A stretch of 64,000 bases of DNA from contig NZ_JAIUZO010000002.1 of the NCBI RefSeq assembly GCF_020171365.1, forward strand, positions 1,054,001 through 1,118,000. Reading direction: 5' to 3'. Position 1 is the first letter of the stretch. Each line of letters opens with the position of its first letter. Below are positions 1 to 64,000 of this stretch, one piece after another. Below the pieces are notes generated by a model. It made no database searches. It saw only the letters and a program-made list of their open reading frames with translations, and was not told where the DNA came from. The position numbers and the translations under genes were made by a program. This DNA is from Qipengyuania gaetbuli (GTDB lineage Bacteria > Pseudomonadota > Alphaproteobacteria > Sphingomonadales > Sphingomonadaceae).

Positions 1-1
1 A

Positions 2-688
2 TTCTTTTACTGCACGCTCGGCGTGATCCTTGGCGGAAGGCTCGGCTACGCGGCCTTCTATAAGCCCGAACTGTTCACCGGCTTCACCGCGGGCGAATTC
101 GTGAGCTGGGACCTGCTGCGCCTGTGGGACGGCGGGATGAGCTTCCACGGCGGCGTCATCGGCGTGCTGGTGGCGATCAGCTGGGTGGCCCTGCGTGGCG
201 GCCTCAACTGGCTGCGGGTGTGCGACTATATCTCGGTCAACGTGCCGCTCGCCTACATGCTGGGCCGCATCGCCAACTTCATCAACGGCGAGCTTTACGG
301 CCGCCCGGTGGAAGGCGACATTGCCTGGGCCATGGTGTTCCCGGGCGGCGGCGATGTCGCACGCCATCCCTCGCAGCTCTACCAGGCTGGCCTTGAAGGG
401 CTGCTGCTGGGCATCCTCCTCATCGCGTTGTTCTGGAAAACCCGGGCGCGCTACCGTCCCGGCCTGCTGGTCGGCCTGTTCACCATCGGCATGGGCATCG
501 GCCGCTTCGTCAGCGAGTTCTTCCGCGAACCCGATGCGCACCTTGCCTATGTGGTGGCGGAAACCGGCCTGTCGCGCGGCCAGTGGCTGAGCTTGCCCAT
601 GATCGCGGTCGGCGTGATCGTCATGATCTATGCCTTTACCCGCCAGCCGATCGGCAAGGCCAAACCCGCCGCGCCGCAATCGGCATGA
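2..688 (+). CDS. lgt: Prolipoprotein diacylglyceryl transferase (5' truncated by window)
   Basis: Inner-membrane enzyme that transfers diacylglyceryl from phosphatidylglycerol to the lipobox cysteine of prolipoproteins. The frame is open to the first base, so the N-terminus lies outside the window; 228 codons are visible. Family marks are visible: GRLGYAAFY near the start, the FHGG motif (MSFHGGVIG), the signature GRIANFINGELYGR, and HPSQLYQ before a hydrophobic helix. Several membrane segments alternate with these loops. The stop overlaps the start of the next gene (ATGA at 685-688), so the two are probably translationally coupled. The identification is secure; only the start is missing. Confidence 0.95.
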   Translation, partial: FFYCTLGVILGGRLGYAAFYKPELFTGFTAGEFVSWDLLRLWDGGMSFHGGVIGVLVAISWVALRGGLNWLRVCDYISVNVPLAYMLGRIANFINGELYGRPVEGDIAWAMVFPGGGDVARHPSQLYQAGLEGLLLGILLIALFWKTRARYRPGLLVGLFTIGMGIGRFVSEFFREPDAHLAYVVAETGLSRGQWLSLPMIAVGVIVMIYAFTRQPIGKAKPAAPQSA

Positions 689-1740
689 GCGCAGCCGGCG
701 GCGAAACGCCGCTTGCGCAAAGCTTCAGGCGGCTGATCGAGCGGCACGGGCCGATGCCCGTGTCGCGCTACATGGGCGAAAGCAACGCGCGCTATTACAC
801 CAGCCGCGATCCCCTGGGGGCGGGCGGCGATTTCACCACCGCACCCGAAATCAGCCAGATGTTCGGCGAGATGGTGGGGCTGTGGTGCACCGACCTGTGG
901 CTGCGGGCAGACCGCCCCGAGATCGCTTGGGTGGAGCTGGGCCCGGGACGCGGCACGCTCGCGCGCGATGCGCTGCGTGCCATGGGCAGCCAGGGCCTCC
1001 AGCCCGAAATCCACCTTGTGGAAGGCTCCTCGGCGCTGCGCGAGAAGCAGGCCGACGCGCTGGTCGCCGCCCGTTTCCACGACACTATCGACACGCTGCC
1101 CGACGACCGGCCGCTGGTCGTGGTCGCCAATGAATTCATCGACGCGCTTCCGATCCGCCAGCTGGTCAACACGCCCGATGGCTGGCGCGAGCGGATGGTC
1201 GCGCTGGACGATGACCGCTTCGTTTTCGCTGCCGGCCCCAATCCCATGGACGAGGCCGTTCCGCAGGACCGCTGCGATGTGCCGGTGGGCACCGTCATCG
1301 AGACTTGTCCCGCAGCTGCCGCTCTGATCAGCGCGCTCGGCGAGCGGCTGCGCGATCAGGGCGGCGCGGCGCTGTTCATCGACTACGGCCATTTGGAGCC
1401 CCGCAACGGGGAAACGCTGCAGGCTCTCCGCGCGCACGAAAAGGTCGGCGTGTTCGACCATCCGGGCGAGATGGACCTCACCGCCCATGTCGATTTTGCC
1501 ACTTTGGCGGATATCGCACGTGGGGCGGGCCTGCAGGTGGCCACCGCCACACAGGGCGAATGGTTGCTCGCCATGGGCATGGGCCTTCGGGCACAGGCGC
1601 TTGCCCGGCGCAGCCCCGATCACGCGCAGGCCGTCTCGCAGGCATTCCACCGCCTGACTTCAGCAGACGAGATGGGCGAATTGTTCAAGGTAATGGCCGT
1701 TTCAGCACCCGGCTGGCCGCAGGGCGCCGGCTTCGGCTGA
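685..1740 (+). CDS. Class I SAM-dependent methyltransferase, MidA/NDUFAF7 family
   Basis: A 351-residue protein of the family that includes mitochondrial NDUFAF7, a protein arginine methyltransferase needed for complex I assembly. The SAM-binding glycine motif ELGPGRGTLARDALRA is visible, preceded by the family N-terminus (GPMPVSRYMGESN, ARYYTSRDPLGAGGDFTTAPE). ATG 685 is chosen because it overlaps the lgt stop in ATGA and the family normally starts just before the PLAQSFRRLI helix; an upstream in-frame start at 583 would lie inside lgt. Role in bacteria is inferred from homology; the real substrate is not known. Confidence 0.9.
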   Translation: MSAAGGETPLAQSFRRLIERHGPMPVSRYMGESNARYYTSRDPLGAGGDFTTAPEISQMFGEMVGLWCTDLWLRADRPEIAWVELGPGRGTLARDALRAMGSQGLQPEIHLVEGSSALREKQADALVAARFHDTIDTLPDDRPLVVVANEFIDALPIRQLVNTPDGWRERMVALDDDRFVFAAGPNPMDEAVPQDRCDVPVGTVIETCPAAAALISALGERLRDQGGAALFIDYGHLEPRNGETLQALRAHEKVGVFDHPGEMDLTAHVDFATLADIARGAGLQVATATQGEWLLAMGMGLRAQALARRSPDHAQAVSQAFHRLTSADEMGELFKVMAVSAPGWPQGAGFG

Positions 1741-1804
1741 GGTTCATATGCACCCGGCCAAAAAGCTGTAACCGGCAATCGCTTTGGCGCGGATGGAGAA
1801 TGGC

Positions 1805-2218
1805 ATGAGGAAAACGAGCCTGGCACTCGCCGCGCTGCTTTGCGCAACCCCGCTGCTGGCCGCCCAGCCGATCGAGGGGCGCTGGATCACGGCCGAAAAA
1901 GACGCGGTGATCACGATCGGCGAGTGTGGCAGTTCGACCTGCGGCCGGATCACCAAGTTCCTCGTCGCACCGCCGCAGGGCCTCGACCAGCGCGATGTGA
2001 ACAATGCCGATGCGAAGCTGCGCCAGCGCAAGCTCCTCGGCATGCCGGTCCTCACCGGCTTCAGCGAAGATGCCGAACTGTGGCGCGGCCAGATCTACGA
2101 TCCCAAGAGCGGCAAGACCTATCGCTCGGTAATCAGGCGCAAGGACGCCAACCGGCTGGAAGTGAAAGGCTGCATCGGGCCCTTCTGCCAGACGCAGGTC
2201 TGGACCCGCGCCCGTTGA
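1805..2218 (+). CDS. DUF2147 secreted protein
   Basis: A 137-residue protein with a clear signal peptide (MRKTSLALAALLCATPLLAA) followed by a DUF2147-type domain: IEGRWITAEKDAVITI, a CGSSTCGRI cysteine pair, YDPKSGKTYRS and a C-terminal GCIGPFCQTQVW. Proteins of this family are predicted periplasmic or outer-membrane lipocalin-like beta proteins; function is not established. ATG 1805 is preferred over 1784 because a GGAG element lies about 7 bases upstream and the signal peptide begins there. It is 64 bases downstream of the methyltransferase and may share its transcript. Confidence 0.82.
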   Translation: MRKTSLALAALLCATPLLAAQPIEGRWITAEKDAVITIGECGSSTCGRITKFLVAPPQGLDQRDVNNADAKLRQRKLLGMPVLTGFSEDAELWRGQIYDPKSGKTYRSVIRRKDANRLEVKGCIGPFCQTQVWTRAR

Positions 2219-2219
2219 A

Positions 2220-3758
2220 CTAGAGGCCGGCCTTTTCGGCCAGCCGTCGGGCAGCCTCGTCGAAGCCGAGCTTGTCCTGTTCGCGGTCGACCGAGAAATT
2301 CGCCTCGCGCATCATGTGCACGTCGATCGCCCCGATCAGCGGCATCAGCGCGGCCCTCAACGCGCCGTTCCCGGCAGCCTGCGGGCTCAGCAGCAACACC
2401 GCATCGTAGTTGGGGAATGCCCCTAGCGGATCGTCGAGGATGACGAGCCGGTCGGCGACGATACGGCCGTCTGACGTATAGGCACCGATGATGTCCGCTT
2501 CGCCGGATCGCAGCGCATTGTACATGAAGGTGGGCGAGAAATTCCGCTGCTCGGCAAAGCGCAGGCCGTAAGCATCGCGCACCGCAATCCATTCGGGCCG
2601 CTCGAAAAATTCCGGGTCGCCGCCGATCACCATCGCCTGCCCGCGCCGTGCCACGTCTGTAATGGAATGGAATTCACCGAAAGTCGCGGTTTCGCGTTGC
2701 ATGGCGAGGCCATAGGCGTTTTCGAAACCGAGCCGCCCGAGCACCTCCATTCCGGTATTCGCCTCCTCCCATTCCACAATCTCGCGATACATCCGCTCGC
2801 GCGGCGGGTTCTCGGTGCGCTTCATCTGGTTGGTCCAGATGGTACCCGTGTAATCGACATAGATATCGATCTCGCCGCTGGCTGCCGCGCTGTGGGCCAC
2901 TGCCGAACCCAGCCCGTCGCGATATTCGACGGCGAAGCCTTCCGCTTCGAGCCATTGGCCGATCAGGCGGGCGAGGATGTATTGTTCCGAAAAGCCCTTG
3001 GCGCCGATCACGATGCGCCCCTCGTCCCTCTCTCCCCCGAACTGCGCTACCAGCGCCGCGGCGACGCCCAGCGCCACGGCCAGCACCCCGCCAAGCCAGA
3101 GACCGCGCCGCCGCTCGCGAAAACCGCGCTCGATCGTGCCCAGCAGCGTGTCCGCCAGGAGGGCGAGGCCGGCGCTGGCAAGGCACCCGGCAAGGACAAG
3201 GATCCAGTTCTGCGTCTGCAGGCCGGCAAAGATCGGGTCGCCCAGGCTCTTTTGCCCGATGGTGGTCGCCAGCGTGGCTGCACCGATGGTCCAGACGGCT
3301 GCCGTCCTGATCCCGGCCATGACATAGGGCGCGGCCAGCGGGGCCTCCACCAGGCGCAGGCGCTGCCAGAAACTCATGCCCACGCCTTCCGCCGCCTCGA
3401 TCACGCCGGGATCGAGATTGGCCTGCGCGGTCACCGCATTGCGCAGGATCGGCAGCAGGGCGTAGAGCGCCAGCGCGAGCAGCGCGGGCAGGAAACCCAG
3501 CGTCGGCAACCCTTCCCCGAAAACCGCACGAAGGCTCAGCAGGATCGGGAAGAACAGCGCCAGCAGGGCAAGCGCCGGAATGGTCTGGACGAGGCTGGCA
3601 AAGGCCAGCGATGCGCGCGACACGGCGGGGGCACGGCTGGCCCAGACCGCCAGCGGCAGCGCCACGGCGATGCCCAGCGCGATGGCCGCAGCCGACAGGA
3701 GGACATGGGCGGCCAGCTGGTCGCCGAGCCCCGTGATGGCGTCGAGCAGGCCGGTCAC
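2220..3758 (-). CDS. Osmoprotectant/glycine betaine ABC transporter, fused permease and solute-binding protein
   Basis: A 512-residue fusion. Residues 1 to about 215 form a BPD-type inner-membrane permease with several hydrophobic helices and the cytoplasmic coupling loop EAAEGVGMSFWQRL (121 on). After a further membrane segment near 220-240, residues about 247-512 form an OpuAC/OsmX-type binding domain (IGAKGFSEQYILARLIGQ, DYTGTIWTNQ, IIGAYTSDGRI). Such proteins import quaternary ammonium osmolytes; the binding domain would sit tethered in the periplasm. The start overlaps the ATPase stop by 4 bases (3755-3758). Substrate is inferred from family only. The fusion is known in other bacteria, but many relatives keep the two domains as separate proteins. 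Confidence 0.9.
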   Translation of the reverse strand: MTGLLDAITGLGDQLAAHVLLSAAAIALGIAVALPLAVWASRAPAVSRASLAFASLVQTIPALALLALFFPILLSLRAVFGEGLPTLGFLPALLALALYALLPILRNAVTAQANLDPGVIEAAEGVGMSFWQRLRLVEAPLAAPYVMAGIRTAAVWTIGAATLATTIGQKSLGDPIFAGLQTQNWILVLAGCLASAGLALLADTLLGTIERGFRERRRGLWLGGVLAVALGVAAALVAQFGGERDEGRIVIGAKGFSEQYILARLIGQWLEAEGFAVEYRDGLGSAVAHSAAASGEIDIYVDYTGTIWTNQMKRTENPPRERMYREIVEWEEANTGMEVLGRLGFENAYGLAMQRETATFGEFHSITDVARRGQAMVIGGDPEFFERPEWIAVRDAYGLRFAEQRNFSPTFMYNALRSGEADIIGAYTSDGRIVADRLVILDDPLGAFPNYDAVLLLSPQAAGNGALRAALMPLIGAIDVHMMREANFSVDREQDKLGFDEAARRLAEKAGL

Positions 3759-4522
3759 CGAGACAGCTCCGCCAGCCGCTGCGCCTGGTGACGCGGCACC
3801 GCAACGAGCGCCTGCGCCGCCTCGCCGCCATTACCCGCAACGAGGGCAGACGGGGTCTCGTCTGCCACGATGCGACCCGCCTCCATCACCAGCACGCGGT
3901 CGGCCAGCAGCAGGGCTTCGGTCATGTCGTGCGTTACCATGACAGTGGTCAACCCGAGGCGGCGGTGAAGGTCGAGCACCCGTTCACCAAGCGCGTCGCG
4001 CGTAACGGGATCGAGCGCTCCGAAGGGTTCGTCCATCAGCAGGATCGACGGCTCGCTCGCCAGCGCCCGCGCGACGCCGACGCGCTGGCGCTGCCCGCCG
4101 CTGAGTTCGTCAGGCATGCGCGTGGACATGCCGGGGTCGAGGTCGACGAGTTCGAGCAGGGCGGAAATCCGCGCCGTGCCCACCGGTTCCCCCGCGATAC
4201 GCGGCCCGATCCCGATGTTTTCCGCCACCGTCATGTGCGGGAAGAGCCCGACCGACTGGAAGACATAGCCGATGCTGCGGCGCAGGCGCGCAAGTGGGAC
4301 CGAGGCGACTTCGCGCCCTTGCAGGACCACGTGCCCGGCATCGGGATCGACCAGCCGGTTGACGGTCTTCAGCAATGTCGACTTGCCCGAACCCGAGGCA
4401 CCGACCAGCGCGACGAACTGGCCTGAGGGGATGGCGAGGGTGACGGATTCGACCGCCCGCACATTGCCGAATTGCTTGCAGACACCCTCGAATGAAAGCG
4501 CCGTCTCGCCGGATTCGCTCAC
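3755..4522 (-). CDS. ABC transporter ATP-binding protein, osmoprotectant type
   Basis: A 255-residue cytoplasmic ATPase. Walker A is GASGSGKST, the Q-loop is YVFQSVGLFPHMT, the signature is LSGGQRQRVGVARAL, Walker B is ILLMDEPFGALD and the switch histidine is in VMVTHDMTEALLLADRV. It ends soon after the core domain, without the C-terminal CBS pair found in some ProV/OpuAA proteins, so ionic-strength sensing by CBS domains is not expected here. It overlaps its neighbours by 4 bases on both sides, indicating one transcript with the fused permease/binding protein and the upstream lipoprotein gene. Confidence 0.93.
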   Translation of the reverse strand: MSESGETALSFEGVCKQFGNVRAVESVTLAIPSGQFVALVGASGSGKSTLLKTVNRLVDPDAGHVVLQGREVASVPLARLRRSIGYVFQSVGLFPHMTVAENIGIGPRIAGEPVGTARISALLELVDLDPGMSTRMPDELSGGQRQRVGVARALASEPSILLMDEPFGALDPVTRDALGERVLDLHRRLGLTTVMVTHDMTEALLLADRVLVMEAGRIVADETPSALVAGNGGEAAQALVAVPRHQAQRLAELSR

Positions 4523-4995
4523 TGTGCGGCTTCGGCGGTTTCTGCGTCCTGCGGCGCCTCGTAGGCGACCTTTTCGAGCTGGACCCGGCGACCGCCACCC
4601 GAAGTTACGATGAGCTTGTCATCGTTGAGCTTGCCCGTTTCCCAGCACCTTTCGCTCACATTGTCCCCTTCGGGCCGGAAACAGAGTAGGACCTGGCCGT
4701 CTTCGTCGTCCGGGGCCGCTTCCAGCGACCAGCCGCCTTCCTGCCAGGGATCGCCGTTGCGCAGGTCGCGGTAGCGCCCTTCCGCGTCCAGATAGGTGAC
4801 ATAGCGGGCACCGTCCTCGGCAGAGACGCGCCAAGCCGTGCCGACGAATTCCTTCAGCTCCCTCGCCTCTTCGGCCGCTTCGGTAGAGGCCGCGACATCG
4901 GCCGGACCGTCTGCAGCTCCATCCTCTTCGGCCGCGCAGGCGGACAGAGCAAGGGCGGCGGAAAGGAGGACGGCAGAGCTGACGAGTGATTTCAT
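4519..4995 (-). CDS. Predicted lipoprotein upstream of ABC importer genes
   Basis: A 158-residue protein with a lipoprotein signal (MKSLVSSAVLLSAALALSAC) and lipobox LSAC, then an acidic Ala/Glu/Asp-rich linker and a compact domain with WRVSAEDGARYVTYL, EGGWSLE and a cysteine pair (LLCFRPEGD, SERCWETG). I do not recognise a named family. ATG 4995 is preferred over 5007 because the signal peptide starts there. Its stop overlaps the ATPase start (4519-4522), so it is probably co-translated with the importer. It could be an envelope accessory factor of the system, but that is inference from position. Confidence 0.75.
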   Translation of the reverse strand: MKSLVSSAVLLSAALALSACAAEEDGAADGPADVAASTEAAEEARELKEFVGTAWRVSAEDGARYVTYLDAEGRYRDLRNGDPWQEGGWSLEAAPDDEDGQVLLCFRPEGDNVSERCWETGKLNDDKLIVTSGGGRRVQLEKVAYEAPQDAETAEAAQ

Positions 4996-5040
4996 GGTAT
5001 CCGGCATAACCCCTGTACCCGCCGCTGGCGACCCCTGCCC

Positions 5041-6561
5041 CTATCCGGCGATGGATGCAGACGGGATCCGTAGTTCGACCCTCAGGCCGTCGTCTTCGAA
5101 TTCGCGGGTGAACTGGCCCGACAGCTGACCTTCGACAGCCGTGCGCAGGAGGCGCGACCCGAAGCCTTCGCTCGCCTGCTCGGCCTGCGCAAAACCGTCG
5201 GATTGTTCGCGCCACGAGAGGCACACCGTGCCTTCGCCATCGCAATCGGCATTGACGCCGACCGTGACCTTGCCGCCGTCCCGCGACAGGGCCCCGTACT
5301 TGGCTGCATTGGTGGCAAGTTCGTGAATGATCAGCGCCAGCGGCGTCGCCGCGCGCGGGCCGATTGCAACGTCGCCGCCGGAAATCTCGATCCGCGCCGC
5401 AGCGCCATCCTGGTAGGGTGCCAGCAGCGCATCGAGCAACCCGACCAGATGCTCCTTGCGGCTCGGCGATGCCGGCTGGACGTAGTCGTGCGCCTTGCCC
5501 AGCGCGCGAATGGTCGTCGACAGCGCCTCGGCGTAATCCGCCACGGTTTCCTTGCCCCGCGAGTGGAGGGTCACGAGGCCGGAGACCACAGCGAAGATAT
5601 TCTTGATCCGGTGGGACAGCTCTTTCGCCAGCAAATCGCGCATTTCGGAGGTGCGGTGCGCCTCGTCGATGTCGATGACTGTCCCGAACCATCGGCGGCC
5701 GCCCGGCTCCCCGTCGACCGGCATGGCACGGCTCAGCACCCAGCGATAGCTGCCGTCCGCCTGCCGCAGCCGCCACTCGTCGTTGAACAGCCGTTCCTCG
5801 CCGAAGGCCTTGTCCCAGCTGGCGCGGCTACGGGCATAGTCATCGGGATGGATGAAGTCCGCCCAGGCATCCGCTGTGCGCGGCGGGTCGCGGCCTGTGA
5901 CCTCTTTCCAGCGCCCGCTGAACATGTCGAAATTGCCCTCGTGATCGACCGACCAGGCAATACCCGGCACCGAATCGAGCATGTGCTGCAATTCGCGCTG
6001 CCGCGCCTCGAGCGCCGCAATGGCAGCGCGGTCCTGCCGCTGGATCAGCAACCGCTGCATGACACTCGTCGCGAGGACTTCCAGCCCTTCGCGCTGCAGG
6101 TCGCTCAACCCTTCGCGCGGAACTGTATCGATGACACAGAGCGAGCCGAGCGGCGCACCCTCGCTCGAGATGAGCGGGGCACCGGCATAGAACCGGATAT
6201 GGGGTGCGCCGGTGACCAGCGGGTTGCTGCTGAAACGCGGGTCCAGCGTTGCATCGGGCACGACCATCGTCGCATCGCCGAGCATTGCATGGGCGCAGAA
6301 ACTGGTCGGCCGCGGGGTTTCCCCGACCTCCAGCCCCTGCTTGGCAAGGAACCGCTGGCGCTCTTCTTCCACCAGTGAAACCAGCGCGATCGGCGCTTCG
6401 CAAAGCGTTGCGGCAAACTGGACGATGCGCGACAATTCCGGTGCGCCTTCCAGCGCATCGAGCCCGTAGGACGCCATGATGGCAAGCCGGTCCTCTTCCC
6501 CGCACACGGCAGAGTTGGGGCTGGCGCCAGTGGGCCAGGGAAGGCGGGGTCGATAAGCCAT
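5041..6561 (-). CDS. GAF-PAS HWE-type sensor histidine kinase
   Basis: About 506 residues from ATG 6561. An N-terminal GAF domain (roughly residues 30-165, with FCAHAMLGDATMVVPDA and GSLCVIDTVPR) is followed by a PAS fold (about 195-305, GIAWSVDHEGNFDMFSGRW) and a kinase core. The phospho-acceptor box is KELSHRIKN (His near 317); the N box is HELATNAAKYGAL and a W-R-E triad (CLSWREQ) marks the HWE subfamily. No membrane helix is visible, so it is cytoplasmic. GAF domains of this type often bind bilins or other cofactors, but the ligand cannot be told from sequence. No response regulator gene is adjacent. It lies 45 bases upstream of the lipoprotein/ABC cluster on the same strand. Confidence 0.88.
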   Translation of the reverse strand: MAYRPRLPWPTGASPNSAVCGEEDRLAIMASYGLDALEGAPELSRIVQFAATLCEAPIALVSLVEEERQRFLAKQGLEVGETPRPTSFCAHAMLGDATMVVPDATLDPRFSSNPLVTGAPHIRFYAGAPLISSEGAPLGSLCVIDTVPREGLSDLQREGLEVLATSVMQRLLIQRQDRAAIAALEARQRELQHMLDSVPGIAWSVDHEGNFDMFSGRWKEVTGRDPPRTADAWADFIHPDDYARSRASWDKAFGEERLFNDEWRLRQADGSYRWVLSRAMPVDGEPGGRRWFGTVIDIDEAHRTSEMRDLLAKELSHRIKNIFAVVSGLVTLHSRGKETVADYAEALSTTIRALGKAHDYVQPASPSRKEHLVGLLDALLAPYQDGAAARIEISGGDVAIGPRAATPLALIIHELATNAAKYGALSRDGGKVTVGVNADCDGEGTVCLSWREQSDGFAQAEQASEGFGSRLLRTAVEGQLSGQFTREFEDDGLRVELRIPSASIAG

Positions 6562-6716
6562 TGTATCCGTGCCGTTATAAATAAAGCCATCCGGGCCAGA
6601 GTCCAGTTCGGTAACTGGGCCGCCGCTTGCGGCACCAAGCGGTTTGCCCGACCGCCATTCCTTCGCTATCGCGCGCGGCAAGAGAATGCCCCAACAGAGG
6701 GCAAGCAGGAGACATC

Positions 6717-7886
6717 ATGCGCGCCACCCCCGATTTCGATTTCCAGCTCGGCGACAATGCGGACATGATCCGCGAAAGCGTTTCGCGCTTCGCCGACGAA
6801 CAGATCGCCCCGCTCGCCGCCAAGGTCGACCGCGAGGACTGGTTTCCCAAGGCGGAACTGTGGCCCGCCATGGGCGAACTCGGCCTCCACGGCATCACCG
6901 TTCACGAAGCGGACGGCGGTCTTGGCCTCGGCTACCTCGAACACGTGATCGCGGTCGAGGAAGTCAGCCGCGCCAGTGCCTCGGTCGGCCTGTCCTACGG
7001 CGCGCACTCCAACTTGTGCGTCAACCAGATCGCGCGCTGGGCGAATGACGACCAGAAGGCGAAATACCTGCCCAAGCTGATCAGCGGCGAACACGTCGGC
7101 AGCCTTGCCATGAGCGAGGCGGGCGCCGGTTCGGACGTCGTTTCTATGAAGGCCCGGGCGGACAAGGTCGATGGCGGCTACGTCCTCAACGGCACCAAGT
7201 TCTGGATCACGAACGCCCCCTATGCGGACGTGCTGGTGGTCTATGCCAAGACCTCGCCCGAAGCGGCCAGCCGCGGCATCACGACCTTCCTGATCGAAAA
7301 GGATTTCGAAGGTTTCTCGATCGGGCAGAAGATCGAGAAGGTCGGCATGCGCGGCTCGCCCACTGCAGAGCTGGTGTTCGACGATTGCTTCGTTCCCGAC
7401 GAGAACGTGATGGGCCCCGAAAACGGCGGCGTCGGCGTGCTGATGAGCGGCCTCGACTACGAGCGCGTCGTGCTCGCCGGCCTCCAGCTCGGCGTGATGC
7501 AGGCCTGCCTCGACACGGTCATTCCCTATCTTCGCGAACGCCAGCAGTTCGGCAAGCCCATTGGCTCTTTCCAGCTGATGCAGGCCAAGGTCGCCGACAT
7601 GTATGTCGCGCTGCAATCCGCGCGCGCCTACACCTATGCCGTCGCCAAGGCCTGCGATGCCGGGCAGACCACCCGCTTCGATGCGGCAGGCACGATCCTG
7701 CTGGCCTCGGAAAACGCCTTCCGCGTAGCGGCCGAGAGTGTGCAGGCGCTGGGCGGCGCAGGCTACACGCTCGACTGGCCGGTGGAGCGCTACATGCGCG
7801 ATGCCAAGCTGCTCGACATCGGTGCCGGAACGAATGAAATCCGCCGCATGCTGATCGGCCGCGAACTGATCGGCGCTGCCGGATGA
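6717..7886 (+). CDS. ivd: Isovaleryl-CoA dehydrogenase
   Basis: FAD-dependent acyl-CoA dehydrogenase of 389 residues that oxidises isovaleryl-CoA to 3-methylcrotonyl-CoA in leucine breakdown. The isovaleryl-specific stretch SYGAHSNLCVNQIARW is present, and the catalytic base is at Glu249 in GLDYERVVLAG, the position used by isovaleryl-CoA dehydrogenases rather than the C-terminal position used by other family members. FAD contacts (SLAMSEAGAGSDV, FWITNAP) and the C-terminal LLDIGAGTNEIRRMLIGREL are intact. ATG 6717 follows a GCAGGAG ribosome site. It overlaps the next gene by 4 bases and mccB follows, as in leucine operons. Confidence 0.95.
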   Translation: MRATPDFDFQLGDNADMIRESVSRFADEQIAPLAAKVDREDWFPKAELWPAMGELGLHGITVHEADGGLGLGYLEHVIAVEEVSRASASVGLSYGAHSNLCVNQIARWANDDQKAKYLPKLISGEHVGSLAMSEAGAGSDVVSMKARADKVDGGYVLNGTKFWITNAPYADVLVVYAKTSPEAASRGITTFLIEKDFEGFSIGQKIEKVGMRGSPTAELVFDDCFVPDENVMGPENGGVGVLMSGLDYERVVLAGLQLGVMQACLDTVIPYLRERQQFGKPIGSFQLMQAKVADMYVALQSARAYTYAVAKACDAGQTTRFDAAGTILLASENAFRVAAESVQALGGAGYTLDWPVERYMRDAKLLDIGAGTNEIRRMLIGRELIGAAG

Positions 7887-8188
7887 GCGGAGACGAGGAC
7901 TACGTCTACGACGAGGACAGCGGCGAATGGATGCCGGCTTCCGAACTGGCTGCCAAACAGGCGGCGGCCGAGACGGTCGAGGTTCGCGATGCGGTCGGCA
8001 ATTTGCTTGCCGATGGCGACCAGGTGACGCTGATCAAGGACCTCGAGGTCAAGGGCGCGGGCCAGACATTGAAGCAGGGCACGCTGATCAAAGCGATCCG
8101 CCTCACCGGCGACCCGCAGGAAATCGACTGCAAATATCCCGGCATCAAGGGCCTCGTCCTGCGTGCCGAATTCGTGAAGAAACGGTAA
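7883..8188 (+). CDS. PhnA-like domain protein lacking the N-terminal zinc ribbon
   Basis: A 101-residue cytoplasmic protein. Residues about 33-101 match the C-terminal SH3-like domain of PhnA/YjdM proteins: [59 protein letters not shown]. The usual N-terminal CxxC zinc ribbon is replaced by an acidic cysteine-free segment ([19 protein letters not shown]). The name alkylphosphonate-utilisation protein is historical; a phosphonate role is not supported here. It starts in the ivd stop (ATGA) and ends 10 bases before mccB, so it is cotranscribed with leucine catabolism genes. Confidence 0.85.
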
Positions 8189-8198
8189 GACCACAGGC

Positions 8199-9806
8199 AT
8201 GACAGCACCCGCTCTCACCACGAAGCTGGACCGCGAGGCGCCCGACGCCAAGGCGCGGTTCGATCACAACAAGGCGCTGGCAGAGGAACTGCGCAAGCAT
8301 GTCGCCGAAGCCGCGCTCGGCGGGCCGGAAAAGCACCGCGAACGGCATGTCAGCCGCGGCAAGCTGCTGCCCCGCGAAAGGGTGGAACGCCTGCTCGATC
8401 CGGGCGCACCCTTCCTCGAGATCGGCCAGTTGGCCGCCAACGGCCTCTACGGCGACGAGATCAGCGGCGCCGGCATGATCGCCGGGATCGGCCGGGTGTC
8501 GGGGCGGCAGGTCATGATCGTGTGCAACGATGCGACCGTCAAAGGCGGCACGTACTATCCGATGACGGTCAAGAAGCACCTGCGTGCGCAGGAGATCGCG
8601 CAGGAGAACCGCTTGCCGTGCATCTACCTCGTGGACAGCGGCGGGGCGAACCTGCCGCACCAGGCTGAGGTCTTCCCCGACCGCGACCATTTCGGGCGCA
8701 TCTTCTTCAACCAGGCGAACATGAGCGCGCTTGGCATTCCCCAGATCGCCTGCGTCATGGGCAGCTGCACTGCGGGCGGTGCCTATGTTCCCGCCATGTC
8801 GGACGAGACTGTGATCGTGCGTGAACAGGGCACGATCTTCCTTGCCGGACCGCCGCTGGTGAAGGCAGCCACCGGCGAGGAAATCAGCGCCGAGGATCTT
8901 GGCGGCGGCGACCTGCACGCCAAGAAATCGGGCGTGGTCGACCACCTCGCCGAAAACGACGAGCACGCGCTCACCATCGTGCGCGATATCGTCAGCCACC
9001 TCGGCGACAATTACGCTGCCGCAAACGGGGTACAATTGGTTGAACCGCGCCCGCCGAAGTTCGACGCGGAAGATCTGTATGCGCTCGTGCCCGAAGACGT
9101 GCGCGCGCCATACGATGTGAAGGAAATTATCGCCCGCCTCGTTGACGGGTCAGAGTTCCACGAATTCAAGGCACATTACGGCAGCACGCTGGTATGCGGC
9201 TTCGCCCATATCTGGGGGATGCCGGTGGCGATCCTGGCCAACAATGGCGTGCTGTTTTCCGAAAGCGCGCAGAAGGGTGCGCATTTCATCGAGCTTGCCT
9301 GCCAGCGCCGTATCCCGTTGCTGTTCCTCCAGAACATTTCCGGTTTCATGGTCGGCGGCAAGTACGAGGCCGAAGGCATTGCCAAGCACGGGGCCAAGCT
9401 GGTCACTGCCGTCGCCACCGCGACCGTGCCCAAGGTCACCGTGGTCATCGGCGGCAGCTTCGGCGCGGGCAATTACGGCATGTGCGGCCGCGCCTACCAG
9501 CCGCGCTTCCTGTTCACCTGGCCCAATGCCCGCATTTCCGTGATGGGCGGCGAGCAGGCGGCCAGCGTCCTGGCGACTGTCCACCGCGACGCCGACAGCT
9601 GGACTCCCGAACAGGCCGAGGAATTCAAGGCCCCGATCCGCCAGAAATACGAGGACGAGGGCAATCCCTATTACGCCACCGCCCGCCTGTGGGACGACGG
9701 CGTGATCGACCCGGTCCAGACCCGCGACGTGCTGGGCCTGGCATTCGCAGCCACTCTGGAAGCACCGATTCCGGAAAAGCCGCAGTTCGGCGTGTTCCGG
9801 ATGTAG
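8199..9806 (+). CDS. mccB: Methylcrotonoyl-CoA carboxylase, carboxyltransferase (beta) subunit
   Basis: A 535-residue biotin-dependent carboxyltransferase that moves CO2 from carboxybiotin to 3-methylcrotonyl-CoA, the step after isovaleryl-CoA dehydrogenase. Two crotonase-fold halves are visible: the N-terminal CoA-binding half ([42 protein letters not shown]) and the C-terminal half ([49 protein letters not shown]). Length matches the family. The biotin-carrying alpha subunit gene is not in this window, so the pathway is completed elsewhere. Confidence 0.95.
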
Positions 9807-9876
9807 TCGGCAGGAATCCTCGCATCCCTCTCGCATTCCGCTACGTAACTGCTAGGGCTCGCAGGCAGGAGAGAGA

Positions 9877-10503
9877 ATGTCGCAAGCCAATTTCCGGAAG
9901 CCTTCGCTTCTGAGCCGCATCGTGCGGCGCATCATCATGGTGCTCTACCGCTGGAAGGGCTGGAAGCTGGATGGGCACCTGCCCGACCTGCCCAAATTCG
10001 TCATCGCCGGCGCTCCGCATACCTCGAACTGGGATTTCGTCTTCTTCATCGGGGCGACGGCGGAAGAGGGCGTGCAGCCCAATTTCATGGGCAAGCACAC
10101 GCTGTTCCAGGGGATGATGAGGAATTTCATGTTCGACATGGGCGGCATTCCCATCGACCGCACCAAGCGCAGCAATGTGGTCGAGCAGGTCGCCGCCGAA
10201 TTCGAACGGCGCGACCGCCTTGCGCTGGTCATCGCGGCAGAGGGCACGCGCAGCTCGAACGGCGAATGGAAATCGGGTTTCTACAACATCGCGCGGGCAG
10301 CGAACGTGCCGATCGTTCCGGCCTGGGTGTGCAACGAGCGACGCATACTCGGCTTCGGCCCGGCCATCGTGCCGACCGCCGATTACGGCGAGACGCTGCT
10401 TGAAATCGCGCGCTTCATGCGCTCGAAACTGCCGGATTACGAACGTTACAAGGTTCTGGAGGCCCAGGCGCTGGGCCTGATCGAGGAGGCGAAAACCGCA
10501 TGA
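9877..10503 (+). CDS. 1-acyl-sn-glycerol-3-phosphate acyltransferase family protein
   Basis: A 208-residue PlsC-like acyltransferase. Motif I, HX4D, is in APHTSNWDFVFF; motif II is GGIPIDRTKRSN; motif III is AAEGTRSSNGEWKSGFYNIA. The short N-terminus has only one weakly hydrophobic segment (IVRRIIMVLYRW), so it is probably a peripheral or monotopic membrane protein. It likely acylates a lysophospholipid or related acceptor; the acceptor is not determined by sequence. A strong GGAGAGA site precedes ATG 9877. Its stop overlaps the DUF1295 gene start (10500-10503). Confidence 0.88.
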   Translation: MSQANFRKPSLLSRIVRRIIMVLYRWKGWKLDGHLPDLPKFVIAGAPHTSNWDFVFFIGATAEEGVQPNFMGKHTLFQGMMRNFMFDMGGIPIDRTKRSNVVEQVAAEFERRDRLALVIAAEGTRSSNGEWKSGFYNIARAANVPIVPAWVCNERRILGFGPAIVPTADYGETLLEIARFMRSKLPDYERYKVLEAQALGLIEEAKTA

Positions 10504-11297
10504 TCGATGCCCTGCTTGCCAATGCCGCGATCCTGGTCGGCGTGGTGCTCATCCTGTGGGTGATTTCCGTCCAGATCGACGATGTGTCCTTCATCGATTC
10601 CTTCTGGGGCGCAGGCATGGCCCTGATGGCCTTTGCCAGCTGGATGCAGCTTGCCCAGCCGGGCGCCCTTGCCAACCTGCTGCTGGCGATGACGGCCGCC
10701 TGGGGCCTCAGGCTCGGCATCTACCTGCTGCGCCGCTGGCGCGCGGAAGGCGAGGACAAGCGCTATGAACGCATGCTGCGCAAGGACCGCGAGAAAGGCC
10801 GCTTCGCCATCGCCGCGCTGACGAAGGTCTGGCTGGGGCAGGCAGTCCTGCTGTTCCTCGTCTCCTCCCCAGCACAGCTGGGTATCCTCAGCAGCGCGGA
10901 ACCCGCCCCGATCACCTTCATCGCCTGGGCTGGTATCGCCCTCTACCTAGTGGGCATTTTCTTCGAATGGGTCGGCGACTGGCAGCTGGCGAAGTTCAAG
11001 GCCGATCCGGCCAACAAGGGCCAGGTGATGGACCGCGGGCTGTGGCGCTATACCCGCCACCCCAACTATTTCGGCGATGCCTGTGCCTGGTGGGGCATCT
11101 GGCTGGTCGCGGCGAGCATCGCCTGGGAAGTGGCGGCGCTGACCGTCGCCGGTCCGCTGTTCCTCACCTTCACGCTGGTGAAGTGGTCGGGCGCGGCGCT
11201 GCTGGAAAAGGGCATGAAGCATTCGCGCCCCGGTTACGAGGAATACAAGCGCCGCACATCGGCCTTCATTCCGTGGCCGCCGCGCTCCGCCGCCTGA
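10500..11297 (+). CDS. DUF1295 membrane protein, steroid 5-alpha-reductase-like
   Basis: A 265-residue integral membrane protein with about six hydrophobic segments. The C-terminal diagnostic run LWRYTRHPNYFGDACAWWG corresponds to the NADPH-binding region of DUF1295/ICMT-like proteins, and EEYKRRTSAFIPWPP closes the domain. Related proteins reduce double bonds in sterol- or lipid-like substrates. It is coupled to the acyltransferase gene by ATGA, suggesting a role in lipid metabolism; the substrate remains unknown. Confidence 0.88.
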   Translation: MIDALLANAAILVGVVLILWVISVQIDDVSFIDSFWGAGMALMAFASWMQLAQPGALANLLLAMTAAWGLRLGIYLLRRWRAEGEDKRYERMLRKDREKGRFAIAALTKVWLGQAVLLFLVSSPAQLGILSSAEPAPITFIAWAGIALYLVGIFFEWVGDWQLAKFKADPANKGQVMDRGLWRYTRHPNYFGDACAWWGIWLVAASIAWEVAALTVAGPLFLTFTLVKWSGAALLEKGMKHSRPGYEEYKRRTSAFIPWPPRSAA

Positions 11298-11388
11298 AAA
11301 AACCGCCTTTTTCGCACCAATGCTCTGGCACCCGCGGCTCGCGGACACTATCCTGTATGCCAATGACCGACCAACCGGCCCGCCGCGC

Positions 11389-12015
11389 ATGAACACGCCC
11401 GACCTCAGGCAGGAACGGGCGCGCCTTGCCGCCTATGCCATGGACCTTACCGGTCGGCGCGGGGGCGAGGTTACGCCGGAAATCCTTGCGGCAGAGGTCG
11501 GCGTTTCCCGGGCGCGCATCGAGGCGATCTTCCCCGAGGAATCGGACCTGTTCGATGCGGTGGTCGAACTCTGGTTCGAACCCCATGTCGCGATCATGGA
11601 AGAAGTGCTGGCAAGCGACCTGCCGCCCAACCGCAAGTTCTACGAATTCTACGTCCGCCGCTTCCGCCGCAACCGCGCGGAATTCCGGCGCGACCCGTCC
11701 GCCTTCGCCGTATTGTGCGAACTGGGTGCGCGGCGGTTCGAACGCGTGCGCAGCTTCGTCGACCTTGCCGACCATTACCTGTGCGAACTGATTGCCGAAG
11801 CGCAGGCCGAAGGGCACTTCCCGGGGCTGGACATCGACCGCGCGCTCACGCTGATCAACCAGATGACCGTGGCCTATACCAGTCCCGACCTGCTGCAGAC
11901 GGTCGACGAGCGGCTGACCGAGGACAAGCTCGCCGCCATCATCGACACGCTCTTTGCCGGCCTTTCCGCGGCCGACGGCGGTGCCTCCGGCGTGAGCGGC
12001 CTGCGTCCGGCGTGA
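11389..12015 (+). CDS. TetR family transcriptional regulator
   Basis: A 208-residue regulator. The N-terminal DNA-binding helices are visible (GGEVTPEILAAEVGVSRARI, IFPEESDLFDAVVELWF), although the leading helix is less typical than in most TetR proteins. The C-terminal two thirds are helical and would form the ligand and dimer domain. ATG 11389 is preferred to 11320 because the regulator domain begins there. Its ligand and targets are unknown; the preceding lipid genes are possible targets. The stop overlaps a GTG that opens a truncated glycosyltransferase frame. Confidence 0.8.
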   Translation: MNTPDLRQERARLAAYAMDLTGRRGGEVTPEILAAEVGVSRARIEAIFPEESDLFDAVVELWFEPHVAIMEEVLASDLPPNRKFYEFYVRRFRRNRAEFRRDPSAFAVLCELGARRFERVRSFVDLADHYLCELIAEAQAEGHFPGLDIDRALTLINQMTVAYTSPDLLQTVDERLTEDKLAAIIDTLFAGLSAADGGASGVSGLRPA

Positions 12016-12173
12016 GCGGGAACGCGCGAAGTCGCCGAATCCTTTTCATCGGCCTAAACTATGCGCCCGAACCGATCGGCATCGGGCCCTATAGCGCAGG
12101 GCTGATGGAAGCGCTGGCGGAGCGGGGCCACACGGTCCACGCGGTGGTCGGAAACGACACGGGAGGGGATTAA
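12012..12173 (+). pseudogene. N-terminal remnant of a GT4 (WcaI-like) glycosyltransferase
   Basis: A 53-codon frame starting GTG within the TetR stop (GTGA). It encodes RRILFIGLNYAPEPIGIGPY, then SAGLMEALAERGHTVHAVVG, the exact beginning of group 1 glycosyltransferases of the WcaI type, where the glycine-rich GIGPYS loop contacts the nucleotide sugar. Instead of the expected 350 further residues the frame stops at TAA 12171-12173, inside a GC hairpin, and dcd starts 49 bases later. I read this as a deletion remnant rather than a functional small protein. No continuation was found downstream in any frame. Confidence 0.7.
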
Positions 12174-12184
12174 ACGCCCCTCCC
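12161..12184 (+). terminator. GC-rich hairpin at the end of the glycosyltransferase remnant
   Basis: Perfect 8-base inverted repeat GGGAGGGG / CCCCTCCC with loop ATTAAACG at 12161-12168 and 12177-12184. There is no T-run after it, so termination strength is doubtful. It contains the stop codon of the truncated frame and separates that remnant from dcd. Confidence 0.4.
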
Positions 12185-12221
12185 GCTTGCCCGAGCGGCG
12201 CGGGTGGGGAATCACACTGAC

Positions 12222-12776
12222 ATGGCGATTCTTTCCGACAAGTGGATCCGCGACAAGGCGCTCAACGAAGGCATGATCGAGCCTTTCGTCGAAGCGCAGC
12301 GCCGCGAAGGCTGCATTTCCTACGGGCTGTCGAGCTATGGCTACGACGCGCGCGTCGCGCCCGAGTTCAAGATCTTCACCAATGTCGACAGCGCGGTGGT
12401 CGATCCCAAGGATTTTGCCAGCAACAGCTTCGTCGATCGCGATACCGACGTCTGCGTGATCCCGCCCAACAGCTTCGCGCTCGCCCGCACGGTCGAATAT
12501 TTCCGCATCCCTGAGGACGTGCTGGTCATCTGCCTCGGCAAGAGCACCTATGCGCGCTGCGGCATTATCGTGAATGTCACCCCGCTCGAACCGGGCTGGG
12601 AAGGCCATGTCACGCTGGAGTTCTCGAACACCACGCCGCTGCCGGCCAAGATCTACGCCAACGAAGGCGCGTGCCAGTTCCTGTTCCTCAAGGGTAACGA
12701 GCGGCCCGAAGTGACCTATGCCGACCGCGCGGGCAAATACATGGGCCAGCGCGGGGTGACCCTGCCGCGGCTGTGA
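12222..12776 (+). CDS. dcd: dCTP deaminase
   Basis: A 184-residue trimeric enzyme that deaminates dCTP to dUTP, feeding dTMP synthesis. The family start [14 protein letters not shown] fixes ATG 12222. Substrate and catalytic motifs are intact: [40 protein letters not shown] with the catalytic Glu, [20 protein letters not shown], and the C-terminal [12 protein letters not shown] tail that closes over the nucleotide. Length is that of the single-function deaminase. Its stop overlaps the GTG start of the thioesterase gene. Confidence 0.96.
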
Positions 12777-13558
12777 GCATTGCCCGCTTCCCCTTCTGGC
12801 GCGTAGTGCCGGGCGAGCGGAGCGGCGAATATATCCTTCCCGTCACCCGTCCGGCGACAGTCGGTCCCGAAGGCGCGCCGCACGTCATGGGCGGGGCCTC
12901 GCTCGCGGCGGCGGTCGATGCGCTGCAATTGGAAAGCGACCAGCCCTTGCTGTGGGCGCAGGTCCAGTTCCTTGCCCCGACCCAGCATGCCGAGGAGCTG
13001 GTGATCACCTGCGACCAGTACGGCGGCGGTCAGTCGGTGGGGCAGTGGTTCGCCGACATTCGCTCTAACGGCAGGCTGGTGCAACGGATCAATGCCGCAC
13101 TCGGCGCGCGCGAACCGAGCGAGCAGCGCATCTTCGCCGTCATGCCCGATGTGCCGGGCCCCGATGCCTGCGAAGGAAAACCGCCGGACCACAACGGCTT
13201 CGACGACAATCTCGTCGGGCAGATGGAGCGGCGGACTGCCGTAGAGAATCCCGACCGCGGATACGAGGCTGTGTGGAGCCGCTCGAAAGCGGGCTTCGCG
13301 ATCGACGCGTGCTGGCTGGCGATGGTGTCGGACTTCTTCCTCGGCGCGCATCCCGCGACCCGCGGCGGATCGAGCCTCGACGACATGTTCCGCTTCATTC
13401 AAGGCGCCGAGCCGGGCTGGGTTCTCAGCGTTACCGAACTCGCCGCCTTCGACCGCGGCGCGGTGAGCGGGCAGGCCCGCCATTTCGCCGAGGACGGGCG
13501 GCTGCTGGCGATCTCGAGCCAGACCGGCGTGCTGCCGCGAATCCCCCGCGCGCCCTAA
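12773..13558 (+). CDS. Acyl-CoA thioesterase family protein (TesB-like double hotdog)
   Basis: A 261-residue protein starting at GTG 12773 overlapping the dcd stop. It has two hotdog-like halves: an N-terminal half with [20 protein letters not shown] and a C-terminal half with [40 protein letters not shown] and SSQTGVLP, typical of the TesB-like 4HBT_3 family. It probably hydrolyses acyl-CoA thioesters. The coupling to dcd looks like an accident of packing rather than a shared pathway. Substrate range cannot be inferred. Confidence 0.8.
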
Positions 13559-13613
13559 CGTCTTTGACTCTCTGGCCGCCCACGCGCATTCAGGCGGGCA
13601 AAGGAGAGAACCC

Positions 13614-14789
13614 ATGGCTGACACCGAATTCGACATCATCGTCTATGGCGCCACCGGCTATACCGGCCGCCTCGTCGCCGAACATTTCGTGCGCGAATAC
13701 GGCGGCAAGGACGGCGGGCCGAAATGGGCCATGGCCGGCCGCAGCATGGACAAGCTGGAAGCGGTGCGCGACGAGATCGGTGCGCCCGGGTCGACCCCGC
13801 TGGTGGTCGCCGATGCCGACGATCCGGCAAGCCTCGAGGCCATGTGCAACCGCACCAAGGTCGTGCTGACCACGGTCGGCCCCTACCAGCTCTATGGCGA
13901 CGCGCTGGTCGCAGCCTGCGTCAAGACCGGCACCGACTATGCCGATTTGTGCGGCGAGCCGGTCTGGATGCGCCAGAAGATCGACGAGCACATGGAAGCC
14001 GCCAAGGCCAGCGGCGCGCGGATCTGCTTCTCATCCGGCTTCGATTCCATCCCCTTCGACCTCGGCGTGCTGATGGCGCAGAAGGTCGCCAAGGAGCGGT
14101 TCGGCAAGCCCGCACCGCGCATCAAGGGGCGCGTGCGCGGCATGGCGGGCGGCGCGTCGGGCGGCACGGTCGCCAGCCTGACCGAGACGATGAAGGCAGT
14201 GGCGCGCAATCCCAAGCTGATCTCGATCCTCAAGAGCAGCTTCGGCCTGACGCCCGGCTTCGAAGGACCCGACCAGCCCTCGGGCCTCGTGCCGCGCTAC
14301 GAGGAGAAGCTCGGCAAATGGGCCGCGCCTTTCGTCATGGCACCGATCAACACCAAGAACGTCCACCGGACGAACTTCCTGCTCGGCCACCCCTATGGCG
14401 AGGACTTCCGCTATGACGAGATGGTGCTGACCAGCCCCGGCGATGCCGGCAAGGCAGCCGCAAGCGCGCTCGCCGACATGATGAAGAACCCCTTCGGCGC
14501 CAAGCCGCCCAAGCCGGGCGAAGGCCCGACGCCGGAAGAGCGCGAGAACGGGTTCTACGACGTGCTGTTCATCGCCGAGATGCCCGACGGCGAGACGCTG
14601 CACTATGCGGTCAAGGGCAAGTACGATCCGGGCTACGGCTCGACCAGCCGCATGCTCGGCGAAACCGGCATGGCGCTGCTCGACTGCAAGGCCGAAGGCG
14701 GGGTCGGCACGCCCGGCTCGTTCCTCGGCGAAGCGCTGGTCGAGCGGCTGCGCGAGCACGCCGCCCTGACCTTTGCCGTCGAGGATTGA
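13614..14789 (+). CDS. Saccharopine dehydrogenase NADP-binding family protein (trans-acting enoyl reductase-like)
   Basis: A 391-residue protein with an N-terminal Rossmann fold (FDIIVYGATGYTGRLVAEHF), followed by AMAGRSMDKLEAVRDEIG and a VLTTVGPYQLYGDALVAAC segment common to saccharopine dehydrogenase-like oxidoreductases and to mycobacterial trans-acting enoyl reductases. FDSIPFDLGVLMAQK and MAGGASGGTVASL are further family marks. Likely an NADP-dependent reductase of a lipid or acyl substrate, cytoplasmic or membrane-associated. It ends 6 bases from the convergent TonB receptor gene. Confidence 0.87.
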   Translation: MADTEFDIIVYGATGYTGRLVAEHFVREYGGKDGGPKWAMAGRSMDKLEAVRDEIGAPGSTPLVVADADDPASLEAMCNRTKVVLTTVGPYQLYGDALVAACVKTGTDYADLCGEPVWMRQKIDEHMEAAKASGARICFSSGFDSIPFDLGVLMAQKVAKERFGKPAPRIKGRVRGMAGGASGGTVASLTETMKAVARNPKLISILKSSFGLTPGFEGPDQPSGLVPRYEEKLGKWAAPFVMAPINTKNVHRTNFLLGHPYGEDFRYDEMVLTSPGDAGKAAASALADMMKNPFGAKPPKPGEGPTPEERENGFYDVLFIAEMPDGETLHYAVKGKYDPGYGSTSRMLGETGMALLDCKAEGGVGTPGSFLGEALVERLREHAALTFAVED

Positions 14790-14795
14790 GCGGGA

Positions 14796-16976
14796 TCAGT
14801 AGCTGAAGCGCAGGCTCGCCGAGATATTGCGCCCGGGCAGGGGCACGAAATCCTTGGTGAAGCTTGCGTGACGGCGGCCGCTGACGTCGAAGATATTCTC
14901 CGCCTTCAGGATCACGCTGACCGACGGCTCGGTGCGTAGCGGGCGCCAGGTGGCAACCGCGTTGACGAAGGTGAAGTCCTCGGTTTCGGTTTCGAACGGC
15001 GCCACCTTGCGCTGCGCGCCGTACCATTCGACCTCGCCGCGAAGCTCGAAATCGCCGCTCGTCGCTTCGAGCGCACCCATCAGGCTGACCGGCGGGATGC
15101 GCGGGACCGGCGTGCCGTCGGACAGTTCGGCCTCGACATATTCGCCGCGCAGGTCGGCGGCGAGGGCAAGCGAGCCCGTGTCGAGGAAGCGCCAGATCAG
15201 CTCGCCTTCGAGGCCCTGGTAAGTCGCATCCTGCTGGAGATAGACGAAGACCGGCAGATCGTCCTCTTCCGCGCCGGTTTCGGACAGGTAGATGTAATCG
15301 TCGAACCAGTTCTTGAACGCGGCGAGGCTGAATTCGAAATCGCCCATGGTGCCGCGTGCGAACAATTCCGCACCCCAGGCGCGTTCGACGCCAAGGTCCG
15401 GATCGCCGATCTCGAAGGCCTGCGTCGCGATGTGCGGACCGTCGGAGAACAGTTCCTCCGCGCTCGGTGCGCGGGCCACGCGTGACAAATTGATGCCGGC
15501 GCGGAAGGCCTGCGGGCCGTCATAGGCAAGGCCGATCGCGCCCGAGAAAGTGTCGAAATTGCGCTCCAGCCCGAGGAAGGTGGAATCGACCGTGGTGGTC
15601 TCGAACCGCGCCGCGCCTTCGAGCTGGACCGGGCCGTCGCCATATTCCTGCAAGGCGAACAGGGCGAACTGCTCGGTCCGGTTAGGGGCGACATAGGCTT
15701 CCTCGCCCTCGGCGAAGAAGTCGCGGAAATAGTACTGCGTGCCGATCGAACCGCGCCAGCGGCCGTTCGGGTTCTGCACCAGTTCGGCGCGGGCCTCGAT
15801 ACCCTGCACGTCGAAGGTCGTGCCGACTTCGGCACCTTCGAACTCGGTGTGTGTGTAATCGGAATAGCCGGCGCGGATCTTCAGCTTCTCGAACAGGCCT
15901 TCGCCAAGGTAGATGTCGCCGCGCATGTCGGCGCGGTACTGGCGCAGGCCGATGTTGACGGTTTCCGGACCCTCTTCCCCGGCCTCGGCTTCGCTGCCTT
16001 CTTCCTCGCCCTCGTGGTGGCCCGCACCGGGGCGGATGGGGATGCCGTAGAAAGTGTCGTAGATGCCGAAGGACACGCCGAGGCTCGACTGGTCACGGAA
16101 GAAGGCAAGGCCGCCATTGGCCGTCCAGGTTTCCGTGCCGCTGTTGAACAGCTTGCCTTCTGCCAGCGCGAGTTCGCGCAGTTCCTCGGCCTCGCCGAGA
16201 TTGCCTTCGTCCTCTTCCTCGTCGGCTTCGGCGAGCAGTTCGGCACGCAGTTCGGGCGCCACGAGGAAGCCGGGCACGCTCAAATCGTCGGTAGTGCGAT
16301 AGGAGCCGTCGGCATGGGCGACGAAGCCGCCGCCCAGCGGCACGTCGAAGGACGCGCCGCCTTCGCGAAGGTCGCTGACCGTGTCGGCGCGCACGATGGC
16401 ATCGACATGGAACGCCTCGTTCGGGACGCGGCGCGGAATGCGCTTGTCGATCACGTTGACCGCGCCGCCGATTGCCTGGCTGCCGTAAAGGAGGACGGCG
16501 GGGCCGCGCAGGACTTCGATGCTCTCTGCGGTCAGCGGATCGATGGAGACGGCGTGGTCGGCCGAAGTGTTGGACACGTCGATCGCGCCGATGCCGTCGA
16601 CCAGCACCTTGACGCGCTCGCCCGAAAAACCGCGCAGCACGGGGCGCGAGGCGCCGGGGGCAAAGCCGCTGGCGGAAACGCCGGGCACGCTATTGAGCAC
16701 TTCGCCGAGCTGGCCGTCGAGATTGGCGTCGAGCGCTGCACCTTCGACGACGCTGGTCCCGGCGAGCAGGTCGAACTGGCGCAGTCCAGCCGCAGTGACC
16801 ACGATGGTCCCGCGCGAATCCATGCGGCGGTCGTGGAGATCGTCCTCCACCTGCTCCTGCGTCACCTGGTCATCGGCAGGCGGCGCGGACGCGTCCTGGG
16901 CCAGCGCAGGCTGGGCCGCGGCAATCGCGATCAGGGACAGGGAGGCGGCGAGGGGGCGTTTGGTCTGATACAACAT
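14796..16976 (-). CDS. TonB-dependent receptor, ZnuD-like (predicted zinc uptake)
   Basis: A 726-residue outer-membrane receptor from ATG 16976 with a signal peptide ending near residue 26 (AQPALAQ). The plug carries GTSVVEGAALD, SRPVLRGFSGERVKVLVDG, then IDVSNTSADHAVSIDPL and IEVLRGPAVLLYGSQAIGG, a pattern typical of ZnuD zinc receptors. Two strongly acidic loops are present: about residues 242-262 (ADEEEDEGNLGEAEEL) and 318-340 with a His pair (GHHEGEEEGSEAEAGEEG), suited to binding divalent metal. The C-terminus ends in aromatic SLRFSY as expected for a beta barrel. Upstream in-frame codons run into the tRNA gene and are rejected as the start. Metal choice is inferred. Confidence 0.88.
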   Translation of the reverse strand: MLYQTKRPLAASLSLIAIAAAQPALAQDASAPPADDQVTQEQVEDDLHDRRMDSRGTIVVTAAGLRQFDLLAGTSVVEGAALDANLDGQLGEVLNSVPGVSASGFAPGASRPVLRGFSGERVKVLVDGIGAIDVSNTSADHAVSIDPLTAESIEVLRGPAVLLYGSQAIGGAVNVIDKRIPRRVPNEAFHVDAIVRADTVSDLREGGASFDVPLGGGFVAHADGSYRTTDDLSVPGFLVAPELRAELLAEADEEEDEGNLGEAEELRELALAEGKLFNSGTETWTANGGLAFFRDQSSLGVSFGIYDTFYGIPIRPGAGHHEGEEEGSEAEAGEEGPETVNIGLRQYRADMRGDIYLGEGLFEKLKIRAGYSDYTHTEFEGAEVGTTFDVQGIEARAELVQNPNGRWRGSIGTQYYFRDFFAEGEEAYVAPNRTEQFALFALQEYGDGPVQLEGAARFETTTVDSTFLGLERNFDTFSGAIGLAYDGPQAFRAGINLSRVARAPSAEELFSDGPHIATQAFEIGDPDLGVERAWGAELFARGTMGDFEFSLAAFKNWFDDYIYLSETGAEEDDLPVFVYLQQDATYQGLEGELIWRFLDTGSLALAADLRGEYVEAELSDGTPVPRIPPVSLMGALEATSGDFELRGEVEWYGAQRKVAPFETETEDFTFVNAVATWRPLRTEPSVSVILKAENIFDVSGRRHASFTKDFVPLPGRNISASLRFSY

Positions 16977-16979
16977 ATC
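16967..16979 (-). promoter_or_regulatory. Candidate Zur-like operator overlapping the receptor start codon
   Basis: Read on the minus strand this is GATATGTTGTATC, an imperfect palindrome with the ATG of the ZnuD-like gene inside it. By eye it resembles the ATGTTATAACAT core reported for alphaproteobacterial Zur sites, with about 12 of 18 positions matching over the extended site. Because it includes codons 1-4, the match may be chance; a Zur function is only a suggestion from the gene it lies on. Confidence 0.22.
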
Positions 16980-17087
16980 GCGCCACATAGCGCCCGATCC
17001 GCCTGTTTCAAGCACAATCCGCCAAATGTGCACGCGGCACGACGAACGACTTGCGTGTCGTCCGGATACATATCGATGTCGGGAAAA

Positions 17088-17162
17088 TGGAGCGGGCGAG
17101 GCGATTCGAACGCCCGACCCCAACCTTGGCAAGGTTGTGCTCTACCCCTGAGCTACGCCCGC
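17088..17162 (-). tRNA. tRNA-Gly (GCC anticodon)
   Basis: A 75-nt tRNA with the 3' CCA encoded (TGG at 17088-17090 on the plus strand). The acceptor stem GCGGGCG pairs with CGCCCGC, the D arm is GCTCAGGGGTAGAGC, the anticodon stem-loop is AACCTTGCCAAGGTT with GCC as anticodon, and the T arm contains GTTCGAATC. All arms are intact. It reads GGC and GGU glycine codons. It lies between the ZnuD-like gene and the divergent YbbN-like gene. No integrated element or duplicated tRNA end is seen beside it. Confidence 0.97.
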
Positions 17163-17359
17163 TCACTGGCGCTCTACCGAACCGCAAGGCCCGGTGGGGA
17201 GGCGCGCAACTAGCAACGCCTCTTGAGTCCCGCAAGAGAAAAAATGCAGCTTTTTTGGCCCTGCCCGGCCCGCCCTTGTGCAGGCGCTGCAGGTCCTTCA
17301 CATTTGGCCAAGAAGGCCCACATGGGGCGAAACGAATTCATCCAGGAAAGGCGGTTTCA

Positions 17360-18286
17360 GTGGCGAGCATGGGATTGAGCATCGACGAGCAGAAGGCAGT
17401 CGAGCGGTTCAAGAAGGACGTCGTCGAACCGTCGATGACGAAGCTCGTCATCCTCGATTTCTATGCCGACTGGTGCGGGCCCTGCAAGGCGCTGGCCCCG
17501 CTGCTGGAAAAGGTGTCGGCCGACTATGCCGACAAGGGCGTGGTGCTGGTGAAGGTCGATGTCGACAAGGAACAGTTCATTGCAGCCCAGTTCCAGGTCC
17601 AGTCGATCCCGACCGTCTATGCCATGTTCCAGGGCCAGCCGGTCGCCGACCTGACCAACGCCCGCAGCGAATCGCAGCTAAAGCAGACGCTCGACCAGAT
17701 CCTTGCCCAGCTTCCCGTCCAGGCGGGCGGTGACGAGGAAGCGCAGGCCGCCCAGCAGATCGACCAGTTCGTCGCCATGGGCGAACAGGTGCTGGCCGAT
17801 GGCGATGCGCCGCGTGCTGCCGGTATCTTCGCGCAGGTCACCGAAATGGCACCCGAAAGCGCCGCGGCCCATGCCGGTCTGATCCGCGCGCTGGTGCAGG
17901 CCGACCAGGTCGAGGAAGCCCGCAAGGTCCTCGAGGCCGTCCGCGCCAATCCGGCTCTCGCCGCCGACCCGCTGGTCGAGAATGCCGCTGCCGCGCTCGA
18001 ACTCGCCGGCAACAAGGTCGACGACGGCGAACTGGCCGCCCTGCGCGACAAGGCCGCGGCCGACCCTGCCGACATGGACGCGCGCATGGCCTATGCCGAG
18101 GCTGCCTTCGCCGCCGGCCAGCGCGATGCGGCTGCAGCCGAACTGCTCGCCATGGTCGAAGCCGACCGCGAATGGAACGAGGGTGCGGCCCGCGCCAAGC
18201 TGATCGACATCTTCAATGCCGTCGGCCTCGAAGACCCCTGGGTGGTCGACACGCGCCGCAAGCTGTCGCGCCTGCTGTTCGGATGA
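17360..18286 (+). CDS. Thioredoxin-domain protein with TPR-like C-terminus, YbbN/CnoX family
   Basis: A 308-residue cytoplasmic protein. Residues about 15-120 form a thioredoxin fold with active site ADWCGPCKAL (Cys39 and Cys42) and the cis-Pro loop QSIPTVY. The rest is a set of Ala-rich helical repeats (GEQVLADGDAPRAAGIFAQV, HAGLIRALVQADQVEEARKV), as in YbbN/CnoX, which acts as a chaperone and redox holdase passing clients to GroEL and DnaK. This copy keeps both cysteines. GTG 17360 is preferred to ATG 17369 because an AGGAAAGGCGG site is properly spaced. The next gene begins 5 bases after the stop. Confidence 0.88.
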   Translation: MASMGLSIDEQKAVERFKKDVVEPSMTKLVILDFYADWCGPCKALAPLLEKVSADYADKGVVLVKVDVDKEQFIAAQFQVQSIPTVYAMFQGQPVADLTNARSESQLKQTLDQILAQLPVQAGGDEEAQAAQQIDQFVAMGEQVLADGDAPRAAGIFAQVTEMAPESAAAHAGLIRALVQADQVEEARKVLEAVRANPALAADPLVENAAAALELAGNKVDDGELAALRDKAAADPADMDARMAYAEAAFAAGQRDAAAAELLAMVEADREWNEGAARAKLIDIFNAVGLEDPWVVDTRRKLSRLLFG

Positions 18287-18290
18287 TCCG

Positions 18291-18902
18291 TTGACGAAGC
18301 GTCTCTCCATCTTCCCCCTGCCCGGCGCGATCCTGTTCCCGGGGCTGCAGCTGCCGCTGCACATCTTCGAGCCGCGCTACCGCGAACTGGTCGGCAGCGC
18401 GCTGGCGAAAGACCGGCTGATCGCCATGATCCAGCCGCAGCGCGGGGGCGAGAACGCGCCGCTCTACGAGGTCGGCTGTGTCGGCCGCATCGGCGATGTC
18501 GAAGCGCTGGAAGACGGGCGCTACAATATCGTGCTCGAAGGCGAGGCGCGCTTCCGCATGCTGCGCGAACTCGACGTCACCACCGCCTTCCGCCAGATCG
18601 AGGCCGAGCTGATCGACGATCCCGAGGACGAGGTCCTCTCCAGCGTCGAGCGCGCCGCCTTCGAATTCGAGGCCAAGCGCTTTGCCGCCATGCAGGGCTA
18701 TTCGGTCGACTGGGATTCGGTCGAGCGGCTGGACGACGAGACGCTGATCAACGGCGTCGCGCAGATCATCCCGTTCGATTCGGCGGCCAAGCAGGCCCTG
18801 CTCGAGGCCCCCGACCTGTCGGAGCGGTGCGAACTGATGATCCAGCTTATGCAGTTCTTCGCCCTGCGCGACGACGGCGACGAGATCGTGACTCTTCAGT
18901 GA
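18291..18902 (+). CDS. Lon N-terminal (LON substrate-binding) domain protein
   Basis: A 203-residue stand-alone Lon-N/PUA-like domain protein starting at TTG 18291, since the domain begins at once (LSIFPLPGAILFPGLQLPLH, IFEPRYRELVGSAL) and no ATG occurs before the conserved core. GCVGRIGDVEALEDGRYNIV and the helical C-terminus with GVAQIIPFDSAAKQALLEAP complete the family pattern. There is no AAA or protease domain. Such proteins are common next to a thioredoxin/YbbN gene in alphaproteobacteria; their role, perhaps in protein quality control, is not established. Confidence 0.88.
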   Translation: MTKRLSIFPLPGAILFPGLQLPLHIFEPRYRELVGSALAKDRLIAMIQPQRGGENAPLYEVGCVGRIGDVEALEDGRYNIVLEGEARFRMLRELDVTTAFRQIEAELIDDPEDEVLSSVERAAFEFEAKRFAAMQGYSVDWDSVERLDDETLINGVAQIIPFDSAAKQALLEAPDLSERCELMIQLMQFFALRDDGDEIVTLQ

Positions 18903-18910
18903 TTGCTTTA

Positions 18911-18938
18911 CGAAGTCGCCTCCGCGACTTCGTCCTCG
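18911..18938 (+). repeat. Left copy of an inverted palindromic intergenic repeat
   Basis: A 28-base element made of the perfect hairpin CGAAGTCGC-CTCC-GCGACTTCG followed by TCCTCG. The right copy at 19102-19129 is the same element in reverse orientation, differing only at two stem positions on each arm, both compensated. A further GC-rich structured stretch (GGGGC paired with GCCCC, 18938-18968) follows, so the full element is likely longer than 28 bases. Located 9 bases after the Lon-N gene stop; it may also help transcription end. Confidence 0.8.
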
Positions 18939-19101
18939 GGGCTATTCCTTCGCTTCGCTACGGGCCCCTGCGGGCGGCCGGTCGGCCTTTGACTGCCGTG
19001 GCCAAGAACGAACCTTTAATGTGGCAAAGTTTCGGTCGGCGACCAGCCGACCGCAAGGGCGACCGCCCGCCCGCAGCGGGTGCAGCTTGCTGCACGTCTA
19101 G

Positions 19102-19129
19102 CGAGGACGAACCCGCGGAGGCGGGTTCG
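19102..19129 (-). repeat. Right copy of the inverted palindromic intergenic repeat
   Basis: On the minus strand it reads CGAACCCGC-CTCC-GCGGGTTCG then TCCTCG, with a perfect 9-base stem and the same CTCC loop as the left copy. Adjacent inward hairpins (TGCAGC-AA-GCTGCA; CCCGC-TGC-GGGCGG) mirror the structured arm of the left copy. It ends 5 bases before the marC stop codon, so the pair sits exactly between two convergent genes, the usual place for REP/BIME-type units. Confidence 0.8.
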
Positions 19130-19134
19130 AAAAT

Positions 19135-19758
19135 CTAGATACCGAAACTGCCCTTGAGGCCGTCGATCACGTATTGCGCGGCCAGCGCGGCCAGCAGCAC
19201 GCCGAGCAGGCGGGTGATCACTGCCTCCACCCGGTCGCCGAACAGGCGCATCAGGGGGCCGGCGGCAATCAGCGCGAGCATCGTGAGCAGCAGCACGCTG
19301 GCCAGCGCGCCGAGCACGACCAGCGACTGCTCCAGCCCTTGCGCCTCGTTCATCAGCAGCATGATCGCCGCGATCGCGCCGGGGCCTGCCAGCATGGGCA
19401 TGGCCATGGGGAAGACCGAGACGTCCTCCACCTCGGGCGTGGCGGCGACCTTTTCCGCGCGCTCCTCGCGCCGCTGGGTGCGCTTCTCGAAGACCATCTC
19501 GAAGGCGATCCAGAACAGCATCAGCCCGCCCGCGATGCGGAAGCTGTCGAGTTCGATATGCAGCGCGCCGAGCAAATCCTGCCCGAACAGAGCGAAAATG
19601 AGCAGGATCACGCCGGCGATGATCGTCGCGCGGATCGCCATCATCCGGGCCTGCGCCGCGCTCGCGCCCTTGGTCAGGCCGGCGTAGATCGGGGCGCAGC
19701 CGGGCGGGTCGATCACCACGAACAGCGTGATGAAGGCGGAGATGAAGAGCTGGGTCAT
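19135..19758 (-). CDS. MarC family integral membrane protein
   Basis: A 207-residue membrane protein with about six hydrophobic segments. Family marks include ISAFITLFVVIDPPGCAPIY at the start, a central DVSVFPMAMPMLAGPGAIAA loop and the C-terminal ITRLLGVLLAALAAQYVIDG. MarC proteins were once linked to multiple antibiotic resistance but that role was withdrawn; function is unknown. ATG 19758 overlaps the preceding lipoprotein gene stop by 4 bases; the longer upstream frame is inside that gene. Confidence 0.9.
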   Translation of the reverse strand: MTQLFISAFITLFVVIDPPGCAPIYAGLTKGASAAQARMMAIRATIIAGVILLIFALFGQDLLGALHIELDSFRIAGGLMLFWIAFEMVFEKRTQRREERAEKVAATPEVEDVSVFPMAMPMLAGPGAIAAIMLLMNEAQGLEQSLVVLGALASVLLLTMLALIAAGPLMRLFGDRVEAVITRLLGVLLAALAAQYVIDGLKGSFGI

Positions 19759-20435
19759 TCGGCCGTTCCTGCGCCAAGGGTGACGTTCACGACCTGCTCC
19801 CAGCCGGTCTCCTTCGCCAGCCAGACGACATATCGCCGCTCGCCCGCGACACCCGTATGGAAGCCCCATGCCAGCGAACCGTCACGCGATGCGCGCAGGG
19901 GAATGGCGGAATCCGGTTCGCCCACATCGACCGGGCGGCGGCAGGCAGCCACTTCGCTTCCGATCATGTCCGGCGCTTGCGGCGCGGCGTCCTGCGGGAT
20001 GCCGAAATCGAAGACGTAGAGATATTCGCCATCGCGCTGGCGCTGCCAGACGGTGTTGAACGTCCCGACCTTGCCGTCGGGATCGCGGAAAGCCCCCTGC
20101 GTGACTGCGATCGAGCCGTCGCAGCTCGACCACACGCGGTGCGGTTCCCACGCGACGGCCTGCGGCGGGTCCTGCTGCTGCTTGAGCCAGGGCTTGGCCT
20201 CGATCGCGCCGTTCTGCCCGAACAGCAGCGCGCCCTCTGCCGCATATTCGGCAAACGCGGTCCACTGTCCCTTTTCGCGCGCGGCGCGGGCGAAGGCGAG
20301 TTCGGTGGCGATGACCTTGGAGGGGCTGGCGGTCGGCGTCAGCAACCGGGCATAGCGATCGCGCGGCCCCGGCGCGGTGGAGCAGGCGGTGAGAGCCAGC
20401 GCGCTCGCGGCGAGTAAGGCAAGGCGCAGCGTCAC
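19755..20435 (-). CDS. Predicted lipoprotein, NTF2-like domain
   Basis: A 226-residue protein with lipoprotein signal [18 protein letters not shown] and lipobox LTAC. The mature part has a helix [20 protein letters not shown] and strands such as [20 protein letters not shown] and [10 protein letters not shown], which resemble the DUF4440/NTF2-like fold used for small-molecule binding. No catalytic residues can be named. It is the third gene of a four-gene minus-strand run with 4-base overlaps at both ends (folD before, marC after). Function unknown. Confidence 0.8.
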
Positions 20436-21325
20436 AGCGCAGCCGGCACTTCCAGCCCTGCATTGCGATAGGCCGCGACCAGTGTGTTACGCAGCAGCAC
20501 CGCAATAGTCATCGGGCCGACGCCGCCGGGCACGGGCGTGATGGCCGAGGCAACGTTCTGCGCGCCGGCATAGTCGACATCGCCGACCAGCCTGCCCTTC
20601 TCCTCGCCCTCGGCAGGGGGCAGGCGGTTGATGCCAACGTCGATCACGGTCGCGCCGTCTTTCAGCCATTCTGCCTTGACCATTTCCGCGCGGCCCACGG
20701 CAGCGACGACGATATCCGCGCGCTTTACCACTGCGGGCAGGTCCTTGGTGCGGCTGTGCGCGATGGTGACGGTGGCATTGGCGTCGAGCAAGAGCTGCGC
20801 CATCGGCTTGCCGACGATGTTCGAGCGGCCGATCACCACGGCCTCGAGGCCGGAGAGGTCGCCCAGCCGGTCGGTCAGCAGCATCATGCAGCCGAGCGGC
20901 GTGCAGGGCACGAAGCCGTGCTGGCCCACGGCAAGGCGGCCCGCATTGGTGACATGGAAACCGTCCACGTCCTTGTCCGGGCTGATGCTCGCGATGACGG
21001 CCTGTTCGTCGAGATGACCGGGCAGCGGCAGCTGGACGAGGATGCCGTCCACCGCATCGTCATTGTTGAGTTGGTCGACCAGCGCCAGCAATTCCGCCTC
21101 GGACGTGTCGGCAGGCAGGCGATGCTCGAAGCTTTCCATGCCCGCGGCCACGGTCGCCTTGTGCTTCGAGCCGACATAGACCTGGCTCGCCGGGTCTTCG
21201 CCCACCAGCACCACGGCAAGGCCCGCCTTGCGGCCCGCCTTGTGTTCGAACTGCCCTGCAAGCGCGCCGACGCGCTCCCTGAGGAGGGCGGCAAAGGCTT
21301 TTCCGTCGATCCGTTCAGCGGTCAT
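20432..21325 (-). CDS. folD: Bifunctional methylenetetrahydrofolate dehydrogenase / methenyltetrahydrofolate cyclohydrolase
   Basis: A 297-residue cytosolic enzyme of one-carbon metabolism interconverting 5,10-methylene-, methenyl- and 10-formyl-tetrahydrofolate with NADP. The folate site has [20 protein letters not shown] with the catalytic Lys and Tyr, then [18 protein letters not shown] and [16 protein letters not shown]. The Rossmann part has [20 protein letters not shown] and the C-terminus ends with [19 protein letters not shown]. Length is typical. It overlaps yggT upstream and the lipoprotein downstream by 4 bases each. Confidence 0.97.
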
Positions 21326-21606
21326 AGCGAGTAGATGATGTTCCCGAGCACGATAAGGATGATGTTGAGCGCGATGATCAGCACCAGCGGCGAAAAGTCG
21401 ATCATGCCGGTCTGCGGCAGCAGGTTGCGGATCGGCCTCAACACCGGGTCCAGCAGGCGGTTGATGCCGTCGTAGAAGCTCATCAGGAATTCGTTGCGCC
21501 CGACCACGTTGAAGGCGAACAGCAGGCCGATGATGAACTGGATGATGATCAGCATCACGAACACGTTCGTGAGCATCTCGAGGATCTGGTAGAGAGTGAT
21601 AAGCAC
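21322..21606 (-). CDS. YggT family membrane protein
   Basis: A 94-residue protein with two hydrophobic hairpins: [20 protein letters not shown] at the start and [20 protein letters not shown] at the end, separated by the family motif [20 protein letters not shown]. Single-repeat YggT proteins are small inner-membrane proteins; some have been linked to osmotic stress or envelope growth, but function is unsettled. It overlaps folD by 4 bases and lies 76 bases after argB. Confidence 0.93.
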
Positions 21607-21682
21607 TAGGGTGAACCCCGTTTCTGTCTGAGCAATCCCGTGTCGCAGCGTCCTACACGTGGCGGACGCGGCGCGCCAAGCC

Positions 21683-22591
21683 CTATCGGGCGCTTATCAG
21701 CGTACCTGCGCCCCGCTGGGTGAAGAATTCGAGCAGCATGGCGTGGGGAATGCGCCCGTCGAGCACGACCGCGGCCTCGCATCCCGCCTCGACAGCCGAG
21801 ACGCAGGTTTCGAGCTTGGGAATCATGCCGCCGCTGATCGTGCCGTCGGCGCGCAACGCGGCGATGTCGGCCGGCGTCAGATCGGTCAGCAGCGCGCCGT
21901 CCTTGCCCAGCACGCCGGGCACGTCGGTCAGCAGCAGCAGCCTTGCCGCCCCCAGCGCCGCCGCCAGCGCGCCGGCCATGGTGTCGGCGTTGATATTGTA
22001 GGTGTGGCCGTCCTCGCCCGCCGCGATCGGGGCGACGATCGGGATCATGCCGGCCGCCGTCGCGGTTTCGATGATCGTGGTGTCGACCGCGCAGGGTTCG
22101 CCCACGAAGCCGAGGTCGAGCGCGCGCTCGATATTGCTTTCCGGGTCCTTGGTCGTGCGCTCGACCTTGCGCGCGGTGACGAGGCCGCCATCCTTGCCGG
22201 AAATGCCCACCGCCTTGCCGCCGGCGCGCGCGATGGAGGAAACCAGCGCCTTGTTGATCGCGCCGGACAGGACCATCTCCGCCACCTCGGCGGTCGCCTT
22301 GTCGGTGACGCGCAGCCCGTCGATGAACTGCGTCTCGACGCCCAGTTTCTCCAGCATCCGGCCGATCTGCGGGCCGCCGCCATGGACCACCACCGGGTTG
22401 ATGCCGACTGCCTTCAGCAGCACGACGTCCTCGGCGAATTCGCGTGCGGCGTTCTCGTCGCCCATGGCGTTGCCGCCGTATTTCACCACGAAGCTCTTGC
22501 CGGCATAGCGCTGGAAGTAGGGCAGCGCCTCGATCAGCGTCTGGGCCTTGGTGCTCGCCTCGTGCATGGGCTGGGTTTCGCTCGCGTTCAT
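21683..22591 (-). CDS. argB: Acetylglutamate kinase
   Basis: A 302-residue amino-acid kinase that phosphorylates N-acetyl-L-glutamate in arginine synthesis. The phosphate-binding start is [34 protein letters not shown] and the substrate-binding [20 protein letters not shown] follow, then [20 protein letters not shown] and [15 protein letters not shown]. The N-terminal helix [20 protein letters not shown] is the type that in hexameric arginine-sensitive enzymes links dimers, so arginine feedback inhibition is plausible. First gene of the minus-strand run through yggT, folD and marC. Confidence 0.97.
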
Positions 22592-22685
22592 GGCGGGTGG
22601 CCTTAGCTTTTGCGCAGCGAGCGGGGAAGGGGAAAGCGCCCCTCACCGCTTGCCGCCGGCCTGCGGCACTGCCATCACGCCCGGC

Positions 22686-23321
22686 ATGACCATGCACCGC
22701 ACGCTCGCCCTTGCCGCCCTCCTCCCGCTGGCCGCCTGTGCCAGCACCCCCGATGCGCCGCCGCTGCCCGAGACGCAGGAGCGGTTCTGGCAGGCGCTCT
22801 CCAGCCATTGCGGCGAAGCTTACGAGGGCGCGCTCGCCAGCAGCGACGCGCGCGATGGGGACTGGGCGGGCAAGCGCATGGTGGCGCACTGGGCGGATTG
22901 CTCCGACACGCGCGTCGCCATCGCCTTCCATGTCGAGGACGCAGAGGCGCCGGGCGGCTGGAACCGCTCGCGCACCTGGCTGGTCACGCGCACGGCAGAT
23001 GGCCTCAGGCTCAAGCACGACCACCGGCACGAGGACGGCAGCGAGGACGCGGTCACGCAATATGGCGGCGACACGCTGTCGGCGGGCACGGCGCGGGTGC
23101 AGGACTTCCCCGTCGATGCCTTTTCCATCGCCATGTTCGAGCGCGAGGGGCTGTCCGCCTCGCTCACCAATGTCTGGCGGATCGAGGTCGACCCGGCCGG
23201 TGCGCAGGCCCCGCGCTTCGCCTACCAGCTGACCCGCCGCAACGATCCCACCCGCCTGTTCCGGGTCGAGTTCGACGCCTCGTCTCCGGTTACTCCGCCC
23301 CCGACCGCCTGGGGGTGGTAA
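22686..23321 (+). CDS. Predicted lipoprotein of unknown function
   Basis: A 211-residue protein with lipoprotein signal MTMHRTLALAALLPLAAC and lipobox LAAC. The mature part has ERFWQALSSHCGEAYEGALA, RMVAHWADCSDTRVAIAFHV, RTWLVTRTADGLRLKHDHRH and a C-terminal RIEVDPAGAQAPRFAYQLTR. The two cysteines may form a disulfide, and the HDHRHEDGSED stretch is unusually rich in His and Asp. I do not recognise a characterised family. It is transcribed divergently from argB with about 95 bases between the starts. Confidence 0.75.
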   Translation: MTMHRTLALAALLPLAACASTPDAPPLPETQERFWQALSSHCGEAYEGALASSDARDGDWAGKRMVAHWADCSDTRVAIAFHVEDAEAPGGWNRSRTWLVTRTADGLRLKHDHRHEDGSEDAVTQYGGDTLSAGTARVQDFPVDAFSIAMFEREGLSASLTNVWRIEVDPAGAQAPRFAYQLTRRNDPTRLFRVEFDASSPVTPPPTAWGW

Positions 23322-23343
23322 GGAGGAGCGTGCCTACGTGAAA

Positions 23344-23373
23344 CGGCCCGCATCCCCTGGGGGACACGGGCCG
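23344..23373. terminator. Hairpin between convergent genes
   Basis: Outer stem CGGCCCG (23344-23350) pairs with CGGGCCG (23367-23373), and inner CCCC (23354-23357) pairs with a G run (23359-23363). It lies between the convergent lipoprotein gene and the DUF1294 gene and could act in both directions, but has no T-run. Confidence 0.45.
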
Positions 23374-23434
23374 GGACAGGGGTGCGATCACGGCGGCAAA
23401 CAAGCAGACCGCACCCGGGAACCCTGCCGCCTCG

Positions 23435-23731
23435 TCAGGCGAAGCTGAGATAGAGCAGCGTTCCCGCCAGCAGGATCACGTGCACGCAGGCGAGCGCGTG
23501 GAGCTGGTTGGAGAAGGGCTGCTTGCGTTCCTTGTGATGGAAAGCCGCGCGCGCGGCATAGGCACCGGGCGTGCCCCCGATCATCGCCCAGCCGAGCAGG
23601 CTGGTTTCGGGAACGCGCCACCCGCCGCTTTCGGCCATGGCCTTGTCCACCGCGAAGGCGAGGAAGGCGCACAGATTGATCGCGATCAGGTAATAAACGA
23701 AATACTCAAGGGCAACGAACTGGGCTGACAT
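23435..23731 (-). CDS. DUF1294 small membrane protein (first of two)
   Basis: A 98-residue protein with hydrophobic segments at YFVYYLIAINLCAFLAFAVD and ALACVHVILLAGTLLYLSF around the DUF1294 core: DKAMAESGGWRVPETSLLGW, AMIGGTPGAYAARAAFHHKE, RKQPFSN. ATG 23731 is preferred over 23746 because a GGAG element lies about 9 bases upstream. The family is a short inner-membrane protein of unknown function. A second, longer DUF1294 gene lies 0.8 kb away on the same strand. Confidence 0.88.
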   Translation of the reverse strand: MSAQFVALEYFVYYLIAINLCAFLAFAVDKAMAESGGWRVPETSLLGWAMIGGTPGAYAARAAFHHKERKQPFSNQLHALACVHVILLAGTLLYLSFA

Positions 23732-23921
23732 GACGTGGCTCCACAAAGCAGACGTACAGACAGCGACACCGCGTGTTCTTTATGGCGCGCAGTAATACTG
23801 CACCGCAACACGTGTGTATTGTTCAAAGGCGACATCGTTGTTTTTGCGCCTCAGGCGCCGGCCAAGCCTTCAGGCCCCGCTTCCCGAAGGTAGCGAGGTG
23901 GTCACGCCGCGCCTGACGCGC

Positions 23922-24155
23922 TTACTCGGCCGGGGCTTCCTCTTCCGCCTCGGCGGTCGGCGTCATCGGCGTGTCGGGCGTGTCGACCGGCACCGCGTCG
24001 GGATCTTCCTGCGTGACGATCAGCTCGCCGCCGCCGGCATCCTCGACATCCGTAGCGTAGGTCTTTTCCTCCGCTTCCTGCGCGCAGGCGGCCAGCAGCA
24101 GGGCTGCGGCCACGGGTGCGGCGAGGCGGATCGGGCTTGCGGGGTCGAACTTCAT
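23922..24155 (-). CDS. Small acidic lipoprotein
   Basis: A 77-residue protein with signal PIRLAAPVAAALLLAACAQE and lipobox LAAC, followed by a low-complexity acidic tail rich in Glu, Asp, Pro and Thr (VDTPDTPMTPTAEAEEEAP). A strong AAGGAGGC ribosome site precedes ATG 24155. The mature part is probably disordered. No family recognised; it is 17 bases from the YdcH gene on the same strand and may be cotranscribed with it. Confidence 0.72.
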   Translation of the reverse strand: MKFDPASPIRLAAPVAAALLLAACAQEAEEKTYATDVEDAGGGELIVTQEDPDAVPVDTPDTPMTPTAEAEEEAPAE

Positions 24156-24172
24156 GGTAATGCCTCCTTGGT

Positions 24173-24427
24173 TCAGGCTGCGCTGCGGGCCTTGGTGACG
24201 ATGGCGGTGATCTCGTCGAGCAGGCTGAGGCGCTGCTTCTTGAGAGCTTCGGTCCGCTCGTCGCTGGCCGCTTCGGTTTCCGCCTCGATCCGGTGCACCT
24301 GGCGGTTCACCTCGTGATAGTCGTCGGCGAGGCGCGCGAACCGCCCATCCTGCGTCTTCAGCTGCGTGATCAGTTCACGGTCGCGGGCGAAGATCTTGGT
24401 CAGTTCGTTGGGCGTGTGCTGCGACAT
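24173..24427 (-). CDS. YdcH family (DUF465) protein
   Basis: An 84-residue, almost wholly helical protein. The YdcH pattern is seen in HTPNELTKIFARDRELITQL, FARLADDYHEVNRQVHRIEA and EALKKQRLSLLDEITAIV, two long amphipathic helices likely to form a coiled coil. ATG 24427 follows a GGGAAAGGTATCC segment; longer upstream frames are not supported. Function unknown, cytoplasmic. Confidence 0.86.
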   Translation of the reverse strand: MSQHTPNELTKIFARDRELITQLKTQDGRFARLADDYHEVNRQVHRIEAETEAASDERTEALKKQRLSLLDEITAIVTKARSAA

Positions 24428-24506
24428 GCGGATACCTTTCCCTAATGGTTGCAGGGAATCGGGTAATACGGGGAAGTCACGGCATCTTTGAGGCAGGTCA
24501 ATTTGC

Positions 24507-24971
24507 TCAGTAGTCTTCGCAAGCAGTCCCGTCGCCATCACCGTCCATATTCGATCGGTAGCCCGGCTCGCCGCGATGGAGCGGGGCCTTGCCCGCCGCG
24601 CGCACCTCGTTGCAGCCGGAGTAGGTGACCGAGCGTTCCACGGCATGGCGGGCTGCGCGCTCTTCGGGCGTTTCCAGCATGGCAGGCATGATGAAGAACA
24701 CGGTAACAAGGGCGATGCCCTGCACCAGCGCAACGCTGAGCAAGCCCTGGTTGAAACTGCGCTTGCGGGTCTTGTGGCGAAAGGCGCTGCGTCCCGCCAG
24801 CGCGCCGGGTAGCCCGCCGAGGAAGGCAACGCCGAGCAGCGTGTCTTCCCTGATCCGCCAGCCGCCGTTTTCCGCGCGGGCCTTGTCGATACCGAACAGG
24901 GCGAAAGCGAGGAAATTCACCGCAATCAGGTAATAGGTCGCGATCTCCATCGGGTTGAAAGGCAAGGGCAT
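24507..24971 (-). CDS. DUF1294 membrane protein with C-terminal excalibur domain (second of two)
   Basis: A 154-residue protein. Residues 1-85 repeat the DUF1294 layout (YYLIAVNFLAFALFGIDKAR, AENGGWRIREDTLLGVAFLG, GLPGALAGRSAFRHKTRKRS), then a further hydrophobic helix VALVQGIALVTVFFIMPAML. The C-terminal 38 residues are an excalibur-type calcium-binding module (YSGCNEVRAAGKAPLHRGEP, DGDGDGTACEDY) with the DxDxDG loop and paired cysteines. This module is usually extracytoplasmic. Paralogue of the gene at 23435-23731. Confidence 0.88.
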   Translation of the reverse strand: MPLPFNPMEIATYYLIAVNFLAFALFGIDKARAENGGWRIREDTLLGVAFLGGLPGALAGRSAFRHKTRKRSFNQGLLSVALVQGIALVTVFFIMPAMLETPEERAARHAVERSVTYSGCNEVRAAGKAPLHRGEPGYRSNMDGDGDGTACEDY

Positions 24972-25141
24972 AGGCGTGGTCCGGACAGGGGCGGCATCGG
25001 CGCCGCTGCGTGCGGCATGCCCTTCATATACTTAAGGAAATCATACCTGCGCGGGCGGTTTTGCTATGCTTTTTGACATACACGGAAAAGTAACCCGCGG
25101 CCCGATAGACCGTCCCGCGAAAGGACTTGGGGGGTTGCGAC

Positions 25142-25279
25142 ATGGCTACGAAGATGGACGACCGGAACGGGGAAGAGCGGCGCACGGGCGAGAGGCGCGT
25201 GCAGCAGCTTCCTTTCGACGGGCCCGATCGCCGCGAGGGCGAACGGCGCGGGGCGGAGGAGCGCCGGCGGCGCTACTGA
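25142..25279 (+). CDS. Short arginine/glutamate-rich protein, 45 residues
   Basis: ATG 25142 to TGA 25279. The peptide has three RR-x-G-x-RR-like repeats (GEERRTGERR, DRREGERRGAEERRRRY) and almost no hydrophobic residues. A G-rich stretch (GGACTTGGGGGGTTGCG) lies upstream and may hold the ribosome site. Short proteins with repeated R-R-x-G-x-R-R motifs occur in alphaproteobacteria but I cannot assign a family. Coding status is likely but not certain. Confidence 0.5.
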   Translation: MATKMDDRNGEERRTGERRVQQLPFDGPDRREGERRGAEERRRRY

Positions 25280-25410
25280 GCCGCTTGCACGGCTGGACGG
25301 ATTGCGGGCCGGCGCGGGATTGAACCCCTGCGCCGGCCCGCTATCGTTCGGGGGCAATGGCACGCCCGATCCGCTTCCGAACGACACGCCGCAGGCAGAG
25401 GGGCAGACGG

Positions 25411-25866
25411 ATGGGCAGGCGCAGCCTGTGGTGGCTGGTGCTGCTGCTAGCGCTGGCGGCGACGCTTTACATCAACGGCGGCAGGCTGGGCCCGCCCGAG
25501 CGGCTGGACGAGGTCACGTACCGCTTCGGCCTGTGCGGCCAGCGCGGGGGCAACGCCTGCGTGATCGACGGCGACACGGTGGCGATCGGCCAGCGCCGCG
25601 TGCGCCTGACCGGCTTCGACGCGCCGGAAATGGACGGCGCCTGCAATGCCGAGCGCGCGCAGGCGCAGGCGGCCCGCACGGCTCTCCACGCCTGGCTCGC
25701 CCATGGCCCCTTCATCTGGACCGGCGGCACCGACCCTCCCCGCGACCGCTATGGCCGCGAACTGCGCGCAGCCTCACGCGGCGAGGAAACGCTGGCGGAC
25801 CACATGATCGCCGCTGGCCTCGCCGAGGGCGATGGCTGGAGCGAGGGGCGCGACTGGTGCGCATGA
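25411..25866 (+). CDS. Thermonuclease (SNase-like) family protein
   Basis: A 151-residue protein with an N-terminal membrane anchor or signal (MGRRSLWWLVLLLALAATLY) and a staphylococcal-nuclease-like domain: CVIDGDTVAIGQRRVRLTGF, DAPEMDGACNAERAQ, and the C-terminal DRYGRELRAA. The Asp and Arg residues of the active site (D-G-D-T, R-L-x-G-x-D-x-P-E, R-Y-G-R) are present. ATG 25411 is preferred because of the GAGGGGC site upstream; ATG 25357 would add 18 mostly basic residues. The last 16 codons match the end of the next gene. Confidence 0.85.
   Translation: MGRRSLWWLVLLLALAATLYINGGRLGPPERLDEVTYRFGLCGQRGGNACVIDGDTVAIGQRRVRLTGFDAPEMDGACNAERAQAQAARTALHAWLAHGPFIWTGGTDPPRDRYGRELRAASRGEETLADHMIAAGLAEGDGWSEGRDWCA
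25813..25839 (+). repeat. 27-base direct repeat, copy 1 (nuclease gene 3' end)
   Basis: Begins GCTGGCCTCGCCGAGGGC and ends GATGGCTGG, encoding AGLAEGDGW in frame. An identical 27-base copy is at 26414-26440 in the next gene, also in frame. Confidence 0.9.
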
Positions 25867-25909
25867 TGTCCCGCCCACGTGTAAGCCGCCTTGTGCTATG
25901 CTTGCGCCG

Positions 25910-26467
25910 ATGACCCGGATCACTGCCCCGCCGCTGCCGCCGCACAGCCTGCTTGCAAGGAAGCGCGGGCCGGAATGCTACCGCGACGCCTTTCGCGCCG
26001 CCGTGCCGGGAGAGGTCTCGCTGGGCGAGCTGGTCACGGCGTTCTTCTCGAGCCGCGTCTTCCTGACCGAGCGCATGGCGCTCCACCTCATCGGACGCGG
26101 GGCGAGCCACGCGGATATCGCCGCGCTGGCCGCAGGCCGGACCGAACGCTTCGCCGCCTGGCAGGTCGAGGTGCGCGAGGCGAACGAGCTGCTGATGCAC
26201 GATTTCCTCGACAAGACCTGCTGCTGGCTGGCCGTGTCTTATGGCGTGGGCGGCCCGCTGCCCGAACCGGAACCCGGCATGAACGATATCTGGTTCGGCA
26301 CCGCCGTGCGCGAATACGAGGGACCGATCGCGAGCCGCCTGAGAGGCGCCCACCGCTGGTACGCGGAAAAATTACTGGCCGGTGCTGCGCGCAGACTGAC
26401 GCGGCGGCGGCAAGCTGGCCTCGCCGAGGGCGATGGCTGGGGTGAAGGCAGAGATTGGAGCGATTAG
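25910..26467 (+). CDS. Uncharacterised protein with nuclease-derived C-terminal tail
   Basis: About 185 residues from ATG 25910 (ATG 25898 is an alternative; neither has a good ribosome site). The core FFSSRVFLTERMALHLIGRG, ADIAALAAGRTERFAAWQVE and LMHDFLDKTCCWLAVSYGVG resembles a family of small conserved proteins without known function, which I recall by pattern but cannot name. The last 16 residues, AGLAEGDGWGEGRDWS, nearly repeat the nuclease C-terminus. The core family would be expected to stop near RGAHRWYAEKLL, so the tail looks added. Cytoplasmic. Confidence 0.7.
   Translation: MTRITAPPLPPHSLLARKRGPECYRDAFRAAVPGEVSLGELVTAFFSSRVFLTERMALHLIGRGASHADIAALAAGRTERFAAWQVEVREANELLMHDFLDKTCCWLAVSYGVGGPLPEPEPGMNDIWFGTAVREYEGPIASRLRGAHRWYAEKLLAGAARRLTRRRQAGLAEGDGWGEGRDWSD
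26414..26440 (+). repeat. 27-base direct repeat, copy 2 (downstream gene 3' end)
   Basis: Identical to 25813-25839 over 27 bases. Beyond it the DNA differs but the encoded peptides stay alike (SEGRDWCA against GEGRDWSD), so the homology is older or under protein-level constraint past the exact block. Confidence 0.9.
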
Positions 26468-26497
26468 GGTAGAGGTAATGACGCCGCAGAGAACGTC

Positions 26498-26908
26498 ATG
26501 CATAGTCCAGTCATGAAAACCGTTATCGCCGCCATCAGCTACTTCGCGACGATATTTGCGCTCGGCTTTCTGCTGGGTACCGTTCGCACCTTGTGGGGCG
26601 CCGAGGCGCTGGGCGAGACGACCTTCATCCTGTTTGAAGTGCCGATTCTGCTTATAGCGAGCTGGTGGTCGGCCCGGAGCCTATGCGTCCGGCATTCAAT
26701 CAACTCTTTCGCGAGCGCTGCCGTAATGGGCGTCTGCGCATTCACCTTTCTGATGCTTGCCGAACTCGTCTTGGCCACCAGCCTGTCGGGACTGAGCGTA
26801 AGCGAATGGTTCGCACGACTCTGGAAAGTGCCGCAGCTCTTAGGAACAGTTGGTCAATTCACATTCGGAGCAATGCCCCTGCTGGTGGGAGCCAAGACCG
26901 GCGAGTGA
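26498..26908 (+). CDS. Four-helix membrane protein of unknown function
   Basis: A 136-residue protein with four hydrophobic segments (ISYFATIFALGFLLGTV; TFILFEVPILLIASWW; AAVMGVCAFTFLMLAELVLA; QFTFGAMPLLVG). No family recognised. Base composition is visibly less GC-rich than neighbouring genes, and codon use is less biased, hinting at recent transfer or weak selection. ATG 26498 has only a weak upstream site; ATG 26513 is an alternative. Confidence 0.62.
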   Translation: MHSPVMKTVIAAISYFATIFALGFLLGTVRTLWGAEALGETTFILFEVPILLIASWWSARSLCVRHSINSFASAAVMGVCAFTFLMLAELVLATSLSGLSVSEWFARLWKVPQLLGTVGQFTFGAMPLLVGAKTGE

Positions 26909-26961
26909 AGGATATTCGCGTCGGTCTGCCAAGCGGGATCCGCGCCTGCTAATCCAAGCCG

Positions 26962-26998
26962 ATAAAAATTGCGGGCGGGACAATCATCCCACCCGCAA
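26962..26998 (-). terminator. Intrinsic terminator of nrdB
   Basis: On the minus strand TTGCGGGTGGGA, loop TGATTG, TCCCGCCCGCAA, then TTTTTATC. The 12-base stem has a single G-T type mismatch and is followed by a run of five T, a textbook Rho-independent terminator 57 bases past the nrdB stop. Confidence 0.85.
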
Positions 26999-27055
26999 CC
27001 TACTATCGCTTGCCTATTGGCAAAGGTCAGTCCCGAACGAACCGCCACTTCAAAA

Positions 27056-28114
27056 TCACTCCGCCGCAACAGCCCCTTCGCTGTCACCGAACAGCCCCGG
27101 GCCGTCGCTTTCGGCTTCTTCCTCGTTCGCGGCCTTGGCGCTCTGGCGCTTGTCGAAGCTGGCCCAGACGTCGTTCCAGTTGCCCCGGGTTGCGCCCTTG
27201 GAATATTCGGTCGCGCGGGTTTCGAAGAAGTTGGCGTGCTCCACACCGTTGAGCAGCGGGGCGAGCCAGGGCAGCGGGTGGTCGTCGACCATGTAGATCG
27301 GCTGCATGCCCAGCTGGCCCAGGCGCCAGTCGGCGATGTAGCGGATGTACTTCTTGATATCCTTCGCCGTCATGCCCGACACCGGGCCCATCTCGAAGGC
27401 GAGGTCGATGAAGTTGTCTTCGAGGCGCACCGTCTTCTGGCAGATGTCGACGATGTCTTCGCGCACCGCCTTGGTCAGGCAGTCCCGCTCGCGCACGAAC
27501 TCGTGGAACATGCGGATGATGCCTTCGCAGTGCAGCGATTCGTCGCGCACCGACCAGCTGACGATCTGGCCCATGCCCTTCATCTTGTTGAAGCGCGGGA
27601 AGTTCATCAGCATGGCGAAGCTGGCGAACAGCTGCATGCCTTCGGTAAACGCGCCGAACATGGCCAGCGTGCGGGCGATGTCCTCATCGTTGTCGACGCC
27701 GAACTGCTGCATGTAATTGTGCTTGTCGGCCATTTCCTCGTATTCGAGGAAGGCGGAATATTCGCTTTCCGGCATGCCGATCGTGTCGAGCAGGTGGCTG
27801 TAGGCCGCGATGTGCACCGTCTCCATGTTGGAAAACGCGGTGAGCATCATCTTGATCTCGGTCGGCTTGAACACGCGGCCGTACTTGTCGTGATAGCAAT
27901 CCTGCACTTCCACGTCGGCCTGCGTGAAGAAGCGGAAGATCTGCGTGAGCAAATTGCGCTCGTGCTCGGTCAGCTTCTGCGCCCAGTCGCGGCAGTCTTC
28001 GCCGAGCGGAACTTCTTCCGGCATCCAGTGGATCTGCTGCTGCCGCTTCCAGAACTCGTAAGCCCAGGGGTATTCGAAGGGCTTGTAGGTCTTGCGGGCT
28101 TCGAGCAACGACAT
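27056..28114 (-). CDS. nrdB: Ribonucleoside-diphosphate reductase class Ia, beta subunit
   Basis: A 352-residue radical-generating subunit. The diiron ligands and radical tyrosine are visible: Asp67 in TQADVEVQD, Glu98, His101 and Tyr105 in NMETVHIAAYSHLL (spacing as in E. coli D84, E115, H118, Y122), then FTEGMQLFASFAML and RDESLHCEGI. ATG 28114 (MSLLEARKTYKPF) follows GGAGATCCACAAG; a longer start at 28150 is less likely. No ATP-cone is fused to it. The C-terminal acidic tail (ESDGPGLFGDSEGAVAAE) would dock on NrdA. It is separated from nrdA by about 2.3 kb. Confidence 0.96.
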   Translation of the reverse strand: MSLLEARKTYKPFEYPWAYEFWKRQQQIHWMPEEVPLGEDCRDWAQKLTEHERNLLTQIFRFFTQADVEVQDCYHDKYGRVFKPTEIKMMLTAFSNMETVHIAAYSHLLDTIGMPESEYSAFLEYEEMADKHNYMQQFGVDNDEDIARTLAMFGAFTEGMQLFASFAMLMNFPRFNKMKGMGQIVSWSVRDESLHCEGIIRMFHEFVRERDCLTKAVREDIVDICQKTVRLEDNFIDLAFEMGPVSGMTAKDIKKYIRYIADWRLGQLGMQPIYMVDDHPLPWLAPLLNGVEHANFFETRATEYSKGATRGNWNDVWASFDKRQSAKAANEEEAESDGPGLFGDSEGAVAAE

Positions 28115-28505
28115 CTTGTGGATCTCCGGTTTGGCGCGTGAACGACTCATATAGGGAATCACAGCCCGGAATCGAAGGCAAGAGTGAATGATTCGGCGGG
28201 GATAAGCGCGGGAAAAAATTCCTAGCGCAGCACTATTTGCCGGAACGCGATGCGCAGATGCGACGTTGGGATAGCAATCGGCCACCGAGCCGGTTCGGGG
28301 CTAAGCGGACCAGGTCCGGTTTCCCCTTTTGCGGGCTACGGCTCCGCATCCCCGACGCCCCGCCTCGCAAGAGGTCGGGGCGTCAACTTTTCGTGCCCCC
28401 TGCGACCCAATCCAACGAGCCGTGCATGAGCCTCGGCGAAGCGTGGACCGCATCGCCCTTGCGGCCGTTGGTTAGATGTAACCCACACAGACAAAAGGGA
28501 ATTTT
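28115..28505. other. Intergenic region between divergent nrdB and DUF2171 genes
   Basis: 391 bases without a credible gene. It must hold the promoters of nrdB (minus) and of the DUF2171 gene (plus). The right half contains a strong hairpin (28354-28384). The sequence GGAAAAAATTCC at 28211-28222 is a short AT-rich palindrome nearer nrdB. I see no convincing pair of NrdR boxes here. Confidence 0.6.
28354..28384 (+). ncRNA. Candidate structured RNA 3' hairpin or leader terminator
   Basis: GACGCCCCGCCTC, loop GCAA, GAGGTCGGGGCGTC: a 13-base stem with one bulged base and a GNRA tetraloop, followed by AACTTTTCG. It reads as an intrinsic terminator on the plus strand but no gene ends upstream of it on that strand, so it may end a small RNA starting near 28220 or act in the DUF2171 leader. 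No known RNA family recognised. Confidence 0.35.
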
Positions 28506-28751
28506 ATGTTCGAGAAGCTCCGCATCAAGGAACACATGGAAGTCGCCAATTCGGAAGGCCTGCACGTCGGCACCGTCGACGAGGTCGATGGCGACGCGAT
28601 CAAGCTGACCAAGTCGGACAGCGCCGACGACATCCACCACTTCCTCAAGCTGGATGACGTCGAGAAGATCGACCACAACCGCATCTACCTGAAGGAAGGC
28701 GCGCGTATCCCCGCAGGCCTTGGCAACAAGGCGGTAATGGAAAGCGCCTGA
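28506..28751 (+). CDS. DUF2171 domain protein
   Basis: An 81-residue cytoplasmic protein: IKEHMEVANSEGLHVGTVDE, VDGDAIKLTKSDSADDIHHF and LDDVEKIDHNRIYLKEGA match DUF2171, a small PRC-barrel-like beta fold. Proteins of this family are often stress-related by context but have no proven role. It is monocistronic, with its own intrinsic terminator directly after the stop. Confidence 0.9.
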   Translation: MFEKLRIKEHMEVANSEGLHVGTVDEVDGDAIKLTKSDSADDIHHFLKLDDVEKIDHNRIYLKEGARIPAGLGNKAVMESA

Positions 28752-28783
28752 CCCGACTTATCGCGCCTCGGCGCGAGCAAGCC

Positions 28784-28817
28784 AGACCCCCGCCAGCCCA
28801 CCGGCCGGCGGGGGTCT
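28784..28817 (+). terminator. Terminator of the DUF2171 gene
   Basis: Perfect 11-base stem AGACCCCCGCC (28784-28794) with GGCGGGGGTCT (28807-28817) and a 12-base loop, followed by TGTCAT. The T content of the tail is modest. It sits between the convergent DUF2171 and glycosyltransferase genes, so may serve both. Confidence 0.75.
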
Positions 28818-28819
28818 TG

Positions 28820-30091
28820 TCATATGCGGCCGAGCGTCCGCGCGATCGCTGCGTCGATATCGGCAAAGGCCCGGTCGCGCGTGTAGCCGCGTGCCGTTTC
28901 CGCCGGCAGGTCGGGCACGCGCCCGCCGCCTTCGTCCTTGGCCTCGATCCATGCGCGGAGTTGCTCTGCGATGCGCCCGGCATCCTGCGTGGCGAGGCCG
29001 AACCCGCCTTCGCGCACGATGGCTGCAGCCTCCCCGCTTTCCAGCCCCGTCGCCAGGATCGGTCGGCGCGCGCCGATATATTCGAACAGCTTGCCGGGGA
29101 TCACCCCGTCCTCCGCCGGGTCGGGCCAGCGGCACATCAGCAGCACGTCGGCCTGCCGCTCCACCCTGAGAATTTCGCTGCGCGGCAGGAACTCGCGCAT
29201 CTCGACACAGTCCGCCACGCCGTATTCTGCGATCCGCTGGTCGAGAAAGCCGTATTCGTCGTGATAGAACACCGCGCGCACGCGGCTTCGGTCCTCGCCC
29301 AGCATGGCGATCGCCTCGAACAGGGCCTTGGGATCGCGCCGCTCGGCATAGATGAGGCCGGCGTGGATGATGGTCAGCCGCTCCGGATCGAGCGGCGCGG
29401 GCACATCTTCCAGCTCGGCGAAATCCGCCCCGTCCCAGCCGTTGCGCGCCAGTGTCACTGCCTTGCCCGTCTGCGCCGCAAGCTCGCCCGCAGCCGTTTC
29501 GGTGACGGCGACGAAGGCGTCGGCGTGGCGCTGCACCTGCCGGCCCAACCGGTTGTAGAGCGTGGTCAGCACCGGCTGGCGGTCGATATAGGGATTGTCG
29601 GCCCACAGGTCGCGCTGCTCGCACACCCATGGCAGGCCGCTTTGGGCCGCGATTTTCTGCGCGGCGATATGCGCTGAATGCGGCGGGCCGGAGGAATAGA
29701 CGAGGTCGAACCCCTTCGCGAGGCACAGGCCGCGCGCCGTATCGACCGCACGGCGGGTCCAGTGCGGATGGAAGCGGTCGGGCATCTGGCGCGAGAGCCA
29801 CAGCCAGCGGCGCAGGCGGCTGGGGCGACTGGCGGGCTTGTCCGGCGCGGCGGAAGGCGCGGGCTTCCCTTCGGCGGCGGGCAGCTTCTCGACCGGGAGC
29901 ATGATCGCGGTGAGGTGTTCGTGGTCGAGGCCGGAATGGATGCCGTTCGCCGCGCCGATACGCGCGCCGATCACGGTGACTTCGTGACCCTGTTCGACCC
30001 AGTGCCGCGCCAGCGCGCCCGTGCGCGCCGCCCCTGCCTGCGCATAGGGCGGGAAATTGGGCGAAATGAAAAGGATGCGCAGCGAACCCAT
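28820..30091 (-). CDS. Glycosyltransferase family 4 (WcaI/WbuB-like)
   Basis: A 423-residue GT-B enzyme. N-terminal domain starts LRILFISPNFPPYAQAGAAR and carries YSSGPPHSAHIAA and CEQRDLWADNPYIDRQPVLT; the C-terminal nucleotide-sugar domain has TIIHAGLIYAERRDPKALFE and the GT4 signature GVIPGKLFEYIGARRPILA. It likely transfers a sugar onto an exopolysaccharide or lipid-linked glycan at the inner membrane. No other polysaccharide genes adjoin it; it sits between nrdA and nrdB, which is unusual. A related N-terminal fragment lies at 12012-12173. Confidence 0.88.
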   Translation of the reverse strand: MGSLRILFISPNFPPYAQAGAARTGALARHWVEQGHEVTVIGARIGAANGIHSGLDHEHLTAIMLPVEKLPAAEGKPAPSAAPDKPASRPSRLRRWLWLSRQMPDRFHPHWTRRAVDTARGLCLAKGFDLVYSSGPPHSAHIAAQKIAAQSGLPWVCEQRDLWADNPYIDRQPVLTTLYNRLGRQVQRHADAFVAVTETAAGELAAQTGKAVTLARNGWDGADFAELEDVPAPLDPERLTIIHAGLIYAERRDPKALFEAIAMLGEDRSRVRAVFYHDEYGFLDQRIAEYGVADCVEMREFLPRSEILRVERQADVLLMCRWPDPAEDGVIPGKLFEYIGARRPILATGLESGEAAAIVREGGFGLATQDAGRIAEQLRAWIEAKDEGGGRVPDLPAETARGYTRDRAFADIDAAIARTLGRI

Positions 30092-30152
30092 GGAAAACCT
30101 AGGTGCCGTGGGAGGCGCGAAAGGGCAAGGCGCTAAGCGCCGCGCGGGCGCT

Positions 30153-30425
30153 CTAGCTGTCCCGTCCGGCCCTCATCGCGCGGAACCTGCCGCTGAGCCA
30201 TGTGAGCGTCAGCGCCGGGAAGGAGGCAAGATAGCCGAGGAACAGCCAGCCGCGCGAGCCCGCCTCGAGCGAGCAGAGGACCAGCCCGGTAAAGCGCGCC
30301 TTGCCATAGACCCTGCCGTGACACTGCGGATCGACCCCGGCCGCATCCTGCAGCACCGGGATCAGCGCGAGCCACGCGGCGAACAGCACCAGGCCGAAAA
30401 GCAGGACGGGCCAGCTCACCTTCAT
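30153..30425 (-). CDS. Small membrane protein, 90 residues
   Basis: ATG 30425 (MKVSWPVLLFGLVLFAAWLA) opens a protein with two hydrophobic segments, the second being GWLFLGYLASFPALTLTWLS, joined by a short loop with two cysteines (PQCHGRVYGK, LVLCSLEAG). Ends with a basic tail RFRAMRAGRDS. No family recognised. It lies 41 bases after nrdA on the same strand and could be cotranscribed with it; the longer frame upstream runs into nrdA and is rejected. Confidence 0.68.
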   Translation of the reverse strand: MKVSWPVLLFGLVLFAAWLALIPVLQDAAGVDPQCHGRVYGKARFTGLVLCSLEAGSRGWLFLGYLASFPALTLTWLSGRFRAMRAGRDS

Positions 30426-30466
30426 GGTGGGCCGGCCCGTCCCGTTCGTCCCGTCCAGGGGATTGT

Positions 30467-32506
30467 TTACTGGCAGGCGAGGCACTCCTCGTAATCGGTC
30501 TGCTCGCCCGCGCTCAGTTCGTACTTGGCGGCATCGGCGGTGTTGTCCGCTTCCACCCCGCCGGCGAAACCGGCGCGCTGCACCGACTTGGAGCGCAGGT
30601 AGTAGAGCGACTTGATGCCCTTCTCCCATGCCTGGAAGTGCAGCATCATCAGGTCCCACTTGTCGACGTCGGCCGGGATGAACAGGTTCAGCGACTGGGC
30701 CTGGTCGATATAGGGCGCGCGGTCGGCAGCGAATTCGAGCAGCCAGCGCTGGTCGATTTCGAAGCTGGTCTTGAAGGTCGCCTTTTCCTCCGGCGTCAGG
30801 AAGTCGAGGTGCTGGACGCTGCCGCCCTTCTCGAGGATCGAGTTCCAGATCGCGGTCGAGTTCTTGCTCTTCTTGTCGAGCAGCTTTTCAAGATACGGGT
30901 TCTTCACCACGAAGCTGCCCGACAGCGTCTTGTGGGTATAGATGTTCGCCGGGATCGGCTCGATGCAGGCGCTGGTGCCGCCGCAGATGATCGAGATCGA
31001 CGCGGTCGGTGCGATCGCCATCTTGCAGCTGAAACGTTCCATCGCGCCCATTTCTTCCGCGTCCGGGCAGGCGCCGCGTTCCTGAGCGAGCACCATCGAG
31101 GCTTCGGAGGCCTTCGACTGGATGTGCTTGAACATCTTCAGGTTCCAGACCTTGGCCATCGGGCTTTCGAAGCCGATGCCCTTCTGCTGGAGGAAGGAGT
31201 GGAAGCCCATCACGCCAAGACCGACCGAGCGTTCGCGCATGGCGGAATACTTGGCGCGGGCCATCTCGTCGGGCGCACGGTCGATGTAGTTCTGCAGGAC
31301 ATTGTCGAGGAAGCGCATGACGTCCTCGATGAACTGCTTGTCGGTGCACCATTCGTCCCACTTCTCGATGTTGAGCGAGGACAGGCAGCAGACCGCAGTA
31401 CGGTCGTTGCCGAGGTGGTCGATGCCGGTCGGCAGGGTGATTTCGGCGCACAGGTTCGAAGTCGAGACCTTGAGGCCGAGTTCGCGGTGATGCTTGGGCA
31501 TCATCCGGTTCACCGTGTCGGAGAAGACGATGTAGGGCTCGCCCGTGGCGAGGCGGGTTTCAACCAGCTTCTGGAACAGGCCGCGCGCGTCGACCGTCTT
31601 GCGGACCGAACCGTCCTTCGGGCTGATGAGGTCGAATTCCTCGCCGTTGCGGACCGCTTCCATGAAGGCGTCGGTGACCAGCACGCCGTGGTGCAGGTTC
31701 AGCGCCTTGCGGTTGAAGTCACCCGAGGGTTTGCGGATTTCGAGGAACTCCTCGATTTCCGGGTGGGTGATGTCGATGTAGCAGGCAGCCGAACCGCGGC
31801 GCAGGCTACCCTGCGAGATAGCAAGGGTAAGGCTGTCCATCACGCGGACGAAAGGAATGATGCCGCTGGTCTTGCCGTTCAAACCGACCGGCTCGCCGAT
31901 GCCGCGCACATTGCCCCAGTAGGTGCCGATGCCGCCGCCCTTGGACGCGAGCCACACGTTCTCGTTCCAGGTGTTGACGATGCCGTCGAGGCTGTCGCTG
32001 ACCGAATTGAGGTAGCAGGAAATCGGCAGGCCGCGGGTGGTGCCGCCGTTCGACAGCACGGGCGTTGCGGGCATGAACCACAGCTTGGAGATGTAGTCGT
32101 AGAGGCGCTGGGCGTGGTCGCCATCGTCGGCAAAGGCATCGGCGACGCGCGCGAACAGGTCCTGGTAGCTTTCGCCGGGCAGGAGATAGCGGTCTTCGAG
32201 CGTTTCCTTGCCGAAAGCGGTGAGCAGGTCGTCGCGCGAGGCATCCGTCTTCACGTCGAAACGGCGGTCGAGCACCTTCTTGCTGTCTTCCTTTTCGGAA
32301 GCGGCCTTGGCGACTTCGGCCATTGCGCCGGCCATGGCTGCGCCGGCCGCTTCGGCGACCAGTGCTTCGCTGCCCTTGTCTTCGTTTTCCATTGCGACAG
32401 CCTTCTGCGCCTTTGCGCTGTTCTTGACGGGCGCGGTGTCATCGACGGTGTCCTGAGTGTCCAGATCCAGTCCCATCGCCGCTTCGTCCCCGCTCTTGAA
32501 ATCCAT
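30467..32506 (-). CDS. nrdA: Ribonucleoside-diphosphate reductase class Ia, alpha subunit
   Basis: A 679-residue catalytic subunit reducing ribonucleoside diphosphates. The redox cysteine is in PISCYLNSVSDSLDGI; the thiyl Cys and Glu are in STSNLCAEITLPTGID; SLYYLRSKSV carries the radical-transfer tyrosine pair; the C-terminal ECLACQ is the swinging redox tail. The first about 95 residues are an Ala/Glu-rich low-complexity segment, with no ATP-cone. ATG 32506 follows GGTGGGG at good spacing; a GTG at 32518 is an alternative. nrdB lies downstream on the same strand but not adjacent. Confidence 0.96.
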   Translation of the reverse strand: MDFKSGDEAAMGLDLDTQDTVDDTAPVKNSAKAQKAVAMENEDKGSEALVAEAAGAAMAGAMAEVAKAASEKEDSKKVLDRRFDVKTDASRDDLLTAFGKETLEDRYLLPGESYQDLFARVADAFADDGDHAQRLYDYISKLWFMPATPVLSNGGTTRGLPISCYLNSVSDSLDGIVNTWNENVWLASKGGGIGTYWGNVRGIGEPVGLNGKTSGIIPFVRVMDSLTLAISQGSLRRGSAACYIDITHPEIEEFLEIRKPSGDFNRKALNLHHGVLVTDAFMEAVRNGEEFDLISPKDGSVRKTVDARGLFQKLVETRLATGEPYIVFSDTVNRMMPKHHRELGLKVSTSNLCAEITLPTGIDHLGNDRTAVCCLSSLNIEKWDEWCTDKQFIEDVMRFLDNVLQNYIDRAPDEMARAKYSAMRERSVGLGVMGFHSFLQQKGIGFESPMAKVWNLKMFKHIQSKASEASMVLAQERGACPDAEEMGAMERFSCKMAIAPTASISIICGGTSACIEPIPANIYTHKTLSGSFVVKNPYLEKLLDKKSKNSTAIWNSILEKGGSVQHLDFLTPEEKATFKTSFEIDQRWLLEFAADRAPYIDQAQSLNLFIPADVDKWDLMMLHFQAWEKGIKSLYYLRSKSVQRAGFAGGVEADNTADAAKYELSAGEQTDYEECLACQ

Positions 32507-32733
32507 TGTGTGCCCCACCGTCCGTTGTCATCCGGCGGGCTGTTCGCCCCGCCTGCGATTTCGTGTTTCAACCGAGTCGGCAAGCGCAGTGCCTGCCTAG
32601 CAATTTCGCAGGTCTCCGGGGCAGAAACTTATCCCCTTTTTCCCCACAGGCCCGGCGTGATTGCGGCACCCGCCCGATATGGGTCCGGATGCCGTATTTC
32701 GCTAGGTCTTGTGGGTACCCCCCGGTGACCGAC

Positions 32734-32745
32734 CACTAGATAGTG
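32734..32745 (-). promoter_or_regulatory. Candidate NrdR-box-like palindrome upstream of nrdA
   Basis: CACTAGATAGTG, with CACTA and TAGTG as inverted arms. It resembles the NrdR consensus (ACACTATATCTTGTGT) but is two bases shorter between arms. A second degenerate site matching 11 of 16 consensus positions by eye lies at 32699-32714, about three helical turns away, as NrdR pairs usually are. It is about 230 bases from the nrdA start, so a long leader would be required. Confidence 0.3.
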
Positions 32746-32988
32746 AATCAGAGCCGAGTCCTGCGCAAGAGGGTGAATGAAGATTTAATGCGTCAATTCG
32801 CCGCTTTCGCGAGGTGTATGATTGTGGTGCAACGCAGCGACGCGTGGACCAAGCTGGAGTTTGTGCGCGCGCAAGCCCCAAAATGAATCTGCGAAAAAAT
32901 TTTTGCGGGCAAAGCCGGCTTTCCGGGATTGCGCAGGATGCGAATCCGGGCGCGCAATTTTCGAATCCGGAGCATCGCCCGGGCACCG

Positions 32989-33020
32989 AAAAAGGGCCCC
33001 GCCCGAAGACGGAGCCCTTT
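32989..33020 (-). terminator. Intrinsic terminator of the TonB-C-like gene
   Basis: On the minus strand AAAGGGC (33020-33014), a GC-rich loop and GCCCTTT (32997-32991) followed by TTCGG, giving a T run within and just after the stem. It lies 86 bases past the stop of the gene at 33106-33618. Confidence 0.7.
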
Positions 33021-33105
33021 CGTTAGGCAGACCCGGCGCGGGGCGGCACCCCGCAGACAGATACCGCCCCAACGCCGAGACGGCTCCTGGCCCTTGGGGG
33101 AAGGG

Positions 33106-33618
33106 TCAGGAACTCGGACGCGGCGCGAAGCTGAGGGCAAGCACCGCCCGTTCGGCGGGATCGGCCGAGGCGAGGCGTGCGGCCTCCGATTCGGCCAGCT
33201 TGCGGCTGAGCCTTTCCATGTGGCCCTTGCTGTAGGCCACGATGACATTGGCCTGGATAATGGGATCGTCGCCTGCGCTGGACGGCAGGGGCGTGAGCGA
33301 ATCGAGCCGCTCCACGGCCTTGCCGACTTCACGATCGAGGCGCTTGCTTCCCGAGGACTCGTAGGTCGTGATGTCGACAGGCGTTCCGTCCTCGCCGGCG
33401 CGGAAGCGGATCTTGACGATCCCGGCCGGCTCCCAGCGCGGGTCGAAGCGCATCCGGCGCAGCTGGGTATCGAGATCGCTCGACACTTCTTCGACGAAGC
33501 TCTGGTCACTGCGCGGGGACACGATGATGTCCTGGTCCGCATCCTTCGATGAAAGAGGCACGGCCAGCATCGATGCTGCCGCCGCAGTGGCTAGTATGAA
33601 ATAGGTTGGCTTGAACAT
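33106..33618 (-). CDS. Secreted protein with TonB-C-like domain
   Basis: A 170-residue protein with signal peptide MFKPTYFILATAAAASMLAV. The mature domain has LDTQLRRMRFDPRWEPAGIV, KIRFRAGEDGTPVDITTYES, SGSKRLDREVGKAVERL and PIIQANVIVAYS, the beta-alpha-beta pattern of TonB/TolA C-terminal domains, but it lacks the N-terminal membrane anchor and Pro-rich spacer of real TonB. Probably a periplasmic protein; role unknown. ATG 33618 has AAAGG 9 bases upstream. Confidence 0.75.
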   Translation of the reverse strand: MFKPTYFILATAAAASMLAVPLSSKDADQDIIVSPRSDQSFVEEVSSDLDTQLRRMRFDPRWEPAGIVKIRFRAGEDGTPVDITTYESSGSKRLDREVGKAVERLDSLTPLPSSAGDDPIIQANVIVAYSKGHMERLSRKLAESEAARLASADPAERAVLALSFAPRPSS

Positions 33619-33988
33619 TGTGATCATCCTTTCGCTAAGGCGGGATGATCGGCCGCAGAGAGTATCACACGAGGTGCGACTGGTGGTATTTGTGTATGCG
33701 ATGACGGTCTATGGTCGATCCGACCCGGCACTGGTCTGCGGAAACTGTCCGGGCAGTCGCGAGGCTACGCCGATTTCGGCAAATGTCAAAAACACGACCG
33801 GAAAATCCCCGATTCCCGCCAAATTCGCAATCTTCTTGCGCCAATCGGTAAATCCGGCACATCTACGTGGCGTTTTGAAACCTTAACGGCATATCTTGTC
33901 GCTGAAACGCGCAACCTAATTCGTAGGCCCCGCCCGGCACGCGCCGGGTGATTCTGGACAGAAACGACAAGCCCGCTAGGAAACCGCC
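33619..33988. other. Divergent intergenic region
   Basis: 370 bases between the TonB-C-like gene (minus) and the acyl-CoA ligase gene (plus), so promoters for both lie here. Parts are AT-richer than average (33770-33920). A CCCGGC-ACGC-GCCGGG hairpin is at 33933-33948, about 40 bases before the ligase start. No gene or known RNA seen. Confidence 0.5.
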
Positions 33989-35545
33989 ATGGGAGAGACT
34001 GAACCGGCCGCTCGACTCGCTGAACCTTTCGGCGACTTTTCCGCGATCATTTCGGACTGGGCGCAGCGCCAGCCCGATGCGCCTGCCCTGCGCGACGGGG
34101 CGGACACCATGTCCTGGGGTGAACTTGGGGACCAGGTCGAACGGATCGCCGCGCGCCTGCTCGAGACCGGGCTGGAACGCGGACAGTCGGTCGCCATCCT
34201 CGGCGTCTCGTCGATTCCCTATGCCCTCGTCTTCCTTGCCGCGATCAGGGCGGGCGGCGTCGCTGCGCCGCTGACCACCAGCGCCAGTCCCGAGCAGCTT
34301 GCCGCCATGGCGCGCGATTCGGGCGCGCAGCATATCTTCGTCACGCGCGCGAAGCTGGACGACATGGGCGACGGCGCCTTCCCGGGCATGGAGCGCGTGA
34401 TTCTCGACGAGGAGCTCGCCGGCTGGATGGCTCCCGCCGGCACCACTGCGCGAACCCATGTCCCCGAGCCGGGCGACCCGTTCAACATCATCTATTCTTC
34501 CGGCACGACCGGCACGCCCAAGGGCATCGTCCATTCGCACCAGATGCGCTGGCGCCAGTTCGCCGCGACCGCTGCCAGCTGGCTCGAGGCGGGCCTGCCG
34601 GTGCGCACACTGGCATCGACGCCGCTTTATTCGAACACCACCATGGTCGCCTTCCTGCCCGCCCTGCTGGCTGGCGGCACGGTGCGCGTGATGGGCAAGT
34701 TCGACACGATCGGCTGGCTCGGCCATGCAGCGGCCGATCGCACGACCATCACCATGCTGGTGCCCGTGCAATACCAGCGCCTGATGGACGAGCCGCGGTT
34801 CGATGAATTCGACCTGTCGGCGCTGCAGCTCAAATACTGTACCTCGGCCCCCTTCTCGGCAGAGCTGAAGCGCGAGGTGCTGGCACGGATGCCGGGCGCG
34901 CTGATCGAGATCTATTCGATGACCGAAGGCGGGGTCGTGTGCCTCTTGGAAGCGCACAAGTTCCCCGACAAGCTGCACACCGTGGGGCGCCCCGCCCCTG
35001 GCAGCGAGCTGAAGGTGCTGGACGACGAGGACCGCGAAGTCCCGCCCGGCACGCCCGGCAACCTCGTGGGCCGCAGCCACACCATGATGAGCGGATACAA
35101 GAACCGCCCCGACCAGACGCGCGACGGCTACTGGAGCGATCCCGCCACGGGCGAGACCTGGCAGCGCATGGGCGACATCGGCCGCGTCGATGCCGAGGGC
35201 TTCGTCGAGCTGGTGGGCCGCGCCAAGGACATGATCATCTCGGGCGGGTTCAACATCTTCCCGGTCGACCTCGAGAACGAACTGCTCAAGGAAGCAGGCG
35301 TGCGCGAGGCGGCGGTCATCGGCATGCCTTCGCGCCGCTGGGGCGAAACGCCGGTCGGCTTCGTGACCCTGTCGCAGGATGCCGAAGGGCCCGACGCGAT
35401 CCGCGAGGCGGTGAACGCCCGGCTCGGCAAGACGCAGCGGCTCGCCCAGCTGCTCGCGATCGACGACATGCCGCGCAGCCACATCGGCAAGCTGCTCAAG
35501 ACGGAACTGCGCCAGATCGCCGAAACGCTCGGCACGCCCGACTGA
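33989..35545 (+). CDS. AMP-dependent acyl-CoA synthetase/ligase
   Basis: A 518-residue ANL superfamily enzyme. The P-loop is YSSGTTGTPKGIVHSH, the adenine-binding motif is IEIYSMTEGGVVCL, the hinge Asp and Arg are in RMGDIGRVDAEGFVELVGRA and the C-terminal catalytic Lys is in RSHIGKLLKTELR. It would activate a carboxylic acid to acyl-AMP and then the CoA ester; the chain type is not evident (resembles FadD-like and 4-coumarate ligase-like proteins). ATG 33989 is used; the family core begins soon after. Stands alone on its transcript. Confidence 0.9.
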   Translation: MGETEPAARLAEPFGDFSAIISDWAQRQPDAPALRDGADTMSWGELGDQVERIAARLLETGLERGQSVAILGVSSIPYALVFLAAIRAGGVAAPLTTSASPEQLAAMARDSGAQHIFVTRAKLDDMGDGAFPGMERVILDEELAGWMAPAGTTARTHVPEPGDPFNIIYSSGTTGTPKGIVHSHQMRWRQFAATAASWLEAGLPVRTLASTPLYSNTTMVAFLPALLAGGTVRVMGKFDTIGWLGHAAADRTTITMLVPVQYQRLMDEPRFDEFDLSALQLKYCTSAPFSAELKREVLARMPGALIEIYSMTEGGVVCLLEAHKFPDKLHTVGRPAPGSELKVLDDEDREVPPGTPGNLVGRSHTMMSGYKNRPDQTRDGYWSDPATGETWQRMGDIGRVDAEGFVELVGRAKDMIISGGFNIFPVDLENELLKEAGVREAAVIGMPSRRWGETPVGFVTLSQDAEGPDAIREAVNARLGKTQRLAQLLAIDDMPRSHIGKLLKTELRQIAETLGTPD

Positions 35546-35563
35546 CCGCCAATTCCATTGCAG

Positions 35564-35599
35564 GATGTGCGGCGGCAGCGTTCGAGACGCGGCGCCGAC
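35564..35599 (+). repeat. Direct repeat copy 1
   Basis: Starts GATGTGCGGCGGCA and ends with the 22-base block GCGTTCGAGACG-CGGCGCCGAC. The block recurs exactly at 35627-35648. GAGACGCGG inside it is also complementary to CCGCGTCTC at 35681-35689. Confidence 0.8.
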
Positions 35600-35612
35600 G
35601 TGCTTGTGCCTT

Positions 35613-35648
35613 GATGTGCGACAGGCGCGTTCGAGACGCGGCGCCGAC
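35613..35648 (+). repeat. Direct repeat copy 2
   Basis: Starts GATGTGCGACAGGC and ends with the same 22-base block as copy 1; offset between copies is 49 bases. Only two copies are present and the spacer between the blocks is 27 bases, so it is not a CRISPR array. Confidence 0.8.
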
Positions 35649-36059
35649 ACGGGGGGAGGGGGGAGAGGAGGTGTGGGCGGCCGCGTCTCTACTCGCTGCC
35701 ATATCGCCTCGCGCCGGACGGCATTGCGCTAGGAGTCGCATCGGCGCTTGGCCGGCTCGTCCCGAGCGAGGAAGGCGACGACAGGAAACTCGGGGGGGAG
35801 GATCTGCCGCCATCTCTGTTCCGGTAACGCTCGGGGCAGTGCCCTCGGCGCCGGATGTGAGGGTTGTAATAATCTTGCTGGCGGACGAACAAAAGTGAGA
35901 AAAGGTCAGGGTGTGTTGCGTTTTGCGCAAGTACCAAACCGCCATCTCCCTAGGGCGACACGCAACTCGCATTTGCATCCCGCGCAAGACTGCGACAAAA
36001 TCGCGAAAAAATAGAGGGGGTTGCCGAGTCGAATCCGGGGTCGCATCCGGAGAGCACAC

Positions 36060-38093
36060 TTGGCGGAACGTCACTACAAGGCATTCATGAGCTATTCGCA
36101 CCGCGACCGGCAGGTGGCGAACTGGCTCCATCGCGCGCTCGAAACCTATCGCCTGCCTCCGCACATGATTGCCGCCGGCAGGGCCGAGCGCCTGCGCCCG
36201 ATCTTCAAGGATCGCGACGAGCTGCCCGCTTCCGACAGCCTCGGCGATGCGATCGAGACGGCCATCCGGTCGAGCGACGCGCTGATCGTCCTGTGTTCGC
36301 CGGCCGCCGCCGCATCCCCCTGGATCGCGCGCGAGGTCGATCTCTACAAGCGCATCCATGGCGACCGCGGCGTGATGCCCGTGGTGGTCGAGGGCGAGCC
36401 GCCGGGCAATTTCCCCGCCCCGCTGCTGGTCCACTACGAAAACGGCGAGCCGACCGATCGCGAGGCGGAGCCCATCGCCGCCGACATGCGACCCGAAGCC
36501 GACGGCAAGAAGCTGGCCAAGCTCAAGCTTGTCGCCGGGCTGGCAGGTGTCGATCTCGACCATCTCGTCCAGCGCGATGCGGCGCGGCGCCAGCGCAAGC
36601 TGGTCATGGTGGCAGGGGCATCGGCCCTCGGCATGATCGGGACCACGGCCCTGTCCGCCTATGCCATCGACCAGCGCAACGAGGCGCGGGAGCAAAGGGC
36701 AGAAGCCGACGGGCTGATCGAATACATGCTGACCGACCTGCGCAAGCAGCTGGAGCCGGTCGGCCGGCTGGAACTGCTCGACGGCGTGGGCAAGCGCGCG
36801 ATGGACTATTACGCCCGCCAGAAGCTGGCCGACCTGTCCGCCACCGAACTCGGCCGCCGGGCGCGCGCCACCATGCTCGTGGCCGAGGTCCAGAACCTGC
36901 GCGGCAACAATGCCGAGGCACTGCCCGCCTTCCGCCAGGCCGCCCGCACCACGGCCGAACTGCTCGAACGCAAGCCCGACGACCCGGAACGCATGTTCAA
37001 CCACGGGCAGAGCCTGTTCTGGGTCGGCTACATCGCCTGGCAGCATGGCCGGCTGGGCGAGGCGCGCAAGGCGATGGAGGATTACGCCGACATCTCCCAC
37101 CGGCTCGCGGCAAAAGACCGCTCCAACCTCGTCTGGCAGATGGAGGAGGCCTATTCGCTATCGAACCTCGGCACGATGGCGAAAGAGGCCGGTGAGCTGG
37201 CAAGCGCGCTCGACTATTTCCGCCGCAATATCGAGCTGACCGAGATCGTCTCCGTCAAGGAAGGGCGCCCCGTCGCCCGCGAGATCGAGATCGCCGGCGG
37301 CCTGTCCTGGGTCGCCTCCACCTTGCAGTCGCTGGGCCGGATGGGCGAGGCGCTGGAGGCACGGCGCAAGGAACTGGCGATCCTAGACAAGGTCGTGGCC
37401 GATGATCCCGCCAATATCGAGGCGCGCAAGGGCCGCATCTTCTCGCTGGCCAACATCGGGCAGCTCGAGGCCTTCCAAGGCGACCGCGTCGCGGCACGCA
37501 AGTCGCTCGATGCTGCCATCGCGGACTTCGACAGGGTGCTCGTCGCTGACGGGGACAATACGCTGGTGAAGGAACTGGGCCGCGCTGCCCTGCGCGACCG
37601 CGCCCTGCTGGCATGGTCCGACGGAGACGATGCCCTCGCCAGCAGGCAATTCGACCGGCTGGAATCCATCCAGGCCGACCTGATCGCGCGGGACCGGAAG
37701 AATTACGAATGGACGGTCAGCGCTCCGGCCGTCCTCGACCTGCAGCGCGCCATTACCGATCGCAGCACCTTGTCCGCAGCGGCGCTGCACGAGATTGCCG
37801 ATAAGTGGGACGACGCGCTCGAACCCAAAGATCCGGACCGCCAGTTCGTCCGCATCGCCAGCCGGATGGTGCATGCCGCAGCCTACCGGAAGGAAGGCGA
37901 TGCCGCCCGCGCCCGCAAGGCCTATGCCGCCGCGCTGGCAGTGCCGGAAACCAAGGGAGAACGGGTCGACTTCCGCTCCATCGCGCTGCGTGCGGTCGCG
38001 GCCGAGAAGACCGGCCAGCGCCAGCTGGCAGCGCGGCTTCGCGCCCGCCTGGAGAAGCTGGGCATCAAGCCGCTGATCGACGACCGGCTTTGA
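36060..38093 (+). CDS. TIR-transmembrane-TPR protein
   Basis: A 677-residue protein from TTG 36060, chosen because CCGGAGAG lies 5 bases upstream and TIR proteins begin right before the first strand ([20 protein letters not shown]). The TIR domain spans about residues 5-125: BB-loop [17 protein letters not shown], then [20 protein letters not shown] with the predicted catalytic Glu92 (WIAREVDLY). After a basic patch (ARRQRK) a single membrane helix covers about 180-203 ([20 protein letters not shown]), then a coiled coil ([20 protein letters not shown]) and about 400 residues of TPR-like helices ([20 protein letters not shown]). Positive-inside charge predicts TIR in the cytoplasm and TPRs outside. 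TIR domains often cleave NAD or signal with cyclic ADP-ribose products; activity here is inferred. Confidence 0.88.
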
Positions 38094-38135
38094 GGCGGGA
38101 CATTTCGACGAACCAGCAGGAGAGAGGACCAGACG

Positions 38136-38633
38136 ATGAGCAAGGACATCTCGATCGACGTGACGATCAGCAACGTGAGGAAACGCACCGGGCAACCCTA
38201 TACCGACCAGTACGAGTGCGATTTCCACTTCGCTTCGACTGCCAGCGAAGTGACCGACAATGGAGACGTCGACCTGTCCTGCGTCACGCAAGACGCCAAG
38301 CTGACCTTCAACCTCAAGACCACCAGTTTCGAGATGAACAACAAAATCTACCAGTGCGCCTTTCCGGCCAGCGTGAACGAGGCCTTCTGGATCGCGCGGA
38401 AGGGCGGGCCGCCTCCGGGCAAGGGCAACGCGCCGCCGATGGCGGGCGGAGGCAAGCTGGGCAAACAGTTCGCCGTGGGCAATGGCTCCAACCAGACCAA
38501 GGCCATCCTCGAGGACGACAACGACGACGGCAATTCATGGAAATATTGCCTGGTGATGGAATTCGCCCTGGGCAAGGCACCCAAGGAGATCATCATCGAT
38601 CCCGTCATCATCAACCGGAAGCCGGATTTGTAA
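38136..38633 (+). CDS. Unknown beta-rich protein coupled to the TIR gene
   Basis: A 165-residue soluble protein starting 42 bases after the TIR gene, with a strong AGGAGAGAGG site. It looks beta-rich: [48 protein letters not shown], then a flexible Gly/Pro linker ([18 protein letters not shown]) and [20 protein letters not shown]. No signal peptide, no membrane helix. I do not recognise the family. Position suggests a partner, sensor or regulator of the TIR protein; that is inference. Confidence 0.78.
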
Positions 38634-38644
38634 ATTCGACTGCA

Positions 38645-38684
38645 GGCAGGGGCGGGCGCGCTGGACTTGCGCGCGCGTCCTGCC
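38645..38684 (+). terminator. Hairpin between the TIR unit and guaA
   Basis: GGCAGG (38645-38650) pairs with CCTGCC (38679-38684), with GCGCGC arms inside. No T run follows. It may end the TIR transcript or fold in the guaA leader. Confidence 0.4.
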
Positions 38685-38698
38685 TAACCGCTTGCGCC

Positions 38699-40273
38699 AT
38701 GGACGACGCGCACCTTCCCGATTCCATCCTTATCGTCGATTTCGGCAGCCAGGTTACCCAGCTCATCGCACGCCGCGTGCGCGAAGCGGGTGTCTATTCC
38801 GAGATCGCGCCCTTCACGCAGGCCGAAGAGGCATTCCACCGGCTGAAGCCCAAGGGCATCATCCTGTCGGGCTCGCCTGCCGGCGTACCCGAAGAGGGCA
38901 GCCCGCGCGCGCCCGAGATGCTTTTCGAGGCAGGCATCCCGATCCTCGGTATCTGCTACGGCCAGCAGGTCATGAGCCACCAATTGGGCGGCGAGGTCCG
39001 TCCGGGCCATGAAACGGGCGAAGGCGGCGAATTCGGCCGGGCCTATCTCACCGTCACCAAGGACTGCGCCCTGTTCGACGGGCTGTGGCAGGTCGGCGAG
39101 CGTCACCAGGTCTGGATGAGCCACGGCGACAAGGTGACCAGGTTCGCCCCCGGCTTCGAGATCGTCGCCATTTCCGACGGCGCGCCCTTCGCAGTGATCG
39201 CCGACGAGGAACGCAAGTTCTACGGCACGCAGTTCCACCCCGAGGTCGTCCATACGCCCGACGGCGGCAGGCTGATCGCCAATTTCGTGCGCCACGTCTG
39301 CGGCCTTGCGGGCGACTGGACCATGGCCGCCTATCGCGAGACCAAGGTGCGCGAAATCCGCGAACAGGTCGGCGACGGCAAGGTGATCTGCGGGTTGTCG
39401 GGCGGCGTCGACAGCTCGGTCGCGGCGATCCTCATCCACGAGGCGATCGGCGATCAGCTGACCTGCGTCTTCGTCGACCACGGCCTGCTGCGATTGAACG
39501 AACGCGAACAGGTCGAGACCATGTTCCGCGACCATTACAACATCCCGTTGGTCGTCGTGGACGCGGAAGAGATGTTCATGGAAGGCCTTGCCGGGGTCAC
39601 CGACCCCGAAGCCAAGCGCAAGTTCATCGGCAAGACTTTCATCGATGTGTTCGAAGCCGAGGCCAAGAAGGTCGGCGGCGCGGACTTCCTCGCGCAGGGC
39701 ACGCTCTATCCCGACGTCATCGAAAGCGTCAGCTTCACCGGCGGGCCGAGCGTGACGATCAAGAGCCACCACAATGTTGGCGGCCTGCCCGAACGCATGA
39801 ACATGAAGCTGGTCGAGCCGCTGCGCGAACTGTTCAAGGACGAGGTGCGCGAGTTGGGCCGAGAACTGGGCCTGCCCGACATGTTCGTCGGCCGTCATCC
39901 CTTCCCCGGACCGGGCCTTGCGATCCGCATCCCGGGCGAGGTCACCAAGGAACGCTGCGACATCCTGCGCAAGGCCGACGCGATCTATCTCGACGAGATC
40001 CGCAAGGCCGGTCTTTACGACGCGATCTGGCAGGCCTTTGCCGTGCTGCTGCCGGTCAAGACCGTGGGCGTGATGGGCGATTATCGCACCTATGACAGCG
40101 TCTGCGGCCTGCGCGCGGTGACATCGACCGATGGCATGACCGCCGACGTCTACCCCTTCGATGCCGCCTTCCTGACGGGCTGTGCCACGCGCATCGTCAA
40201 CGAGGTGCAGGGCATCAACCGCGTGGTTTACGACTACACCTCGAAGCCGCCGGGCACGATCGAGTGGGAGTGA
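38699..40273 (+). CDS. guaA: GMP synthase (glutamine-hydrolysing)
   Basis: A 524-residue enzyme converting XMP to GMP with glutamine and ATP. The class I amidotransferase half has the nucleophile in [19 protein letters not shown] and QFHPEV; the ATP-pyrophosphatase half has the PP-loop [20 protein letters not shown]; the C-terminal dimerisation domain has [19 protein letters not shown] and ends KPPGTIEWE. All catalytic residues are present and length is typical. ATG 38699 starts just before the first strand ([20 protein letters not shown]). Confidence 0.98.
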
Positions 40274-40295
40274 CTATACAGGAAGGGGTCGTCTT

Positions 40296-41216
40296 TTGAA
40301 AACTCTCAACAAGGTCGCAGGAGTGCTGCGGTCTGCGCAGCGTCTGTCGGAAACCCTGCGTGCCGAAACGAAGGCCGATGGTCGGGTCGTTTTCCCCCAT
40401 GATGGTGGGACTGAGGTGCGGCTGCCCGAAATCTCGCGAAGCGACCTGATTCGTTCGGAAGGCCGCGGGTTCCTCAACAGGATAAACCATTTTCGGCAGC
40501 GACCAGATAAAGAAGCCTTGCTGCGCCAAGTTGTGTACTGGATGATGGCAAGCGAGCAAATCGATCGGTCCGGCACCATCATCGACATAGGGTGTTGGAT
40601 TGGCGACAATGCGACCGTCTGGGCAAAGATGGTCGAGCCCCACGGCGGCTCGGTTATCGCCGTAGACCCTTCCATCGAAAATCTGCAATTTGCTCGACAG
40701 GTGGCGGACGCAAACAAGTCCAGCAACATCACTTTCGTCCGCGCCGTTTGTTCCGCCATTAGTGGCGAAACGGTCTATCTCGAAGGAGATGTATCACACG
40801 GCTCGTTCGCGCATGATGGCGAGGGAGGGCAATCGTTCCAGACGAAAACACTGGATGAAATTGCGGGCGAGAGCATTGGCAATATCTCGCTCCTCCACGT
40901 GGACGTCGAGGGTTTTGAGGCGGAGGTCATTCGCGGCGCTTCCGAGATCATCGAAAGGTCGCAACCGGTGGTAATTTTCGAACAGCACATTTCCTCTGAA
41001 CGCCCGGAAGAGATCGCCGCCTTTCTCGCAGATAGCGGTTATCGTACTTTCATGATCAATGAGGTCTTGCCGGATTGCAGGCTGGATTGCCGGAATTTCA
41101 TCGCCTTGCCAAAGTCAGTCGATCCCGGCGCTCTTCCGGAGATACGCAACGACCAGGGCGAGAAGAACAGCATCTGGTACGCGTGCGTAGGTCCCGCGCT
41201 GATCCCCTTAAATTAG
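40296..41216 (+). CDS. FkbM family methyltransferase
   Basis: About 306 residues from TTG 40296, which has GGAAGGGG 7 bases upstream; no ATG lies before the conserved part. The FkbM methyltransferase core is visible: TIIDIGCWIGDNATVWAKMV (SAM glycine motif), SVIAVDPSIENLQFARQVAD, and LLHVDVEGFEAEVIRGASEI. Such enzymes methylate sugars, lipids or polyketides. The gene is clearly AT-richer than guaA and the genes after it, and codon use differs, which suggests transfer. No glycan cluster adjoins it. Substrate unknown. Confidence 0.82.
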   Translation: MKTLNKVAGVLRSAQRLSETLRAETKADGRVVFPHDGGTEVRLPEISRSDLIRSEGRGFLNRINHFRQRPDKEALLRQVVYWMMASEQIDRSGTIIDIGCWIGDNATVWAKMVEPHGGSVIAVDPSIENLQFARQVADANKSSNITFVRAVCSAISGETVYLEGDVSHGSFAHDGEGGQSFQTKTLDEIAGESIGNISLLHVDVEGFEAEVIRGASEIIERSQPVVIFEQHISSERPEEIAAFLADSGYRTFMINEVLPDCRLDCRNFIALPKSVDPGALPEIRNDQGEKNSIWYACVGPALIPLN

Positions 41217-41243
41217 GGGCGAAGGGCGAGCGGACTCAGAAGG

Positions 41244-41954
41244 ATGCAGCTCCCCCTCGGCCCCGATCCGCGAACCGAAATCCTGCGCCGGTTGCAGGCG
41301 CTGCTCGTCCAGCGGTTCGGACGGATCGAGCGCGCGGCAGCCGAATGGCGCAAGCCCGAATGGGTGCTGGTCCAGGGCGTGATCGGTGCGCGCACCAAGT
41401 CCGAAGTGTCGAACGCAGCGACCGACCGGCTGCTGCGTCGTTACGGTTCGTGGGAAGCAGTCGCCGATGCGCAGCTCGATGAACTGCAGGCCGAACTGGC
41501 AACGCAGACCTATCCCAACATCGCGGCAGAGCGGCTCAAGGCAAGCCTGACCGCGCTTGTGGCCTTGCGGGGAGCCGTCGACCTCTCGCACCTCGCCGAC
41601 ATGGATACGCTCGCCGCGATGCGCTGGCTGGAACAGCTGCCCGGCATCGGGCGCAAGATTGCGGCAGGCGTGATGAACGCCTCCACGCTGGATCGCCGCG
41701 CAATCGTGCTCGACGGGCACCATACCCGCATCCTTCAGCGCATGGGCCTCGTCCCGGCCAAGGCAACGACCGACCGCGCTTTCGATGCGATCATGCCCGC
41801 GATGCCGGACGAATGGAGCGCCGCCGATTACGACGAGCACCACCTGCTGATGAAGAAACTCGGGCAGACCTGGTGCCGCCCCGCCTCGCCCGAATGCGGG
41901 ATCTGCCCCGCGCTCGCTTTATGCGAAACCGGACGCAAGCGCGCCCGGGGCTGA
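41244..41954 (+). CDS. Endonuclease III-like DNA glycosylase (HhH-GPD with 4Fe-4S)
   Basis: A 236-residue protein. The helix-hairpin-helix is LEQLPGIGRKIAAGVMNAST with the catalytic Lys of bifunctional glycosylases, and the catalytic Asp is in IVLDGHHTRILQRMG. The C-terminal cluster CRPASPECGICPALALC gives the C-x6-C-x2-C-x5-C spacing of the endonuclease III iron-sulfur site. Predicted to excise oxidised pyrimidines or a related lesion. It is more divergent than a canonical Nth (VLDGHHTR rather than VDTHVxR), so a second Nth elsewhere would not surprise. Confidence 0.85.
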   Translation: MQLPLGPDPRTEILRRLQALLVQRFGRIERAAAEWRKPEWVLVQGVIGARTKSEVSNAATDRLLRRYGSWEAVADAQLDELQAELATQTYPNIAAERLKASLTALVALRGAVDLSHLADMDTLAAMRWLEQLPGIGRKIAAGVMNASTLDRRAIVLDGHHTRILQRMGLVPAKATTDRAFDAIMPAMPDEWSAADYDEHHLLMKKLGQTWCRPASPECGICPALALCETGRKRARG

Positions 41955-41957
41955 GCG

Positions 41958-42377
41958 TCAGCCTTCGCCTTCCTTGTCGGCAAGGCGGTAGGGAACGAAA
42001 TCATCGAGGAAGATGAAGCCAGTGTACATGTCCGAGAAACGGTCGCGCGTGGTGATCTGGTCGCTGCGGCACAGCTGCGAACCGCTGAACTTCTGAATCA
42101 CCATGTAGTCGCTGTCGTCGATCGCGTCGGGGGTCTTGGTGTAGTTCACCCAGATCGTGTTGCCCGACTTGTAGACCAGCGCGGTCTCGTCGATGCGCGT
42201 AAGGGGACGTGAGCCGATCATGGTAATGCAGCTTTCCGGCTTACCCGCGACGCGGCCTTCGAGCATCTTGGCGAGCTTGGCCTCGCCCTTGGTCATCTCG
42301 GCCTGTTCTTCGGCGTGAGCGACGGGAGCGGCCAGCAGGCCGAGGGCAGCGGAAGCAAGAGCAAGGCGTCTGATCAT
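41958..42377 (-). CDS. Secreted protein of unknown function
   Basis: A 139-residue protein with signal peptide MIRRLALASAALGLLAAPVA-HA. The mature part has two cysteines (PESCITMIGSRPL; GSQLCRSDQITTRDRF) that may form a disulfide and strands such as ALVYKSGNTIWVNYTKT. Ends in an acidic tail. No family recognised with confidence. It converges with the glycosylase gene, leaving 3 bases between stops. Confidence 0.75.
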   Translation of the reverse strand: MIRRLALASAALGLLAAPVAHAEEQAEMTKGEAKLAKMLEGRVAGKPESCITMIGSRPLTRIDETALVYKSGNTIWVNYTKTPDAIDDSDYMVIQKFSGSQLCRSDQITTRDRFSDMYTGFIFLDDFVPYRLADKEGEG

Positions 42378-42452
42378 CGCGAGTCTCCTTGAAGGATATA
42401 ACCTTGTATCATGGCCAAAATGAACCGGCGATGAGTCGAGCCCTGGAAGCGC

Positions 42453-43877
42453 TCAGCCGGTGCCGCCTACCGTGATCCCGTCGATCAGCAGGCTGGGCTG
42501 GCCGACGCCCGCTGGCACGCTCTGCCCACCCTTGCCGCACATGCCCACGCCCTGGTCGAGCGCCATGTCGTTGCCGATGCCCTTGACGCGCGTCAGCACG
42601 CTGGGCCCGTCGCCGATCAGCGTCGCGCCCTTTATCGGGGCGACGACCTTGCCCTTCTCGACCTTGTAGGCTTCCGTGCAGGCGAAGACGAACTTGCCGC
42701 TGGTGATGTCGACCTGGCCGCCGCCGAAGCTGGTGGCGTAGATACCGTCGTCGACGCGAGACAGCAGCTCTTCCGGATCGTCCTGACCGCCCTGCATGAA
42801 GGTATTGGTCATGCGCACCATCGGCGCGTGCTGGTAGCTTTCGCGGCGACCGTTGCCGGTCGGCTCGGCGCCCATCAGCCGCGCATTGAGGCGGTCCTGC
42901 ATGTAGCCCTTCAGGATGCCGTCCTCGATCAGCACCGTCTCGCGCGTGGGCGTGCCCTCGTCGTCGATGGTAAGCGAGCCGCGCCGGTCGGCGAGCGAAC
43001 CGTCATCGATGACCGTCACGCCGGGCGAGGCAACGCGTTCGCCGATGCGGCCCGAAAAGGCGCTGGTGCCCTTGCGGTTGAAATCGCCCTCGAGCCCGTG
43101 GCCGACTGCCTCGTGCAGCAGCACGCCGCACCAGCCGGGGCCGAGCAGGACGGTCTTCTCGCCCGCCGGGGCAGCAATGCTTTCAAGGTTCACCAGCGCC
43201 TGTCGCACCGCCTCGTCGATGGCGTACATCCACGCGCCCTCGTCGAACAGGCGTTCGTAGAGATGGCGTCCGCCGAAACCGTAGGCGCCCGTTTCGCGCC
43301 GCCCGTTCTGTTCGGCGACGACCGACACGTTGAGCCGCACCAGCGGACGGATGTCGCGCGCGACATGCCCGTCGGGACGCACGATCTCGACCACGCTCCA
43401 GCTGGCGGCGAGGCTGGCGGACACCTGCGCCACGCGCGGGTCCTTGGCACGGGCGACCGCGTCGATCTTTTCCAGCAACGCGACCTTTTCGGCAAAGGGC
43501 ACGAGGTCGAGCGGGCAGGCATCGGTGTAGAGGTGGCGGTTGGTCCGCTCGGGCGGGGCAGCCAGCGGATTCTTCGTCGCATCGAGCAGTTTCAGCGTTT
43601 CGCCCGCGCGCGCGATGGCCGCCGCGCTGATCTCGTTGGCGTGGGCAAAGCCGGTCATCTCGCCCGACACGCCGCGCAGGCCGAAGCCCGAATCGCGGCT
43701 GTAGTCGGCAGTCTTTAACCGCCCGTCGTCGAAGCCGAAGGCCTCGGAGGCGATGAACTGGAGGTACAGCTCCCCGTCGTCGCAGGACGAGAGCAACTGG
43801 CGCGTCAGGCGCTGCGCCTCTGCCGGGTCCAGTTTCGTGCCGTATAGGAGTGCGTGCGGGTCGTTGGCTTGCGTCAT
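42453..43877 (-). CDS. tldD: Metalloprotease TldD
   Basis: A 474-residue subunit of the TldD/TldE protease, which processes modified peptides and CcdA. The zinc motif is in LLHEAVGHGLEGDFNRKGTS; TIDDEGTPTRETVLIEDGIL, GKFVFACTEAYKVEKGKV and the closing GMCGKGGQSVPAGVGQPSLL are family marks. ATG 43877 is preferred to a TTG at 43886. The partner tldE (pmbA) is not in this window. Cytoplasmic. Confidence 0.96.
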   Translation of the reverse strand: MTQANDPHALLYGTKLDPAEAQRLTRQLLSSCDDGELYLQFIASEAFGFDDGRLKTADYSRDSGFGLRGVSGEMTGFAHANEISAAAIARAGETLKLLDATKNPLAAPPERTNRHLYTDACPLDLVPFAEKVALLEKIDAVARAKDPRVAQVSASLAASWSVVEIVRPDGHVARDIRPLVRLNVSVVAEQNGRRETGAYGFGGRHLYERLFDEGAWMYAIDEAVRQALVNLESIAAPAGEKTVLLGPGWCGVLLHEAVGHGLEGDFNRKGTSAFSGRIGERVASPGVTVIDDGSLADRRGSLTIDDEGTPTRETVLIEDGILKGYMQDRLNARLMGAEPTGNGRRESYQHAPMVRMTNTFMQGGQDDPEELLSRVDDGIYATSFGGGQVDITSGKFVFACTEAYKVEKGKVVAPIKGATLIGDGPSVLTRVKGIGNDMALDQGVGMCGKGGQSVPAGVGQPSLLIDGITVGGTG

Positions 43878-43919
43878 GCCAGCCAATGTAGGGACCTCGC
43901 GCGCGATAAGCGAGAGGGC

Positions 43920-44180
43920 TTACCGGTGGCCCGGATCGCCGCCTTCGGAAATATCCATCAGCGTGGACTGGTCGACGCCGTCCGCCGGACCGCCTTCGAG
44001 GACGAAGCGGCGGTCGCAATAGCCGCAGTCGACATAGCCGTGCTCGTCGATCTCGAGGTAGACCTTGGGATGGCCGAGCGCGATCGGCTTGTAGTTTTCA
44101 CCGCTGCGGATGTCGGTTGCACCGTCGCACCACACGCGGCGCGTGGTGACCTTGGACACTTCGGGAGGAGGCAGGCTCAT
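43920..44180 (-). CDS. CHCC zinc-finger domain protein
   Basis: An 86-residue protein with a zf-CHCC module: VWCDGATD, a His in IALGHPKVYLEID, and VDCGYCDRRFVLEGG. The four metal ligands are present. Related to the small zinc protein NDUFS6 of complex I, common in alphaproteobacteria. It lies divergent to the ABC ATPase gene and 42 bases upstream of tldD on the same strand. Confidence 0.9.
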   Translation of the reverse strand: MSLPPPEVSKVTTRRVWCDGATDIRSGENYKPIALGHPKVYLEIDEHGYVDCGYCDRRFVLEGGPADGVDQSTLMDISEGGDPGHR

Positions 44181-44235
44181 GAGAGGGGCCGATAATAGGT
44201 TTGACGGAGGCGCTCAAGAGCCTAGGTCACGCTGC

Positions 44236-45174
44236 ATGACCACGCCTCCTGCGATCCGCATCGACAACCTCGTCAAGGAATACGCCCCACCCGGTCCCGG
44301 AGAGCCGCCCAAGCTGGCGCTGAAGGGCGTCAGTTTCGATGTGCCGCAGGGCGGCGTCTTCGGCCTGCTCGGCCCCAATGGCGCGGGCAAGTCGACGCTG
44401 ATCAACATCCTTGCAGGCCTTGTGCGCAAGACTTCCGGAAGCGCGGAAATCTGGGGTTTCGACATCGACGACAACCCCCGCAATGCCAAGCGTTCGATCG
44501 GCATCGTACCGCAAGAAATCGTCTTCGATCCCTTCTTCACCCCGTTCGAGGTGCTGGAAAACCAGGGCGGCTTCTACGGCATCGGCAAGAAGGACCGGCG
44601 CAGCGAGGAACTGCTTGCCGCCGTCCACCTTGCCGACAAGCGCGATGCCTATGCCCGCACGCTGTCGGGCGGGATGAAGCGCCGCCTGCTGATCGCCAAG
44701 GCCATGGTGCATTCACCGCCGATTCTCGTGCTCGACGAGCCGACTGCGGGCGTCGACGTCGAACTGCGCCGCCAGCTATGGGAACTGGTGCAGGAATTGA
44801 ACGACGAGGGCGTAACGGTGGTGCTGACCACGCACTACCTCGAGGAAGCGGAGCAGCTCTGCGACCGCATCGCGATCATCAACCACGGCGAACTGATTGC
44901 CAACAAGCCGACCCGCGAGCTTGTCGGCATGGCGCGCGAGAAGATCGTCTCCGTCACGGTCGACAAGGACCTCGGCGGGCCGATCATGGAAGAAGCCTTC
45001 CTGCGCGCCGACGTGGTGGAACCGCGCCGGCTCGACATCACCTACGACCGCGACAAGGCGAGCGCGGGCCAGGTGCTCGCGCTCGTCCAGTCGCATGGCT
45101 ACGGTATCGAGGACGTGACCACCCGCGAGGCGGACCTCGAGGATGTCTTCGTCCAGCTTACCGGGTCTGGCTGA
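44236..45174 (+). CDS. ABC-2 type transporter ATP-binding protein (YadG-like)
   Basis: A 312-residue ATPase. Walker A is GLLGPNGAGKSTLINILAGL, the signature is TLSGGMKRRLLIAKAMVHSP, Walker B is ILVLDEPTAGVDVELRRQLW and the switch is VVLTTHYLEEAEQLCDRIAI. About 80 C-terminal residues form the extra domain of exporter-type ATPases (SVTVDKDLGGPIMEEAFLRA). The cognate ABC-2 permease gene is not next to it, which is unusual; the following gene is on the other strand. Substrate unknown. Confidence 0.9.
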   Translation: MTTPPAIRIDNLVKEYAPPGPGEPPKLALKGVSFDVPQGGVFGLLGPNGAGKSTLINILAGLVRKTSGSAEIWGFDIDDNPRNAKRSIGIVPQEIVFDPFFTPFEVLENQGGFYGIGKKDRRSEELLAAVHLADKRDAYARTLSGGMKRRLLIAKAMVHSPPILVLDEPTAGVDVELRRQLWELVQELNDEGVTVVLTTHYLEEAEQLCDRIAIINHGELIANKPTRELVGMAREKIVSVTVDKDLGGPIMEEAFLRADVVEPRRLDITYDRDKASAGQVLALVQSHGYGIEDVTTREADLEDVFVQLTGSG

Positions 45175-45177
45175 TCC

Positions 45178-45366
45178 TCAGACGAAGTTGCGCGGGCCGA
45201 GGCCTGCGTCCTTCACCCTGATCACGCCCCAGACGTGCGGTTCGATCTCTTCCATCGGTGTCTTGCAGCATTTGCATTTGCCGACATGCATGCCGCCCGA
45301 CTTGCGCATGTTGGCATGATCGACGGCGTGGCGCCCGAAGGCGCAGGCAAGCAGACCCATTTTCAT
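45178..45366 (-). CDS. Small cysteine-rich protein
   Basis: A 62-residue protein (MKMGLLACAFGRHAVDHANM) with a compact CKCCKTPMEEI knot and the ending DAGLGPRNFV. The layout, Cys then FGRH, then CxCC, resembles small zinc-binding proteins. ATG 45366 follows GGAGGGT at 9 bases; a TTG at 45384 would add six residues. Function unknown. Converges with the ATPase gene. Confidence 0.7.
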   Translation of the reverse strand: MKMGLLACAFGRHAVDHANMRKSGGMHVGKCKCCKTPMEEIEPHVWGVIRVKDAGLGPRNFV

Positions 45367-45500
45367 TTTTTTGCGACCCTCCAAAGTCCCGGGACCCCTG
45401 TTAACGCTCGCATACCGCGCAAATCCGCGGTGTTAAGCGGGGAATCGGCGAGGCGTTCTGTGCTTGCCGCATGGCGATTGCATGGGCATGACACCGCCCC

Positions 45501-47078
45501 ATGAAACACGACGTCCTCGTCATCGGATCAGGGGCGGCAGGCCTCACCGCCGCGCTCGAACTCGCCCAGCACAAGAAGGTGCTGGTGCTGGCCAAGGGCA
45601 AGCTGACCAGCGGCTCGACCGCCTGGGCACAGGGCGGCATCGCGGCCGTGCTGGACGCAGGCGACACCTTCGAGAACCACATCCACGACACGATGGTGGC
45701 CGGCGCCGGCCTCAACGATCTCGAGACGGTCGAATTCGTCATCGAACGCGCCCCTGCCGCGATCGACCGGTTGTGCGAACTGGGCGTGCCTTTCAACCGC
45801 GAAGAGGGCGACCTCCACCTCACCCGCGAAGGGGGCCATTCGCACCGCCGCATCGTCCATGTGAACGATGCGACTGGCTGGGCGGTCCAGGCGGCCCTGC
45901 TCAAGGCGGCGGAGGAAAACCCGAACATCACGCTGCTGCCCAACCAGAGCTGCATCGACCTCATCACCGGCCGCAACCAGAAGGACTATTCGGGGTCGGG
46001 CCGCGTCTGGGGCGCCTATGCGCTGGACGAGGAGAGCGGCAAGGTCGTCGCACACCTAGCGAAGGCGACCGTCCTGGCTGCAGGCGGAGCGGGCCGCGTC
46101 TACCTCTTTTCGACCGCTCCGCGCGGCGCGACCGGAGACGGTATCGCGATGGCGTGGCGGGCGGGTGCACGCGTCTCCAACATGGAGATGATGCAGTTCC
46201 ACCCGACCTGCCTCTACAATCTCGAGGTCAAGAATTTCCTCATCACCGAAGCCGTGCGCGGTGAGGGCGGACGCCTGTTCAACCCGGTGACCGGCGAGCG
46301 CTACATGGAGAAATATGACCCGGAGCGCATGGAGCTGGCCCCGCGCGATATCGTGGCGCGCGCGAACGACGACCAGATCAAGCGCTACGGCCTCGACTAT
46401 GTCCATCTCGATATCAGTCACCAGCCGCCCGAATTCGTGAAGGAGCATTTCCCCACGATCCACGAGAAGCTGCTCGGCCTCGGCATCGACATGACCAAGC
46501 AGCCGATCCCGGTCGTCCCCGCCCAGCATTACACCTGCGGCGGGGTGAAGGTGGACCTCGATGCGCGCACCGACCTGCCCGGCCTGTGGGCCGCGGGCGA
46601 ATGCACCGAGAGCGGGTTGCACGGCGCGAACCGCCTCGCCTCGAACTCGCTGCTCGAATGCTTCGTCTTCGGCGAGGCGGCGGCCAGGGACATCCTGCGC
46701 TGCTGGGACCAGCTCGACGAACCGCCGGAAATCCTGCCGTGGGACGAAAGCCGCGTCACCGATTCCGACGAGGAAGTGGTCATCAAGCAGAACTGGACCG
46801 AGATCCGCCGCTTCATGTGGAACTATGTCGGCATCGTGCGCACTACCAAGCGCCTCGAACGCGCCGCGCACCGCATCCGCCTGCTGCGCGAGGAAGTGGA
46901 GGACTATTACGGCCACTTCCGCGTGACCACGGACCTCATCGAACTGCGCAACCTGCTCGAATGCGCAGGGCTCATCGTGAACAGCGCCCTCAAGCGGCAC
47001 GAGAGCCGCGGGCTGCATTTCATTCTCGATTATCCAGAAACGAACCCTGTCGCGCGCGACACGGTGCTGGTGCCCTAG
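45501..47078 (+). CDS. nadB: L-aspartate oxidase
   Basis: A 525-residue FAD enzyme oxidising L-aspartate to iminoaspartate, the first step of de novo NAD synthesis. FAD binding: DVLVIGSGAAGLTAALELAQ; flavin and substrate loops: LTSGSTAWAQGGIAAVLDAG, HTYCGG-like QHYTCGGVKVDLDARTDLPG, LWAAGECTESGLHGANRLAS, NSLLECFVFGEAAARDI. C-terminal helical domain present (IRLLREEVEDYYGHFRVTTD). Length typical. nadA and nadC are not in the window. Confidence 0.96.
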   Translation: MKHDVLVIGSGAAGLTAALELAQHKKVLVLAKGKLTSGSTAWAQGGIAAVLDAGDTFENHIHDTMVAGAGLNDLETVEFVIERAPAAIDRLCELGVPFNREEGDLHLTREGGHSHRRIVHVNDATGWAVQAALLKAAEENPNITLLPNQSCIDLITGRNQKDYSGSGRVWGAYALDEESGKVVAHLAKATVLAAGGAGRVYLFSTAPRGATGDGIAMAWRAGARVSNMEMMQFHPTCLYNLEVKNFLITEAVRGEGGRLFNPVTGERYMEKYDPERMELAPRDIVARANDDQIKRYGLDYVHLDISHQPPEFVKEHFPTIHEKLLGLGIDMTKQPIPVVPAQHYTCGGVKVDLDARTDLPGLWAAGECTESGLHGANRLASNSLLECFVFGEAAARDILRCWDQLDEPPEILPWDESRVTDSDEEVVIKQNWTEIRRFMWNYVGIVRTTKRLERAAHRIRLLREEVEDYYGHFRVTTDLIELRNLLECAGLIVNSALKRHESRGLHFILDYPETNPVARDTVLVP

Positions 47079-47084
47079 AAAGGA

Positions 47085-47450
47085 CTAGAGGCCGCTGCCG
47101 GCCCTTGCACCGAGAGGAGGCAACCGGCGGCCGAAGCGGTCGAAATCGGCATCCTCGGTCACGGTGATGCCTTCCGCGAAGCGGAAATAGTCGAGCGTCG
47201 CCATGCTGATGGGAACAGTGAATTTCACCCCGGCTAGGCTGTCATCGATCCAGCACACAGTGCCGGTCGCCGTCATGCCGGCCGGGAGCTGCAATTCGAC
47301 CTCGTCCCCGCGAGAGATGCCTTCGCCGAGGCCGCGCAGGCGGCAACCGGCGAGCGACAGATCCATGATCTGCGCTTCACCGCGACTTTCAGCCGACGAA
47401 TATTCGATTGTGGAAGACGCTTCGTAGCGCTCTGCGCCCCGTCGCTCCAT
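47085..47450 (-). CDS. PilZ domain protein
   Basis: A 121-residue protein made of one PilZ domain. The c-di-GMP binding residues are present: R-x3-R in ERRGAERYEA and the D-x-S-x2-G motif in IMDLSLAGCRLRGLG. Strands GDEVELQLPAGMTATGTVCW and SLAGVKFTVPI follow. It should bind cyclic di-GMP; the target is unknown. It converges with nadB, 6 bases apart. Confidence 0.9.
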   Translation of the reverse strand: MERRGAERYEASSTIEYSSAESRGEAQIMDLSLAGCRLRGLGEGISRGDEVELQLPAGMTATGTVCWIDDSLAGVKFTVPISMATLDYFRFAEGITVTEDADFDRFGRRLPPLGARAGSGL

Positions 47451-47637
47451 TCACGCAACCCCCCGAAATTCAGCGTCCTGCATAGCAAAATGTCGATTTC
47501 CGTCTTGTAAGTATGCGACAACCCCGTTCGCGCGCCTCGGGACCCGCGTTCAGCCCCGCACAGGCGGCAATAGACAAGCGGGCCGGAATGCGGTCATGTG
47601 CAGCAACAGGATTGCACTAGCGAAGGAGAGCGCAGGC

Positions 47638-48531
47638 GTGCCCATCACCAAGGCCAACGGGATCGACATCCATTACGAAGAGCATGGCAACAGCAATGAT
47701 CCCGCCATGCTGCTCATCATGGGCTTCGGCGCGCAGCTGACACTGTGGCCGGATGAACTGGTCGAGGCGCTGGCAGGCCACGGTTACCGCGTCATCCGTT
47801 ACGACAATCGCGACATCGGCCTCAGCCACAAGTTCGACGGCGTGAAAGCGCCCGGCCTCGTCAAGATGACGCTGATGGGCAAGCTTGGCCTTACTCCGCG
47901 CGTTCCCTATACGCTGGCCGACATGGCGGCAGACGGTGTGGGCCTGCTCGACGCGCTCGAAATCGAGCGCGCGCATATCGTCGGGGCCAGCATGGGTGGC
48001 ATGATCGCGCAGCACGTCGCGCACAAGTATCCCGATCGCTGCCTCAGCTTCACGCAGGTCTTCTCCACCACCGGCAATGCCAAGCTGCCGCCGGCGCGTA
48101 AGGAAGCGCTCCAGGCGCTGGTAACGCGGCCCAAGAGCACCGAGGAAGAAGCGCTGGTCGCGCATGGCATCATGCTGGCGCGCACCATCGGCTCGCCCGG
48201 CTATCCTTCGCCCGAAGAGAGGCTGCGCGAACGCACGCTCGCCAGCGTCAGGCGCAGCTTCTATCCCGAAGGCCCGACCCGGCACCTGTCCGCCATCGTT
48301 GCCGACGGTGACCGCAGCACGATGCTCCGCGACGTGCGGGTGCCGACGCTGGTGCTTCACGGCGAGGACGATCCGCTGGTCCCGTGCGAAGGCGGGCGCC
48401 ACACGGCGGAATGCATTCCCGACGCGAAACTGAAGACGATACCGGGCTGGGGCCATGACCTCCCGCTCGACCTCGTCGACGAACTCGCCGCCGAGATCGC
48501 CGGTCACGCACGCGAAAGCGTCGCCGCCTAG
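47638..48531 (+). CDS. Alpha/beta hydrolase
   Basis: A 297-residue hydrolase from GTG 47638 with GAAGGAGAG upstream. Catalytic triad: nucleophile Ser in IVGASMGGMIAQHVAHKYPD, Asp in LVLHGEDDPLVPCEGGRH and His in IPGWGHDLPLDLV. The lid region RVPYTLADMAADGVGLLDAL is typical of soluble esterases of this group. Cytoplasmic. Substrate not predictable. Confidence 0.88.
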   Translation: MPITKANGIDIHYEEHGNSNDPAMLLIMGFGAQLTLWPDELVEALAGHGYRVIRYDNRDIGLSHKFDGVKAPGLVKMTLMGKLGLTPRVPYTLADMAADGVGLLDALEIERAHIVGASMGGMIAQHVAHKYPDRCLSFTQVFSTTGNAKLPPARKEALQALVTRPKSTEEEALVAHGIMLARTIGSPGYPSPEERLRERTLASVRRSFYPEGPTRHLSAIVADGDRSTMLRDVRVPTLVLHGEDDPLVPCEGGRHTAECIPDAKLKTIPGWGHDLPLDLVDELAAEIAGHARESVAA

Positions 48532-48556
48532 CCTTCAGAACCGCCCAGCGCGGCGG

Positions 48557-49942
48557 TCAGCATTCGATGACGTTCACGGCCAGTCCGCCCTGGCTGGTTT
48601 CCTTGTACTTGCTCGACATGTCGATGCCGGTCTGGCGCATGGTCTCGATCACCTGGTCGAGGCTGACGCAGCTTTCCGCGCCGGTGCGGTGGAGGGCAAG
48701 GCGCGCGGCGTTCACCGCCTTCACCGCGCCGATGGCGTTGCGCTCGATACAGGGGACCTGCACCAGACCGCCCACGGGATCGCAGGTCAGGCCGAGATTG
48801 TGCTCCATCCCGATTTCCGCCGCGCTTGCGACCTGCGCGGGCGATGCGCCCCACAGCGCGGCAAGGCCGCCCGCTGCCATCGAGCAGGCGACACCCACCT
48901 CGCCCTGGCAGCCCATTTCCGCGCCCGAAATACTGGCGCGCTGCTTGTAGAGCAGGCCGATGGCCCCTGCCGTCAGCAGGAAAATCCGGCGGCTGTCACG
49001 GCAAGGGCTCTCGTCAGAGGTCACGCAGTAGAAGCGGATGACCGCGGGGATGATCCCGGCCGCGCCATTGGTCGGCGCGGTGACGACGCGGCCGCCCGCC
49101 GCATTTTCCTCGTTCACCGCCATGGCGAAGCAGTTGAGCCAGTCGAACAATTGCTCGCGCTCGTTGGACTGGGGATTGGCCGACAGCTTGTCCCACAGGT
49201 CCGGTGCGCGGCGTTCCACCTTCAGGCCGCCGGGCAGGATGCCGCGCTGGGCGAGCCCGCGATCGATGCACTGGTCCATCGCCTGGGCAATCAGGTCGAT
49301 CCCCGCCAGCGTCTTCTCACGCGGGCGGAAGGCGTCCTCGTTGGCCAGCACAAGCTCGGCGATCGAGAGACCTTCCTGATCGCAGCGGGCCAGCAATTCC
49401 TCTGCCGAGCCGAAGTCGTGCGGCACGCTGGTGCCGGTTTCCACGCGGTCGTTGCGGGGCTTGCGCTTGAGCTGCGCCTCCGAAGCGACGAAACCGCCGC
49501 CGGTCGAATAATAGGTACGCTCCAGCAGGACCGCGCCCCCCGCATCGCGTGCCACCAGCTTCATGCCGTTGGGATGAAGGTCCGGAATGATGTGTCCGGC
49601 GAGATCGATGTCCCTTGCCGGATCGAAGGCGATGGCGTGCTTGCCGCCCAGCATGAGACGTCCCTCGGCGCGGATTTGCGCCAGCGTCGCCGCCGCCTCG
49701 TCCGGGCAGGTCCGGTCGGGAACGAAACCCGCAAGGCCGAGCACGCTTGCATCGACCGTACCGTGCCCGACCCCCGTCAGCGCCAGCGAGCCCTGCAGTT
49801 CGACCGCGATCCGCGCGACGTCCTCCAGCTTGCCGCGCTTGGCCAGCGCGCGCACGAAGAGCGCACCGATCCGCATCGGGCCCACGGTATGCGAGGAGGA
49901 CGGACCGATGCCGATCCGGAAAATATCGAGCACAGAAAGCAT
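48557..49942 (-). CDS. sdaA: L-serine ammonia-lyase (iron-sulfur)
   Basis: A 461-residue single-chain serine deaminase giving pyruvate and ammonia. N-terminal beta domain begins LSVLDIFRIGIGPSSSHTVG; the alpha domain carries APTNGAAGIIPAVIRFYC, GCQGEVGVACSMAAGGLAAL, GLTCDPVGGLVQVPCIERN and the C-terminal SQGGLAVNVIEC whose last Cys inserts into the active site. The cysteines for the 4Fe-4S cluster are present. Length typical of SdaA. Confidence 0.96.
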   Translation of the reverse strand: MLSVLDIFRIGIGPSSSHTVGPMRIGALFVRALAKRGKLEDVARIAVELQGSLALTGVGHGTVDASVLGLAGFVPDRTCPDEAAATLAQIRAEGRLMLGGKHAIAFDPARDIDLAGHIIPDLHPNGMKLVARDAGGAVLLERTYYSTGGGFVASEAQLKRKPRNDRVETGTSVPHDFGSAEELLARCDQEGLSIAELVLANEDAFRPREKTLAGIDLIAQAMDQCIDRGLAQRGILPGGLKVERRAPDLWDKLSANPQSNEREQLFDWLNCFAMAVNEENAAGGRVVTAPTNGAAGIIPAVIRFYCVTSDESPCRDSRRIFLLTAGAIGLLYKQRASISGAEMGCQGEVGVACSMAAGGLAALWGASPAQVASAAEIGMEHNLGLTCDPVGGLVQVPCIERNAIGAVKAVNAARLALHRTGAESCVSLDQVIETMRQTGIDMSSKYKETSQGGLAVNVIEC

Positions 49943-49990
49943 CGTCGCGCCCTGCGCTGCCGCTGCCGTAGCGTCAAGCGGCGATGCCGG

Positions 49991-54051
<4,061 letters not shown>

Positions 54052-54070
54052 GCGGGTCGCAGGGGGCGGG

Positions 54071-55141
54071 ATGGAACAGCGGGGCAAGGGTTCGATCGAG
54101 GAGGGCGGCTTCCTGCTGTTCCTCGCGCTGGTCACGCTGGCGCTGCTCGTCATCGTCCTCCCGTTCTTCCAGCCGCTGCTGTGGGCAGCGCTGGCGGCGA
54201 TCATGTTCCAGCCGCTGCTACGCTGGTTCCTCGCCCGCCTGCCGGGACGTGACACGCTGGCGACGCTGCTGACGCTCGGCGTCATCTTCGTGGCGGTGAT
54301 CCTGCCGACCTTCTGGATCGGCAGCGCCGTGGTGGACGAGGCCGCCGGGCTGGTCGTCGCCTTCCAGGAAGGCCGGATCGACGTCAGCATGTGGTTCGAC
54401 CAGGTGTTCGCCGCCCTGCCCGCCAATATCCAGGCCTCGCTCGAAGCCTCCGGCTGGGGCAATCTCGGCGCGCTGCAGCAGCGTGCGCAGGAATTCGCGC
54501 AGGCCAGTCTCGGCCTCATCGCGCAGCAGGCGCTGGCCATCGGCGGCAGCGTGTTCGGCTTCGTGCTGGCCCTTGCCATCGGGCTCTACGTGACCTTCTT
54601 CCTGCTGCGCGACGGGCGTGCGATCGGGGAAAGCGTGCTGGGCGCGCTCCCGTTCGAACGCGGGATTGCCGACCGGCTGGCAGAGCGGTTCCTCGGCATC
54701 GTGCGCGCCACGATCAAGGGCTCTGTGGTAGTGGGCCTCGTGCAGGGCGCGCTGGGCGCAATCACCTTCTCGATCGTCGGCATCCCGTCCGTGCTGCTGC
54801 TGGGCGTGATCATGGCGATCGCTTCGCTGCTGCCTGCAGTCGGCCCGGCCATCGTCTGGGTGCCGGCCGCAATCTACCTGCTGGCGACCGGCGCGATCTG
54901 GCAGGGCATCGTCGTGATCGTGTCGGGCGTCGCGCTGATCGGCATGATCGACAATGTCCTGCGCCCGATCCTCGTGGGCCGCGACACGGGCATTCCCGAC
55001 TGGCTGATCCTTGTCACCACGCTGGGCGGGATCGCACTTTTCGGGCTATCGGGCATCGTTATCGGCCCGCTGGTGGCAGGCCTGTTCCTGGCCGGCTGGG
55101 GCATATTGTCGGAACAGCGCGCACAGGCCGCGGCGGCCTAG
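54071..55141 (+). CDS. AI-2E family transporter
   Basis: A 356-residue polytopic membrane protein with about eight hydrophobic segments (FLLFLALVTLALLVIVLPFF; LTLGVIFVAVILPTFWIGSA; VFGFVLALAIGLYVTFFLLR). The family motif IDNVLRPILVGRDTGIPDWL and the final GIALFGLSGIVIGPLVAGLF are intact. Members export autoinducer-2 or act as Na+/H+ antiporters; which applies here is unknown. It starts 19 bases after gyrB and ends in CTAG, a stop shared with the convergent gene. Confidence 0.92.
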   Translation: MEQRGKGSIEEGGFLLFLALVTLALLVIVLPFFQPLLWAALAAIMFQPLLRWFLARLPGRDTLATLLTLGVIFVAVILPTFWIGSAVVDEAAGLVVAFQEGRIDVSMWFDQVFAALPANIQASLEASGWGNLGALQQRAQEFAQASLGLIAQQALAIGGSVFGFVLALAIGLYVTFFLLRDGRAIGESVLGALPFERGIADRLAERFLGIVRATIKGSVVVGLVQGALGAITFSIVGIPSVLLLGVIMAIASLLPAVGPAIVWVPAAIYLLATGAIWQGIVVIVSGVALIGMIDNVLRPILVGRDTGIPDWLILVTTLGGIALFGLSGIVIGPLVAGLFLAGWGILSEQRAQAAAA

Positions 55142-55665
55142 TCGATCACCTCGGCCCGCAGCACCGGGTTCATCTTCGTGATGTGGTTGAGCCATGCCTT
55201 GGGCTTGCGCAGCATGTCTTCCGGATAGGCGACCTTCAAACCGAGGATCCGACCGATCTCGCCCACGAAATGGATGCAGTTGCGCGTGTCGAGATCGTAG
55301 AACTTGCCCGGTGCATCGCGCCATTCGGACACCAGCTTGCGTACCTTCCAGTACTGGGCGTCATCCATGGTCAGGGTGAAATGGCGATTGGTCTTGGTCA
55401 GCCATTTCTCCTTCTCGGTCATGATGATGTGTTCGACCGGCCCGCGCAGCACGGCAATCGTCGCGCGCTTGGCCGAGAAGCCGTAGTTTTCCTTGATCGC
55501 GGTGCCGTCTTCCAGGGTCCCTTCCATCGAGATGAAAGTGTGCGGATAGCGCCCCGCGATCACCGACCCGTTGAAGGAATGGAAGGTGATCTGGACCTCC
55601 GCGGCGGCGAGCGAGGACCAGGCGAGCGCGAGCAGGACGAGGAAATGCCGGAGGGTGCGAACCAT
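55138..55665 (-). CDS. Secreted protein with possible Cys-His active site
   Basis: A 175-residue protein with signal peptide MVRTLRHFLVLLALAWSSLAAA. The mature part has YPHTFISMEGTLEDGTAI near its start and FYDLDTRNCIHFVGEIGRIL near its end; the His and the N-C-I-H-F-V cysteine are arranged as in permuted NlpC/P60-like or DUF4105-like proteins. This is a resemblance only. Function unknown, predicted periplasmic. Confidence 0.72.
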   Translation of the reverse strand: MVRTLRHFLVLLALAWSSLAAAEVQITFHSFNGSVIAGRYPHTFISMEGTLEDGTAIKENYGFSAKRATIAVLRGPVEHIIMTEKEKWLTKTNRHFTLTMDDAQYWKVRKLVSEWRDAPGKFYDLDTRNCIHFVGEIGRILGLKVAYPEDMLRKPKAWLNHITKMNPVLRAEVID

Positions 55666-55714
55666 GGGGGCGGTTTATGCCAGCCCGCCATGGATTCGCA
55701 ATGGCTTGTCTCGC

Positions 55715-58700
55715 TCAGCTCGCCAGCAGGGTGGCGTTGCCGCCTGCCGCGGTCGTGTCGATGCAGACCACCCGCTCGGTCGCGAAACGGGCGACATAGT
55801 GCGGGCCGCCCGCCTTGGGGCCGGTGCCCGACAGGCCTTCCCCGCCGAAGGGCTGGCTTTCCACCACCGCGCCGATCTGGTTGCGGTTGACGTAGAAATT
55901 GCCGACCCGCGCACGCGCTTCGACAAAGGCGCGCGTATCGTCATTGCGGCTGTGGAGGCCGAGGGTGAGGCCATAGCCGGTGGCGTTGATCTCCTCGACC
56001 ACGCGGCCGAGGTCCGCGGCCTTGTAGCGCACGACGTGCAGCACGGGCCCGAAGTTCTCGCGCTTCAGGTCGAGGATCGAATCCATCTCGATGATGGTCG
56101 GCGCGACATAGCAACCGGCACTCGCGCCATTGTGCAGGCGGCGGCGCCAGACCTGCCGCCCGGCCTTCTTGCGACGGGCGACATGGCGTTCGAGCGCGGC
56201 CTTGGCGTCAGGGTCGATGACCGGACCGACATCGGTCGCCAGTTCTTCCGGATCGCCCACGGTCAGCGCCTCGAACGCGCCGCGGATCATGTGCAGCATG
56301 GAATCGTAGACCTCGTCCTGGATATGCAGGACGCGCAGCGCCGAACAGCGCTGGCCCGCGCTCTGGAAGGCCGAGGCAACGACATCGCGCGTGACCTGTT
56401 CGGGCAGGGCGGTGGAATCGACGATCATCGCGTTCTGCCCGCCGGTTTCGGCAATGAAGGTTGCGATCGGCCCGTCGCGCGAGGCGAGGCTGCGGTTGAT
56501 GGCCTGTGCAGTCTGGGTCGAGCCGGTGAAGGCCACGCCAGCAATCCGCGGGTCGGAAGTGATCATCTCGCCCACATCGCCAGCGCCCGGCAGGATCTGG
56601 AAGGCTTCTTCCGGAATGCCAGCCTCGTGGCACAGCCTGACGGCCAGAGCCGCGATCAGCGGGGTCTGTTCGGCAGGCTTGGCGACCACGGTGTTACCGG
56701 CAGCGAGCGCTGCTGCGGCCGGTCCGATGAAGATGGCGAGCGGGAAGTTCCATGGGCTGATCGTGGCGAACACGCCGCGCCCTGCCATGGTCAGGCGGTT
56801 TTCCTCGCCCGTCGGGCCGGGCAGCGGGATCGGGGCCGAGAACAGGCGGCGCGCCTCGACCGCGTAATAGCGCAGGAAGTCGACCGCTTCGCGCAGTTCG
56901 AGCACCGCGTCCTGCAAGGTCTTGCCGGCTTCGCGCTGGCACAGCGAGAGAAACTCCTCGGTATGCGCCTCGAACAGGTCGGCAGCCTCTTCCAGGAGCA
57001 GGGCACGCTTCTCGCCGCCCAGCGCGTTCCAGCCCGGCTGGATGTCGAGCGCACGGGTGATTGCTTCCTCGACCTCGAAGTCGAGCGAATCCCGCCTCGT
57101 GCCGACTTCGGCGGTCAGGTCGTGCGGCTTGTTGATCGGGGCAACCTCGCCCTCGGCACCCGACACGAAGGTCGGCTCGGCATGCCAGTGGCGGGTGGAC
57201 AGCGCATCGAGCCGGTCGAGCAGCGGCTCGCGCACGAGCGGATCCGACAGGTCGACCCCGGCCGAGTTCTTGCGGTTGGGGAAGATGTCCTTGGGCAGCG
57301 CGATGGCCGGATTGCGATAAGGCTTCAGCGCCTTGAGATCTGCGCACGGATCGGTGACGAGATCAGCCACCGGCACTTCGGCATCGGCCATGCGGTTGAC
57401 GAAGCTGCTGTTCGCCCCGTTCTCCAGCAGGCGCCGCACGAGATAGGCGAGCAGGTCCTTGTGCGTGCCGGTCGGCGCATAGATGCGCACGTTGGTGCGC
57501 GCATTGCCCTCGACCTGTGCGAGCGCGTCGTAGACGTCCTCGCCCATGCCGTGGAGGCGCTGGAACTCGAACGGCTTGCTGCCTGCCAGCGCCTTGATCG
57601 CGCCCACGGTATAGGCGTTGTGCGTGGCGAAGGCGGGATAGATCACGTCGCTTGCGCCAAGCAGCGTGTCCGCGCAGGCGAGGTAGCTGACATCGGTCGC
57701 CAGCTTGCGCGTGAAGACGGGAAAATCGGTGAAGCCGCCCACGTGGCTCACCTTGATCTCGGTGTCCCAGTAGGCGCCCTTCACCAGCCGAACGAAGAAC
57801 TTGCGGTCGTATTTGCGCGCGAGGCGGGCGACCCATTCGCACATCGGCACACCGCGCTTCTGGTAGGCCTGGATGGCGAGGCCGAAGCCTTCGTAGCGGC
57901 TGCCGTCGGCGCGCACGAACAGCGCATCGTCCTGCGCCAGTGCCTCGATGATATCCATCGACAGCTCCAGCCGGTCGGCTTCCTCGGCATCGATGGTGAA
58001 GTGGATGTTCGCATCGCGCGCCTTGGCGATCAGCGGGCGCAGCATGGGCACGAGGTCCGCCACCGCCTTGTCGCCGTGGAAGAAGGTGTATTTCGGATGC
58101 AGCGCCGACAGCTTCACCGAAATGCCGGGCGAGGTCCGCGGATCGCCAGTGCCTTCGCGGGCGAGCCGGTTGATCGCGCGTTCGTAGCTGGCGCGGTACC
58201 GTTCGGCATCGTCGAAAGTCATCGCGCCTTCGCCGAGCATGTCGAAGCTGTGGGTCAGGCCCTTGGCACGTTCGGGCGCGGCGCGCTTGAGCGATTCGTC
58301 GATGGTGCGGCCGTAGACGAACTGGCCGCCGAGGATGCGCATGGCCTGCAAGGTCGCCTTGCGGATGACCGGTTCACCCAGCCGCGTGACGGCGTTCTTG
58401 AGCGTGCGGCGCATGCCCTTCTGTGCTTCTTCGGGGCGTTCCAGCACCTCGCCCGTCAGCATCAGCGAGAAGGTCGCCGCATTGACGAAGGTGGAGGAAC
58501 TTTCGCCAAGGTGCTCGGACCAGTCGATATCGCCGATCTTGTCGCGGATCAGCGCGTCGGCAGTGGCCGCATCGGGTACGCGCAGGAGGGCTTCGGCAAG
58601 GCACATCAGCGCCACGCCTTCTTCGGTGGCAAGGCCGTACTGCTGCAGGAATGCGTCGATCCCGCTCGCCTTGCGGCGGCGCGCGCCCTCGATCAGCTTC

Positions 58701-58852
58701 GCCGCCAGAGCAGCCGCCTCGCCATGCTTCTCGCTCGCCCGTCCGGCCTGGCCGAGGCGCTCTGCCACACAGGCATTTTCTTCCGCGCGATAGGCCTCGC
58801 GCAGCGACTGGCGGGAAAGGGGGGAAAGGCGGGCAGGATCGTGCAAAGCCAT
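55715..58852 (-). CDS. putA: Bifunctional proline dehydrogenase / L-glutamate-gamma-semialdehyde dehydrogenase
   Basis: A 1045-residue enzyme oxidising proline to glutamate. The FAD proline dehydrogenase barrel fills the N-terminal half (GISVKLSALHPKYTFFHGDK, FVRLVKGAYWDTEIK, FATHNAYTVGAI). The NAD aldehyde dehydrogenase half has SPWNFPLAIFIGPAAAALAA, VAFTGSTQTAQAINRSLASR, FIAETGGQNAMIVDS and the catalytic Cys in FQSAGQRCSALRVLH (near residue 830). It lacks the N-terminal ribbon-helix-helix DNA-binding domain of enterobacterial PutA, so it does not regulate its own transcription. ATG 58852 has GGAG upstream. Confidence 0.96.
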   Translation of the reverse strand: MALHDPARLSPLSRQSLREAYRAEENACVAERLGQAGRASEKHGEAAALAAKLIEGARRRKASGIDAFLQQYGLATEEGVALMCLAEALLRVPDAATADALIRDKIGDIDWSEHLGESSSTFVNAATFSLMLTGEVLERPEEAQKGMRRTLKNAVTRLGEPVIRKATLQAMRILGGQFVYGRTIDESLKRAAPERAKGLTHSFDMLGEGAMTFDDAERYRASYERAINRLAREGTGDPRTSPGISVKLSALHPKYTFFHGDKAVADLVPMLRPLIAKARDANIHFTIDAEEADRLELSMDIIEALAQDDALFVRADGSRYEGFGLAIQAYQKRGVPMCEWVARLARKYDRKFFVRLVKGAYWDTEIKVSHVGGFTDFPVFTRKLATDVSYLACADTLLGASDVIYPAFATHNAYTVGAIKALAGSKPFEFQRLHGMGEDVYDALAQVEGNARTNVRIYAPTGTHKDLLAYLVRRLLENGANSSFVNRMADAEVPVADLVTDPCADLKALKPYRNPAIALPKDIFPNRKNSAGVDLSDPLVREPLLDRLDALSTRHWHAEPTFVSGAEGEVAPINKPHDLTAEVGTRRDSLDFEVEEAITRALDIQPGWNALGGEKRALLLEEAADLFEAHTEEFLSLCQREAGKTLQDAVLELREAVDFLRYYAVEARRLFSAPIPLPGPTGEENRLTMAGRGVFATISPWNFPLAIFIGPAAAALAAGNTVVAKPAEQTPLIAALAVRLCHEAGIPEEAFQILPGAGDVGEMITSDPRIAGVAFTGSTQTAQAINRSLASRDGPIATFIAETGGQNAMIVDSTALPEQVTRDVVASAFQSAGQRCSALRVLHIQDEVYDSMLHMIRGAFEALTVGDPEELATDVGPVIDPDAKAALERHVARRKKAGRQVWRRRLHNGASAGCYVAPTIIEMDSILDLKRENFGPVLHVVRYKAADLGRVVEEINATGYGLTLGLHSRNDDTRAFVEARARVGNFYVNRNQIGAVVESQPFGGEGLSGTGPKAGGPHYVARFATERVVCIDTTAAGGNATLLAS

Positions 58853-58937
58853 GCGACTCCGTTGGGCTTGGGTGGACGTGCGCCCCTTGGACCCGCGCGC
58901 AGGCGCTTTCAAGCTTTGTGAAGTGTGCCTGCGGGTC

Positions 58938-60422
58938 TCAGCCGCGCGCGAACCATTCCGCTACGGCAGGGGCGCTTTCCGCAGGCAGGTGCAGGCCCAG
59001 CTTGCTGCGGCGCCACAGCACGTCTTCGGCGCTGCGGGCGTATTCGAAATCGCGCAAGTAACGCAGCTCCGCCGCGTAGAGATCGCCTCCGAAATGCTCG
59101 CCCAGTTCGCCCAGCGAAGTGGCAGACCCGAGCACGCGGTCGAGGCGCGTCCCGTAGGCGCGGGCAAGGCGCAGCAGCATTTCGGGTGGCAGCCAGGGAT
59201 AGCGCTCGCTCGCGCTCCACAGATAGCGGGCGAAGTCGGTGCGCTCCATGTCGCCGCCGGGCAAGGGCGCGTCTTGCGTCCACGGGCCGGATGGCAGCGG
59301 GAGGTGCCGCCCGAGCTTGGCCAGCGCGTGTTCGGCGAGCTTGCGATAGGTGGTAATCTTGCCGCCATAGACCGACAGGATCGGCGCCCCGCCATCGGTT
59401 TCCAGCTCGAACACGTAATCGCGCGTGACGGTCGAATTGCTCTTTGAGTTGTCCTCGTAGAGCGGGCGGACACCGGCATAGGTGTGGACGATGTCTTCCT
59501 CGGTGATGCCGCTCTTGAGATACTGCGTCGCCGCCTCGCGCAGGTAGGCCTTCTCTTCCTCGCTGATTTCCACGCGGTCGAGATCGCCTTCGTAGAGCAT
59601 GTCGGTCGTGCCGATCAGCGTGAAATCGCGCTCGTAGGGAATGGCGAAGACGATCCGCCCGTCGGCCTGCTGGAAGATATAGGCATGGTCGCCCGGATAG
59701 GCGCGCGGCACGATGATATGGCTGCCCTTCACCAGCCGCAGATGGGCAGGCGTCCCGCTGCCGAGGGCGCGTTTGGCAACGCGGTCGACGAAGGGGCCGG
59801 CGGCATTGACCACGGCCCGCGCCTCGACCCTGCGCTCCCCGTTTTCGTCCGCGAGCGTTGCCACCCAGTGGTCGGCCCGCCTGTCGAGCGCGGTGCATTC
59901 GGTCCGCGTCCACACCTTCGCGCCGCGTTCCTGCGCGTCCACCGCGGTCAGCACGACGAGGCGGGAATCCTCCACCCAGCAATCCGAATACTCGAACCCT
60001 GCGACCAGGTGTTCCTGCAGGATCGAGCGGTGCGGGGCCTTGCGCAAATCGATCCGGTGCGAGCCGGGCAGCGTCTTGCGCCCGCCCAGCCGGTCATAGA
60101 GGAACAGGCCGGCGCGCAGCATCCATTTGGGCCGCATGCCGGGCTCGTGCGGCAGGACGAAGCGCAGCGGCCAGATGATGTGCGGCGCATTGGCGAGCAG
60201 CACCTCGCGCTCGCGCAGGCTTTCGGCGACAAGGCGGAATTCGTAATGTTCGAGATAGCGCAGGCCGCCGTGGACCAGCTTGGTGCTGGCCGACGAGGTG
60301 TGGGAAGCGAGATCGTCCTTCTCCACCAGCGCCACCGACAGGCCGCGGCCGGCGGCATCGCGCGCGATGCCTGCGCCGTTGATCCCGCCGCCAATGACGA
60401 GGAGGTCGAAGCGCTCGCTCAT
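58938..60422 (-). CDS. glpD: Glycerol-3-phosphate dehydrogenase (aerobic, FAD)
   Basis: A 494-residue membrane-associated flavoenzyme passing electrons from glycerol-3-phosphate to quinone. FAD site DLLVIGGGINGAGIARDAAG; LASHTSSASTKLVHGGLRYL, EYFRLV-type EHYEFRLVAESLREREVLLA, INAAGPF-type VVNAAGPFVDRVAK and YPGDHAYIFQQADGRIVFAI are conserved. C-terminal helical domain present. The start overlaps mtnP by 4 bases (60419-60422), an odd pairing of pathways. Confidence 0.95.
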   Translation of the reverse strand: MSERFDLLVIGGGINGAGIARDAAGRGLSVALVEKDDLASHTSSASTKLVHGGLRYLEHYEFRLVAESLREREVLLANAPHIIWPLRFVLPHEPGMRPKWMLRAGLFLYDRLGGRKTLPGSHRIDLRKAPHRSILQEHLVAGFEYSDCWVEDSRLVVLTAVDAQERGAKVWTRTECTALDRRADHWVATLADENGERRVEARAVVNAAGPFVDRVAKRALGSGTPAHLRLVKGSHIIVPRAYPGDHAYIFQQADGRIVFAIPYERDFTLIGTTDMLYEGDLDRVEISEEEKAYLREAATQYLKSGITEEDIVHTYAGVRPLYEDNSKSNSTVTRDYVFELETDGGAPILSVYGGKITTYRKLAEHALAKLGRHLPLPSGPWTQDAPLPGGDMERTDFARYLWSASERYPWLPPEMLLRLARAYGTRLDRVLGSATSLGELGEHFGGDLYAAELRYLRDFEYARSAEDVLWRRSKLGLHLPAESAPAVAEWFARG

Positions 60423-61291
60423 CGGGCGCGGAACAGGCGGCCCGCGACTGCGTCGAGCTTGGCCATCAATTCCTTGTCGTGGTGGGCGGGTGCGGTGATC
60501 ACCGCATCGTCGAGCGTGCGGTCGATGGGCGAGGGATTGCGCTTTTTCGGCAGGCCCTTGCAGAACGCGACAAGCGCCTTCTTCGCCAGTTCGGAATTCT
60601 TCTGCATCTGGGCAACGATTTCCGCCACGTCGACGGTCGCCTCGTTATCGCGCCAGCTGTCCCAGTCGGTCACCATGGCGAGCAGGGCATAGGGCAGCTC
60701 CGCCTCGCGGGCGAGCTTGGCCTCGGGCATGCCGGTCATGCCGATCACTTCCGCGCCCCAGTGGCGGTAGAGCTTGCTTTCCGCGCGGGTCGAAAACTGC
60801 GGGCCTTCCATGGCGAGATAGGTCGCGCCCTGCGTCACATCGCCACCGGCCTTCTCGACCGCCTTGGCAATGTGCTTCGACAGGCGCGGGCAAACCGGGT
60901 CGCCGAAGGGCACATGGGCGACGAAGCCGTTGTCGAAGAAGGTCGACGGGCGGCCCTTGGTATTGTCGATGAACTGGTCGACCGTGACGAAGCGGCCCGG
61001 CGGCAGGTCTTCCGCCAGCGATCCCACTGCGCTGATAGCGAGGAGATCGGTGCAGCCCGCACGCTTCAGTGCATCGATGTTGGCGCGCGCCTCGATCTTC
61101 GAGGGGATGATCGGGTGACCGCGCCCGTGCCGCGGCAGGAAGCGCACCCGCACATGGCCGATCGTGCCGCACAGGATCTGGTCGGACGGCTCGCCCCAGG
61201 GCGAGTTCACCTCGATCCACTGCGCATCCTCGAGCTCGTCGATTGCATAAAGACCCGATCCGCCGATGATGCCGATGGTCCAGTCGCTCAT
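60419..61291 (-). CDS. mtnP: S-methyl-5'-thioadenosine phosphorylase
   Basis: A 290-residue purine phosphorylase that splits methylthioadenosine to adenine and methylthioribose-1-phosphate in methionine salvage. Phosphate and substrate residues: IGIIGGSGLYAIDEL, FLPRHGRGHPIIPSKI, LLAISAVGSLAEDLPPG, ATYLAMEGPQFSTRAESKLY, GMTGMPEAKLARE and LLAMVTDWDSWRDNEATVDV. The methylthioadenosine-type G-M-T-G-M and the D-W-D-x-W are as in MTAP rather than PNP. ATG 61291 is preferred to 61336. Confidence 0.95.
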   Translation of the reverse strand: MSDWTIGIIGGSGLYAIDELEDAQWIEVNSPWGEPSDQILCGTIGHVRVRFLPRHGRGHPIIPSKIEARANIDALKRAGCTDLLAISAVGSLAEDLPPGRFVTVDQFIDNTKGRPSTFFDNGFVAHVPFGDPVCPRLSKHIAKAVEKAGGDVTQGATYLAMEGPQFSTRAESKLYRHWGAEVIGMTGMPEAKLAREAELPYALLAMVTDWDSWRDNEATVDVAEIVAQMQKNSELAKKALVAFCKGLPKKRNPSPIDRTLDDAVITAPAHHDKELMAKLDAVAGRLFRAR

Positions 61292-61537
61292 GATAAAATC
61301 CCGTTTCCTGCCCCAGAGGCCACGCATCGCCCGCAAGCCGTGACAGGAAGGTTGGCGCTTGCGGTTAACGTGCCGGAATGGGTGGAGAATGACGCGTCAG
61401 GTGTAAAGGGCGAAGCACCCGCTTGGCACATCTGCGCGAACGCAAACCTATTCATGGCACCATTTGCGGCCTTCGCTTGACTCGGGAACCGCTTTGCCGC
61501 GCATTCGTGAGTTGGAAGACGACAGGAGAATTCGCGT

Positions 61538-64000
61538 TTGACCGACCTTGCCCCGCTATCCTTCGACCGGCTGGCCGACCGCCTGCGCGAATTGCACGCG
61601 CGCACGCAGGAAACGCCGCTGTTCAACCCGGTCTTCCAGCTGGCGCACGACATCTCGCGCACCCTGGAAGCGGGCGACGTTTCGCTGGAGGACGTGGCGC
61701 AGCTGGTGGGCGAACTCGAAGCGGAATCGCTGGGCGCACGGGCCGATCGGCTGCGCTGCCTGGTCACGCCTGATGCAGCGGCAAGCAGGCTCGATGGCTT
61801 TTGCAGCGACGCCGGCAGTTTCGAGGATTTCGCGGCGCACTGGGCCAATCCGCAGCTGCACGTGGTCTTTACCGCGCACCCCACCTTCCTGCTCTCGCCC
61901 GGCCAGACCCGCGCAGTCGCACAGGCAGCGAGCACAGGCGGGAAGGTCGATGCGGCCGATGGGACGCGCACCGCGATCACGCTCGACTATGAACATGGCG
62001 AAGCGATGCAGGCGCTCGCACATGCGCAGGATGCGCGCGACCGGCTCGTGTCCTCGCTGCTATCCTGCGCAGCGAAGAAGTGGCCCGACCGCTGGCGCGA
62101 GCTCGAACCGCTGCCGTTCCGCTTCGCCAGCTGGGTCGGCTACGACATGGACGGGCGCACCGACATCAAGTGGTACACCTCGATCCGCTTCCGCCTGGCC
62201 GAAAAGGCCGAGCGGCTCGGCCGCTATGCCGACAGCCTTGCCGCAATCGATGCAGGCCACGAACTGGTCGGCAAGCTGCGCGCAGCCCAGGCGCATACCG
62301 AGCGCAGCGCAGCGGATTTCGCCGGCGATCTCGGCAAGCCGGCGGACCTGTCTGCCGCCGCCAACCGCCTGACCGCAGGCGACCCCGACAAGCTGCTGAG
62401 CCTTGCGCCGCTCATCGCGCAGCTCGAGGAGGAGGCCGCAGGGGCGGATGGCGACAAGGCCGTCGCATTGAAGACGCTGGCCGCCGCGATGCGCGCAGAC
62501 GGCCTCGGCATGGGCAACATCCATTTCCGCGTGAACGCCAAGCAGCTCCACAACGCCATCCGCACGCGGATCGAGAATGGCGAGGAGCTGGATATCGGCA
62601 GCCAGGGCGCGCTGGGTGCCCTGCGCGACCTGCTTGCGGAGGCAAAGCCGCTGTCCGCCAACTTCGCCTCGCTCGCGATCGAAAGTTCGACCGCCGTGCG
62701 GCAGTTCCTCGCCATGGCGCAGATTCTCAAGCATGTGGACGCCGATGCGCCGATCCGCATGCTGGTCGCCGAGTGCGAACAGCCCGCGACCGTGCTGTCG
62801 GCGCTCTATTTCGCGCGGTTGTTCGGGATCGAGGACAAGGTCGATGTCTCGCCCCTGTTCGAGACGGAAAGCGCACTGGAGCACGGCGGCCGCTTCCTCG
62901 ACGCGCTGCTCGCGGAAGAGGACTACCGCGCTTACGCCAGGAAGCGCGGGCGCGTGGCGATCCAGACCGGCTTTTCCGATGCCGGGCGCTTCGTCGGGCA
63001 GATCCCTGCGAGCCTTGCAATCGAGCGCCTGCAGGGCCGCCTTGCCGAAGCCATGGCCGCGAACGGGCTGACCGATGTCGCCGCGCTGGTCTTCAACACG
63101 CATGGCGAAGGCATGGGCCGCGGCGCGCATCCCGCGAGCTTCAAGGACCGGCTCGAATGGCCGCTCAGCCCCTGGGCGCGGCGCCGCTTCGCCCGAGCAG
63201 GCATCCGCATCGAACCCGAAGCGAGCTTCCAGGGGGGCGACGGCTACCTGTTCTTCTCGACGCCGGAACTGGCGCTGGCGACCTTGTCCGAGATTGCCGA
63301 ACGGGCACCTGCCACCGCCGACCTCGAAGCCCCGGCGGATGCCTTCTACCGCCGGACCGATCTCAGCCTCGATTTCTACCGCGCGATCAAGGACCACCAG
63401 CAGGAACATCTCGAAAGCCGGACCTACAGCCGCGCGATCACCGCCTTCGGCCTTGGCCTGCTCAACACGACCGGCAGCCGCGTGTCGCGCCGCCAGAGCG
63501 ACATCAATGCCGATCGCGAGATGAGCCTGCGCCAGATCCGCGCCATTCCGCACAACGCGATCCTCCAGCAGCTGGGCTATCCGGTGAACATCATCGCCGG
63601 CGTCGGCAGCGCGGCGGAAAGCAATTACGAGGACATTGCCGAGCTGCTGCGCGAAAGCCCGCGCGGACGGCAGATCATGCGACTGGTGCGCGCCTCCAAC
63701 GCGCTGGCCAGCATCAAGACGGTCGCCGCCTATGGCGAGCTGTTCAATTCCGCATACTGGGCCAGCCGCCCCTATCGCGGTACCGAAGACCACCTCGCCC
63801 GCGCCTGCGAGACGCTGGCGGAGTATCTCATCCAGGACGACCGCAACGGCGTCTTCCGCCGCCTTGCCTCGCGCCTGAGGGTCGATGCGCTGAAACTGCA
63901 CCGCCTGTTCGACCTCGTGCCCGACGAGGAGCCGCATCCCGAACGCGAAGGCGTGCGCCGGACCATCGGCGTGCTGCAATCGCTGCGCCTGGCGCTGATG
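61538..64000 (+). CDS. Divergent phosphoenolpyruvate carboxylase-like protein (3' truncated by window)
   Basis: At least 821 residues from TTG 61538 with AGGAGA 9 bases upstream; the frame runs off the end. The PEPC fold is recognisable from TAHPTFLLSPGQTRA, LVAECEQPATVLSALYFARL, VSPLFETESALEHGGRFLDA and LRQIRAIPHNAILQQLGYPV. Key active-site motifs differ from classic PEPC: AHPTF instead of AHPTE (residues 113-117), GYDMDGR instead of GGDRDGNP (201-207), TGFSDAGRFVG instead of GYSDSNKDGG, and HGEGMGRGAH instead of the GRGG loop. Either a highly altered carboxylase or a paralogue with another activity. Confidence 0.72.
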   Translation, partial: MTDLAPLSFDRLADRLRELHARTQETPLFNPVFQLAHDISRTLEAGDVSLEDVAQLVGELEAESLGARADRLRCLVTPDAAASRLDGFCSDAGSFEDFAAHWANPQLHVVFTAHPTFLLSPGQTRAVAQAASTGGKVDAADGTRTAITLDYEHGEAMQALAHAQDARDRLVSSLLSCAAKKWPDRWRELEPLPFRFASWVGYDMDGRTDIKWYTSIRFRLAEKAERLGRYADSLAAIDAGHELVGKLRAAQAHTERSAADFAGDLGKPADLSAAANRLTAGDPDKLLSLAPLIAQLEEEAAGADGDKAVALKTLAAAMRADGLGMGNIHFRVNAKQLHNAIRTRIENGEELDIGSQGALGALRDLLAEAKPLSANFASLAIESSTAVRQFLAMAQILKHVDADAPIRMLVAECEQPATVLSALYFARLFGIEDKVDVSPLFETESALEHGGRFLDALLAEEDYRAYARKRGRVAIQTGFSDAGRFVGQIPASLAIERLQGRLAEAMAANGLTDVAALVFNTHGEGMGRGAHPASFKDRLEWPLSPWARRRFARAGIRIEPEASFQGGDGYLFFSTPELALATLSEIAERAPATADLEAPADAFYRRTDLSLDFYRAIKDHQQEHLESRTYSRAITAFGLGLLNTTGSRVSRRQSDINADREMSLRQIRAIPHNAILQQLGYPVNIIAGVGSAAESNYEDIAELLRESPRGRQIMRLVRASNALASIKTVAAYGELFNSAYWASRPYRGTEDHLARACETLAEYLIQDDRNGVFRRLASRLRVDALKLHRLFDLVPDEEPHPEREGVRRTIGVLQSLRLALM

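Follow-up and report, generated by a model that had tools for sequence, protein, structure and literature searches.

A two-gene unit of a membrane-anchored TIR-TPR protein and a predicted SO1698/DP-EP-like partner in Qipengyuania gaetbuli

The two genes, their linkage and their genomic address

The window, that is the whole stretch of 64,000 nucleotides analysed here, contains two adjacent genes on the forward strand that were initially described as a TIR unit consisting of a membrane-anchored TIR-TPR protein and a beta-rich partner, a description that holds on the evidence of open reading frames, Pfam searches, hydropathy and a model of the partner. The first gene (36060..38093, +), delineated from its ORF and from homology searches, encodes a 677 aa TIR-TM-TPR protein starting with TTG. 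This start is preceded by a GGAGAG ribosome-binding site (36049..36054, +), and the homologues from the genus align from it; a second in-frame TTG is present upstream, at 36021. The TIR domain (residues 9-116; 36084..36407, +) matches the Pfam TIR_2 model over its cut-off (7e-17) and, over residues 9-95, the ThsB_TIR model (PF08937; E 4.8e-8, 33.7 bits against a cut-off of 21.2), and the best PADLOC match of the protein is SAVED_TIR (E 2.3e-4). The predicted catalytic residue singled out in the first-pass annotation, Glu92 of the WIAREVDL motif (numbered from TTG 36060; codon 36333..36335, +), is shared at the equivalent position by 107 of the 108 TIR proteins aligned, the remaining one having an alignment gap. 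The domain is a candidate NADase that might consume NAD or produce an ADP-ribose signal. It is followed by a basic patch (RDAARRQRK), a single transmembrane segment (~36600..36656, +) identified with a 19-residue hydropathy window and by K/R asymmetry, and a linker with the TPR ectodomain (36708..38090, +). The latter is defined by TPR models, all of whose Pfam matches in this protein are under their cut-offs, by the conservation profile and by homology to nSTAND1-TM-TPR proteins, and its distal part (residues 401-660) is variable. The same genome encodes another, weak TIR-like match (G000:C2:1769045-1769233, E 2e-4) inside a 581-aa frame.

The second gene (38136..38633, +) begins with ATG 42 nt downstream, has a ribosome-binding site of its own (AGGAGAGAGG; 38118..38127, +) and encodes a 165 aa protein, predicted to be an SO1698/DP-EP-like beta sandwich. 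Its Asp155-Pro156 dipeptide (38598..38603, +) coincides, when aligned via the DP-EP profile, with Asp116-Pro117 of SO1698, and D155, P156 and N160, i.e. Asp-Pro and an Asn five residues after the Asp, are invariant in 17/17 aligned partners.

The TIR protein was detected in 24 and the partner in 10 of 61 genomes of relatives (E<=0.001). Full-length matches to the TIR protein (51-100% identity) are present in 14 genomes of the same genus, and in all 14 the next small gene starts -4 to +86 nt from the TIR gene. By BLASTP, this gene matches the partner at 11 of the 14 loci, counting the window; at the other three it encodes a 111-aa protein with the related C-terminus IDPKIVDR. One of the 111-aa partners (G034) matches the DP-EP family, PF08985, under the cut-off (E 0.038), and a profile search of the PDB with these proteins matched nothing. 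Both genes are also present in Qipengyuania gaetbuli DP7N0-1 (98% and 95%). The TIR genes of G009, G014 and G021, from the same genus, align only partly and have no DPxxxN ORF directly downstream, and one such gene of G014 has a DPxxxN motif in the upstream gene.

Order-wide, the TIR protein is found in 84 of 296 genomes at E<=1e-20. The 105 loci that were fetched, including the window and leaving out about ten places of the 84-genome survey, contain 108 TIR ORFs; homology reaches the TPR part in 98 of these, and one of the ten shorter-homology ORFs, which were left out, has a DPxxxN neighbour. A downstream ORF ending in DPxxxN accompanies 48 of the 98 TIR-TM-TPR genes compared to 4 of 512 control genes from the order; the other 50 have no such ORF directly downstream, and some have other neighbours. 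Both the genus and the order comparisons bear out the conserved linkage of the two genes on which the first-pass annotation had made its proposal depend. A partner-tail profile run against all ORFs of the loci yielded 55 matches at E<=0.01, all on the strand of the TIR gene and near it, 54 of them downstream of or overlapping its end and one upstream; the seeds of this profile were picked by position and motif, and 10 of the 55 (among them L054, L088, L091, L095 and L116) are new, non-seed matches. For two matches (L104 and the second one in L098), the overlap with the TIR gene is distant from the end of that gene. Tandem partners are encoded in L088, L106 and L122, and L087 contains two adjacent TIR units, each with a partner. 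Independently of these seeds, as also holds for PF08985, 12 of a set of 40 diverse partners match the PF20301 model at E<=5, the best at 2.8e-65 and some under the cut-off, and PF20301 genes are the downstream partner of TIR-TM-TPR at 15/15 places. One of these (G247) is at a contig end that shows no more of the TIR gene than its TM-TPR part.

Several additional observations concern other neighbours of TIR-TM-TPR genes. Weak partner-tail matches (E 0.017 to 0.84) on the opposite strand, convergent and at most 5 nt from the TIR gene end, in L096, L097 and L056, are either chance matches or inverted partners. PEP-CTERM-like protein genes (L147:2391-3467, over the Pfam cut-off, and L065:5216-6292, just under it) lie behind TIR-TM-TPR genes of another branch, and PEP-CTERM or similar exported proteins, recognized by eye, are encoded downstream in L064, L150 and L159; such proteins might be exported equivalents of the partner. 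Members of yet another family, about 205-224 aa long and with a GGIHPP-like end, are encoded behind TIR-TM-TPR in L131:7224-7838, L134, L137:4349-5020, L138:7382-8053, L139:4609-5250 and L140, with variants of the motif in L131, L134 and L140 and no Pfam match over the cut-off for the four members tried.

The unit lies between a gene for an AMP-binding enzyme (acs; 33989..35545, +) and the GMP synthase gene guaA (38699..40273, +). These flanks are on one contig and strand in 51 of 60 genomes of the genus. The gap that separates them measures 3.0-6.0 kb in 16 of these genomes, 1.6-2.6 kb in five and less than 1 kb in the other 30. Since a full-length TIR match is found within the gap in all 16 genomes with 3.0-6.0 kb and in none of the other 35, the unit appears to come and go at a fixed address. 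The five genomes with intermediate gaps and no TIR match (G112, G191, G020, G1110 and G219) suggest that other cargo can occupy the same slot. A role in defence found no support in this neighbourhood, a fixed address between housekeeping genes. No known defence system was identified by PADLOC (E<=1e-5) among 20 ORFs from positions 27-51.5 kb of the window; these were picked by length on both strands and therefore include non-genes, four of the first ten lacking a Pfam match at 1e-10. The matches obtained are to generic models, namely the AAA/ABC models mad3, AriA, mad8 and PDC-M25A at 44110, an ABC ATPase by Pfam, and mad2 (3.6e-6) at 40182. A defence island, considered as an explanation of the locus, was not seen.

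Predicted fold of the partner and its wHTH-nSTAND1 relatives

The description of the partner as belonging to an unrecognised family stands for sequence searches, with no match to Pfam (including PF08985) or PADLOC at E<=1 or to NCBIfam at E<=0.01, but not for the predicted fold and the C-terminal motif, both of which are recognisable. PF20301 gave no match for the window partner, for the window's own genome or for any of the 17 aligned partners, and PF12306 (PixA/AidA) is absent from the 10 families listed for these 17 at E<=5. Among 5.8 billion proteins, four relatives were found by single-sequence search and nine by profile search. The five models of the window partner, of middling confidence (69.0-79.7, with residues 92-107 under 50), are nearly all beta, with the beta-sandwich fold of SO1698, and the structure search ranked SO1698 above PixA/AidA, an initial guess that was dropped on this result. 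The model of a PF20301 protein is confident and likewise nearly all beta, and its sole Foldseek matches at E<=0.001 are to SO1698. Two AlphaFold models thus point to a predicted SO1698/DP-EP fold of the partner.

In profile comparisons, the match of the window group to DP-EP is confined to 48 C-terminal columns (68%), a figure of 94% coming from a profile of 4 close sequences, and the comparisons with PF20301 gave 3.5% for the window group and a non-significant 0.8% for DP-EP. Because these similarities are weak or confined to the C-terminus, deeper homology of the three groups rests on predicted structure. In the DP-EP family, D112, P113 and N117 are invariant in 12/12 sequences, as are the Ser two residues before the Asp and the equivalent of Tyr26 of SO1698. 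In the profile alignment, the equivalent of Ser114 is Ile153 in the window partner and the Tyr26 region falls outside the alignment; the positions of Asp37 and Lys98, as judged by eye, are variable even among DP-EP proteins. Going by this alignment, Asp-Pro and the following Asn are the only conserved SO1698 residues that are kept with certainty in the window partner. SO1698 ends in SPDPQIINRP, and the INR within the DPxxxN end is common to the two proteins. The structures of SO1698 (PDB 3n55, 3njf-3njn) were deposited as those of an aspartic peptidase. The family, PF08985, previously had the name DUF1888, and to our knowledge has a solved structure and no known role; SO1698 is said, in work from 2012 by Osipiuk and coworkers, to cleave itself and to form a Lys98-Asp116 link.

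PF08985 genes are rare (1/200 in the phylum sample, 1/274 in the class of that genome) and none was over the cut-off in the 61 relatives, nor did tblastn of a DP-EP protein against plasmids give a match. A class sample was uninformative for PF20301, with 0 of 240 genomes positive and no positive control detected either. In a gammaproteobacterial order, 11 of the 119 genomes searched carry a DP-EP gene over the cut-off, and at 11/11 loci the gene is located behind one for a protein of 1051-1112 aa. Pfam searches with three of the eleven large proteins identified a Trans_reg_C winged helix, an nSTAND1 domain and TPRs. The TM-TPR half of an nSTAND1 protein aligns with the corresponding half of the window protein at 24% identity over 373 aa (E 3e-24), and a further alignment gave 27% over 247 aa. 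Because these halves are homologous, the TM-TPR and the DP-type beta sandwich can be regarded as a shared core, and TIR or wHTH-nSTAND1 as the variable output; the nSTAND1 loci were found via the DP-EP search, so that all of them have a DP-EP neighbour by construction. These observations point to a modular receptor system in which the output domain is swapped between TIR and wHTH-nSTAND1. Another gammaproteobacterial match (L012) was rejected, being a 38-residue match in a phage-tail-like ORF with no TIR match. In one case, a large gene of the wHTH-nSTAND1-TM-TPR type is followed by tandem DP-EP copies, the second of which (L193:8227-8733) has a Sec-type signal peptide.

Topology, co-variation and a possible mechanism

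Of 107 TIR proteins, 98 have a central hydrophobic segment; in 89 of them K/R residues are more numerous before the segment than after it, in 5 equally numerous and in 4 less so. Such a segment occurs at the matching place in 8 of the 10 nSTAND1 proteins scanned (10 of the 11, L198 being left out). These are simple hydropathy predictions, as are those of signal peptides below; by the same counts, 27 TIR proteins have two segments, three have three and eight have none. The number of cysteines in the TPR part, with the TIR/TPR border set by motif or at a fixed position, is even in 85 of 98 TIR proteins (0 in 34, including the window protein, 2 in 47 and 4 in 4), compared to 38 of 98 for the TIR part, although these counts are phylogenetically non-independent. 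All 11 nSTAND1 proteins have two or four cysteines in the TPR part, including a conserved pair near the C-terminus, whereas the pairs of the TIR proteins have other spacings. Paired TPR cysteines, together with a DNA-binding domain that has to be inside, place the TPR outside. The assignment of the TIR to the cytosol and of the TPR to the outer side, already proposed from the window sequence, is well supported by the K/R excess and the cysteine parity, as is an envelope-facing receptor. None of the three outcomes that would have refuted the first-pass annotation (unlinked genes, cytosolic TPRs, a missing Glu) was thus observed.

The two proteins diverge unevenly. Averaged over all pairs of the 14 genus loci, identity falls from 72% in the TIR domain to 53% in the TPR part and 35% in the partner, and in 60-residue windows of the TIR protein the average is 62-77% within residues 1-380 and 37-45% within residues 401-660. 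The distance between partners correlates best with that of residues 401-660 (r up to 0.70), and in a partial Mantel test (13 loci) the partner follows the TPR given the TIR (0.587, p 2e-4) but hardly the TIR given the TPR (0.10). A contact between TPR and partner appears to be the simplest reading of this co-variation; recombination of the 3'-end or of linked sequence, or shared fast evolution, could produce it as well. Positive selection on the partner was considered and not seen: omega values of 0.07-0.20 in close pairs indicate purifying selection.

The main puzzle is that the partner co-varies with the distal TPR and yet nearly all copies are leaderless. An N-terminal signal-like segment is predicted in 2 of 57 TIR-linked DP-type partners and in 1 of the 12 listed gammaproteobacterial copies (L193), and even cysteine counts are no commoner than odd ones among partners (28 of 56), which would normally put the partner and the TPR on opposite sides of the membrane. 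DP-type partners with a lipoprotein-like signal are encoded in L063:6596-7312, where the partner gene is upstream of the TIR gene, and L132:4718-5518.

With a probability of about one half, we favor a two-gene membrane receptor unit in which the TPR ectodomain acts as receptor, with the beta-sandwich partner as its cognate regulator or ligand, and the TIR provides the output. The TIR would be in the cytosol, connected by one TM helix to a TPR superhelix outside the inner membrane, and kept quiet until the pair formed by the TPR and the partner, a small SO1698/DP-EP-fold beta sandwich with an Asp-Pro-x-x-x-Asn end, changes state. Such a change, whether gain, loss or cleavage of the partner, would send a signal across the membrane that clusters or releases TIR domains, with consumption of NAD or production of an ADP-ribose signal. 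In gammaproteobacteria, the homologous TM-TPR and DP-type partner would drive the DNA-binding wHTH-nSTAND1 output. We hold the anatomy with high confidence and the direction of control with moderate to low confidence; the partner may be a sensor for the TIR or a modulator of it, as the first-pass annotation suggested.

The location of the partner bears on two other readings. It might be a cytosolic, antitoxin-like brake on the TIR, whose loss or inactivation frees a toxic NADase, with the TPRs as a scaffold or another sensor. The 55 of 57 TIR-linked partners lacking a signal-like segment, the absence of parity bias, and an adjacency and small size that fit a toxin-antitoxin layout make this a possibility to be taken seriously, but one that we consider unlikely, given that DP-type partners also accompany TIR-less proteins of the wHTH-nSTAND1-TM-TPR type, which leaves the TM-TPR as the constant element, that the divergence of the partner follows the TPR and not the TIR, and that three partners carry export or lipoprotein signals. 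A second, speculative and rather improbable reading would turn the puzzle into a breach or lysis alarm: the leaderless cytosolic partner would meet the outward TPR when the inner membrane is opened, by phage lysis or a secreted toxin, or when a sibling bursts, its Asp-Pro end would lock on and the TIR would fire, with the variable partner and distal TPR as a strain-specific lock and key and the other outputs reporting to transcription.

Three further readings differ in the chemistry ascribed to the unit. The partner might cleave itself at Asp155-Pro156, after which the freed Asp would cross-link to a lysine of the partner itself or of the TPR and the covalent product would serve as signal; we regard this as improbable, the invariance of Asp-Pro in 17 partners and its correspondence to Asp116-Pro117 of SO1698, a deposited aspartic peptidase that reportedly cleaves itself and links Lys98 to Asp116, being set against Ile153 at the Ser114 position, a Tyr26 equivalent outside the alignment and the variability of the Asp37 and Lys98 positions. 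A Thoeris-type function, in which the unit would be the ThsB signal generator for an effector elsewhere, is very unlikely despite the ThsB_TIR score above the cut-off and the retained Glu: no ThsA model is among the PADLOC matches (E<=1e-5) of the 20 neighbouring ORFs, and the best PADLOC match of the window protein is the SAVED_TIR one. ThsB is not known to have a membrane-anchored TPR architecture or a fixed gene partner, unlike the window unit. Also very unlikely is the reading implied by the Pfam name of PF20301, in which the partner is a nucleotide synthetase whose product signals to the TIR or TPR. Matches of 12 of 40 diverse partners to this model, the NCBI name of such proteins (nucleotide synthetase) and the conserved polar residues of PF20301 beyond the DP motif are compatible with it; against it are the nearly all-beta model with SO1698 as its only structural match, and the lack of PF20301 matches in the window partner and the 17 aligned partners.

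If the receptor reading is correct, it joins three groups that are annotated apart, namely membrane TIR-TPR proteins, the DP-EP 'aspartic peptidase' family and the PF20301 'nucleotide synthetase', the last of which would then bear a misleading name, and defines a modular bacterial receptor with an outward TPR and a beta-sandwich partner that drives a TIR or a transcription factor. SO1698 would then be a solved template for probing the function of the partner. Neither a description of the unit nor the term 'pNTSase' was found in the full-text literature, the coverage of which excludes most subscription papers.

Comparison with known systems

The closest known relative of the partner is SO1698 of Shewanella oneidensis (DP-EP, PF08985), which shares the predicted fold and the C-terminal DPxxxN with INR; the PF08985 genes, too, sit behind a large TM-TPR-type gene at the 11 gammaproteobacterial loci, a count that does not include the neighbours of SO1698 itself. 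The window partner differs in being under Pfam detection, in lacking the Ser114 equivalent, in being about 40 residues longer and in pairing with a TIR output, whereas DP-EP pairs with wHTH-nSTAND1. PF20301 (pNTSase1, 'Predicted novel nucleotide synthetase') resembles the partner in its position directly behind TIR-TM-TPR, in the predicted fold and in the C-terminal IDPDIKNPPP, but has no over-threshold sequence match to it, has other conserved core residues, and bears a synthetase name that the model does not support; this family is said to derive from work by Burroughs and Aravind in 2020. The PixA/AidA inclusion-body family (PF12306) and MakD of Vibrio cholerae are weaker structural matches, a link of fold only, and we know of no TIR or TM-TPR partner for them.

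The TIR protein shares the ThsB_TIR match and the Glu at the catalytic position with ThsB of Thoeris and the soluble bacterial TIR defence proteins, but is membrane-anchored, with an outward TPR, and has no ThsA model match in the 20 neighbouring ORFs. CadC-like wHTH and wHTH-nSTAND1 membrane regulators have a homologous TM-TPR half and a DP-type partner, and differ in the output, which is DNA binding and a STAND NTPase rather than a TIR. In its layout, though not in the descent of its sensor, an outward-facing TIR receptor would resemble the Toll-like receptors of animals.
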